Source of the DNA: Thermomicrobiales bacterium
Lineage (GTDB): Bacteria; Chloroflexota; Chloroflexia; Thermomicrobiales; CFX8
DNA length: 42,616 bases
Direction: 5' to 3'
Assembly (NCBI GenBank): GCA_023954495.1
Contig: JAMLIA010000024.1
Coordinates: 1 to 42,616, forward strand
Shown here: positions 1 through 42,616 of the stretch, in pieces
Layout: every line of letters starts with the position of its first letter
How positions within the stretch are numbered: position 1 is the stretch's first letter
Made by a program: the position numbers and the translations under genes
The notes under the pieces: generated by a model
What the model saw: only the letters and a program-made list of their open reading frames with translations
What the model was told of the DNA's origin: nothing
Databases searched by the model: none

Positions 1-168
1 CCATACGAAGCGCCGACAGCACCAGAGCTGAGTCTGGATACCGTCGGGCACACGCCGGACGACAATGCCGAGCGCATCATTGAATATCTGGTCGCGCAGG
101 GCTTTGTGCGCTCGATGGAACGATGGACGAACCAGATCGAGCTGCCAGTTCCAGCCCAACCCGTCTGA
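1..168 (+). CDS. cysC: Adenylylsulfate (APS) kinase, C-terminal fragment
   Basis: Only the last 55 codons lie in the window; the gene begins upstream. The translated tail starts PYEAPTAPELSLDT, which matches the conserved segment of APS kinases where the protein is described as 'YE.P..PEL.ldT', followed by a helix (ERIIEYLVAQGFV) typical of the C-terminus. The enzyme phosphorylates adenosine 5'-phosphosulfate to PAPS in sulfate assimilation. It could equally be the C-terminal kinase half of a bifunctional sulfate adenylyltransferase/APS kinase, because the N-terminal part is not visible. It ends in TGA at 166-168 and faces the ABC-F gene tail to tail with only 22 bp between them. Confidence 0.72.
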   Translation, partial: PYEAPTAPELSLDTVGHTPDDNAERIIEYLVAQGFVRSMERWTNQIELPVPAQPV

Positions 169-180
169 TCGAATTGCTGC

Positions 181-216
181 CCCCCGACCGTTAGCGCTTC
201 TTGCGGCGGTCGGGGG
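181..216. terminator. Perfect 10-bp hairpin at the cysC/ABC-F junction
   Basis: CCCCCGACCG at 181-190 pairs perfectly with CGGTCGGGGG at 207-216, with a 16-nt loop that contains the stop codon of the ABC-F gene. It sits between two convergent genes, so it could stop transcription from both sides. Neither side has a run of T, so it is not a canonical intrinsic terminator. Confidence 0.5.
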
Positions 217-1867
217 TTGGCATGTTCGTCAGCAGGCTGCCTGTGCCACGATGGCGATCGTAGTTCGTGAACCCGCCGGGGTACTCTCGAACATAGCCGT
301 CGGAAAACTCGATGATGCGATTGCAGATACGGTCGAGGAAGTAACGATCGTGCGAGATCGTCAGGATCGTGCCGCCAAAGTCGAGCAGTGCGTCCTCCAG
401 CTCCTCAATTGAGCCAAGGTCGAGGTTGTTGGTCGGCTCGTCGAGCATCAGGAAGTTCGCACCGCCGAGCACCATGAGCGCGATCTGCAATCGGCTGCGT
501 TCGCCGCCGCTCAGCTTGCCAATTGGCGTCAGCGCGTCCTCGCGCGTGAAAAGCAAGCCAACGAGAAAGCCAATCGCCTGCTGCTCCGTCATGGGTCGCT
601 GCGAGCGCACCAGCTCCAGAGGCGTCTTCGCCGGGTCAAGGGTCTCCTGCTCCTGCGCGTAGTAGCCGGGCGCAATCGACGGGCCAATCCGCACGCGTCC
701 GCCGGTCGGCTCCTCTCGACCGAGGATCAGCCGGAAGAACGTCGTCTTCCCGGAGCCGTTCTCGCCTACGACACCAACGCGCTCGCCGTGCGTCAGCTCA
801 AGATCGAACGGACGGATGATCTGCCGATCGCCGTAGGACTTCGATAGCCCTTTGATGTCCAGCACCAGGGATGAGCCGCGCTCGGCATTGAACTCGACTT
901 CCATCCGTCGCCGGTCCAGAACCGGCACCGGCGTGTCGGCCAGGCGCTCCCGCTCGATCTCCAGGATCCGCCAGCGGTTGCCGGCACGCGCGGCGAACTT
1001 CGGATTCTGTCGGGCCCACTGCGTGAGCTGCTCGGCGCTAGCCTTCAACTTCTTGATCTCGCGTTGGCGAAGCTCATACAGTTGTGCGTTGCGCTCCAGG
1101 CGAGCACGCTTCTGCTTGACGAAGGCGGTGTAATTGCCTGGGTACTCAACGACACCGCCATCCTCCAGCTCGACAATGCTGGTCGCAATCCGATCGATAA
1201 AGTAGCGATCGTGCGAGATGACGACTGTCCCGCCGCTCCGCTGCCCCAGATAGGATTCCAGCCAGGTCTTCGCGTCGGCATCGAGGTGGTTGTCCGGTTC
1301 GTCCAATAGCAGCAGCTCGGGCTCTTCGAGCAGGCAGCAAGCGAGGCCGACGATCTGCTTCTCGCCGCCGCTCAGCGCGTCGGACGGCAGATCCCACCGA
1401 TCGCGCGGCAACCCGAGTGAGGCCAGCGTCTGCTCCACCCGCACGTCGGCCGGGACACCGGCATTGGCATCGGCGCGTTCCAGGAGCTCGGCGTAGGCCG
1501 CCAGCACCGACTCAAGCTCATCGTCGTCAAGCTGCTCACCCATGCGCTGTTCGAGCTCACGGAGCCGCGCATCGACCTCATCGGCTTGCCCCCCGGCGAG
1601 CGCGACGATTTCGCGGACCGTGTGCTGCGGATCCAACGCCGGCGTTTGCGGCAGGTACGCCACGCGCAGTCCACGCTGACGCGACACGGAGCCGCTCTGC
1701 GGCTCGGCCTCACCAGCCAGCAAGCGCAGCAACGAGCTCTTGCCCGAGCCGTTTTCGCCCACGAGCGCGATCCGGTCGACATCACGAACGGCAAACGTGA
1801 GATCGCTGAAGATCTCGTTACCGCCGTAAACAACACTGACGCTACTTGCCTGTACGAGGATGGGCAC
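191..1867 (-). CDS. ABC-F family ATPase (translation factor / ribosome-protection type)
   Basis: A 558-residue soluble protein with two ABC ATPase domains and no membrane segment, as in ABC-F proteins that act on the ribosome. The first domain has Walker A GENGSGKS at residues 37-44 and signature LSGGEKQ. The charged linker between the domains (around residues 260-310, rich in K, R, E and Q) corresponds to the P-site tRNA interaction motif. The second domain has GENGSGKT and signature LSGGERSRL, followed by LMLDEPTNNLD. The start is GTG at 1867, with GGGAGG upstream. The C-terminus is short and basic (DRRKKR). The subfamily (Uup, EttA, or antibiotic-resistance type) cannot be settled by eye. 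No resistance gene or leader peptide is evident next to it. Confidence 0.9.
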   Translation of the reverse strand: MPILVQASSVSVVYGGNEIFSDLTFAVRDVDRIALVGENGSGKSSLLRLLAGEAEPQSGSVSRQRGLRVAYLPQTPALDPQHTVREIVALAGGQADEVDARLRELEQRMGEQLDDDELESVLAAYAELLERADANAGVPADVRVEQTLASLGLPRDRWDLPSDALSGGEKQIVGLACCLLEEPELLLLDEPDNHLDADAKTWLESYLGQRSGGTVVISHDRYFIDRIATSIVELEDGGVVEYPGNYTAFVKQKRARLERNAQLYELRQREIKKLKASAEQLTQWARQNPKFAARAGNRWRILEIERERLADTPVPVLDRRRMEVEFNAERGSSLVLDIKGLSKSYGDRQIIRPFDLELTHGERVGVVGENGSGKTTFFRLILGREEPTGGRVRIGPSIAPGYYAQEQETLDPAKTPLELVRSQRPMTEQQAIGFLVGLLFTREDALTPIGKLSGGERSRLQIALMVLGGANFLMLDEPTNNLDLGSIEELEDALLDFGGTILTISHDRYFLDRICNRIIEFSDGYVREYPGGFTNYDRHRGTGSLLTNMPTPDRRKKR

Positions 1868-1955
1868 GCTTTCCCGCGCCTCCCGTTGATGACTACTGCA
1901 CGATCCCTCAATTGATGTCGCGACAGCGTATCACGCGCAGCGGGTGACACGAATG

Positions 1956-1983
1956 CCCCGGCTATCGATCGTCGATGCCGGGG
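1956..1983 (-). terminator. Hairpin downstream of the small-ORF unit
   Basis: CCCCGGC at 1956-1962 and GCCGGGG at 1977-1983 pair perfectly, and the inside (ATCGA-TCG-TCGAT) extends the stem after a one-base bulge. It lies 39 bp beyond the stop codon of the 34-residue ORF at 2022, where a terminator of that minus-strand unit would be expected. There is no U-tract after it. Confidence 0.45.
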
Positions 1984-2021
1984 GATTCGGGGGGTGTGGG
2001 GGATGGAGTATTGGGCTTTCG

Positions 2022-2126
2022 TTAGCGAGCCTTGCGGAAGATCGCGATCCAGTCGCGCTTGCCGCTTGTGCGCTGAAGCTCGAACTTCTTCTGCTCTACG
2101 AGCATCTCAACCAGAAAGTTGTCCAT
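2022..2126 (-). CDS. Small 34-residue protein of unknown function
   Basis: I do not recognise this ORF. It encodes 34 residues beginning MDNFLVEMLVEQKKF and ending RDWIAIFRKAR. The sequence is amphipathic with a basic C-terminal half (KRDWIAIFRKAR) and no signal peptide or membrane segment. Support for it being real is a strong Shine-Dalgarno sequence (GAGGAGA at about 2132-2139) seven bases before the ATG, a near-consensus promoter upstream at 2317-2345, and a stable hairpin after the stop at 1956-1983. It overlaps the end of another open frame (2107-2265), so the two could be translationally coupled. It could be a regulatory small protein or a leader peptide. No downstream gene on this strand is close enough to be its obvious target, since the ABC-F gene starts 155 bp beyond. 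Confidence 0.5.
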   Translation of the reverse strand: MDNFLVEMLVEQKKFELQRTSGKRDWIAIFRKAR

Positions 2127-2265
2127 CGTGTGTCTCCTCTTTCGTTGATTCCGTACGTTCTGCTACCGCGTCCAGTGAATAGCCGGCGAACCGGCTCGAT
2201 GTCGGTTCTGATGGCCAACGAAGCAAAGCGGGATTGGTGAGCTCCTCCGACCAGATGTTGACCAT
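2107..2265 (-). CDS. Possible 52-residue ORF preceding the 34-residue ORF
   Basis: From ATG at 2265 an open frame of 52 codons (starting MVNIWSEELTNPALLRWP) runs to TGA at 2107 and overlaps the start of the 34-residue ORF by 20 bases in another frame. The frame stays open further upstream to near the promoter but without a start codon. There is no good Shine-Dalgarno sequence before this ATG. It may be an untranslated leader that happens to be open, or a genuine small protein coupled to the next ORF. Unrecognised; low confidence. Confidence 0.22.
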   Translation of the reverse strand: MVNIWSEELTNPALLRWPSEPTSSRFAGYSLDAVAERTESTKEETHDGQLSG

Positions 2266-2316
2266 TTCGACATAACCATCGTCCTGTTCACGACCATCAC
2301 CTTCTAACTGATAGAG

Positions 2317-2345
2317 ACTATAACTTGATTCATCACCATTGTCAA
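2317..2345 (-). promoter_or_regulatory. Near-consensus sigma-70 type promoter for the small-ORF unit
   Basis: On the minus strand TTGACA (2340-2345) is followed after exactly 17 bp by TATAGT (2317-2322). This matches 11 of 12 consensus positions and is the best promoter in the window. Expected transcription start is near 2310, giving a leader of about 180 nt before the 34-residue ORF. Confidence 0.75.
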
Positions 2346-2502
2346 CTGGTTATGAACTGATTCTTAGAATTGGTGCATGGTCGATGCCCAACGGTTCAGA
2401 TCAGCCCGTAATCCGGCTTCAGTTTCGTCAGGAATCACCACGCGCTACCATTACGGGAACGTTGTTGTCCGTCGTTCCGACCAGTGGAGGCCCGACCCGC
2501 CG

Positions 2503-4266
2503 GTGCTTCGTGAACTCGCGATCCACAACCTTGCAGTCATCCAGGAGACGCGACTCTCGTTCGCGCCGGGATTGAACGTCCTTACTGGCGAAACCGGTGC
2601 CGGAAAGTCGATGGTGATCGATGCGCTCGGGGCGGTGCTCGGCGCGCGGACATCTGCCGAAGTCGTCCGGACCGGTGCGTCCAGCGCCTGGGTCGAAGCC
2701 GTCTTCGACATCGTCGACGTACGGGGGCGCGAAGCGCTCATCGCGGAGCTGGCAGACATTGGCATCGTTCAGGATGTCGACGAGCCACTGATCCTGAGCC
2801 GCGACATCAGCGCGGCTGGCCGATCCACCGCCCGGATCGCGAACCGCACCGTCACCGTCGCCACGCTCGCGCGCATCGGCCAGTCGCTGGTGGATATCCA
2901 CGGGCAGAGCGATCACCTGTCGCTCCTGCGGCCACAGGTTCAGCTGGAGCTGCTTGATCGCTACGCCGGGACAATCGAACAACGGCTGGCACTAGCAGGG
3001 GCACTCAACGCCTGGCGGCACTTGCGCGCACGAATTCAGGACTTTGACGACGAGCAGCGGCAACGCGCTCAGCGCATCGACCTCCTTCAGTATCAGTCTG
3101 ACGAGATCGAAGCGGCTGCCATCCTGCCGAATGAAGACGAGCTGCTCGGCCAGGAGCGCACCCGATTGGCGAACGCCGAGCGCTTGATGCAGGCGTCGGC
3201 AGACGCGATCGCGGCGCTCAATGGCGACCCGACATCGACTGAGCCGACGGGTGCGCTCGACCTCCTTCGCGTATCCGGGCGTATCCTCGGCGAGATCACT
3301 GGCCTTGACGTCGGCATCGAACCGACGCTGACGCGCTTGAATGACGCGCTCTATGTGCTCGAAGATGTCAGCTCAGACGTGCGCAACTACGCCGAACAGG
3401 TCGAGATTGACCCGCAACGCCTCGAAGTTGTCGAAGAACGCCTCGATCTCCTCCGCCGCCTCAAGCGCAAGTACGGACCGACGCTCGATGATGTCCTGGC
3501 CCACGCGGCGAGCATCGCCGACGAATTGGCGCAGCTCACCGGCGGCGAGGATGACATTGATGCACTCCGCACTGCCGAAGCACAGCAGCGTCGCGCGTTG
3601 GGCATTGCGGCAATACAGCTTTCGAACGCGCGCAAGGCGGCTGCGACGCAGCTTGCCAGCAAGGTCGAAGACGCGATCCACGAGCTCAACATGGGCAGAG
3701 CGGCTTTCGAGGTCCGCTTCGAGACGCGACCAGATCCGGACGGTGTTGACGGGCCAGACGGCAAGCCAGTTGCGATCGATCCGACCGGTGTCGATCAGCT
3801 GACGTTCTACCTGGCAACGAATCGCGGCGAAGATCCGCGTCCGCTGGCGCGCATCGCATCCGGCGGTGAGACGGCGCGGCTTATGCTGGCGCTGAAATCC
3901 ATCCTCTCCGACGCCGACGAGACGCCGGTGCTGGTCTTCGACGAGGTTGACGTCGGCGTCGGAGGGCGCAGCGGGCAGGTCGTGGGTGAAAAGCTGTGGG
4001 GCCTGACCAGTCGCCACCAAGCCATTGTCATTTCACACCTGCCGCAGATCGCAGCGTTTGCCGACCATCACATCACCCTGGTAAAGACGGAAGAGGAAGA
4101 GCGTACCGTGACGACGGCGCGAACCATCGACGGTAGCGAGCGTATCGATGAGGTCGCGGCCATGCTCGACGGCACGCCGATCACGCCCGAATCACGCGCC
4201 AGCGCAACGGCACTGCTGAAGCGCGCCAGCGACTGGAAACAGAGGCGCAACGCCAAAGCGCGATAA
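2503..4266 (+). CDS. recN: DNA repair protein RecN
   Basis: An SMC-like ATPase that promotes recombinational repair of double-strand breaks. From the GTG at 2503 the protein is 587 residues and starts LRELAIHNLAVIQ, the usual RecN N-terminus. Walker A GETGAGKS is at residues 29-36 and the family motif DIHGQSDH follows near residue 130. Long helical coiled-coil regions fill the middle. The C-terminal half has the signature IASGGETARLMLA and Walker B VLVFDEVDVGVGG. An upstream ATG at 2377 would add 42 residues with no family counterpart. GGAGG at 2486-2490 supports the GTG start. It stands alone, 66 bp before ebfC. No convincing LexA-type operator was found upstream. Confidence 0.93.
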   Translation: MLRELAIHNLAVIQETRLSFAPGLNVLTGETGAGKSMVIDALGAVLGARTSAEVVRTGASSAWVEAVFDIVDVRGREALIAELADIGIVQDVDEPLILSRDISAAGRSTARIANRTVTVATLARIGQSLVDIHGQSDHLSLLRPQVQLELLDRYAGTIEQRLALAGALNAWRHLRARIQDFDDEQRQRAQRIDLLQYQSDEIEAAAILPNEDELLGQERTRLANAERLMQASADAIAALNGDPTSTEPTGALDLLRVSGRILGEITGLDVGIEPTLTRLNDALYVLEDVSSDVRNYAEQVEIDPQRLEVVEERLDLLRRLKRKYGPTLDDVLAHAASIADELAQLTGGEDDIDALRTAEAQQRRALGIAAIQLSNARKAAATQLASKVEDAIHELNMGRAAFEVRFETRPDPDGVDGPDGKPVAIDPTGVDQLTFYLATNRGEDPRPLARIASGGETARLMLALKSILSDADETPVLVFDEVDVGVGGRSGQVVGEKLWGLTSRHQAIVISHLPQIAAFADHHITLVKTEEEERTVTTARTIDGSERIDEVAAMLDGTPITPESRASATALLKRASDWKQRRNAKAR

Positions 4267-4272
4267 GGCGAC

Positions 4273-4281
4273 TGATATAAT
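4273..4281 (+). promoter_or_regulatory. Extended -10 promoter before ebfC
   Basis: TGA-TATAAT at 4273-4281 is a perfect extended -10 element (TGnTATAAT). It lies just after the recN stop codon and about 50 bp before the ebfC start. No good -35 hexamer is visible at the right distance, as is common for extended -10 promoters. Confidence 0.55.
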
Positions 4282-4332
4282 CGCGGCGCTTCCGGAGCCC
4301 CGTGAGGCGCTACCAGAAAGGACTTCCAGCAG

Positions 4333-4635
4333 ATGCAGCCGAACATGCGAATGCTGCAGCAGATGCAGAACCGGATTCAAAAGATTCAGGGCGAGCTTGG
4401 CGAGACAATCGTCGAGGGCACAGCCGGTGGCGGCATGGTGACGGTCCACGTGACCGGCCTGAAGGCGGTCGTGGGTATTAAGATCGCACCCGAAGCACTT
4501 GATCCTTCCGACGCCGAGATGCTGGAAGATACGATTCTCGCTGCCATCAATGACGCGATGGAGCGGGCCGAAGAGTTGGCCGCCGACAAGATGTCGGCCG
4601 TCACCGGCGGGATGCGTATCCCCGGTCTGATGTAA
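4333..4635 (+). CDS. ebfC: YbaB/EbfC family nucleoid-associated protein
   Basis: A 100-residue protein of the YbaB/EbfC family, which binds DNA as a dimer and is thought to act as a nucleoid protein. It begins with a methionine- and glutamine-rich helix (MQPNMRMLQQMQNRIQKI). The conserved core follows: VEGTAGGGMVTVHVTG and VVGIKIAPEALDPSD. The tail ends in GGMRIPGLM, close to the usual GGL.IPGL ending. The start is supported by AAAGGA about 10 bp upstream. In many genomes ebfC sits between dnaX and recR; here neither is adjacent. Its last 35 bp overlap, tail to tail, the end of the membrane-protein gene on the other strand. Confidence 0.9.
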   Translation: MQPNMRMLQQMQNRIQKIQGELGETIVEGTAGGGMVTVHVTGLKAVVGIKIAPEALDPSDAEMLEDTILAAINDAMERAEELAADKMSAVTGGMRIPGLM

Positions 4636-5239
4636 GCGCTTCCGCATACGACTTTGCTGGTGAACCGGCGGCGCGACGCGCGGCCGGTTTTGCGTTGGCG
4701 CGGGAAAACGCGAGCAGCTCCGCCAGCACGAGCAGCATGAACAGCAGCGTCCCGCTCGCCGGCGTCAACGTGCCGATGCCATGCAAGACGAAGCAGGCCA
4801 CGATAAACATCGCCAGCAGGTAGCCTTGTCGACGAGCCCGCATCACGTCGTGCTTGTGGGCGACATCGCGGCACGCCCGCAGACCAACGGTAAACGACAC
4901 GAGCGTACAAATCGTCGCCAGTGCGACGGTCAACGTGAGGATGAAGAAGAGAAACTGCCCGAGCGACGGCGGAGTGCCCGGCTGCAGGAACGCGAGTGCG
5001 AACCCGAGCGTTGCCCATCCAGCAATCGCTTCGACGTCGTACAACGGGATGTTGGTCCAAAGTCGCAGCGGAACGAACGTCGCCGCTGGAGCCAGAAACA
5101 GCAGGAGGTAGGTCACGATCGCCTCACTGCTGAGCATGCCGTGCTGACCGACATCGGCAATGAATATCAGCCGACCCAGCGTTATCCACATCAGCCCGAT
5201 AACAACGACGGCAATCAGGCCGCCTACGATTCGCTGCAT
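4601..5239 (-). CDS. Integral membrane protein of unknown function
   Basis: I do not recognise the family. Starting from the ATG at 5239 (MQRIVGGLIAVVV) the protein is 212 residues with about five or six hydrophobic segments. These include an N-terminal helix, LLLFLAPAATFVPL, a long one around FLFFILTLTVALATICTLV, then YLLAMFIVACFVL and GTLLFMLLVLAELLAF. A basic loop (KHDVMRARRQ) separates the fourth from the last helices, and the C-terminus is basic and probably cytoplasmic. An upstream ATG at 5296 would add 19 residues that do not look like part of the helix bundle. The gene is monocistronic and its end overlaps the end of ebfC by 35 bp. Confidence 0.65.
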   Translation of the reverse strand: MQRIVGGLIAVVVIGLMWITLGRLIFIADVGQHGMLSSEAIVTYLLLFLAPAATFVPLRLWTNIPLYDVEAIAGWATLGFALAFLQPGTPPSLGQFLFFILTLTVALATICTLVSFTVGLRACRDVAHKHDVMRARRQGYLLAMFIVACFVLHGIGTLTPASGTLLFMLLVLAELLAFSRANAKPAARRAAGSPAKSYAEALTSDRGYASRR

Positions 5240-5311
5240 GGTGTACGTACTCCTCGCATCAGAGTGTAGCAGGCAGACGATATGGGCACGAGTCACCGTA
5301 CAATCGATCGC

Positions 5312-5317
5312 TATACT
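5312..5317 (+). promoter_or_regulatory. Possible -10 element before the DUF951 gene
   Basis: TATACT at 5312-5317 lies about 45 bp before the start codon of the DUF951 gene, at the right distance for a short leader. The -35 region is poor. Confidence 0.35.
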
Positions 5318-5362
5318 TGGGCAGGTGGCCCGACGAAATGATCGAGGAGCTTCGTTCGTCTC

Positions 5363-5620
5363 ATGCGTTCAGCACAACCGCTCGACATCTATATCGGTGA
5401 CGTGGTTCGGCTGCGGAAGCCGCACCCATGTGGCTCCTACGAATGGTCAGTTGTGCGCCTCGGTGCAGACATTGGCCTGCGCTGCCACGGCTGCAACCGG
5501 CGCGTCCTGCTGCCACGTCGTGAGCTTGAGCGTCGGCTGAAGACCTTTGTCTCGCGCGGCGAGGGGTATGTTGCCCCAGCGATCGATGCCGAACCATCGA
5601 CCGGGGCATTCGGTCAGTGA
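5363..5620 (+). CDS. DUF951 domain-containing protein
   Basis: An 85-residue protein that matches the DUF951 pattern well: [18 protein letters not shown] near the N-terminus, then [11 protein letters not shown] and [15 protein letters not shown]. Cysteines 23, 41 and 44 are the conserved set and suggest a metal- or nucleic-acid-binding fold. In Firmicutes and Chloroflexota these proteins are often found near ychF or parB genes, and the function is not established. Here the gene overlaps the next one (MFS transporter) by four bases (GTGA at 5617-5620), so the two are probably translated together. The last 18 residues run past the usual family end. Confidence 0.82.
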
Positions 5621-6963
5621 CGTCGAAGCGGGACGCTGGAGTCGTCGAAGTCCTGCGAAATCAGGCGTTTTTGCGCCTGTGGATCGTGCAAGCGCTGTCC
5701 CAGACAGCGCAGAACATGATCAACTTCTCGCTACTCATCCTTGTTCGCCAGATCGTTGAAACGCAGCAGCTCGCACAAGCAAACACAGCGATATCGCTGC
5801 TCGTGCTGGCGTTCTCATCACCAGCCGTGCTTTTTTCGGCGGTCGCCGGTGTCGTGGTGGAACGCACCGATAAGCGGACCGTCATGGTTGTCTCGAACGG
5901 ACTGAGGGTCGTCGGCGTGCTCGGCTTCCTGGCACTCAACCCGTCGTGGCCGCCGGTTCTCACGTTGGTCGCGCTCTATCTCATTACGTTCTTCCTCGGG
6001 ACGGTCGGGCAGTTCTTCGGCCCTGCCCAGGCGGCGGCAATCCCGACGCTCGTCGATGCACGGGAGCTGCTGAGCGCGAACGCGTTGTTCAATCTGACGT
6101 TCACGGGATCACAGATCCTCGGCTTTGCCGCACTCGGGCCGATCGCGATCAAGGTCCTTGGTGTGCAGAACACACTGATCGGCATCCTCATCCTGTACAT
6201 CCTGACGACCGCGCTCGCACTGCTGCTGCCGAAGACGCCACCTGTCGCGCGCCCGGTCTCGGAAGAGGGCTCAGCCTGGCGCAGGTTTGTCGACGAAGCG
6301 CGCGAAGGGGCCGTATTCGTTCTGCAGAGTCCGGTGCTGATTAAGGCGATCATCTATCTAACACTGGCGACAACGACCTACCTGATGATCGCCGCACTCG
6401 GCCCGGAATTCATCGTCAGCGTGCTGAAGCTCCCCAGCGAGGACATCGCCTACATCGTCGCTCCGGCCGGGCTGGGCGTCGTCGCCGGCGCGCTGCTGGT
6501 CAATCGCGTCGCCCGACTGATCCGACCGATCCGGTTGGTCGATTACGGCATCATCTCAGCCGGTATCTGGCTGGCGCTCTTTGCTCTGAGCGAGCCGATT
6601 GCGGGTGTCCTCGGGCTTGCTGAAAACAGCGTCGCACTCGGCGTCACGGTCTTCGCCGTCTTCTGTGCTGCCATGCTTGGCATCTCGAACGCGTTCATTC
6701 TGGTGCCAAGCCAAACGCTGCTGCAGGAGGGCAGTCCTCAAGAGGGGCTTGCGCGGGTTTACGCGACGTACTTCACGATTTCGAACATCGCCTCATTTGC
6801 GCCGGTGCTATTCGCTGGAGCATTTGCCGACCTGTTCGGCGTGTTGAAGGTGATCGTCTTTATCGCCGTGCTGCTGATTCTGATCGGCCTGTATAACCTG
6901 CGGCGGGTCGTGCCACCAGATCACGTCGTCATGGCGAACAGCGCGGCAGACGCAGATGGTTAG
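5617..6963 (+). CDS. Major facilitator superfamily transporter (MFS_3-like efflux type)
   Basis: A 448-residue membrane protein with about ten to twelve hydrophobic segments. Residues 10-35 ([20 protein letters not shown]) match the start of MFS permeases of the enterobactin-exporter/macrolide-efflux kind. The loop after helix 2 contains [14 protein letters not shown], the MFS signature A region (G...D..-R/K-R). A second cytoplasmic loop follows around residues 200-215, separating the two six-helix halves. The start is GTG at 5617, overlapping the DUF951 stop by four bases. The substrate cannot be deduced; drug or metabolite export is a family-level guess. The gene ends six bases before pyrB on the opposite strand. 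Confidence 0.85.
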
Positions 6964-6969
6964 CGCGCT

Positions 6970-7905
6970 CTAGGCTGTGCGCAGGCGAGACCTCAACATC
7001 AGGTCCAGCAACGCCATCCGGATATAGACGCCGTTGCGCGCCTGCCGGAAGTAGGCAGCGCGTGGATCTGCATCGACGATCGTGTCGATCTCATCAACGC
7101 GCGGCAGTGGATGCATGATGATCGCGTCCCGCCTGAGAAGCGCGAGATGCTCCTCGCCCAGCCGATACGACCCACTCACCCGTCGGTACGCATCGACACT
7201 CGGAAAGCGTTCCTTCTGCACGCGCGTCATGTAGATGACATCCGCGCGTGGCAACGCCTCTTCCAGATCGTGCAGCTGTTCCCAGACGACGTTGTGCGCG
7301 TCGAGGTACGCCAGGACATCCTGCGACATCTCAATGCCCGGGGGCGCTACAAGCAGAATGCGACAACGCTCAGTTCGGGTGAGCAGCATCGCCAGCGACC
7401 TCGGCGCTCGGCCAAAGCGCAAGTCGCCCACCAGCGCGATAGTCAGATCATCAATCCGATGCAGCTCGTCGTAGATCGTGTACAGATCCAGGAGCGCCTG
7501 CGTTGGATGCTCGCGCGGTCCATCGCCGGCATTCAGGATCGGCACTGAGGCGACGGATGCCGATGTCTCGGCCGCGCCGGCAAGCGGGTGACGAATAGCG
7601 ATGGCATCGGCATAGGACTCAACGATGCGGATCGTATCTTCGAGCGATTCGCCTTTGACGGCGGAAGACGTGTGGTCGGCGCTTTCCGACGAGATCACCT
7701 CGCCGCCAAGCCGCAGCATGGCGGATTCGAAGCTCAAGCGGGTGCGGGTGCTCGGCTCGAAAAAGAGCGTCGCCAGAATCTTCCCTTTGAGGCGATCATC
7801 CCCGCCAGAATCTGCGATGCGGCGCATCTCCCGGGAATGCGTCAGGAGCTCCTGGAGGTCTCCTCGACTGAACTGATCCACTCGCAGGATATGCCGAGGT
7901 AGCAT
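6970..7905 (-). CDS. pyrB: Aspartate carbamoyltransferase catalytic chain
   Basis: Catalyses the first committed step of pyrimidine synthesis, carbamoyl phosphate plus aspartate to carbamoyl aspartate. At 311 residues it has the normal length. The carbamoyl-phosphate motif STRTR is at residues 52-56 (FFEPSTRTRLSFESA), followed by SSAVKGESLEDT. Further on come REHPTQALLDLYTI and, near the C-terminus, IMHPLPRVDEI, which identify the aspartate rather than ornithine enzyme. ATG at 7905 has GGAGG just upstream. No pyrR, pyrC or pyrI is adjacent, so it is a lone pyr gene here. A TATAAT box at 7951-7956 between it and rpoN suggests its own promoter. Confidence 0.95.
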   Translation of the reverse strand: MLPRHILRVDQFSRGDLQELLTHSREMRRIADSGGDDRLKGKILATLFFEPSTRTRLSFESAMLRLGGEVISSESADHTSSAVKGESLEDTIRIVESYADAIAIRHPLAGAAETSASVASVPILNAGDGPREHPTQALLDLYTIYDELHRIDDLTIALVGDLRFGRAPRSLAMLLTRTERCRILLVAPPGIEMSQDVLAYLDAHNVVWEQLHDLEEALPRADVIYMTRVQKERFPSVDAYRRVSGSYRLGEEHLALLRRDAIIMHPLPRVDEIDTIVDADPRAAYFRQARNGVYIRMALLDLMLRSRLRTA

Positions 7906-7950
7906 CGCGCCTCCATTGTCGTGTTGTCATCCACAGCCGCATCGCTGCCG

Positions 7951-7956
7951 ATTATA
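7951..7956 (-). promoter_or_regulatory. Consensus -10 box before pyrB
   Basis: The minus strand reads TATAAT at 7951-7956, about 40 bp upstream of the pyrB start and 12 bp past the rpoN stop codon. No good -35 hexamer is seen at 16-18 bp. It suggests pyrB can be transcribed independently of rpoN. Confidence 0.45.
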
Positions 7957-7967
7957 GCCCTCGGCGA

Positions 7968-9383
7968 TCAGCGCAACGTGCTCGGCAGGATATTCAGCTC
8001 GGCACGATACTTCGCGACCGTTCGTCGAGCGATCCGCACACCGCGGCGATTGAGCAGCTCAACGATGCGCTTGTCGGTCAACGACTGCTCTTCGTTCTCG
8101 ATCATCTCCTTGATCATGTCCTTCACGCTCAGCGACGGGGTAAAGAAGTCACTGAACGGAATGACCTGCCGAGTCGGGAGCATGACGTACTTGTTCGCAG
8201 TCGCTCGCGACACGGTCGACTCGTGAACGCCGACCTGCGTCGCAACCGTCGCGCGAGTAAGCGGTCTCAGCTTCCGCACACCACCGCGCAAAAAGTCCTC
8301 CTGCATATCCGCCACGCATCGCGAGATGCGTGCAAGCGTTTCGTGGCGCTGCTTGACGTTGCCGAGGAAGAGACGCGCACGGCCGACGTGGTCGCGGACA
8401 TGGCTGCGCGTCTCCGAATCCATGTCGCTCGACTTGCGGCTTGCCTGCGCGACCTTCGCCATCTGATCGTAGATGTCGTTCACACGCAAACGCGAGTAGC
8501 GCGATTCAACGACTTCGATGATCAGCTCACCGTCCTTGATGCTGATGACCACGTCGGGTGCGACGTACCCGTCCTCAACTGGCGATCGCCACTGTTGAGC
8601 TTCCTGCCGTTGCAGGGGAAACGGCGTCAAGCTACTGCGAATGTAATCGCGAGCCTCTTCGATAACGTCGGCTGTTACGCCGAGCTCGCGGGCGATGAGT
8701 CCGAACTTGTGACTGCCCAGGTCGTCGAGATGATGGTCGACAATTTCGAACACAGCTTCGGGAATGTCGGCGTCGTTTTCGGCCAGATAGCGCAGCTGCA
8801 AGAGCAGGCACTCACGCAGGTCGCGAGCCCCGACGCCGACTGGCGCTAGCGTCTGGATCGCCCCGAGCGCCTCTTCGATGTCCTGTGCCGTGGCATTGAA
8901 TAGCCGCGCGACGTCACGCAGGTTCGCGTCAACGTATCCGCGCTCGTCGAGTGAATCCAGCAGGTACTCGGCAATAGGCAGAAGGTCGCCGCCGATGAGT
9001 GTTGGCAAGTCAAATGCGACACGGTCTCGCGGACTGAGGTTGTCACCAACCAGCGTCATGGGGTCAAAGTCATCCGAATCATCGCGGGTGATCGACGCTT
9101 GATAGGCAATCTCAGGGTAGTCCTCCCAGGAGTCCTGCTTCTGCTGTTCTGCGTGATTGATCATGCAGGTGGCGCAGAACGTTCCTTCAAGGATCCCGCC
9201 GCAGCGTGGACAGATCTGTTCGTTGGATGCTTCGAGTGCGGGGTTCTCGTCAAGCTCCTGATTAATGACTGCTTCCAGTTCCTGCCGCGAGAGGCTCAGG
9301 ATGTAATTGGCCTCAATCAGGCTGGGGGAAATCCATTGTCGTTGTTCAGTAATGAGGTCATATCCGGCTTGCATACGTGACAC
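7968..9383 (-). CDS. rpoN: RNA polymerase sigma-54 factor with zinc-ribbon-like insert
   Basis: A 471-residue sigma-54. The N-terminal activator-interacting region is present (residues 1-50, with ILSLSRQELEAVINQELDENPAL). The core-binding region is in the middle, and the promoter-recognition region holds THE helix-turn-helix (VATQVGVHESTVSRATANKYV). The RpoN box ARRTVAKYRAELNILPS lies near the C-terminus. Unusually, residues 58-73 read CPRCGGILEGTFCATC, a CxxC-x8-CxxC arrangement that looks like a zinc ribbon placed where most sigma-54 proteins have an acidic, variable region II. Sigma-54 depends on AAA+ enhancer-binding activators; none is encoded in this window. The gene runs toward pyrB and is divergent from the CBS-domain protease gene. 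Confidence 0.95.
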   Translation of the reverse strand: MSRMQAGYDLITEQRQWISPSLIEANYILSLSRQELEAVINQELDENPALEASNEQICPRCGGILEGTFCATCMINHAEQQKQDSWEDYPEIAYQASITRDDSDDFDPMTLVGDNLSPRDRVAFDLPTLIGGDLLPIAEYLLDSLDERGYVDANLRDVARLFNATAQDIEEALGAIQTLAPVGVGARDLRECLLLQLRYLAENDADIPEAVFEIVDHHLDDLGSHKFGLIARELGVTADVIEEARDYIRSSLTPFPLQRQEAQQWRSPVEDGYVAPDVVISIKDGELIIEVVESRYSRLRVNDIYDQMAKVAQASRKSSDMDSETRSHVRDHVGRARLFLGNVKQRHETLARISRCVADMQEDFLRGGVRKLRPLTRATVATQVGVHESTVSRATANKYVMLPTRQVIPFSDFFTPSLSVKDMIKEMIENEEQSLTDKRIVELLNRRGVRIARRTVAKYRAELNILPSTLR

Positions 9384-9548
9384 GGCCAGTGACCCTCCCT
9401 CCTGCCATACGACCGCTTGAAACGTCGCGGATCGCAGGTCGTGAACATCGTATCACATCCGTGGCCTGATTCTTGCTATACGTGGAAATGTTCTCAGCAC
9501 CGACAGACATGTTTCGCGCTAGCAGCGTAAATCGACCAGAATAGCGTC

Positions 9549-9557
9549 TGCTATGAT
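9549..9557 (+). promoter_or_regulatory. Extended -10 element before the CBS-domain protease
   Basis: TGC-TATGAT at 9549-9557 fits the extended -10 pattern (TGnTATGAT), about 65 bp before the GTG start. It lies in the 239-bp divergent region between rpoN and the protease gene; I see nothing else clear in that region. Confidence 0.42.
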
Positions 9558-9622
9558 GGCGATGTGGCTATCTCTCGATAGTTCATTGCGCGTGTGTCGT
9601 CCGCAGAAGCGAGCAGGAGAGC

Positions 9623-10768
9623 GTGTTCGACAAGGTCATACCGCTCGGCAGCACCAACGGGATTCCGATCAGGGTGCATCCAACGTTTGCGCTCGTTTTG
9701 CTGTGGGTGGTGTACGAGTGGGGTATCCGCGCGCGTGGCGGCGTAAACGGCGCTGCATTTGGTCTGATTATTGTGCTGGTGGTGTTTTGCTGCGTCCTGC
9801 TCCACGAGCTCGCGCATGCCGTTGCAGCGCTCCGCTACGGGGTGCATGTCGAAGACATCACGCTGCTTCCAATAGGCGGAGTCGCGCGGTTCGAGTACAC
9901 ACCCCTCACGCCGCGGGCCGAGACGGTCATCGCGCTGGCAGGTCCAGCCACGAACATCGCTATCGCGCTGGCGCTTACACCATTCATCTTGATGATCTCC
10001 GCCATCCGTGCGGTTTCCGATCCAATCGACATCCTGCTCATTTCCAGTGAGCTTTCGCCGGCAGGGTTCATCCTGCAGCTCTGGCTGGCGAATATCCTGC
10101 TCGCGATCTTCAATCTCCTGCCAGCCTTCCCAATGGATGGCGGACGCGTGTTGCGCGCGTTCCTGGCGTCGTTTCGCAGCCGCCTCCAAGCGACCAGAAT
10201 CGCGGCAATCATCGGCGCTGCGCTCGCCTTGTTGATGGCGATTGGTGGCTTGTTGATTGGCGATTATGTGCTGATCCTGGTCGCTGTCTTCATCATTGTC
10301 TCCGCATCGATGGAGTTCCGGATGGTCGCGACCGAGATGTCACTTCGCGGTCTGCCGGTCGGCCAGTACGCGCTCTGGGACGGCGGCGGCGTTCAGCCGA
10401 ACGAAGCGCTGCTGACCGCCATCTCCGGAGGCCCGCGCGATGTCGTTGTCGTTGAGGACGGCGTCGTCGTCGGTATGCTCTGGCGGCGCGACATCATGGC
10501 CAACCAGACAAGTCGGCATCGTTTGCGCGTGGCGGACCTGATGGATGCGAACGTCCATGCTGTTGAAGCCGACGATTCGCTCTACGATGTCCATCAATGG
10601 TTGATGCTTGCGGACATCCCGGCCGTGCCGGTTGTCGAGAATGGGCGTTATCGCGGGGTGTTTACGACCGACCGCCTCTGGCACGTTTACGATCATGTTC
10701 AGAGTCGGCAATTTGCCTGGTATCGCTCGGGGATGCGTCTCCTGCGTCGGAGTCTGCGTCTTGCCTGA
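9623..10768 (+). CDS. M50 site-2 protease with C-terminal CBS domains
   Basis: An intramembrane metalloprotease of the SpoIVFB/Rip3 type, 381 residues. The zinc motif HELAH is at residues 61-65 inside a membrane segment (CCVLLHELAHAVAAL), and the third ligand region is NLLPAFPMDGGRVLRA. Two CBS domains occupy roughly residues 240-360 (RVADLMDANVHAVEADDSLYD is part of the second), which usually bind adenine nucleotides and tune the protease. The start is GTG at 9623 with CAGGAGA upstream. Its substrate is unknown; family members cleave membrane-bound transcription-factor precursors or anti-sigma factors. A second, shorter M50 protease lies 4 kb away. Confidence 0.9.
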   Translation: MFDKVIPLGSTNGIPIRVHPTFALVLLWVVYEWGIRARGGVNGAAFGLIIVLVVFCCVLLHELAHAVAALRYGVHVEDITLLPIGGVARFEYTPLTPRAETVIALAGPATNIAIALALTPFILMISAIRAVSDPIDILLISSELSPAGFILQLWLANILLAIFNLLPAFPMDGGRVLRAFLASFRSRLQATRIAAIIGAALALLMAIGGLLIGDYVLILVAVFIIVSASMEFRMVATEMSLRGLPVGQYALWDGGGVQPNEALLTAISGGPRDVVVVEDGVVVGMLWRRDIMANQTSRHRLRVADLMDANVHAVEADDSLYDVHQWLMLADIPAVPVVENGRYRGVFTTDRLWHVYDHVQSRQFAWYRSGMRLLRRSLRLA

Positions 10769-10783
10769 GGCGCACATCGACGA

Positions 10784-10849
10784 GATGGTATACACTATCT
10801 GCTAATGAGTCTCAGTACCATCCAACAATCATTCGCACTTGCGGTACTG
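10784..10849 (+). promoter_or_regulatory. Nested inverted repeats before the rrf2-type gene (candidate operator)
   Basis: GATGGTA (10784-10790) pairs with TACCATC (10816-10822), and CAGTACC (10813-10819) pairs with GGTACTG (10843-10849). The last arm overlaps the candidate -35 hexamer of the Rrf2 gene. The two GTAC-containing arms are 30 bp apart, about three helical turns, as expected for a dimer-binding operator. Autoregulation by the Rrf2 protein is inferred. Confidence 0.42.
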
Positions 10850-10867
10850 AACGAACAGGTGTACGAT
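10839..10867 (+). promoter_or_regulatory. Promoter of the Rrf2/cysteine desulfurase unit
   Basis: TTGCGG (10839-10844), a 17-bp spacer, and TACGAT (10862-10867) form a reasonable sigma-70 type promoter about 45 bp before the Rrf2 start codon. Confidence 0.5.
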
Positions 10868-10911
10868 ACTTTGAACACCACCCCAGCGCGAGCGCGAAAG
10901 GACGCGGCCGC

Positions 10912-11379
10912 ATGAAAGTTTCTACCCGCGGAGAATACGGACTTCGAGCGATGGTCGCTTTGGCGCGTACGTACGGTGACGGGCCCTCGGCCCTGTCGAC
11001 AATTGCGCACGATTCGGCTGTCCCGCAGTCGTACCTGGAGCAGCTTCTGGGCATGCTCCGGCGCTCCGGTCTGGTGGCGTCTACGCGTGGCGCGCACGGT
11101 GGCTACGAACTGGCACGCGAGCCGGCAGCGATCCGCGTCGGCGACGTGTACCGTGTCCTTGAGGGCCCAATCGCCCCCTGGGATTGCGTCTCGGAAGTTG
11201 AGCCGGATGAGCAGTGTCCGTTAATTGACGGCTGCGCGACGCGATCTGTCTGGCTGAAAGTGCGCGACAACATCATTGATGTGCTCGACTCCACCACCCT
11301 CGCAGACCTGATCAATCCACACCAGGAGCAATCCGCTCAAGCGTCACAGGCCGAACCTTCGAGCCACGCACCGGCCTGA
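10912..11379 (+). CDS. Rrf2 family transcriptional regulator (IscR-like)
   Basis: A 155-residue winged-helix regulator. It begins MKVSTRGEYGLRAMVALA, the normal Rrf2 start, and has the recognition region VPQSYLEQLLGMLRRSGLV followed by the wing (RGAHGGYELAR). Three cysteines at 92, 102 and 108 lie where IscR/NsrR-type proteins bind a [2Fe-2S] or [4Fe-4S] cluster; the first gap is longer than in E. coli IscR. ATG at 10912 is preceded by AAAGGA; a longer open frame upstream has no family similarity. The next gene is a cysteine desulfurase 27 bp downstream, so a role in sensing Fe-S or cysteine status is likely. The last 20 residues are a low-complexity Q/S/A tail. Confidence 0.88.
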   Translation: MKVSTRGEYGLRAMVALARTYGDGPSALSTIAHDSAVPQSYLEQLLGMLRRSGLVASTRGAHGGYELAREPAAIRVGDVYRVLEGPIAPWDCVSEVEPDEQCPLIDGCATRSVWLKVRDNIIDVLDSTTLADLINPHQEQSAQASQAEPSSHAPA

Positions 11380-11406
11380 CGACTCGATCTCAGATCAGGA
11401 TACGCC

Positions 11407-12582
11407 GTGGATTCTCGCACCCGAATCTATCTCGACCACGCCGCCACCACGCCGGTGGATCCAGATGTCGTGAACATCATGCTGCCATTCTTCACCGAGC
11501 GCTTTGGCAACCCGTCCAGTGTCTATGAGACGGGTCGTGATGCTCACGTTGCCCTCGATTGGGCCCGCTCTACCGCCGGCACCCTGCTCGGCTGCGCACC
11601 GCAGGAAATTATCTTCACCAGCGGCGCAACGGAATCGAACAACCTGTCGATCAAGGGCGTTGCCTGGTGGCATCACTTCAACAAGCCAGAGCGCAAGCGC
11701 ATCGTCGTTTCAGCAATTGAACATCACGCTGTCTTGCACTCAGCCGAGGCCATGGAGCGTCATGACTTTGAAGTCGTGGTGGTGATGCCTGATGCAGATG
11801 GCATCGTCCAACCGGAGACTATTCGACCGTTCATCACGGAGAACACCTGCCTGGTGTCGGTGATGCTGGCGAACAATGAGATCGGCACGATTCAGCCCAT
11901 TCGTGAGATTGCCGAGATCGCTCACGCTGCCGGAGCAATCATGCACACCGACGCTGTCCAGGCAGTTGGCGCGATTCCGGTGCTTCCCAACGAGCTCGGA
12001 GTCGATCTTATGTCGATCACCGCGCACAAGTTCTACGGGCCAAAGGGCACTGGCCTGCTCTATTGCCGGGCGGGTTCGCCGATCGACTGGCAGCAGCACG
12101 GCGGCGGACAGGAAAACACGCGCCGCGCCGGCACCGAAAACCTCGCTGGAATCGTTGGGACTGTCTCTGCAATGCAGTTCGCCATTGACGAGATGGACGA
12201 GCGCACCGCACACAGTCGAAGGCTGCGCGATCGCCTGCTAGAGGCGATCCTGGAGCGTGTGCCGAATGCACAGCTCAACGGCCATCCCACCTTGCGGCTG
12301 CCGAACAATGCCAACATCGCTTTCACGGGCGTCGACGGACCAGCACTTCTGCTTGCCCTGGACATGGTCGGCATCTCAGCATCCAGCGGATCGGCCTGTA
12401 CTTCGGGCTCAACTGAGCCATCCCACGTGCTGACCGCGCTGGGTATCGAAGAGGCGCGCGCGAACGGCTCTATCCGGCTCACTGTTGGCAAGGACACCAG
12501 CGACAGCGACGTTGATACGGCAGTCCAGGAAATCGTCTCGGCAGTCGAGCGAATCCAGAACCTGGCAGCGATCACGTCGTAA
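11407..12582 (+). CDS. Cysteine desulfurase (NifS/IscS family)
   Basis: A PLP enzyme that removes sulfur from cysteine for Fe-S cluster or tRNA thiolation. It is 391 residues and starts at GTG 11407 (DSRTRIYLDHAATTP). PLP-binding features are TSGATESNN at residues 71-79, HTDAVQ at 180-185, and the Schiff-base lysine K208 in SITAHKFYGPKG. The catalytic cysteine is C331 in the loop SSGSACTSG, an IscS/NifS-type long loop. It follows the Rrf2 gene closely and is probably cotranscribed. No iscU or mnmA is adjacent. The last 11 bp overlap the end of scpB on the other strand. Confidence 0.93.
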   Translation: MDSRTRIYLDHAATTPVDPDVVNIMLPFFTERFGNPSSVYETGRDAHVALDWARSTAGTLLGCAPQEIIFTSGATESNNLSIKGVAWWHHFNKPERKRIVVSAIEHHAVLHSAEAMERHDFEVVVVMPDADGIVQPETIRPFITENTCLVSVMLANNEIGTIQPIREIAEIAHAAGAIMHTDAVQAVGAIPVLPNELGVDLMSITAHKFYGPKGTGLLYCRAGSPIDWQQHGGGQENTRRAGTENLAGIVGTVSAMQFAIDEMDERTAHSRRLRDRLLEAILERVPNAQLNGHPTLRLPNNANIAFTGVDGPALLLALDMVGISASSGSACTSGSTEPSHVLTALGIEEARANGSIRLTVGKDTSDSDVDTAVQEIVSAVERIQNLAAITS

Positions 12583-13150
12583 TCTTGCTGAGGACGTCAT
12601 CGCTCGGCTCAACAGCGTCGAGCGGTGGCAACGCATCCAGCGATGCCAGACCGAAGAACTGCAGAAATGATGCGGTCGTTCCGTACTCGACCGGGTTACC
12701 CGGCCCGACTCGGCGGCCACGCGCTTCCACTAGTTCGCGCGCGACAAGCGTTGCCAGCACCCCACTCGAATCGACGCCACGGATCGCCTCGATCTCCGGA
12801 CGGATAATTGGCTGCCGATAGGCAACGATGGCCAGCGTTTCCAGTGCCGCACTGGAGAGTTTCACCTGACGTTCAATGCCAAGTAGACGCTCGACCGCCC
12901 GTCCATAGCGCGGGACGGTCACCAGCCGCACCCGGTCTCCATCACGCTGCAACGTGATCCCCCGTGGCTGTGTGCGAAGATCTTCTTCCAGCGCTTCGAT
13001 GGCCCGACGTATGTCTCGCTGACTCCACTCCAGCGCCGCAGCCAGCGTCGGGACATCCTCGGCTTCGCCAGACGCGAAGAGCAGCGCCTCAATTGCCGGA
13101 ATCGCCTCGTCGATTGGCACAATATCCAGCGCGAGCTGCTGGTCAGTCAT
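12572..13150 (-). CDS. scpB: Segregation and condensation protein B
   Basis: ScpB is the winged-helix kleisin partner of the SMC-ScpAB condensin complex. At 192 residues it has the usual size and motifs: IEALLFASGEAEDVPTLA near the N-terminus, LSSAALETLAIVAYRQPI in the middle, and RGVDSSGVLATLVARELVEARGRR followed by YGTT..FLQFFGL at the C-terminus. It is the last gene of the minus-strand M50-HD-scpA-scpB operon. Its ATG overlaps the scpA stop by eight bases, implying coupled synthesis of the two kleisin partners. No smc gene is in this window. Confidence 0.95.
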   Translation of the reverse strand: MTDQQLALDIVPIDEAIPAIEALLFASGEAEDVPTLAAALEWSQRDIRRAIEALEEDLRTQPRGITLQRDGDRVRLVTVPRYGRAVERLLGIERQVKLSSAALETLAIVAYRQPIIRPEIEAIRGVDSSGVLATLVARELVEARGRRVGPGNPVEYGTTASFLQFFGLASLDALPPLDAVEPSDDVLSKITT

Positions 13151-13886
13151 CGGCGAACACTCCCGATCCGGATGGTGTGACTTCGATATCGGTGAAGAGG
13201 CCGTCCTGATGCACGTCGATATCGCCCCGTCGCCAGAGCGCCAGGAGCGCGATGAAGCCGACGATGGTCGATTCGCGGTCGGCAGATTCGATCAACTCGC
13301 GGAATGGTCGAGGTCGTCGCAACCGATTCAGGTTCGCCGTTATGCGATCCAGCATCTCCCCGATCGTGACGATCCGCCGCAGTGGCGCCACCTGCGCATC
13401 CGGCACCATGCGCGCCAACGAGCGGGCGAACGCACGCTTGAGCGACGCTACTGGCGGCGCTACAAACACGAGGCGAGTTGGAGTGTCGGCACGCGGAGGA
13501 CGGCTGAACGAGCGTAGCCCCTGCTCGTGTGTCTCGCGAAGCGATTGGGCCACAAGCTTCATCTGCTGGTATTCGCGCAGTTGCTGCGCGAGGTCGTCGG
13601 CACTCGGCTCTTCCTCGGTCGCAGGTGGGCGCGGCAGCATGGCGCGCGACTTGAGCACCAGCAATCGCGCAGCGATGCCGGCGAACTCAGCCAGCAGTGC
13701 CGCAGGCGGGCGCTCCATCGCCTCAATGTAGGCCAGAAACCCGTCGGTCACCGCGACCAGGGATAGGTCAGAGATGTCCAGTCGCTCGCGTTCGATGAGT
13801 GCGAGCAGGACATCCAATGGCCCCTCAAAGCTCGGTAGCCGCAGCTGGTAGCTCTCCAGCGTGACGGGTGATCGTCGATCGCTCAC
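13143..13886 (-). CDS. scpA: Segregation and condensation protein A (kleisin)
   Basis: ScpA bridges the SMC heads in chromosome condensation. From GTG at 13886 the protein is 247 residues. The N-terminal motif YQLRLPSFEGPLDVLLALIERERLD is diagnostic in part (F-EGPLDLLL), followed by LAEFAGIAARLLVLKSRAMLP. The C-terminal winged helix includes STIVGFIALLALWRRGDIDVHQD. This start creates a GTGA overlap with the HD-domain gene, the same coupling seen elsewhere in the operon, whereas an in-frame ATG further upstream at 13979 would add residues unlike the family. scpB overlaps its 3' end by eight bases. Confidence 0.93.
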   Translation of the reverse strand: MSDRRSPVTLESYQLRLPSFEGPLDVLLALIERERLDISDLSLVAVTDGFLAYIEAMERPPAALLAEFAGIAARLLVLKSRAMLPRPPATEEEPSADDLAQQLREYQQMKLVAQSLRETHEQGLRSFSRPPRADTPTRLVFVAPPVASLKRAFARSLARMVPDAQVAPLRRIVTIGEMLDRITANLNRLRRPRPFRELIESADRESTIVGFIALLALWRRGDIDVHQDGLFTDIEVTPSGSGVFADD

Positions 13887-14451
13887 TGCGCCGCTCCGTC
13901 GTCTGCTCGCTGCAGCATCGCAAGCGCAGCATCCGACTTGGCAGCGTCCTTGTCGGCGTGGGAGCGAATGAGTTCGCACACGCGTGCATTCGCACCAGTA
14001 CGGGCTGCGAGCTCTGCGCCAAGCGCTGGATGATGCAGATTCAGCCAGAGGCCGTGGCGTAGCCAGTGTGCGTTCCTGCGAGCAACCCGATGCAACAACC
14101 GGCTCAGCCGACCCTGCAACAGCACAGTAGTCGTGCGATGGAGAACTCCAATACGATGACGCTCATCCGCTTTGCCGACATCATGGAGCAATGCAGCTTG
14201 CAGAACATCTCTGTCATCGCAACCCATGGCGCGGAGTGTGTCATAGACCATCAGATGATGGCGGCGGTCGAACGGTGTCAGACGGGAAAGCAGGGACCAC
14301 TGAGCATCGTTGGCCAGCAGGCGACGGAGGCGACATCGACCGCCGGATCGGGTCGACTGCGCAGTGCAGCGATTCCCTGCCGCAGTCGTTGACCTGCAGC
14401 ACGAAGTGGTTGCTCCAAGCCTCCGGGCGCCACGGTAAGTACGCGAATCAC
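13883..14451 (-). pseudogene. HD-domain protein, interrupted by one frameshift
   Basis: An HD-superfamily protein (metal-dependent phosphohydrolase fold) with QAALLHDVGKADE and a later ELIRSHADKD. The natural start is GTG at 14451, overlapping the M50 gene stop as GTGA. From there the frame encodes VIRVLTVAPGG and a helix ending RSRPDPAVDVA. It would then terminate after about 58 residues. The frame that continues with LRRLLANDAQWSLLSRL and the HD domain is reached by one missing base at about 14325-14335 (GTCGC-CTCC where GTCGCNCTCC is expected). With one base restored the product is about 190 residues. It is either a sequencing/assembly error or a recent mutation. The following gene scpA overlaps its stop by four bases. 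Confidence 0.75.
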
Positions 14452-15098
14452 AACGGCACTGATCCGACGATGGCGGTTCGCAGCAGGTCATACACCGGCG
14501 AGTACATGGCGCTAATCACTTCTGCGCCCGCACGACCGCCGACGATGACAACCGCGAAGAGGACGATGAAGCCATAACGTTCCATCGGGGCAGTGAACTG
14601 ATACCAGAACGACGGCAGAATGCCGTTCAGAATCTTCAGACCATCCAGCGGCGGGATCGGGATCATGTTGAACGCGGCAAGCAGCAAATTGACAAAGATC
14701 ATCTGCGTCACGAGCACATCGGCGAAGCCAACCGGCTCCGCATTCAGCAAACGTAACGGCAAGACGAACAGAATCGCCAGTAAGACATTGGAGGCCGGGC
14801 CGGCCAGCGCCGTCAGCGCCATACCGCGATGGCCCCAACGCAGGAGACCGGGATTCACTGGCACCGGCCGGCCCCAACCAAATGCCGGCCAGCCAATCGC
14901 AATCATCATCAGGCCGATGAAGCCAATCGGGTCGAAGTGAGCGATGGGGTTGAGGGTGATGCGGCCGAGGCGAGCGGCTGTCGGGTCGCCTAGCTGGTAC
15001 GCCGACCAGGCGTGGCAGAACTCATGGATCGTGACAGCAACGACGAAGGCGATGACCCGCGCCAGGATGACATCACTTGACAGGGTCGAGCCGAACAT
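14448..15098 (-). CDS. M50 family site-2 protease (short, YwhC/Rip2-like)
   Basis: A 216-residue intramembrane zinc protease. HEFCH at residues 25-29 carries the HExxH zinc ligands (VAVTIHEFCHAWSAYQLGD). Residues 40-60 have ARLGRITLNPIAHFDPIG, and the third motif is NMIPIPPLDGLKIL. About five membrane segments are present and there is no PDZ or CBS domain, unlike the larger M50 protein at 9623-10768. It is the first gene of the operon with the HD protein, scpA and scpB, and its stop codon overlaps the next start by four bases. Its substrate is unknown; this small subfamily is widespread next to scpA in many Gram-positive-type genomes. Confidence 0.92.
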   Translation of the reverse strand: MFGSTLSSDVILARVIAFVVAVTIHEFCHAWSAYQLGDPTAARLGRITLNPIAHFDPIGFIGLMMIAIGWPAFGWGRPVPVNPGLLRWGHRGMALTALAGPASNVLLAILFVLPLRLLNAEPVGFADVLVTQMIFVNLLLAAFNMIPIPPLDGLKILNGILPSFWYQFTAPMERYGFIVLFAVVIVGGRAGAEVISAMYSPVYDLLRTAIVGSVPL

Positions 15099-15165
15099 AC
15101 CTTCGTAACGCTACCTTCTTTTCGCTGGCACACCACCAAGAGTCAGTAAACACCAGACGAGATGA

Positions 15166-15195
15166 CGAATGCCACGGCGTGGGCCGTGGCATTCG
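15166..15195. terminator. Perfect 13-bp hairpin after oppF
   Basis: CGAATGCCACGGC (15166-15178) and GCCGTGGCATTCG (15183-15195) form a perfect 13-bp stem with a 4-nt loop (GTGG). It begins 24 bp after the stop of the OppF gene on the minus strand and 67 bp before the start of the M50 gene. There is no U-tract on either strand, so it may be a rho-aided terminator or a 3'-end stabiliser for the oppDF transcript. Confidence 0.6.
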
Positions 15196-15218
15196 AGGTT
15201 GGACGTAAGACTGTGAGA

Positions 15219-16288
15219 TCAGGCGCTGGCGGTTGTGATGTTCGCCTTCGACTGATCCGCGCCCGACCCTGGATACAGGTGGCAGGCCACAAAGTGGCCG
15301 TTGCCCTGGTCCGAGAAGATCGGGTCAATCTCCCGACACACCGGCATCGCATATGGACACCGTGTGTGGAAGTGGCAACCCGATGGCGGGTTGATCGGGC
15401 TCGGCACGTCGCCGGTCAGGATGATGCGCTCACGACGCCGTTCCACGACCGGGTCCGGAATCGGCACAGCCGAAAGCAGCGCCTTCGTGTACGGGTGCAG
15501 TGGATCCTCGTACAACGCTTCACGGTCGGCGAGCTCGACGATCTTGCCGAGGTACATCACCGCGATGCGGTTTGAGATGTGCTTCACAACCGACAGGTCG
15601 TGGGCGATGAACAGATAGGTCAGATTGAATTGCTCCTGGAGGTCTTCCAGCAGGTTCACGATCTGCGCCTGAATTGACACGTCCAGGGCCGAGACCGGCT
15701 CGTCAGCGACGATGAAGTCCGGGCTGGCTGCCAGCGCTCGGGCAACGCCGATGCGCTGTCGCTGACCACCGGAGAACTCGTGCGGATAGCGGTTGGCGAA
15801 GTACGGGTTCAGACCGACGGTCTCCAGCAGTTCCTGCACCCGGCGGTTGCGCTGTTCGCGCGGAACCAGGTTATGAATCTGCATCGGCTCGGAGATGATC
15901 GATCCAACCGTCATACGCGGGTTCAACGATGCGTATGGGTCCTGGAAGATCATCTGCAGGTGACGGCGCATCTTGCGCATGTCGCCACCATCAAGCTTGG
16001 TCAGGTCGCGGCCCTGATAGACCACCTCACCAGATGTCGGCTTGTAAAGCTGCAGGATCGCACGACCCGTCGTGCTCTTGCCGCAGCCAGACTCACCGAC
16101 GAGACCAAGCGTCTCACCACGGCGGACGGAGAACGACACGCCATCCACGGCCTGGACTGCGCCGACCTTGCGCTGGAAGATGATGCCCTGCGTCAGCGGG
16201 AAGTGCATCACAAGGTTCTTGACGTCAAGAAGTACTTCGTGATCGTTGCCGGCCTGGGTTTCTGCGGGCACTGCTGTTTCAGTTGCCA

Positions 16289-16289
<1 letters not shown>
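15219..16289 (-). CDS. Oligopeptide/dipeptide ABC transporter ATPase (OppF/DppF type)
   Basis: The second ATPase of a peptide importer. From ATG at 16289 it is 356 residues. Walker A is GESGCGKST, followed by the Q-loop [17 protein letters not shown], signature [14 protein letters not shown] and Walker [13 protein letters not shown]. The C-terminal oligopeptide domain contains RCPYAMPVC and further cysteines typical of Opp/Dpp ATPases, which bind an Fe-S cluster in some members. The start codon overlaps the preceding OppD stop as TAATG, so the pair is coupled. No permease or binding protein is adjacent; it may share components with the full transporter encoded at 27836-34391 or with genes elsewhere. 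Confidence 0.93.
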
Positions 16290-17284
<995 letters not shown>

Positions 17285-17473
17285 CGTTGCTCCTTCGCCT
17301 CCCGCCCCCGCAGGGTTTACCTAGTCTGTACGACCGCGCCTACGATACTCCGAATCAGGCCCCGACACTCGCTCAACCAAGCGGTATTCGCGTGTGCCGA
17401 TTCCCCTTGGCGCGACCGTGCGTAGCGCCGGTTACCTGTGATTCGGGTCTCAATCTGTGCTGGCCTCTGGCGC

Positions 17474-17503
17474 AGTATAGCACGCTCCAAAAAAAGGCCG
17501 CAA
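17474..17503 (-). promoter_or_regulatory. Promoter of the oppDF unit
   Basis: On the minus strand TTGCGG (17498-17503), an 18-bp spacer containing seven consecutive T, and TATACT (17474-17479) preceded by TGC give a promoter with an extended -10. Expected transcription start is near 17467, leaving about 180 nt of leader to the OppD start. Confidence 0.62.
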
Positions 17504-17554
17504 ACGTTCGGAATCGGCAATCACGTTGCTGTCAAACCGCCGATCACCCATTTG

Positions 17555-18487
17555 TCACGGGCGAACTGGCACCTTTGTCAGCAAGTCACCGTACCGTTGG
17601 TCCTCACCCTTCACGCATGAGAAGAATACTTCCTGAATTCTCTGCGTGATCGGGCCACGCTCGCCGTTTCCGACCGGTCGCCCGTCGATGTTGCCGACCG
17701 CCGCAACTTGCGCACCTGTGCCACACAGGAACGCTTCGTCCGCGACATACAGCTCAGAGCGATCAATCTCCCGCTCTTCAAGTGCAATACCGAGATCGCG
17801 CGCGAACTTGGCAACTGTTCGTCGGGTGATGCCTTCGAGGATGTCGCCATTCACCGGTGAGGTGATCAGCGTGCCGTTGCGCACGATGAACAGATTTGCA
17901 CCGCTGGCCTCGGCGATCTTGCCGCGCTCGTTGAGCATCAGCGCATCGTCGAACCCGGCCTCGGCAGCCTGGTCTTTGGCGAGGCTTGAGTTGATGTAGC
18001 CTCCGGTGATCTTGGCGCGGCTGGGGATGATGTTGTCGGCGATGCGCGTCCAGGCTGAGACCATCAGGCGCAGCGGGTGATCCATCGCGAAGTAGTCATC
18101 GAGCTGGATGACGTAGATCGCGATCTCGTCCTTAATGCCCTTCAGGTGTGGTGTCAGCTCGATACCCGCTTTATAGATGAAAGGACGGATATACACGTTC
18201 GAGTGCGGATTGTTCTTCGCAACGAGATCCTGAATGACGCCGGCCAGACCGTCCGCGTCCAGCTTCAGCTCACTCCGCAGAATACGGGCGCTATTCATCA
18301 GCCGCCGCGTGTGATCAGGAAGGCGAAAGATGTTGATCGTCTCGCCGCTGACATCCATATATCCGCGGATGCCGCCAAACGCGCCCGTTCCGTACTGCAA
18401 CGCATGCGTCGCAATACTCACCTTCGCCTGGTCAGCTGGGACGATCTCACCTTCAAAATAGGCATACGGCTGGAGGTCAATCTCCAC
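17555..18487 (-). CDS. ilvE: Branched-chain-amino-acid aminotransferase
   Basis: Class IV PLP aminotransferase for valine, leucine and isoleucine. From GTG at 18487 (VEIDLQPYAYFEGEIV) the protein is 310 residues, the usual length, with GGAG six bases upstream. Family motifs are SIATHALQYGTGAFGGIRGY, the PLP lysine in SRAKITGGYINSSLAKDQA, EASGANLFIVRNG and EGITRRTVAKFARDLG. An ATG at 18595 would add 36 Arg/Gly-rich residues with no family match. A second, more divergent class IV enzyme is encoded at 34616-35569. The gene lies upstream of oppDF on the same strand but a promoter between them suggests separate transcription. Confidence 0.92.
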   Translation of the reverse strand: MEIDLQPYAYFEGEIVPADQAKVSIATHALQYGTGAFGGIRGYMDVSGETINIFRLPDHTRRLMNSARILRSELKLDADGLAGVIQDLVAKNNPHSNVYIRPFIYKAGIELTPHLKGIKDEIAIYVIQLDDYFAMDHPLRLMVSAWTRIADNIIPSRAKITGGYINSSLAKDQAAEAGFDDALMLNERGKIAEASGANLFIVRNGTLITSPVNGDILEGITRRTVAKFARDLGIALEEREIDRSELYVADEAFLCGTGAQVAAVGNIDGRPVGNGERGPITQRIQEVFFSCVKGEDQRYGDLLTKVPVRP

Positions 18488-18637
18488 GCCCGGCTCCAAT
18501 CTACCGCTCTCGCCTGCCGCAATCGCGGGCTCGTTTCCGCGCCGCCCGCGAACCGATTGCGCGGGACGATCACCACAACGCGCGCATTCTAGCACCGTCG
18601 CTGTGTGCGGTTGTCGCCAGACCGCCGAAACCTGCCT

Positions 18638-18790
18638 CTAATATGGATGTCGAAAGGTCGCTTCGGACTCCGAAATGTGCGATCCGATGGAGTGCTTTTC
18701 ACCGAGATGACCGCGACCTGTTCGGCGGTCGATGATCGCACCTGCCACAATGCCAACAACGAACCCGACAGCGAGAAGTATTGCGCCCAT
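18638..18790 (-). CDS. Small membrane protein, 50 residues
   Basis: An unrecognised small protein with one hydrophobic segment at the N-terminus (MGAILLAVGFVVGIVAGAII) followed directly by DRRTGRG and a polar, histidine-containing C-terminal half. The positive residues after the helix suggest the tail stays in the cytoplasm. Evidence that it is real: GGAAAGGACG lies about 10 bp before the ATG, and a promoter with a perfect TTGACA box lies about 65 bp upstream. The frame continues upstream of the ATG without resembling a protein. It could resemble small YtxH/DUF-type envelope proteins, but the similarity is too weak to name. It sits between ilvE and the divergent dprA. Confidence 0.55.
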   Translation of the reverse strand: MGAILLAVGFVVGIVAGAIIDRRTGRGHLGEKHSIGSHISESEATFRHPY

Positions 18791-18853
18791 TGCCGCGCGT
18801 CCTTTCCGCCCGTGCCACACAAGGGACGTGTCGCCGGACGATGTCTTGCTCGC

Positions 18854-18882
18854 ATTGTCGCGTCGCAACTGTATGGTGTCAA
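18854..18882 (-). promoter_or_regulatory. Promoter of the 50-residue membrane protein gene
   Basis: On the minus strand TTGACA (18877-18882) is separated by 17 bp from GACAAT (18854-18859), which matches 10 of 12 consensus positions in total. The expected start leaves a leader of about 57 nt. Confidence 0.5.
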
Positions 18883-18981
18883 TTGGAAGGCGTGGGCACG
18901 AGATGGCCAGCTGCCGCATTGACGTTGCTGACAACGAGTCCGTATAACTGCGCGGCTCTTCCGGCGAGATAGAGGACGTTC

Positions 18982-20094
18982 GTGGTGGAACAGACTGACC
19001 CACAATCTGACGAAGGCAAGCGACTGGCATCCTGGATCGGGTTCCAGCGCGTTCCGGGTATTGGCCCAGCTCGCCTCGCTCGACTCATCTCGCTCTTCGG
19101 CACAATCGACAACGCGTGGGATGCCTCGGTTGCCGACCTTCGCGCAGTTGGCGTATCGGCTGAAATCGCCCGCGCGATTCACGACACGCGCGAAGCACTC
19201 GATATCCGCGCAGAGATTGACCGGATGAACCGCGTCGGCGTCCACGCGATCACCGCCGACAGCAACGACTATCCGCGGCTCTTGCAGCATGTGCCCAGCG
19301 CTCCGCCAGTGCTGTTCGCGAGGGGTAGCATCCTGCCAGTCGATGATGTCGCGGTTGCGATTGTCGGTACGCGCAGGGCGACGCACTATGGCATCGAAAT
19401 GGCGGCCAGGCTCGCTGCTGATCTCGCTTCTGCCGGGGTCACTGTCATCAGCGGGCTTGCCTACGGCATCGACACCGCCGCGCACCGTGCGGCTGTTGAC
19501 GCGGGCGGGCGGACAATCGCAGTGCTGGGCAGTGGACCCGACACGATCTACCCGCCTCAAAATCGTCGTCTGGCCGAGCGCGTGATAGAACAAGGCGCTC
19601 TGGTGAGCGAGTATCCGGTCGGGACCAAGCCGGACGCGCGCAACTTCCCGGCACGCAACCGGATCATTAGCGGGATGTCGCGAGGCGTGATCGTCGTCGA
19701 AGCGCCGACAGCGAGCGGCGCAATGCTGACGGCGTCGTTTGCCGCAGACCAGAGCCGCGATGTCTTCGCAGTGCCGGGTCAGGCAACGGCGAACTCGAGC
19801 GCCGGTTGCCACGCACTCATACGTGACGGAGCGACACTCATCACTGACGCATCGCAGGTTCTGGAGCAGTTGGACCTCGCCAACCATAAGTCGCACGTTC
19901 AGGTCCGGTTGACGCTGCCGGAATCTGCCGGTGAGCGCATACTCTATGAGTTGATCGGCACGGATCCTTTGCATCTGGATGAAATATGTCTAGCCAGCGG
20001 GAGACCGATCTACGAGGTGACCGGAACACTGCTCGAGATGGAACTTAAGGGTCTTGTCCGCCAGACGGCCCCACAGCATTACGTTCGGGCCTGA
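18982..20094 (+). CDS. dprA: DNA-processing protein DprA
   Basis: DprA loads RecA on incoming single-stranded DNA in natural transformation. The 370-residue protein starts at GTG 18982. An N-terminal helix-hairpin-helix region is present (RVPGIGPARLARLISLFG). The Rossmann-like core contains VAIVGTRRATHYG, GLAYGIDTAAHRAA, AVLGSGPDTIYPP, SEYPVGT, FPARNRIISGMSRGVIVVEA and AGCHALIRDGA. The C-terminal winged helix (residues 300-370) is also present. The protein is complete, which supports but does not prove competence. The next gene, manC, begins 67 bp downstream. Confidence 0.95.
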   Translation: MVEQTDPQSDEGKRLASWIGFQRVPGIGPARLARLISLFGTIDNAWDASVADLRAVGVSAEIARAIHDTREALDIRAEIDRMNRVGVHAITADSNDYPRLLQHVPSAPPVLFARGSILPVDDVAVAIVGTRRATHYGIEMAARLAADLASAGVTVISGLAYGIDTAAHRAAVDAGGRTIAVLGSGPDTIYPPQNRRLAERVIEQGALVSEYPVGTKPDARNFPARNRIISGMSRGVIVVEAPTASGAMLTASFAADQSRDVFAVPGQATANSSAGCHALIRDGATLITDASQVLEQLDLANHKSHVQVRLTLPESAGERILYELIGTDPLHLDEICLASGRPIYEVTGTLLEMELKGLVRQTAPQHYVRA

Positions 20095-20161
20095 GGATTG
20101 CGAGGAGATCGCCAGACGTGTTCGATACGAAATCGTTGGTGGCCATGTGAAGGGTCAGGAC

Positions 20162-21250
20162 ATGACGGGTCAGTTCTTTGCTGTCATCCCAGCTGGCGGG
20201 AGCGGCACGCGCCTCTGGCCGGTGAGTCGTGCCAAGCGGCCGAAGTTCCTGTTACCCCTGCCAGGTCCACGGACGATGATTCAGGATACGGTCGATCGCC
20301 TCAGCAACCTTGCCTGCCGTGAGAACATCCTGATCGTGACCGGAGCTGCCCATGTCAGCGAAGTGCAGCGACAGCTCCCGGAGCTGGGCGCTGCACAGAT
20401 CATTGCCGAGCCAGAGCCGCGTGGCAGTGGCCCTGCAATCGGGCTGGGCGCCGCGATAGCGTTGCAGCGCGATCCGGAAGCGATTGTCGGCTCATTTGCT
20501 GCGGACCACGTCGTAACGGAGCACCCTCGCTTCGAGCAGGCTGTGCGCGCTGCGATCGAGATCGCCCGCCGCGACTATCTGGTGACGATCGGCATTGAGC
20601 CAAGCTATGCCGAGACCGGCTATGGATACATCCGTGCCGGCGAGCCACTCGGAACGTTCGAAGAGCTCCAGGCTCGCGAAGTGGACCGGTTCAAGGAAAA
20701 GCCGGACATCGAAGTCGCCGAGGAATACATCGCTTCCGGCGAGTACCTCTGGAACGCCAGTATGTTCGTCTGGAAGGCGCGCGTCCTGATGGAAGAGATG
20801 CGCGTCCATCTGCCCGCTCTGGCGTCGGCTCTGGAGCGCATCGCCGCAGACTGGGGCACCCCGCGACAGCAGGAAACCCTGGATACCATCTGGCCGACGG
20901 TTGCCGACGTCACTATCGAACATGGTATTTTGGAGCCGTCCACACACGTCGCTGTTGTCCCGGGTACTTTTGGCTGGACCGACCTTGGTGACTGGCATGG
21001 TCTCGGTACGATCAGCGCAGATTCAGCTGATCCAGCAGCGAATCTGGCGATCAATGCCGAGCTGCTGGCTCGCGATGCACGCGGCAGCTTCGTTTTTGGT
21101 CAGGGTCGTCTCGTCGCCCTGCTGGGGCTGGAAAATGTCGTTGTCATTGACACCGACGACGCGCTCCTGATCTGCGATCGCTCGCGGACGCAGGAAGTGA
21201 AACAGCTTGTCGAAGAGCTGCGGGAGCGCGGCTCGACAACATTGTTATAG
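20162..21250 (+). CDS. manC: Mannose-1-phosphate guanylyltransferase
   Basis: Makes GDP-mannose from mannose-1-phosphate and GTP. From ATG at 20162 the protein is 362 residues. The nucleotidyltransferase motif is AGGSGTRLWPVSR at residues 11-23, followed by PKFLLPL and, further on, FAADHVV. Later motifs are FKEKPD, YLWNASMFVWKA and FGWTDLGDWHG, all typical of ManC. It lacks the C-terminal phosphomannose isomerase domain of bifunctional enzymes. An in-frame GTG at 20147 is an alternative start. GDP-mannose would feed mannosyl transfer to glycans or polyprenyl lipids; the dolichol-phosphate-mannose-synthase-like enzyme at 25735 is a possible consumer. Confidence 0.93.
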   Translation: MTGQFFAVIPAGGSGTRLWPVSRAKRPKFLLPLPGPRTMIQDTVDRLSNLACRENILIVTGAAHVSEVQRQLPELGAAQIIAEPEPRGSGPAIGLGAAIALQRDPEAIVGSFAADHVVTEHPRFEQAVRAAIEIARRDYLVTIGIEPSYAETGYGYIRAGEPLGTFEELQAREVDRFKEKPDIEVAEEYIASGEYLWNASMFVWKARVLMEEMRVHLPALASALERIAADWGTPRQQETLDTIWPTVADVTIEHGILEPSTHVAVVPGTFGWTDLGDWHGLGTISADSADPAANLAINAELLARDARGSFVFGQGRLVALLGLENVVVIDTDDALLICDRSRTQEVKQLVEELRERGSTTLL

Positions 21251-21336
21251 TGAGATGATCGGCGGGAATCGAACGCTGCTGGCGCGTGTTTCAGCACACG
21301 AATCGACCGCCTCCGCAACCACGTAATTGGATAGAC

Positions 21337-23591
21337 ATGGCCACGAAACCAACGACCAACACGAAGCCCAAGAAGGCAGCACCAAAGAAGACAACGACTC
21401 GAACAGTGAAGGGATCGACAACGCGGGCAGCCTCGAACGGGCGGCTTGTGATCGTCGAATCACCAGCCAAGGCGCGCACGATCGAGAAATATCTGGGGCG
21501 GGGCTACTCCGTACGTGCCTCGATGGGTCACGTCCGCGATCTGCCCAAGAGCACGCTCGGCATCAACGTCGATGACGACTTCCTGCCCAAGTACACCGTG
21601 CCCCGCGACAAGTCGAAGACGGTCAAGGAGCTGAAGGCCGCCGTCCAGAAGGCGCGCGAGGTCATTCTGGCGACAGACCCCGACCGCGAGGGCGAGGCTA
21701 TCGCCTGGCATCTGGCCGAGGCGACGCAGCCCGATCCGACGAAAGTCAAGCGCGTCGTGTTCAACGAGATCACGCCCGACGCAGTCCGCGCCGCGATGGA
21801 CAACCCGCGCCAGATCGACATGGATCTTGTCGACGCGCAGCAGGCCCGCCGTGTGCTTGATCGGCTGGTCGGCTACGGCATCTCTCCGCTGCTCTGGAAG
21901 AAAGTGAAGCGCGGTCTCTCGGCCGGGCGCGTCCAATCTGTCGCACTCAGGCTCGTCGCCGAGCGCGAGCGCGAGATCGACGCGTTTGTCCCACGCGAGT
22001 ACTGGTCGGTCGACGCCGAGCTGAAGAAGCACGGCGCAGCGACGAATAAGGCGAACGTCTTCAAGGCCAGCCTCTCACGCATCTCCGGCAAGAAAGCCGA
22101 CCTGGCCGACAAAGAATCAACCGATAGCGTCCTCGCCGGGCTGGACGGGGCCGAATACGTCGTCTCGCAGGTGCAAACACGCGAGACGCAGCGAAGACCG
22201 TCGCCGCCATTTACCACGAGTACGCTGCAGCAGGAGGCATCCCGCAAGCTGCGCTACGCGGTGCGACGGACGATGCAGATCGCTCAGGAGCTGTACGAGG
22301 GCGTCGATCTCGGGGATGAAGGCACGCAGGGTCTCATTACCTACATGCGTACTGACTCCACGAACGTCGCCAGCGTTGCGCAACAGATGGCTCGTGAGGC
22401 TATTGCCACGAAGTTTGGATCCGAGTTCCTGCCCGAACGACCGCCGGTCTATGCACGGCGAGCGAAGGGTGCGCAGGAAGCGCACGAGGCGATTCGCCCG
22501 ACCGATCCGCGCCGCACACCAGAAATGGTGAAGGGACGTCTGACCGGGCCGCAGTTCAAGGTCTATGACCTCGTCTGGAAGCGCTTCATCGCCAGCCAGA
22601 TGCGCAACGCGATCTTCGACGCCACCGGCGTCGACATTGATGCCGGACGCCCGGGCGAGAGAAGCTATATCGCTTCCGCGCCACGGGATCAGTCATCAAG
22701 TTCGCCGGGTTCATCCGCGCCTATCGCGAGGATCGGGATGACGATGAGGTCGACGAAATCGATCGCGCAGCACTGCCGGTGCTCACCGCCAACGATTTGC
22801 TCGACCTGCTGAAGCTCTTGCCGGAACAGCACTTCACCCAGCCACCACCCCGCTATACTGAGGCGACGCTGGTGAAGGCGCTCGAAGAGAACGGCATCGG
22901 ACGCCCAAGCACCTACGCGCCGACGATTGCGACGCTGCTGGCACGAAACTATGTCACCAACGAGGAGAAGCGCCTCGCGCCGACCGAAGTGGGACTGGTC
23001 GTGAACGACATCCTCGTCGAACACTTCCCGGCCATCGTCGACATCGGGTTCACATCGGGCATGGAAGAGGGCTGGACGACATCGCATCCGGCGAACGCAG
23101 TTGGGTGCCAGTTGTGCGCGAGTTTTACAGCCCGTTCAAGGACACGCTCCAGCACGCTGAGCAGACGATGGAGCGCGTCAAGGTTCGCGATGAGCCGACC
23201 GACGAAGTCTGCGAAGTGCGGTCGCCCAATGGTGATCAAGCTCGGTCGTTACGGTCGCTTCCTCGCCTGCAGTGGATTCCCGGAGTGTCGCAACTCCAAG
23301 CCGCTGCTGACCAAAATCGGAGTTCCTTGCCCGAAGTGCAAGGTCGGCGAAGTGATCGAGCGGCGCTCGACTCGCGGTCGTCTCTTCTACGGCTGCAGTA
23401 ACTGGCGCAAGGACGATCCGCAGTCGTGCGATTATGTCTCGTGGCTGAAGCCAACCGGCGAGCCGTGCCCGCAGTGCGGCGAACCGCTGGTGTACACAAA
23501 CCGCAAGGAGACCGACGTTAAGTGCGCCTCCTGCGGCTACACCGCACGAGCAACACGCAGCACGAACAAGCCCGACGCAATCCCCGCCTGA
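21337..23591 (+). pseudogene. topA: DNA topoisomerase I with three frameshifts
   Basis: Type IA topoisomerase that relaxes negative supercoils. The N-terminus carries a Lys/Thr-rich tail (residues 1-33), then the TOPRIM motif RLVIVESPAKARTIEKYLG (36-54). The active-site tyrosine is residue 336 in GLITYMRTDST. C-terminal zinc ribbons (ACSGFPEC, CPKCKVGEV, CPQCGEP, CASCGY) are complete. The frame breaks three times: at 22657-22664 (GAG-AG-AAG), at 23070-23072 (one base missing after EEG) and at 23213-23216 (two bases missing where CEKCGRP is expected). After correction the product would be about 752 residues, normal for the family. An essential single-copy gene is unlikely to be dead, so read or assembly error is the first explanation. 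Confidence 0.9.
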
Positions 23592-23598
23592 TGGTTCC

Positions 23599-23627
23599 GC
23601 GCCGGGTGCTATACCAGCGCCCGGCGC
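23599..23627. terminator. 12-bp hairpin after topA
   Basis: GCGCCGGGTGCT (23599-23610) pairs with AGCGCCCGGCGC (23616-23627) over 12 bp with one G-U pair and a 5-nt loop, starting eight bases after the topA stop. There is no U-tract. Confidence 0.5.
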
Positions 23628-23733
23628 ATCAGTTCCTACTGCGCCACTACAATCGTTGCCGTCAGGTAGAATTGCCGGTTGGCGCGGTCTGTCCATCGAT
23701 TTCAGTCACCCGCGCCGTGATACAGAAACGGCA

Positions 23734-24351
23734 GTGATTCTGAGCTTGAACCCCCAATCAAATCTCCCGACCCGCTGGCACGCAACGACGATTCTCGGCG
23801 TCATCCGCGACGGTAGCGTCGCGATCGGTGGCGACGGCCAGGTGACCTTCGGTGACATGGTCGTCAAGCATGGTGCGCGGAAGATCCGCATGCTCCACGA
23901 TGGCGCAGTCGTCGCCGGGTTTGCCGGCGCGGTCGCCGACGCAATGACACTGTTCGAGAAGTTTGAGTCGCAGCTGCGCGACTGGAAGGGTGACCTCCGG
24001 CGAGCGGCGGTTGAGCTTGCCAAAGAGTGGCGCACCGATCGGTACTTGCGGCGTCTGGAGGCCCAACTCATCGTTGCTGACGCTGAGACCATCCTCATCC
24101 TCTCCGGTGAAGGAGACGTGCTGCAGCCCGACGACGGCATTGCGTCGATCGGCAGCGGTGCGCCGTACGCGATGGCCGCTGCCCGCGCGCTCCGCGAACA
24201 CACGTCACTTTCGGCGCTCGATATCGTTCAGGAGTCAATGAAGATCGCGGCTGATCTGTGCATCTTCACGAACTCTCAGATCGTTGTCGAATCGATCGAG
24301 GTGGCCGAAGAAACCGAAGACGCGGATGAGTCGGCGGAGGTGCAGGCATGA
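23734..24351 (+). CDS. hslV: ATP-dependent protease subunit HslV (CodW-like)
   Basis: Proteolytic subunit of the HslUV chambered protease. The mature start motif [20 protein letters not shown] and the following [39 protein letters not shown] and [14 protein letters not shown] are all family hallmarks. In most bacteria the catalytic threonine follows the initiator Met directly. Here the best start, GTG at 23734, puts about 17 residues ahead of T18, ending in RWHA, which resembles the HATTI context of Bacillus CodW. There is no clear ribosome site before this GTG; a TTG at 23746 is possible. Its stop overlaps the hslU start as ATGA. The C-terminus has an acidic tail ([17 protein letters not shown]) beyond the usual end. 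Confidence 0.9.
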
Positions 24352-25721
24352 CGGAGCTGACACCGAAAGCGATTGTTGCCGAGCTCGATCGATACGTTAT
24401 CGGGCAGACAGCCGCCAAGCGTGCGGTCGCCGTTGCGCTGCGCACCCGCTGGCGTCGCCGCCAGCTCGATGACGACCTGCGCGACGAAGTTCAGCCGCGC
24501 AACATCCTGATGGTCGGACCAACCGGCGTCGGCAAGACGGAGATTGCCCGCCGCGTTAGCCGGATTGTGCACGCGCCGTTCGTGAAGGTCGAGGCGACCA
24601 AGTTCACCGAAACCGGCTACGTCGGTCGCGACGTCGAGTCGATGATTCGCGACCTGGTCGAGACGAGCATCGCGATGCTCCACAAGGAGCGCATGGAGGC
24701 CGTCAGCGCCGAGGCGGCGAAGGTGGCAGTCCAGCGTCTCGTCGACCTGCTCGTCGAGCAATTGGACGCAGCACCGGGTACCGACGACGCATCCGCAGAC
24801 GAATCAGAATCGCTGACTCCGGCCGCCAAGCGCCGCCGGACGCGACGCCGCAACAAGCTCATCGAGCAACTGGGCAAGAACGCGATTGAAGATGAGACTG
24901 TTGTCATTGATGTCGCCCAGGATGAGGATCCGTTCATGATGCCGTTCGAGATCATCACCGGCGTCGCGCCAGACGAGCTGCCGGATACGCTGCGCGAGAT
25001 CATGCGCGCGTCTGGCCCGCAACGCATGCGGCGCACGGTTTCTGTTGCCGAAGCACGGCGCATCCTGGCGCACGAAGAGGCCGAGCGGCTCGTGGACATC
25101 GACACCGTGATCGACGAGGCGCTGAAGCGCGTTGAGGAGTCTGGCGTCGTCTTCATCGACGAGATTGACAAGACGATCAACGACGGCGACTACGGCCCGG
25201 ATGTCTCCGGTGAGGGTGTCCAGCGCGATCTGTTGCCGATCATCGAGGGCTCAGTCGTCGCGACACGCTACGGTCCGGTGCGCACCGATCACATCCTGTT
25301 CGTTGCGGCCGGCTCGTTCTCGTCGCACCGCCCGAGCGATCTGATCCCGGAGCTGCAGGGGCGCTTTCCGATCCGCGTCGAGCTCGACAGCCTCGAAGAG
25401 GACGATCTGTACGAGATCCTCACAGCCCCGGACAACGCCCTCGCCCGTCAGGCGACTGCCCTGCTTGCGACCGAGGGAATTCAGGTCGAGTTCCAGGACG
25501 AGGCACTGCGCGAGATCGCCCGGCTGGCCGCAGACGTAAACGCGAGAACGGAAGATATCGGCGCGCGCCGCCTGCAAACCATCGTCGAGCGCGTCCTCGA
25601 AGACATCTCGTTCGATGCGCCGGAGCAGGGCACCAGCAGCGTTGTCATTGACGTTGCCTACGTCACCGAGCACGTCGGCGATATTGCCACCGATGACGAC
25701 CTGAGTAACGCGATTCTCTAG
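24348..25721 (+). CDS. hslU: ATP-dependent protease ATPase subunit HslU
   Basis: AAA+ unfoldase that feeds substrates to HslV. At 457 residues it has the usual length. It begins [20 protein letters not shown], with Walker A GPTGVGKT at residues 57-64 and the pore motif GYVGRDVES near residue 90. The intermediate domain (about 110-230) is variable, acidic and basic by turns. Walker B is VVFIDEIDK, sensor region [27 protein letters not shown], and the C-terminus ends in a charged stretch after [18 protein letters not shown]. HslU proteins normally end in a short motif that inserts in HslV; here the end is NAIL after DDDLS. Coupled to hslV by a four-base overlap. Confidence 0.96.
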
Positions 25722-25734
25722 CAATCACGCAGCA

Positions 25735-26478
25735 ATGGGAGCGGGGGAGATGGGATCAGCGACCGTGACGGACACCGACGCAAAGACGGATCGAGACTTC
25801 GTCCTCAGCGTCATCGTGCCGGTCTACAACGAAGTGCGCACCATCACCGAAATCCTTCAGAGCGTCCGAGCTGTGGACATCCCCAAGCAGATCATCGTCG
25901 TTGATGACATGTCGACCGACGGAACCCGCGAGAAGCTTGAGGACGAACGGCAACACCCCGATACGATTGTCGTCCTCCACGACGTGAATCGCGGCAAGGG
26001 CGGCGCGGTCCGAACCGGACTCGAGCACGCTACCGGCGACATCGTGCTGATCCAGGACGCCGACCTTGAATACGACCCGCGTGACTACCGCGTCCTGCTA
26101 CGGCCGATCCTCGAAGGGCGAGCCGAAGCCGTCTATGGATCGCGATTCCTCGGCGAGCACAAGGCCATGTACTTCTGGCATGCGCTGGGCAACAAGTTCC
26201 TGACGCTGGTGACCAACGTGCTGTTCGACACCACGCTGACCGATATGGAGACGTGTTACAAAGTTTTCACCATAGACATTGCCAAGTCACTGAACATCCA
26301 GCAAATGCGCTGGGGAATTGACCCGGAGATCACGGCCAAGATCCTGCGAGATGGACACCGTATCTACGAAGTGCCCATCTCCTACAACGGGCGAGAGTTC
26401 TGGGAGGGCAAGAAAATATCGTGGAAAGATGCATTCGTCGTGTTGCGAACGCTCATCCGATACCGCTTTTTCCGCTAG
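25735..26478 (+). CDS. Glycosyltransferase family 2 (DPM synthase-like)
   Basis: A 247-residue soluble GT-A enzyme. The nucleotide-sugar motif is VIVPVYNEVRTITEIL, followed by IVVDDMSTDGT, NRGKGGAVRTGLEHATGD and the metal-binding QDADLEYDP. Further on comes AVYGSRFLG, and the C-terminus has GREFWEGKKISWKD and FFR as in dolichol-phosphate mannosyltransferase-type enzymes that act on polyprenyl phosphates. There is no membrane domain. ATG at 25735 is used; an in-frame ATG at 25750 is possible, and neither has an ideal Shine-Dalgarno. It is 13 bp downstream of hslU and 27 bp upstream of a sugar kinase; the link to hslU is probably incidental. Confidence 0.88.
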   Translation: MGAGEMGSATVTDTDAKTDRDFVLSVIVPVYNEVRTITEILQSVRAVDIPKQIIVVDDMSTDGTREKLEDERQHPDTIVVLHDVNRGKGGAVRTGLEHATGDIVLIQDADLEYDPRDYRVLLRPILEGRAEAVYGSRFLGEHKAMYFWHALGNKFLTLVTNVLFDTTLTDMETCYKVFTIDIAKSLNIQQMRWGIDPEITAKILRDGHRIYEVPISYNGREFWEGKKISWKDAFVVLRTLIRYRFFR

Positions 26479-26505
26479 GACCCACGAGCTAGCAGGAGGA
26501 CTGAG

Positions 26506-27465
26506 ATGCCTCGACTTGCACTTGCAGTCGATCTGGGTGGCACGAATCTTCGCGCTGCCGTCGTTGACCGCGATGGTGTCATCCAGTCCGAGACACAGCA
26601 GCGGACCCAGGCATCCGAAGGTCCGGATGCCGTCATCGCCCGCATTGGTGCCGCCGTGAACGACATCGCTGAGAGCAACCAGGTGCCGAAGGATGTGCCG
26701 GTAGGCATCGCATCGCCGGGCCCACTCGATCCTCGTACCGGCGTTGTCTATTTCTCACCAAACCTGCCGGGCTGGACCAATATCCCGCTTGCGACGAAAC
26801 TGCGTGAACACACGAACCGTGAAGTTGTCCTGAGCAACGATGCCAATGCAGCGGGGCTCGGCGAGGTATTTTTTGGCGCGGGCAAAGGCACGCGGAACCT
26901 GCTCTACATCGGGCTGGGAACGGGTGTCGGTGGCGGGATCTACTCCGAAGGCATGCTGATCGACGGTGTGCGTGGCATGGGTGGCGAGCTGGGGCATGTG
27001 ACCGTCGATCTCAACGGGCCGCGTTGCACCTGTGGATCGGCAGGCTGCATCGAAGCCTATACCTCCGCCTGGGCGCTGACGCGAGACGCGCTCGCACTCG
27101 TCGATAGTGGTCGCGGCGATGCCATCCTCAAGGCAGCCGGAGATCGCGGTACGGTCGGGCCACGGGCGATCGGCGAGGCAGCGAGCGACGGAGACGCCGC
27201 CGCGCTCGCGCTACTGGATCGCGCCGGCAGGGCGCTGGGTGCCGGCATGGCGAGCTTCGTCAACATCTTCAATCCCGAAGTCATTGCCATCGGCGGCGGC
27301 GTGTCGCTGATCGGCGAGCCGCTGCTCCAGCCCGCCCGACAAGCACTTGCCGCATTTGCGATGCCGATCATGCTGGAGAGCGTCAAGGTCGTGCCGTCGC
27401 AGTTGGGCGTCAAAACCGGGATCTACGGTGCGGCCGCGCTCGTGTTTTACGACGGTCCTCGCTAA
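26506..27465 (+). CDS. ROK family sugar kinase (glucokinase-like)
   Basis: A 319-residue ROK protein. The phosphate-binding start is LALAVDLGGTNLRAAVVDRDG, the second motif SNDANAAGLGEVFFGAGKG, the catalytic region GLGTGVGGGIYSEG, and the ROK zinc motif CTCGSAGCIEAY (a C-x-C-x4-C cluster). No N-terminal helix-turn-helix, so it is a kinase and not a repressor. The likely substrate is glucose or a related hexose, with ATP or polyphosphate. AGGAGG lies about six bases before the ATG. It directly follows the glycosyltransferase gene; a link to sugar activation is possible. Confidence 0.9.
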   Translation: MPRLALAVDLGGTNLRAAVVDRDGVIQSETQQRTQASEGPDAVIARIGAAVNDIAESNQVPKDVPVGIASPGPLDPRTGVVYFSPNLPGWTNIPLATKLREHTNREVVLSNDANAAGLGEVFFGAGKGTRNLLYIGLGTGVGGGIYSEGMLIDGVRGMGGELGHVTVDLNGPRCTCGSAGCIEAYTSAWALTRDALALVDSGRGDAILKAAGDRGTVGPRAIGEAASDGDAAALALLDRAGRALGAGMASFVNIFNPEVIAIGGGVSLIGEPLLQPARQALAAFAMPIMLESVKVVPSQLGVKTGIYGAAALVFYDGPR

Positions 27466-27835
27466 CCTCTGCCCTGAACTTCGAGCCAATTTCTGCAGAT
27501 CCACCCGTTAAGACGCTTGACAGTGGATTTCGCATCCGTGTATAGTCCGCGCCGAACGAACAGATCGCACTACAAGTACGATCCCGCTTTGGCCCGCGTG
27601 AGGATGACGACCGCGAGCCAGTTATTCGCAGCAAGTGCCGCGGTATGTCCCGTTATTTGGGAACTGCATGCAATGCGCCGAACTCCTCACACGGTGACTC
27701 CGTACGCTGGAGTGGTTCAGGTGACGGTTGTTTGATGGTCGGCTGCGTGACGGTCGTTGGACTTTCGCCCGATCGTTCCCGCGACGATAACGGATCGTCC
27801 GGTCGGCGACCGCTCAGAGGAAGGCGTTCCCGGAG
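27466..27835 (+). other. 370-bp leader region of the peptide transporter operon
   Basis: This region has the operon promoter at 27517-27546 and then about 280 nt of probable untranslated leader. Weak hairpins are visible (ACTCC/GGAGT around 27703-27719, and CGATC...GGATCG around 27769-27796). I see no known riboswitch, no T-box and no convincing small ORF. Confidence 0.4.
27517..27546 (+). promoter_or_regulatory. Strong promoter of the dpp/opp operon
   Basis: TTGACA (27517-27522), an 18-bp spacer and TATAGT (27541-27546) match 11 of 12 consensus positions. Transcription should begin near 27553. Confidence 0.7.
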
Positions 27836-28798
27836 ATGTTCATTTATCGTCAAGCGCGTGATGTGGTTTATACCAACGATTCTCGCTATCGCCATGGTGA
27901 CGGCGGAAGGATTCATCCTGATGTGAATCTGACGCCAGGCAGTCCGTTCCAACCTGCAGGTGCCAATAACCTGCGCGAAGACATCATCAAGCAGATCGAA
28001 AAGCAGTACGGGCTCGACAAGCCTCTACCGGTGCGATTCGTGATCTATCTCGGCAAAGCCGTGCGCGGCGACTTCGGTGAGTCCTACACACGGCGGCCAC
28101 AGCAGGTGAATGACATCATTCGCCGTGGCTTCCCGGTTTCACTGCAGCTCGGTGCGATGGCCCTGGTTCTTGCCTCAGTCGGCGGCATCCTCCTTGGTGT
28201 GCTGGCCGCGGTGAATCAGAACGGATGGCTCGACTACTTCAGCGCCACGCTCGCGATCCTCTTCTACAGCGTCCCCAGCTTCGTTCTTGGCATTCTCCTG
28301 TTGCTTCTGTTTGTCATCTGGATACCTGACTGGACAGGATGGAGATTCTTCCCGCTCAGCGGGTGGGAGAGTCCGCGCGCGTGGGTTCTCCCAACGATCG
28401 CTCTGGGCGCTGGGCCGCTCGCCCAGTTGGCGCGCTACACCCGATCCAGCATGATCGACGTGATCCGCTCTGACTATGTGCGCACAGCACGCGCGAAGGG
28501 CCTCGCAGAGCAGAAGGTAGTTCTGAAGCACGTGCTGAAGAACGCGCTCATCCCGGTCATTACACTGATCGGCCCGCTGTTTGCCGCACTCGGCACTGGC
28601 TCGTTCTTCGTCGAGCAGGTCTTCGGCATTCCCGGCATCGGCAAGTTTTTCGTCGTCAGTATGTCGTCGAAGGATCAACCCATGATCATGGCGGTTGTCC
28701 TGCTCTACGGGACATTCCTGGCAGCCATGAATCTTGTCGTCGACATCCTCTACGGTGTGATCGATCCGCGAATTCGCATGAGCATTCGAGGAGAGTAA
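27836..28798 (+). CDS. Peptide ABC transporter permease DppB/OppB, 5' end frameshifted
   Basis: The first permease of a peptide importer. From about codon 30 it is a normal DppB: LTPGSPF, LPVRFVIYLGKAVRGDFGES, several membrane helices and the EAA loop TARAKGLAEQKVVLKHVLKNALIPV, which contacts the ATPase. The first codons as read (MFIYRQARDVVYTND) do not look like DppB. The neighbouring frame does: FIVKRVMWFIPTILAIAMVT followed by GFILM, the expected first membrane helix. That frame ends in TGA at 27924, where the missing base would restore ILM-VNLTPGSPF. A second indel near 27838-27842 is needed to join ATG 27836 to FIVKRV. GAGGAAGG lies about 11 bp before the ATG. Confidence 0.82.
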   Translation: MFIYRQARDVVYTNDSRYRHGDGGRIHPDVNLTPGSPFQPAGANNLREDIIKQIEKQYGLDKPLPVRFVIYLGKAVRGDFGESYTRRPQQVNDIIRRGFPVSLQLGAMALVLASVGGILLGVLAAVNQNGWLDYFSATLAILFYSVPSFVLGILLLLLFVIWIPDWTGWRFFPLSGWESPRAWVLPTIALGAGPLAQLARYTRSSMIDVIRSDYVRTARAKGLAEQKVVLKHVLKNALIPVITLIGPLFAALGTGSFFVEQVFGIPGIGKFFVVSMSSKDQPMIMAVVLLYGTFLAAMNLVVDILYGVIDPRIRMSIRGE

Positions 28799-28801
28799 CG
28801 A

Positions 28802-29731
28802 ATGGCAACCCCGCAGGACCGCAACGCTGACGCCGTTTCTCAGGCGCAGCTCCTCGCAGAGGCTGCCGAAGCCGTACCTATTCGACAGGCGAGCCTCTGG
28901 GGTGACGCATGGCGCAGACTGCTGAAGAACAAGCTGGCAGTCATTGGCCTCGTCACCGTCATCATGCTGTCGTTGCTGGCGCTGTTTGCGCCCCTGATCG
29001 CGCCGTATGGGCCGGCCGAGGTTGTGTCGACGGATCTCCGTCTGTCGACCCCATCCTGGTACTTCCCGATGGGTCTCGATCAAAATGGTCGCGACCTGTT
29101 CAGCCGCATGCTCTACGGCGCGCGTGTGTCATTGCTCGTAGGTGTCGTCGCGCAGCTCATCGTGCTCGCGATCGGTGTGCCGATTGGCGCACTCGCTGGC
29201 TACTACTCCGGCAATGTCGATAACGCGCTGATGCGCACAGTTGATGTCTTCTACGCCATTCCGCAGCTGCTGCTGGTGCTGCTCATGGTCAACATGCTTG
29301 GGCCGGGTATGAAGAACATCTTCATCGCCATTGGCCTCACCGGCTGGGTGACAATGGCGCGCCTTGTCAGAGGCGTGATGTTGGCCAATCGCGAACAGGA
29401 GTACGTCAAGGCATCGAAGGTCGCTGGTGGCGGCAGCGGTTACATCATCCTTCGCCACATGCTGCCCAACAGCCTGACGCCCATCATCGTCGCGCTCACC
29501 TTCGGCATCCCGCAAGCCATCTTTATCGAGGCATCGCTCTCCTTCATCGGCGTTGGTATCCGACCACCACAGCCATCCTGGGGACAAATGGTTGGGAATG
29601 GCCAACAGTACATTCAGTCGGCGCAGCACCTCATGTTCTTCCCCTGTCTGGCGATTGCCATCACGATGCTGGCGTTCACCTTCCTGGGCGACGGACTGCG
29701 TGACGCACTCGATGTCAAGATGAACGATTAG
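28802..29731 (+). CDS. Peptide ABC transporter permease (DppC/OppC)
   Basis: Second permease of the peptide importer, 309 residues. It has the DppC N-terminal domain (WGDAWRRLLKNKLAVIGLV) with a first membrane helix, the periplasmic motif FPMGLDQNGRDLFSRMLYG, and an ABC permease core. The EAA loop is ASKVAGGGSGYIILRHMLPNSL. The end, FLGDGLRDALDVKMND, is typical. It begins at ATG 28802, three bases after the dppB stop. It functions as a heterodimer with DppB in the inner membrane. Confidence 0.95.
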   Translation: MATPQDRNADAVSQAQLLAEAAEAVPIRQASLWGDAWRRLLKNKLAVIGLVTVIMLSLLALFAPLIAPYGPAEVVSTDLRLSTPSWYFPMGLDQNGRDLFSRMLYGARVSLLVGVVAQLIVLAIGVPIGALAGYYSGNVDNALMRTVDVFYAIPQLLLVLLMVNMLGPGMKNIFIAIGLTGWVTMARLVRGVMLANREQEYVKASKVAGGGSGYIILRHMLPNSLTPIIVALTFGIPQAIFIEASLSFIGVGIRPPQPSWGQMVGNGQQYIQSAQHLMFFPCLAIAITMLAFTFLGDGLRDALDVKMND

Positions 29732-29758
29732 CGCGACCTGACGAAAGGATCGGCGGCG

Positions 29759-29804
29759 ATGTCACTTGATGCGGACTCGCAGCACGGGATGAGGCAAGCA
29801 ACGC

Positions 29805-29812
<8 letters not shown>
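29759..29812 (+). CDS. Tiny 17-residue ORF overlapping the dppD start
   Basis: ATG at 29759 opens a frame of 17 codons (MSLDADSQHGMRQATHG) ending in TAA at 29810-29812, eight bases into dppD. AAAGGA lies about 10 bp before the ATG, a better ribosome site than dppD itself has. It may act by translational coupling to raise dppD expression, or be accidental. The peptide is unrecognised. Confidence 0.3.
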
Positions 29813-30845
<1,033 letters not shown>

Positions 30846-30879
30846 GGCGCGATGTTCGCCGCTAGCCTGAAGAATCGAG

Positions 30880-31899
30880 ATGAGTTTGGCCACTGAAGTT
30901 CAAGAGCCAGCAACCGCGTCTGCCGCGAGCGGCGACACCATCCTTGAGGTTAAAAACCTCAAGAAGCATTTCAGGATGGGTGGTGGACTGCTTTCACGCG
31001 GCAGCGAGCTCAACATTCGCGCCGTGGACGATGTGTCGTTCAGCATTCGCCGAGGCGAGACGTTCGGCCTCGTCGGTGAGTCCGGCTGCGGCAAGACAAC
31101 GCTGGGGCAAACGATCATCCGACTTTACAACCCGACCGCCGGAACAGTCGTCTTCAACGGCAATGACATTTCGTCGCTGGGCGCAGCGGACATGCGCAAG
31201 CACCGGCGTGCGTTGCAGATGATCTTCCAGGATCCCTCGGCATCGCTCGATCCACGCATGACGGTCGGCTCAATTGTCGCTGAGCCACTGAATATTTACG
31301 GCATCGGTTCTCGCGACGAACGTCGCAATCGCGTTCGCGAGCTGCTGCAAGTCGTTGGTCTGAACTCGTACTTTGTCAATCGCTATCCGCACGAGTTTTC
31401 CGGCGGCCAGCGACAGCGCATCGGCATCGCACGCGCATTGGCGCTGCAGCCGGAGCTGGTTATCTGCGACGAGCCGGTATCGGCGCTTGATGTGTCGGTT
31501 CAGGCGCAGGTGCTGAATCTGCTGCGACAGCTTCAGACAGAGTTCAATCTGACGTACCTCTTCATCGCTCATAACCTCGCCGTTGTCGCGCACATCAGCG
31601 ACCGTGTTGGCGTGATGTATCTCGGCAAAATGGTTGAGATCGGCGAATCGAGAGAGATCACCGAGCGCCCGAAGCATCCGTATACCCAGGCGCTCATCTC
31701 CGCCATTCCGATTGTCGACCCGGGTCGCAAGCGCGAACGCATCATTCTTGAAGGCGACGTCCCTAGTCCTGCGAATCCTCCGACTGGATGTCGGTTTCAT
31801 CCTCGCTGCCCAATCGCGCGACCGAACTGTGCTGAGGTTGAGCCGGAAATGCGAGAGATTGAGCCGGGTCATTGGGTGGCTTGCCACTATGCCGTCTAG
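30880..31899 (+). CDS. Peptide ABC transporter ATPase DppF
   Basis: Second ATPase of the peptide importer, 339 residues. It has Walker [30 protein letters not shown], signature [15 protein letters not shown] and [14 protein letters not shown]. The C-terminal domain has [15 protein letters not shown], as in DppF. The first 20 residues are a polar extension. It corresponds to the OppF at 15219-16289, including [12 protein letters not shown] gap of 608 bp separates it from the binding-protein gene. Confidence 0.95.
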
Positions 31900-32507
31900 G
31901 CATACCGGTTTGAATGCAACGCGACCCACCATCTGCGTCGACTCTGGGCGCAGGTACGGCGCGGGCAACTCCGTTCGGCAGGTGAAACGAGCCTGTCTGA
32001 GAATCCCGCAAACTGAAACAAATACGCTTGCCAATCCACGAATGCTTGTGTTACATAGTTCACGTCGTTCCACAGGGAAAGGTCGATGTCGCGGCAGGGC
32101 CGCGACGGTGATGATGTCCGTTGGGCGCTGCTGCGTGCAGCGTGATCGTTCTGATGCACGTTCAGCAGGACGGCGCGCCGCAAGTCGGGGACAGTCGCAG
32201 CAAGAACGTATCGCCTACGGATCCTGCGTCAGACCGGATTTCCGGGGTTCAGGCGTCCGGAAGCCGTAGTGCTGACGTACAGATAGGTAGCATCACCAGA
32301 CAGACCACTAAATCTATGGACGTCCGCAGAGAGGAGGGCGCTGTCCCGCGGGGACACCGTAAATCGATCGACCGCCCCAGGTGAGGGCATCTTTCAAAAT
32401 CGTAGACCGACGGTTGAAAGCGTCCACGTCAAGATGCAGGGCCAGGAATGAGCATCGGCGAATAAGCAGGACGTACGCAGCCGCCAACGAGTAGGGAGAT
32501 AACGCGG
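31900..32507 (+). other. 608-bp region between dppF and the binding-protein gene
   Basis: I see no convincing gene here on either strand. It holds several short inverted repeats: CGCTGC/GCAGCG near 32127-32143, TGTCCC-GCG-GGGACA at 32342-32356 and CTTTCAA/TTGAAAG at 32391-32420. A weak promoter (TTGCCA at 32028-32033, 17 bp, then TTACAT) could serve the binding-protein gene, which would then have a leader of about 450 nt. The region could regulate the binding protein separately, since it is usually needed in excess over the transporter. Confidence 0.4.
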
Positions 32508-34391
32508 ATGGTTGTAATCGATAAGGAACAGGTTCGTCTCCTGGAAGCGCGCCTACGCGGGATCGGTGTTGACCGCCGATCGTTCCTGAAGTTCGCGTCG
32601 GCCGCGATGGCTGCGCCAATGGTCGGCTCGATTCTCGCTGCCTGCGGCGGTGACGACGACGAGCCAGCAGCAACAACAGCCCCGGCTGAGGCGACAACTG
32701 CCCCGACCGAGGCTCCTGCAGAGGCGACTGAGGCTCCTGCGGAGGCGACCGAAGCCCCGGCGGAGGCGACCGAGGCTCCCGCAGAGCCAACCGAGGCCCC
32801 GGCGGAGCCGACAGAAGATTCTTCGACCGGCAGTATCGACGCCGAGCAGATTCTGCACACAATCGGTGCTCGCCAGGAACCGGCCTCCAATGATTTCAAC
32901 GCTGACCTGTATTGCGGCGGTACTGCCTCGATCTGGTCTGGCTTGCTGACATACGATGCCGACCTGATTCCTATCCCCGACTGGGCCGAGCGGTGGGAGC
33001 CAAACGACGACGCGTCGATGTGGACCTTCTACCTGCGCAAGGACAACAAGGGCTTCTCCAACGGTGACCCTGTTACAGCCGATACGTTCATCGGCTCGTG
33101 GGCGCGCCTGCTCAATCCGGAGACAAAGGGGGCCTACGCCTCGATTCTGTTCGACATCGTCGGAGCTGAGGACATCAACCTCAACGGCGCAGATCCGAGC
33201 ACGCTCGGCTGCCGTGCCGTCGACGACTGGACACTTGAAGTCGACATGGTTGGCCCGCGCGGTATGTTCCCGGTTATCGCCGGTTATGCCGCCTGCTTCC
33301 CGACCCACCTGCCATCGGCTGCCAAGGGCGGCAACTTCACCGACCCGGCCGAGGCCGGCGGACCGGTTATCTCCAACGGCGCATTCGTGCTGACCGAGTG
33401 GAAACACGACGAGTATCTGACGCTCGAGCGCAACCCGAACTACTGGGACACGGACATCATCCTTGAAACGGTCGACTGGAAGATCGTTCCAGCCGAGCAG
33501 GGCATGCTGCCGTACGAGGCCGGCGAGGTCGACTGGGCGGTCGTCCCGGGCGCAGACCTCCCGCGCATCCAGTCCGATCCGGTTATGAAGGACGAGCTCC
33601 AGAAGTGGGTCGAGCCGCTGATCTGGAAGATCCTGCCGGGCACGAACGTGACGCCGTTCGACGACATCGAGCTGCGCCGCGCCCTGCAGCACGCGGTCGA
33701 CAAGGAGCGCCTGAACACCCTGACCAACGGTGGTGGCGACCCGGCCTACTGCCTGGTCCCGCCGGGCGTGTTCGGCTACTTCGGCGAGGAGTTCAAGGAC
33801 TATTCGGACTTCGACCTGGACAAGGTCAAGGAGCATCTGGACGCGTCAACGTACGCCGGCCAGGATCTGCCGAAGGTCACGATGATCCTCCGCAACGAGG
33901 CCCAGCTGAACTCCACCATCATGGCCGAGGACGTCTCGGCGCAGCTCCTGGAGAACATGAACCTGCAGGTCGAGCTGCAAATCATGGACTTCCAGCCGTT
34001 CCGTGACCTGCAATTCCAGAACAACTACGAGATGTGCTGGATTCGCTGGTACTACGACTATCCGGATCCGAACAACGGCTACTTCGACATGTTCTACTCC
34101 AACAAGGAGACCGGCAAGCGCCAGGCATGGTCGAATCCGGAGTTCGATGACTGGACGATCAAGGGTAAGGAAGCAGCCGACCCCGAAGATCGACTGGACG
34201 CCTATCGGAACTGCGAGCGCCTCATGAACGAGGACGTGGCCTACGTTCCGATCGTGTATCGCAACGCCTACGACGTCTACAAGCCATGGATGAAGGGTGT
34301 CCCCGTTAACAAGCAGGGCTACTGGATTCCGAACGGCAATATCTTTGTGTCGATGTACAACCGCGTGTACATGGAGGGCCGGCCGGCCTGA
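32508..34391 (+). CDS. Peptide-binding lipoprotein of ABC transporter (SBP family 5)
   Basis: A 627-residue extracytoplasmic binding protein. The N-terminus has a twin-arginine signal (DRRSFLKFASAAMAA, arginines 23-24) ending in the lipobox LAAC with Cys46, so it is exported folded by Tat and lipid-anchored. Residues 52-104 are an Ala/Thr/Pro/Glu linker made of a seven-residue unit (APAEATE) repeated about five times. The rest is family 5: FYLRKDNKGFSNGDPVTADTFIGSW, FVLTEWKHDEYLTLERNPNYWD and RALQHAVDKERL. It is the last gene of the peptide transporter set, followed by a terminator hairpin at 34426-34445. GGGAG lies about nine bases before the ATG. Peptide specificity is not readable. Confidence 0.95.
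   Translation: MVVIDKEQVRLLEARLRGIGVDRRSFLKFASAAMAAPMVGSILAACGGDDDEPAATTAPAEATTAPTEAPAEATEAPAEATEAPAEATEAPAEPTEAPAEPTEDSSTGSIDAEQILHTIGARQEPASNDFNADLYCGGTASIWSGLLTYDADLIPIPDWAERWEPNDDASMWTFYLRKDNKGFSNGDPVTADTFIGSWARLLNPETKGAYASILFDIVGAEDINLNGADPSTLGCRAVDDWTLEVDMVGPRGMFPVIAGYAACFPTHLPSAAKGGNFTDPAEAGGPVISNGAFVLTEWKHDEYLTLERNPNYWDTDIILETVDWKIVPAEQGMLPYEAGEVDWAVVPGADLPRIQSDPVMKDELQKWVEPLIWKILPGTNVTPFDDIELRRALQHAVDKERLNTLTNGGGDPAYCLVPPGVFGYFGEEFKDYSDFDLDKVKEHLDASTYAGQDLPKVTMILRNEAQLNSTIMAEDVSAQLLENMNLQVELQIMDFQPFRDLQFQNNYEMCWIRWYYDYPDPNNGYFDMFYSNKETGKRQAWSNPEFDDWTIKGKEAADPEDRLDAYRNCERLMNEDVAYVPIVYRNAYDVYKPWMKGVPVNKQGYWIPNGNIFVSMYNRVYMEGRPA
32688..32820 (+). repeat. 21-bp tandem repeat encoding the lipoprotein linker
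   Basis: About five imperfect copies of a 21-bp unit (GCGGAGGCGACCGAGGCTCCT-like) encode APAEATE heptads between the lipid anchor and the binding domain. Later copies change Ala to Pro (AEPTE). The unit number is likely to vary between strains. Confidence 0.7.
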
Positions 34392-34425
34392 TCTCACGCA
34401 CGACGACATCACACACAGCGAAAGG

Positions 34426-34445
34426 GGGGAGCCGAACGGCTCCCC
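34426..34445. terminator. Hairpin after the peptide-binding lipoprotein gene
   Basis: GGGGAGCC (34426-34433) and GGCTCCCC (34438-34445) pair perfectly with a GAAC loop; two more weak pairs extend the stem. It starts 35 bp after the stop. There is no U-tract. Confidence 0.6.
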
Positions 34446-34538
34446 TCAATCGCGCCAGCGACATGTCCCGGGCGACACTTGTGTCAAATTGGACGGTCTG
34501 GATCAGGCCGTTTTGGCTGTAGATTGCAGCGAAACCTC

Positions 34539-34547
34539 TGTTATGCT
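34539..34547 (+). promoter_or_regulatory. Extended -10 promoter before the second class IV aminotransferase
   Basis: TGT-TATGCT at 34539-34547 fits the extended -10 pattern about 70 bp before the ATG. No good -35 is seen. Confidence 0.4.
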
Positions 34548-34615
34548 AGCAGCCTGATCACCGATTGGACCGCGGCAATACCCGCCGGCCCCTCTGAAGA
34601 AAGGTGCTTGACGCG

Positions 34616-35569
34616 ATGGCGGCAGGGAATCCAACGTACCTCTGGTGGAATGGTGAGAAGGTCGCCTGGGACGACGCAAACGTCCACGTGACCGCACTCG
34701 GCTGGTCGACTGTTGGCGCGATCTTTGAAGGTATTCGCGCCTACTGGAACGCCGAGCAAGAAGAGCTCTATGTATTCCGTCTGGACGAGCACATGCAGCG
34801 CTTCCGCAACTCGATGAAGCTCGTGCATCTCGCGGAAACGCACGACATGGAGGAGCTCAAAGCGGCGATTCTCGATTTGCTGCGTGCCAACGAGACGCGC
34901 GAGGATACGTACATCCGGCCACTTGCGTATCGAGGCGGTGGCTCACGCGGCTTCAGCGCCATCGGTGGCGACACGGAGATCCTGATCAACACACATGCAA
35001 GCGCCTCGCACTTGCTTTCCGGCAACGGCAAGCACGCCTGCATCTCGTCGTGGCGACGCATCTCCGAGAACGTCATGCCGCCACGGATCAAGAATCTCTC
35101 CAACTATCGCAATGGCCAGCTCGCCAATCAGGAAGCGGCCCAGAACGGCTACGATCTCGCCATCATCCTGAACGAGAATGGCAAGGTGGCCGAGGGTGGC
35201 GGAGCCTGCATCGCCTTCGTGCGCGACGGCAAGCTGATTACTCCTGGTGTCACCCAGAGCATCCTGGAGAGCATCACCCGCGACGCGCTCATTCAGCTCG
35301 CCGCGAACGAGCTTGGCCTGCAAGTCGAGGAACGCGAAGTCGACCGCACTGAGCTCTACATCGCCGATGAGGTGTTCATGATGGGCACTGCGGCTGAGAT
35401 CACGCCGGTTCTGTCTGTCGATCGGTACCAGGTCGGCAACGGTGATGTCGGGCCGATCACCCGCAAGCTCGAAGAGCTGCTGGACGATTGCTTCCGTGGC
35501 AAGTCCGGCCTGCGTCCGGAGTGGCGCACCGCCGTTGGTGTCGCCGCAACAGCCGCCGTCGCGGACTAA
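34616..35569 (+). CDS. Class IV aminotransferase (branched-chain aminotransferase-like paralogue)
   Basis: A 317-residue PLP enzyme of the BCAT/D-amino-acid aminotransferase superfamily. It contains GWSTVGAIFEGIRAYW near the N-terminus, PLP lysine in PPRIKNLSNYRNGQLANQEA, and ESITRDALIQLA. The phosphate-side motif, EGSGENIF in most BCATs, is here EGGGACIAFV, so substrate range may differ from the ilvE product at 17555-18487. The start is ATG 34616 with AAAGG upstream; GTG at 34604 is an alternative. It is a single-gene unit between two terminators, placed among peptide uptake genes and two other PLP enzymes, which suggests a role in amino-acid degradation or D-amino-acid handling. Confidence 0.85.
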   Translation: MAAGNPTYLWWNGEKVAWDDANVHVTALGWSTVGAIFEGIRAYWNAEQEELYVFRLDEHMQRFRNSMKLVHLAETHDMEELKAAILDLLRANETREDTYIRPLAYRGGGSRGFSAIGGDTEILINTHASASHLLSGNGKHACISSWRRISENVMPPRIKNLSNYRNGQLANQEAAQNGYDLAIILNENGKVAEGGGACIAFVRDGKLITPGVTQSILESITRDALIQLAANELGLQVEEREVDRTELYIADEVFMMGTAAEITPVLSVDRYQVGNGDVGPITRKLEELLDDCFRGKSGLRPEWRTAVGVAATAAVAD

Positions 35570-35589
35570 CACCCGAGCAGCAACACAGC

Positions 35590-35620
35590 AAAGCGGGGTG
35601 GCGAAAGGCCACCCCGCTTT
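35590..35620. terminator. Intrinsic terminator between convergent genes
   Basis: AAAGCGGGGTGGC (35590-35602) and GCCACCCCGCTTT (35608-35620) form a perfect 13-bp stem with a GAAAG loop. The stem ends in AAA/TTT so U residues follow on both strands. It is shared by the class IV aminotransferase gene and the class III gene on the other strand. Confidence 0.9.
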
Positions 35621-35648
35621 TGCGTGCCCGTTGCGAGCGCGGTTATGC

Positions 35649-37010
35649 CTAGAGCAGGCCCTCGCCGTGCATGCGCGCGATCGTGCGCTCAAACCCTGCG
35701 ATCGTCTTATCGATATCGTCAGTCGTGTGTGCGGCGCTGAGCCAGCCACCACCGAAGGTCAGGTCGGTGCCCTCCAGCATCAGGCCGGAGATCAGGCTGC
35801 TCTTCAGCTTACCGGGCAGCCCACCCTTCAGATCGGCAAGCTGCATGCCTTCAGGTCGGCGAATATCGCCCGCCTGCATGTTGCCGCAGGTCTTGCCGAG
35901 GATCAGGTGGAAGACGGACGACTCACCGTAGCAGAAGCCCGGCAGATCCTGGTTGACCAGCGCAGTGTTGAAGCCGACGCGGAGTCGCTCGGCCAGTGCA
36001 TCGGCCTTCTTCTGCACCTCAGGATCAGCAACCAGCTCAAGCATGGCTGCTCCGGCGACGGCCGACAGCGGGTTGCCGTTGTAGGTGCCTGGGTGGAAGA
36101 TTTTCTTGTGGTTCGGATCGGTGCTGAACTCGAAGACGCTCATGATGTCCCGACGTCCGCCGAAGCAGCCGCCCGGCAAGCCACCGGCGACCACCTTCGC
36201 CAGCGTCGTCATGTCCGGCCTGATGCCAAAGCGCTCCTGCGCTCCGCCCGGAGCCCAGCGGAAGCCGGTAATAACCTCGTCGAAGATAAGGATTGTGTCG
36301 TACTTCTCCGTGAGCGCGCGCAGATCCTTGAGGAAGCCTTCCTTCGGCGGCAGTGTTGCCCACGACGCGCCGCTCGGCTCCAGGATCACGCAAGCGACAT
36401 CGCCATCCTTCAGGTAGGCCTCGACTGCATCGAGGTCGTCAATCGACGCGACAAGCGTCAGGTCGAGGACTTCACGTGGAATGCCGGGGATCTCCGTGTC
36501 GCCGTCGCCCGGTCGCTCACCACGTGCCACGTAGTCGTGCCAGCCATGGAAATGGCCCTCGAACTTCAGCACCTTGTTCTTGCCGGAAAACGCGCGCGCG
36601 GCGCGAATCGCCAGCATGGTCGACTCGGTCCCCGACGAGGTGAACTTCAGCCGCTCCATCGACGGAATCAGCTGCTGCACCTTGTCGGCCCAAATCAGCT
36701 CCTGGTCGTGGCTGGCACCGAGGTGCGTGCCACGCTCGAGCTGCGCCTTCACGGCCGAGACAATATTCGGGTGATTGTGGCCAAGAATCAGCGACCCATG
36801 ACCGACGGCATAGTCGATCAGCTCGTGGCCATCGACGTCCCACTTCTTCGCGCCCTGCGCCCGATCGATATAGATCGGGAACGGCTTGACGTAGCGCGAG
36901 TCGTGGGTCACACCGGCAGGGAAGAGCTCAATCGACTGCATCGCGCGCTGGCGCGAACCGCCAAATTCTTCACTGAATTCCTGCTCAAGAGTCTTCGTGG
37001 TCTGTGCCAT
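35649..37010 (-). CDS. Class III aminotransferase, glutamate-1-semialdehyde aminomutase-like
   Basis: A 453-residue PLP enzyme of the GSA-aminomutase branch. Motifs: LFPAGVTHDSR at 29-39, DYAVGHGSLILGHNHP, FTSSGTESTMLAIRAAR (123-139), EGHFHGWHDY (151-160), LIFDEVITGFR (241-251) and the PLP lysine K272 in LAKVVAGGLPGGCFGGR. Overall it resembles HemL, but no other tetrapyrrole gene is near, and the C-terminus differs from typical HemL. Members of this branch also include beta-amino-acid and D-amino-acid aminotransferases, so the substrate is uncertain. ATG at 37010 has AAGGAGGAGA upstream; an earlier ATG at 37031 lies within that ribosome site. A promoter lies about 50 bp upstream. Confidence 0.85.
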   Translation of the reverse strand: MAQTTKTLEQEFSEEFGGSRQRAMQSIELFPAGVTHDSRYVKPFPIYIDRAQGAKKWDVDGHELIDYAVGHGSLILGHNHPNIVSAVKAQLERGTHLGASHDQELIWADKVQQLIPSMERLKFTSSGTESTMLAIRAARAFSGKNKVLKFEGHFHGWHDYVARGERPGDGDTEIPGIPREVLDLTLVASIDDLDAVEAYLKDGDVACVILEPSGASWATLPPKEGFLKDLRALTEKYDTILIFDEVITGFRWAPGGAQERFGIRPDMTTLAKVVAGGLPGGCFGGRRDIMSVFEFSTDPNHKKIFHPGTYNGNPLSAVAGAAMLELVADPEVQKKADALAERLRVGFNTALVNQDLPGFCYGESSVFHLILGKTCGNMQAGDIRRPEGMQLADLKGGLPGKLKSSLISGLMLEGTDLTFGGGWLSAAHTTDDIDKTIAGFERTIARMHGEGLL

Positions 37011-37060
37011 CGCTACGGTCTCCTCCTTCATCCTGGTGCCAATCCAGGCTCCGATTTGCC

Positions 37061-37089
37061 ATTATCGCCAACCATTTCGCACATGTCTA
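37061..37089 (-). promoter_or_regulatory. Promoter of the class III aminotransferase gene
   Basis: On the minus strand TAGACA (37084-37089), a 17-bp spacer and GATAAT (37061-37066) match 10 of 12 consensus positions. Expected start near 37054, leader about 44 nt. Confidence 0.65.
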
Positions 37090-37124
37090 TGTCGTGCCAC
37101 CAACTTCCAGCTGCCTGGATATCC

Positions 37125-37148
37125 AGCGCTACGCCAAGCGCTACGCCA
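37125..37148. repeat. Two adjacent copies of a 12-bp sequence
   Basis: AGCGCTACGCCA occurs twice in a row at 37125-37136 and 37137-37148, in the 292-bp divergent region between the class III aminotransferase and the D-cysteine desulfhydrase-like gene. It may be a regulator binding site or a chance duplication. Apart from this and the minus-strand promoter I see nothing clear in this region. Confidence 0.55.
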
Positions 37149-37302
37149 ATAGTACGCGCGAGAGTCGATCGGGGCTTCAACCGTGCTCCACACGTTCAGG
37201 ACGGACCCGGGGAAATCGGATACGATCTTCGGGGATCAAATCTATCGGGGCACATAGACGACAGATGAAGCGATTCTGTCACATGTGGGAGGAACAACTG
37301 CA

Positions 37303-38295
37303 ATGGGGCTTTCTGCACATCCGCGCTTTCGGCTGGCGGCTCTACCAACGCCGCTGCAATTCGCCCCGCGGCTGACAGCCGAGTTGGGCGGTCCGAAGAT
37401 CTACCTGAAGCGGGACGACTTGACCGGCCTGGCAATGGGAGGCAACAAGACACGCAAGCTCGAATACCTTGTTGCCGACGCGCTGGCGAACGGTGCCACG
37501 CATCTCATCACCGTCGGCGCTGCACAGTCGAATCACGCCCGTCAGACAGCCGCTGCCGCGCGCATGGCTGGTCTCGAATGCCATCTCGTGCTGAATGCGG
37601 CGACGCCGGAGCCGGACGTGCAGGGCAATTTGCTCCTCGACAAGCTGCTCGACGCAAAGGTTCACATCGTCACTGACGGCTCCCAGCGCCAGGCGAAGGT
37701 CGACGAGGTTGCGGCCGATCTGGCCGACAACGGCGGTGTCCCCTATCCGATTCCAGTCGGGGGCTCGAACGGTATTGGCGCTCTGGGATATGTCGCGGCC
37801 ATGCTTGAGCTTGCCGAGCAACTCTGGTCGAACGACCTGTCGCCAAAGGCAATGTACTTCGCTGCTGGTTCTGGCGGCACCCAGGGTGGCATTGTCGTGG
37901 GCGCACATCAACACGGCCTCGACTTCGCGCTGAATGGTGTTCTCGTCGAAGGTAACAGCGCTGACGGCATCGCTCGCGCCGAGGAAGTCGCGGGTTGGGC
38001 AGCCAGTGAGCTTGGCGTCACCACGCCACCACATGATGCGTTCATTGCCGACGACGGTCATGTCGGCGAGGGTTACGGTATCCCGACTAACGAAGGTATC
38101 GAAGCGATCAGTATGCTCGCACGAACCGAGGCCGTGCTCCTCGATCCGGTCTACACGTCGAAGGCGTTTGCCGGCATGGTTGCCGACATCCGCGCCGGTG
38201 TCTACACGCCGGACGACAGCATCATCTTCCTGCATACCGGCGGTTCGCCGGCGCTCTTCGCGCAGCGCGATCTCCTCAAGTCAGTATTGAGCTAG
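37303..38295 (+). CDS. D-cysteine desulfhydrase / ACC deaminase family PLP enzyme
   Basis: A 330-residue fold-type II PLP enzyme. It starts MGLSAHPRFRLAALPTPLQ, typical of this family, with GGGAGGA 8 bases upstream; an ATG at 37285 is possible but lies before the ribosome site. The PLP lysine is K49 in LAMGGNKTRKLEYL. Other motifs are VGAAQSNHARQTAAAA, VGGSNGIGALGYV, AAGSGGTQGG and LHTGGSPALFA. The family includes D-cysteine desulfhydrase (DcyD), ACC deaminase and L-cysteate sulfo-lyase, which cannot be told apart by eye here. A 9-bp hairpin follows the gene. Its position beside aminotransferase and peptide-uptake genes fits amino-acid catabolism. Confidence 0.87.
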   Translation: MGLSAHPRFRLAALPTPLQFAPRLTAELGGPKIYLKRDDLTGLAMGGNKTRKLEYLVADALANGATHLITVGAAQSNHARQTAAAARMAGLECHLVLNAATPEPDVQGNLLLDKLLDAKVHIVTDGSQRQAKVDEVAADLADNGGVPYPIPVGGSNGIGALGYVAAMLELAEQLWSNDLSPKAMYFAAGSGGTQGGIVVGAHQHGLDFALNGVLVEGNSADGIARAEEVAGWAASELGVTTPPHDAFIADDGHVGEGYGIPTNEGIEAISMLARTEAVLLDPVYTSKAFAGMVADIRAGVYTPDDSIIFLHTGGSPALFAQRDLLKSVLS

Positions 38296-38303
38296 TGAAA
38301 CAG

Positions 38304-38331
38304 GGCGTGAGCGGCGTAGGCTGCTCACGCC
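38304..38331 (+). terminator. Hairpin after the D-cysteine desulfhydrase-like gene
   Basis: GGCGTGAGC (38304-38312) and GCTCACGCC (38323-38331) form a perfect 9-bp stem with a 10-nt loop, nine bases after the stop. No U-tract follows. Confidence 0.6.
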
Positions 38332-38346
38332 GGTTGCGGCTGGATG

Positions 38347-38352
38347 TACACT
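38347..38352 (+). promoter_or_regulatory. -10 element placed for a leaderless priA transcript
   Basis: TACACT (38347-38352, TAnnnT pattern) ends seven bases before the ATG of priA at 38360, so transcription would begin at or next to the start codon. No Shine-Dalgarno sequence is present between it and the ATG. Confidence 0.5.
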
Positions 38353-38359
38353 GCAATAT

Positions 38360-40840
38360 ATGAACGCATGTTCTATTCAGCCGCCAACGCCGTTTGCTGA
38401 AGTCGCGCCAAATTCGCGGCTTTCGGATCGACGTGCCACGCTCACCTATCGCGTGCCGCAGTCGCTGGATGAGGATATCGACGTCGGGCAGTTGATCTGG
38501 GTGCCGCTGCGCAAGAAGCTCGTCCTCGGCATCGTCGTCGAGCGTCACGGGCGACCCGTCAACGAAGAACGCCTGCGACCGATCCATGCACCTGTCGAGC
38601 CGTCCTTCTGCCTGACGCCGCTGCAATGGCAGCTGGCGGTCTGGATCGCTGAGGAGACCGTCTGCACACTCTTTGAGGCTGCCTCGGTCATGTTGCCACC
38701 CGGAGTCGGTTCGCGGGCCGTTGAGTACCTTTCGTTGCGCCACGAGCCATCTGACGATGATCTGGCGCGGCTGACGGCGGCTCAACGGCGGCTCGTCGCA
38801 TTCCTGACAGCTGAGGGTGAGGTGCCGCTCGAACGCGCACAGCGCTCACAAGGCTCATCGCTCTCGACGATTATCCCGGCGCTCGAAGCAGCCGGCATCC
38901 TGCAGCGCATCGCGAAAGTGCGTCATCGCCCCGAACCACGGCCACGCGTCGTCGAGCAGATCCGTCTGATCCCGGACGGACCGCGGCCCCCTGACAGCGC
39001 GCCGCGGCAGGTCGAGGCGATGGATTGGCTGCTGCCGCGACTACGCGTGCGCCCGGACCTGGCGATGCCGCTCGATTCGGTATTGCAGATCTCTGGCATC
39101 AGTCGGGCGACGCTTCGTACATTGGCTCAACGCGGTTCGGTCGTGATCGAGCCGCTGCAAGAAGATGTGGCGACTCCGCAGCGTGGCTCCTCGTCGATTC
39201 ATCTGACCAACGAGCAAGCTGCGGCCTGGGATCGCATTCGGCCGCATCTCGCGCCCGGCGCAGAGCCGCACACAATCCTGCTGCACGGTGTCACTGGCAG
39301 CGGCAAGACGGAACTCTATCTTCGCGCGGCAGCAACGTGTCTCGCCAATGGTCGTTCGGCGCTCGTGCTCGTCCCCGAGATCGGACTCAGCAGTCAGATC
39401 GCTGCCAGGTTCCGCTCGCGGTTCGGCGACCAGGCGTTGATCCTGCACTCAGCGCTCACCGACCGCGAACGCGCCACCAACTGGCGGCGCGCCGGAGACG
39501 TCGAGCCAGTCGTCGTCATCGGCCCTCGCTCAGCCCTGTTCGCTCCGTCGCGCGATGTCGGCCTGATCGTCCTCGACGAGGAGCACGATAGCTCCTACAA
39601 GCAGGACTCCGTTCCGCGCTACCACGCACGCGCAGTCGCCGAGCAGCTGGCGAGTGCGCACCGGGCGCTGCTCATCCTTGGTAGCGCAACGCCAGATGTC
39701 GAGACGTACTATCGATCGGAGCGATCTGGCTGGTCGCGTGTTGATCTGCGTGAACGTGTCGGGCAGCGGATCATCGGCGACGACGGCCAGATGGTGGCGC
39801 GGCCTATCGCACTGCCAACAACCGAGATCGTCGACATGCGTGCAGAGCTCCGCGCCAACAATCCGTCGATCTTCAGCCGCCGCCTGCTGGAGGTCATGCA
39901 CGAACGACTGGCGAGACGCGAGCAGGTCATCCTGTTTCTCAACCGGCGAGGCATGTCAACGATCGTGCAGTGCCGTTCCTGCGGAACCGTGACGCAATGC
40001 CCGTACTGCGACATCCCGCTCGTCTACCACCGCACTGTCGGGCGGGTCATCTGCCATCGCTGCGGTCACCGCGAATCGACTCCGCAGCGTTGCCCCGAGT
40101 GTGGCAGCGACGCGATTGGGTACTTCGGGACAGGGACGCAGCGGATCGAGAGCGAAATCCAGCAGGTTATGCCCGACGCCCGTGTGCTGCGATGGGACCA
40201 GGACGCGCTACGTGGCGATGTCACGCACGAAACCCTCATGCGCAGTGTCGTAGGGCACGAAGTCGATATTATCGTCGGTACGCAGATGGTTTCGAAGGGA
40301 CTCGACTTCCCTGATGTCACCGCAGTCGGCGTCATCAATGCCGATACCTACCTGTATCTGCCAGACATCCGCGCGGCAGAACGCACATTCCAGATGCTGA
40401 CACAGGTATCGGGCCGCGCCGGCCGCCGGGCATCCGGCGGCGAGGTCGTCCTGCAAACCTACTCCCCGGCGCACTATGCGATCACGACTGCGGCGGCACA
40501 CGACTACGCCGCGTTCTATCGCGAGGAAATCGCCTTCCGCGCGCGCCACGGCTATCCGCCGTTCAAGCGTCTGGCTCGCCTCGTCATCCGCCACACCGAC
40601 GAAACCCGGGCGCGCAACGAGGCCGAAGCTGTCGCAGGGCATCTGGAGCGGACCATCCTCGCCCGGCCAGACTTGCAGGGGATCGACATTGTCGGGCCTG
40701 CGCCGGCGTTCTCGGCGCGGGTCCGCAGCCAGTACGGTTGGCAGATCGTCGTTCGCGGAGGGCCGCTGCCGACGCTGCTCGGTGATCTGAATCTGCATCC
40801 CGGCTGGCTGATCGATGTCGATCCGCTCAACCTGCTCTGA
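38360..40840 (+). CDS. priA: Primosomal protein N' (replication restart helicase PriA)
   Basis: A 826-residue superfamily 2 helicase that restarts stalled forks. Residues 1-110 form the 3'-DNA-binding domain (PQSLDEDIDVGQLIWVPL). A winged-helix region follows. The helicase has Walker A GVTGSGKTELYL (about 310-321), DEEHDSSYKQ, and LGSATPDVETY. The zinc sites are CRSCGTVTQCPYCD and CHRCGHRESTPQRCPECG, followed by GTQMVSKGLDFPDVT and QVSGRAGR. The C-terminal domain is complete. It is slightly longer than E. coli PriA (732). No ribosome-binding site precedes the ATG; see the -10 element at 38347. Confidence 0.96.
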   Translation: MNACSIQPPTPFAEVAPNSRLSDRRATLTYRVPQSLDEDIDVGQLIWVPLRKKLVLGIVVERHGRPVNEERLRPIHAPVEPSFCLTPLQWQLAVWIAEETVCTLFEAASVMLPPGVGSRAVEYLSLRHEPSDDDLARLTAAQRRLVAFLTAEGEVPLERAQRSQGSSLSTIIPALEAAGILQRIAKVRHRPEPRPRVVEQIRLIPDGPRPPDSAPRQVEAMDWLLPRLRVRPDLAMPLDSVLQISGISRATLRTLAQRGSVVIEPLQEDVATPQRGSSSIHLTNEQAAAWDRIRPHLAPGAEPHTILLHGVTGSGKTELYLRAAATCLANGRSALVLVPEIGLSSQIAARFRSRFGDQALILHSALTDRERATNWRRAGDVEPVVVIGPRSALFAPSRDVGLIVLDEEHDSSYKQDSVPRYHARAVAEQLASAHRALLILGSATPDVETYYRSERSGWSRVDLRERVGQRIIGDDGQMVARPIALPTTEIVDMRAELRANNPSIFSRRLLEVMHERLARREQVILFLNRRGMSTIVQCRSCGTVTQCPYCDIPLVYHRTVGRVICHRCGHRESTPQRCPECGSDAIGYFGTGTQRIESEIQQVMPDARVLRWDQDALRGDVTHETLMRSVVGHEVDIIVGTQMVSKGLDFPDVTAVGVINADTYLYLPDIRAAERTFQMLTQVSGRAGRRASGGEVVLQTYSPAHYAITTAAAHDYAAFYREEIAFRARHGYPPFKRLARLVIRHTDETRARNEAEAVAGHLERTILARPDLQGIDIVGPAPAFSARVRSQYGWQIVVRGGPLPTLLGDLNLHPGWLIDVDPLNLL

Positions 40841-40879
40841 CTGACCCAAACACATCCGAATCGCGATTCCCGCACTCGG

Positions 40880-40885
40880 TATAAT
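40880..40885 (+). promoter_or_regulatory. Consensus -10 box before def
   Basis: TATAAT at 40880-40885 lies about 30 bp before the def start. The -35 region is not recognisable. Confidence 0.5.
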
Positions 40886-40914
40886 TGTGAGAGAAGGAGA
40901 GACAGCAATTCAGT

Positions 40915-41466
40915 ATGGCACTACTCAAACTTGTAACTGAGCCGGATCCAAGATACAGCCAGATCAGCGATCGCCTGCGGCAGCGTTGCGCGCCGATTGC
41001 AGCATTCGATGACGCGTTGCTCAATCTGGAACGCGACCTTTATGAAACGCTCGACGCCGAGCACGGCGTCGGGCTGGCCGCGCCGCAGGTTGGAGTCTTG
41101 CTACAGATCTGTGTGATTCGGATTCCAGCGGGCTACGAGTACGAGGACTCACCGGAGACGCGCCTGACGCTCATCAACCCCGAAGTCATGCGAGCTGGTG
41201 GGCAGGAGATGGATGTCGAAGGCTGCCTGAGCTTTCCGGAGCTCATCGGCGATGTGCCGCGCTACACGTCCATCACCGTTCGGTCTCACACGACCGACGG
41301 CAAGCGGGTGAAGATCAAGGCCCACGATTATCTCGCTCGCGTCATGCAACACGAGATCGACCATCTGAACGGGATTCTGTTCTTCGATCGGATGGTGGAC
41401 TGGTCGACGCTGCGTTACCCGGCGCCCGCCGAGGACGAGGCTACAGCGACGCCTCTCGCTGAATAA
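40915..41466 (+). CDS. def: Peptide deformylase
   Basis: Removes the formyl group from the initiator methionine of new proteins. 183 residues with all three motifs: GVGLAAPQVG (51-60), EGCLSFPE (102-109, metal ligand C104) and HEIDH (146-150, metal ligands and catalytic E147). The C-terminus has a polar tail of about 15 residues. A Shine-Dalgarno (AAGGAGA) is 15 bases before the ATG, longer than ideal. It lies downstream of priA; in many genomes def is followed by fmt, but here it overlaps gmk, tail to tail, by 26 bp. Confidence 0.96.
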   Translation: MALLKLVTEPDPRYSQISDRLRQRCAPIAAFDDALLNLERDLYETLDAEHGVGLAAPQVGVLLQICVIRIPAGYEYEDSPETRLTLINPEVMRAGGQEMDVEGCLSFPELIGDVPRYTSITVRSHTTDGKRVKIKAHDYLARVMQHEIDHLNGILFFDRMVDWSTLRYPAPAEDEATATPLAE

Positions 41467-42121
41467 CTTTCAGCTGCTCGGCTGAGATGATTGCCATGAT
41501 GTCGTCGAGCGCTCGATCAACCTGGCCCTCTTCGTTGAAGACGCGATAGTCAAACTCGCCAACCCTGGCCAGTTCCTGTGCAGCGGTGTTGATTCGATGT
41601 AGCAAGGCGTCGCGCGCGTCGGTCTTGCGCGTCCAGAGCCGGCGCGTCAGTTCTTCGATGCTCGTCGGCATCAGAAAGATCATGATCGCTTCCGCAGAGA
41701 GCGCGCGGATACTCGCCGCCCCCTGAACATCGACCTTGACGATGGCGTTGCGGCCCTCACGAAGTGCCGCACGGACGCCGCCTTTCAGTACCCCGTAACA
41801 ATTGCCATAGACTTCGGCGTGCTCAATGAACTCACCGTCGGCAAGATTGCGATCGAATTCCTCGGGCGTCATGAAGTAGTAGTGGACGCCATCGATTTCA
41901 CCGGGGCGTCGTGGGCGCGTTGTCGCGGTCACGGCAAAGTAGAAATCCGGTAGTCGCGGACGCAGGTTGTCGATGATCGTATCCTTGCCGACGCCGGACG
42001 GGCCTGATATGACGTACAGACGCGGACGGACCGAGGCTCGCACCTCGGCGATCAGCTCATTGCCGCGATAATCCATCGACCGAGTCGACTCCTGTCGCGC
42101 CGCCAGATGCCGATCACCCAT
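41441..42121 (-). CDS. gmk: Guanylate kinase
   Basis: Converts GMP to GDP with ATP. The P-loop is ISGPSGVGKDT (residues 38-48), followed by VTATTRPRRPGEIDGVHYYF, the GMP-binding region, and FIEHAEVYGNCYGV. KVDVQGAASIR and the lid LTRRLWTRKTD come next. The start is ATG at 42121 (226 residues) with GGAGG ten bases before it; ATG at 42076 would give the more usual 211 residues and has GGAG 12 bases upstream. The extra N-terminal residues (MGDRHLAARQESTRS) are not conserved in the family. It is divergent from rqcH. Confidence 0.94.
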   Translation of the reverse strand: MGDRHLAARQESTRSMDYRGNELIAEVRASVRPRLYVISGPSGVGKDTIIDNLRPRLPDFYFAVTATTRPRRPGEIDGVHYYFMTPEEFDRNLADGEFIEHAEVYGNCYGVLKGGVRAALREGRNAIVKVDVQGAASIRALSAEAIMIFLMPTSIEELTRRLWTRKTDARDALLHRINTAAQELARVGEFDYRVFNEEGQVDRALDDIMAIISAEQLKVIQREASL

Positions 42122-42222
42122 TCCTCAGGTACCTCCGGATCAGGCGCTGCGCTCTCACGTGTCGGCGCCCGCTACTCGTTGTAGAGCTTCCAAGCTCGCG
42201 AATCAATCTGCCGGAGTTGCCC

Positions 42223-42616
42223 GTGTACGACGTCCTGACGATCGCCGCGCTTGTCCATGAATGTGACAGCCGGCTTGCCAACGCACGAATACAACAGGTT
42301 CTGCATGTCGACGCTCGCACACTTGCGTTTGAACTGTATGCCCAGCGTCGACGTTCCTGGCTCATTTTGAATGCGCATCCGGACGCCGCCGCATTCTGGC
42401 TTTCGTCGGATCGCGTTGACGCCGACACGGAGCACGTGTCGCCGCTGCTGCTTCTGCTCCGGAAATACGCTCGTGGGGGTCGATTGCTGGACATCTCCCA
42501 ACCGCCCGGCGAACGGATTATCCGACTGAGTATAGCCAAGGCTGTTGATGCGACCAACAAGGACGACAACACGGAGCCGACGGACGACGATATTGAGGTC
42601 ACCCCTACGACGATGT
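42223..42616 (+). CDS. rqcH: RqcH/Rqc2-like NFACT protein, N-terminal fragment
   Basis: The gene runs off the right end, with 131 complete codons visible. From GTG at 42223, with GGAG seven bases upstream, the protein starts YDVLTIAALVHECDSRLAN, then ARIQQVLHVDARTLAFELYA, WLILNAHPDAAAFWL and LLLLLRKYARGGRLLDISQPPGERIIRLSI. This is the pattern of the NFACT-N domain found in FbpA/RqcH, which marks stalled nascent chains with alanine tails in ribosome quality control. An acidic linker begins near residue 110 (DNTEPTDDDIEV), which is more hydrophilic than typical and may be an insert. Divergent from gmk, with 101 bp between them. Confidence 0.8.
   Translation, partial: MYDVLTIAALVHECDSRLANARIQQVLHVDARTLAFELYAQRRRSWLILNAHPDAAAFWLSSDRVDADTEHVSPLLLLLRKYARGGRLLDISQPPGERIIRLSIAKAVDATNKDDNTEPTDDDIEVTPTTM

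Follow-up and report, generated by a model that had tools for sequence, protein, structure and literature searches.

Sigma-54 (RpoN) is usually pictured as two conserved regions with a dispensable variable linker between them. In the Escherichia coli factor, region I spans residues 1-56 and region II (RII) residues 57-120, and its first part, RII.1, is located in the downstream DNA channel, a place similar to that reported for region 1.1, an N-terminal element of sigma-70 (PMC7057263). In solved structures, the N-terminus of sigma-54 is pulled into the ring of the activator, which unfolds helix RI-H1 (PMC9770992, PMC12054792). The number of residues unfolded and the end of the reaction are left to be addressed by the 2022 paper (PMC9770992), and the regulation of hydrolysis and unfolding is stated as unknown by that of 2025 (PMC12054792). 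A zinc ribbon linked to RpoN is found in FlgZ (HP0958; DUF164, PF02591), a separate protein composed of a coiled coil and a CxxC-x18-26-CxxC ribbon, the cysteines of which are required for RpoN accumulation (PMC3372290).

The window analysed here is a stretch of 42,616 nucleotides from a Thermomicrobiales bacterium of the phylum Chloroflexota (contig JAMLIA010000024.1), and it contains an rpoN gene, the features of which are collected in Table 1. The product is a genuine sigma-54. Its open reading frame scores 302.7 bits against the full-length family model TIGR02395 (cut-off 277.35), the activator-interacting, core-binding and DNA-binding domains follow one another in order, all above their Pfam cut-offs, and the RpoN box is present. 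Identity to solved sigma-54 chains is about 27% in a structure-based alignment, and the domain order, region I, core-binding domain, long helix and RpoN box are shared with canonical sigma-54 (TIGR02395; chains 8f1i, 7qv9, 9mse and 5nwt). The difference lies in region II, which is a poorly conserved acidic segment in the canonical protein, whereas here it begins with an invariant four-cysteine ribbon. Within the window, rpoN is flanked by an aspartate carbamoyltransferase-type gene and by a divergently transcribed gene whose product is an M50-family membrane protease containing a CBS domain (9623-10768, forward strand).

Table 1. Features of the rpoN locus, in positions of the window
Feature	Position	Strand	Basis or remark
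rpoN, sigma-54 factor, 471 aa, GTG start	7968..9383	(-)	TIGR02395
GGAGGGAGGG	9 nt upstream of rpoN GTG start		
Region I / activator-interacting domain (AID), residues 13-51, NPALE at its end	9231..9347	(-)	PF00309
Four-cysteine ribbon C58-x2-C61-x8-C70-x2-C73	9165..9212	(-)	Invariant in 108-sequence alignment
Variable linker, rest of region II, mostly predicted disordered	9084..9164	(-)	pLDDT and length variation
Acidic DDSDDFDP motif, N-terminal to core-binding domain; D107 and P108 well conserved	9060..9083	(-)	Alignment
Core-binding domain (CBD)	8469..8978	(-)	PF04963
DNA-binding domain (DBD) with RpoN box ARRTVAKYR	7971..8399	(-)	PF04552

The ribbon comprises residues 58-73 (CPRCGGILEGTFCATC), in which two CxxC knuckles stand within a short stretch (CPRC-x8-CATC) and account for four of its six cysteines in RpoN, the other two being residues 192 and 356. 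A zinc-ribbon-like module at these residues of a sigma-54 had been proposed in an initial annotation, and this is borne out, by TIGR02395 and Pfam for the sigma-54 and by the sequence itself for the cysteines; the coordinates given for it there, 9164-9211, were one base off. Shuffling the RpoN sequence produced a CxxC-x4-14-CxxC pattern in only 8 of 200,000 trials, which together with conservation across the phylum rules out a chance motif. Contamination or a chimaera is likewise ruled out, as is an oddity of one species, by the presence of the ribbon in close relatives and in the whole phylum. The RpoN of a close relative (L036) is 80% identical to that of the window.

This conservation was established on 181 Chloroflexota rpoN loci, which came from searching 158 genomes belonging to the class and 400 to the phylum; the 181 include the window itself and one relative counted twice. 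A CxxC-x(4-14)-CxxC pattern directly follows the NPxL end of region I at 167 of the 181 loci, and these 167 fall into 38 family-level groups by our own count. Of the first 136, 117 have a spacing of exactly 2-8-2 and the others one of 2-(7 to 11)-2. The alignment of Chloroflexota RpoN suggested in the initial annotation thus finds the cysteines conserved: in 108 sequences, the most distant of which is 31% identical to the first (alignment A1), they are among just 30 invariant columns. Over the other positions of residues 52-103 the commonest residue averages 32%, and only G62 comes near invariance (93%). Were the ribbon an old insertion persisting without function, its loss from a few RpoN of a single subclade would be readily understood; invariance of four cysteines at such divergence, within so fast-changing a stretch, makes this scarcely credible.

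The cysteines are predicted to hold one Zn(II), and Zn(Cys)4 sites can act as switches, as in Hsp33. The initial annotation had suggested that the module could make sigma-54 activity depend on zinc or redox state. In a sensor of this kind, oxidation or loss of zinc would unfold the ribbon and alter activity; only the chemistry of such sites and the close grouping of the four cysteines speak for it. However, retention of the cysteines in 38 family-level groups would be expected more of a structural site, and neither a sensor partner nor a redox operon adjoins rpoN within the window. The suggestion is therefore not upheld, and a sensor appears highly improbable.

The loci outside the 167 are of three kinds. 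A CxxC..CxC pattern takes the place of the ribbon at five (L130, L202, L205, L206 and L207), all in family f23, and these proteins are second RpoN copies; a broken frame at L130 was ruled out by the further paralogues, which mark it as a real variant. The ribbon is absent at another five (L064, L070, L226, L227 and L228), all in families f6 and f9. Of the remaining four, L076 is a frameshifted assembly, L077 probably a contaminant, and L189 and L190 are divergent RpoN-like proteins. The L077 gene (G471:C35) is a Proteobacteria-like rpoN within a Chloroflexota bin, its region I being 69% identical to that of Sphingobium, to which it is the nearest among the RpoN compared. L189 and L190 (families f70 and f54) are short open frames of 369 and 371 residues that have no NPxL motif and no ribbon and match the family model over the C-terminal half only; they are possibly degenerate or repurposed sigma-54 factors.

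Trees were built from the part of RpoN C-terminal to the ribbon, with the ribbon itself left out. All Chloroflexota RpoN tested form one clade against those of Pseudomonadota and Bacillota (SH-aLRT 99-100), and within it the CxxC..CxC variants also group as one clade. The first sample requires at least two changes, a gain and a loss. Adding further ribbon-less rows raises this minimum to four, which agrees with a single gain and three losses, and all inferred losses fall inside one subclade. The trees thus fit a single gain of the ribbon at the base of Chloroflexota RpoN, with a few losses confined to one subclade. Such cysteines were not present in the RpoN of Klebsiella, Aquicella, Sphingobium, Rhizobium, Acetoanaerobium or Lacticaseibacillus, nor in four RpoN from viral contigs read through the N-terminus. 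Plasmid records queried with the N-terminus returned weak rhizobial matches only, and a phage search for relatives of the ribbon returned none. Because phyla other than Chloroflexota were sampled narrowly, through plasmid, viral and PDB records only, confinement of the ribbon to Chloroflexota is provisional; on these sequences, the ribbon sets the RpoN of this phylum apart as its own lineage.

The spacing of the ribbon is nearly fixed on one side and widely variable on the other. The first cysteine lies at a distance of 11 from NPxL in 108 of 135 sequences, and the others show 13, 14 or 18 (SD 1.1); the last cysteine, by comparison, is 16 to 53 residues (SD 8.5) away from the conserved FDP motif that precedes the core-binding domain. 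The mean net charge of this latter stretch is acidic (-7.7), and that of the ribbon near neutral (+0.3). Structure prediction gives the ribbon region as folded with moderate confidence: AlphaFold2 on alignment A1 places pLDDT at about 80 over residues 51-80, with strands at 50-52 and 64-66, falls below 50 over 82-86, 92-109 and 111-114, and regains high confidence through the core-binding domain. An isolated 41-residue ribbon fragment is also predicted with a pLDDT of 79.6. Because of this near-fixed distance to region I, the predicted fold, and the variable, mostly disordered acidic linker behind it, the ribbon is assigned to the region I module. The placing of the ribbon just after region I in the initial annotation is upheld, with the refinement that it is more than an insertion into the acidic linker, which follows it. 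In the predicted model region I is extended by the folded ribbon, and a flexible tether comes next; we consider the module very probably a structural zinc ribbon that is folded and forms part of region I.

The fold itself is an ordinary one. The best PDB neighbours of the fragment model are mitochondrial ribosomal chains, matched weakly (TM 0.61, rmsd 1.7 Å, E 0.9), which we take to be bL32m. The minimal zinc ribbons of the Nop10 and bL32 families likewise consist of two short cysteine knuckles, and archaeal Nop10 shares the exact Cx2Cx8Cx2C spacing; the similarity is weak and non-significant, the proteins and their functions differ, and no homology is claimed. When five ribbons were compared with the curated Pfam ribbon models, most of which are too long for so short a ribbon, the best match was to DZR_2 (19.5 bits, cut-off 27), and Pfam DZR scored 16.1-19.3 bits (cut-off 27.3). 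What the known sigma-54 family gains is a new domain variant. The initial annotation knew of no described sigma-54 with this feature, and the literature searches, from which subscription journals and preprints were mostly missing, found no paper describing such a ribbon in a sigma-54.

In E. coli numbering, the ribbon starts at about the position where RII.1 begins. It could accordingly be a folded replacement of RII.1, positioned within the downstream DNA channel or on the opening bubble, that contacts nucleic acid or the channel, as the position of RII.1 in E. coli (PMC7057263) and the neutral to slightly positive charge of the ribbon would allow. However, only the cysteines and one glycine are strongly conserved in the ribbon, which argues against a specific binding face, and the near-fixed link to region I fits such a contact only in part; this role is considered unlikely. 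The ribbon may also provide a new contact with activator or polymerase, as the initial annotation had put forward. To our knowledge, sigma-70 region 1.1 is unrelated in sequence, holds no zinc and is not pulled by an activator.

A further possibility is that the ribbon acts as a chaperone in cis, shielding RpoN from proteolysis as the separate FlgZ protein does for the RpoN of Helicobacter pylori. The need for the FlgZ zinc-ribbon cysteines in RpoN accumulation (PMC3372290) is in keeping with this, as is the lack of any FlgZ/DUF164 relative (PF02591) found in the genome of the window. Among the genomes compared, FlgZ/DUF164 proteins occur in 12 of 33 with rpoN and in none of 17 without it, kinship being uncorrected, a co-occurrence that agrees with the published FlgZ-RpoN link. 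The 12 also bear the ribbon, so that its role as a strict in-cis replacement of FlgZ is unsupported, and the window ribbon, in cis and with x8 spacing, does not match the x18-26 pattern of FlgZ. A stabilizing role thus seems rather improbable.

The initial annotation had also proposed a search for sigma-54 activators elsewhere in the genome. As in canonical sigma-54 hosts, a GAFTGA activator is present: the search found one strong activator, an NtrC-type REC-AAA-HTH response regulator with the motif GHEKGAFTGA (G000:C5:55824-56324; L001, L167). In 50 genomes tested, all 33 that bear rpoN have a strong activator, most of them only one, compared with 15 of 17 without rpoN that have none, the other two giving weaker matches. 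Because activators accompany rpoN across genomes, the sigma-54 system of the host looks intact, as judged from gene content. Most Chloroflexota tested likewise combine a single sigma-54 with one activator or a few, which amounts to a minimal enhancer system. The genome of the window shows no enrichment of consensus -24/-12 sites, with 41 at no more than one mismatch vs 48 in the reversed control.

In several genomes rpoN and activator genes adjoin, ribbon-less copies among them. Ribbon-less rpoN copies at L168 and L169 have their own activator next to them, together with two stand-alone receiver-domain genes. In family f51 (L173 and L174), rpoN, a probable sensor kinase and the activator follow one another on the same strand, an arrangement that resembles a self-contained operon. 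Elsewhere, an activator gene comes after a murA-like gene (L170, L171 and L175), with rpoN nearby in two of these genomes. By motif match, a good -24/-12-like site just upstream of rpoN (L172:8929, reverse strand) is a candidate sigma-54 target, as are sites upstream of small membrane-protein genes adjoining the activator (L173:10994, forward strand; L171:7725, reverse strand).

The preferred reading is that of a structural ribbon whose job is to anchor region I, to limit its unfolding, or both, a proposal about as likely to be right as wrong. An ancestral structural zinc ribbon would have become joined to region I on its C-terminal side, at the point corresponding to the start of RII.1 in E. 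coli, and would serve as a rigid knob that keeps the hook of region I in place while the complex is closed. Once region I has been threaded into the activator ring and unfolded, the next stably folded element in line would be the ribbon, which may mark the end of the activator's pull. In the strongest form of this reading, offered tentatively and considered rather unlikely, the ribbon is a built-in stop for the AAA+ unfoldase, a zinc-stapled knot at residue 58 that fixes the extent of sigma-54 unfolding and the release of the activator. The basic mechanism does not require the ribbon, since the E. coli factor functions with none and some members of one Chloroflexota subclade have lost theirs.

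One phylum thus carries a module, predicted to be folded and invariant in its cysteines, immediately after the very segment of sigma-54 that is threaded and unfolded by the activator. This cautions against applying the E. coli model of region II to Chloroflexota RpoN. It also provides a natural variant for testing the limits of the activator's pull, for which the ribbon-less members of the subclade are natural controls. If the ribbon is indeed a stop, a whole phylum would have hard-wired a termination step that is reported as unexplained for E. coli.
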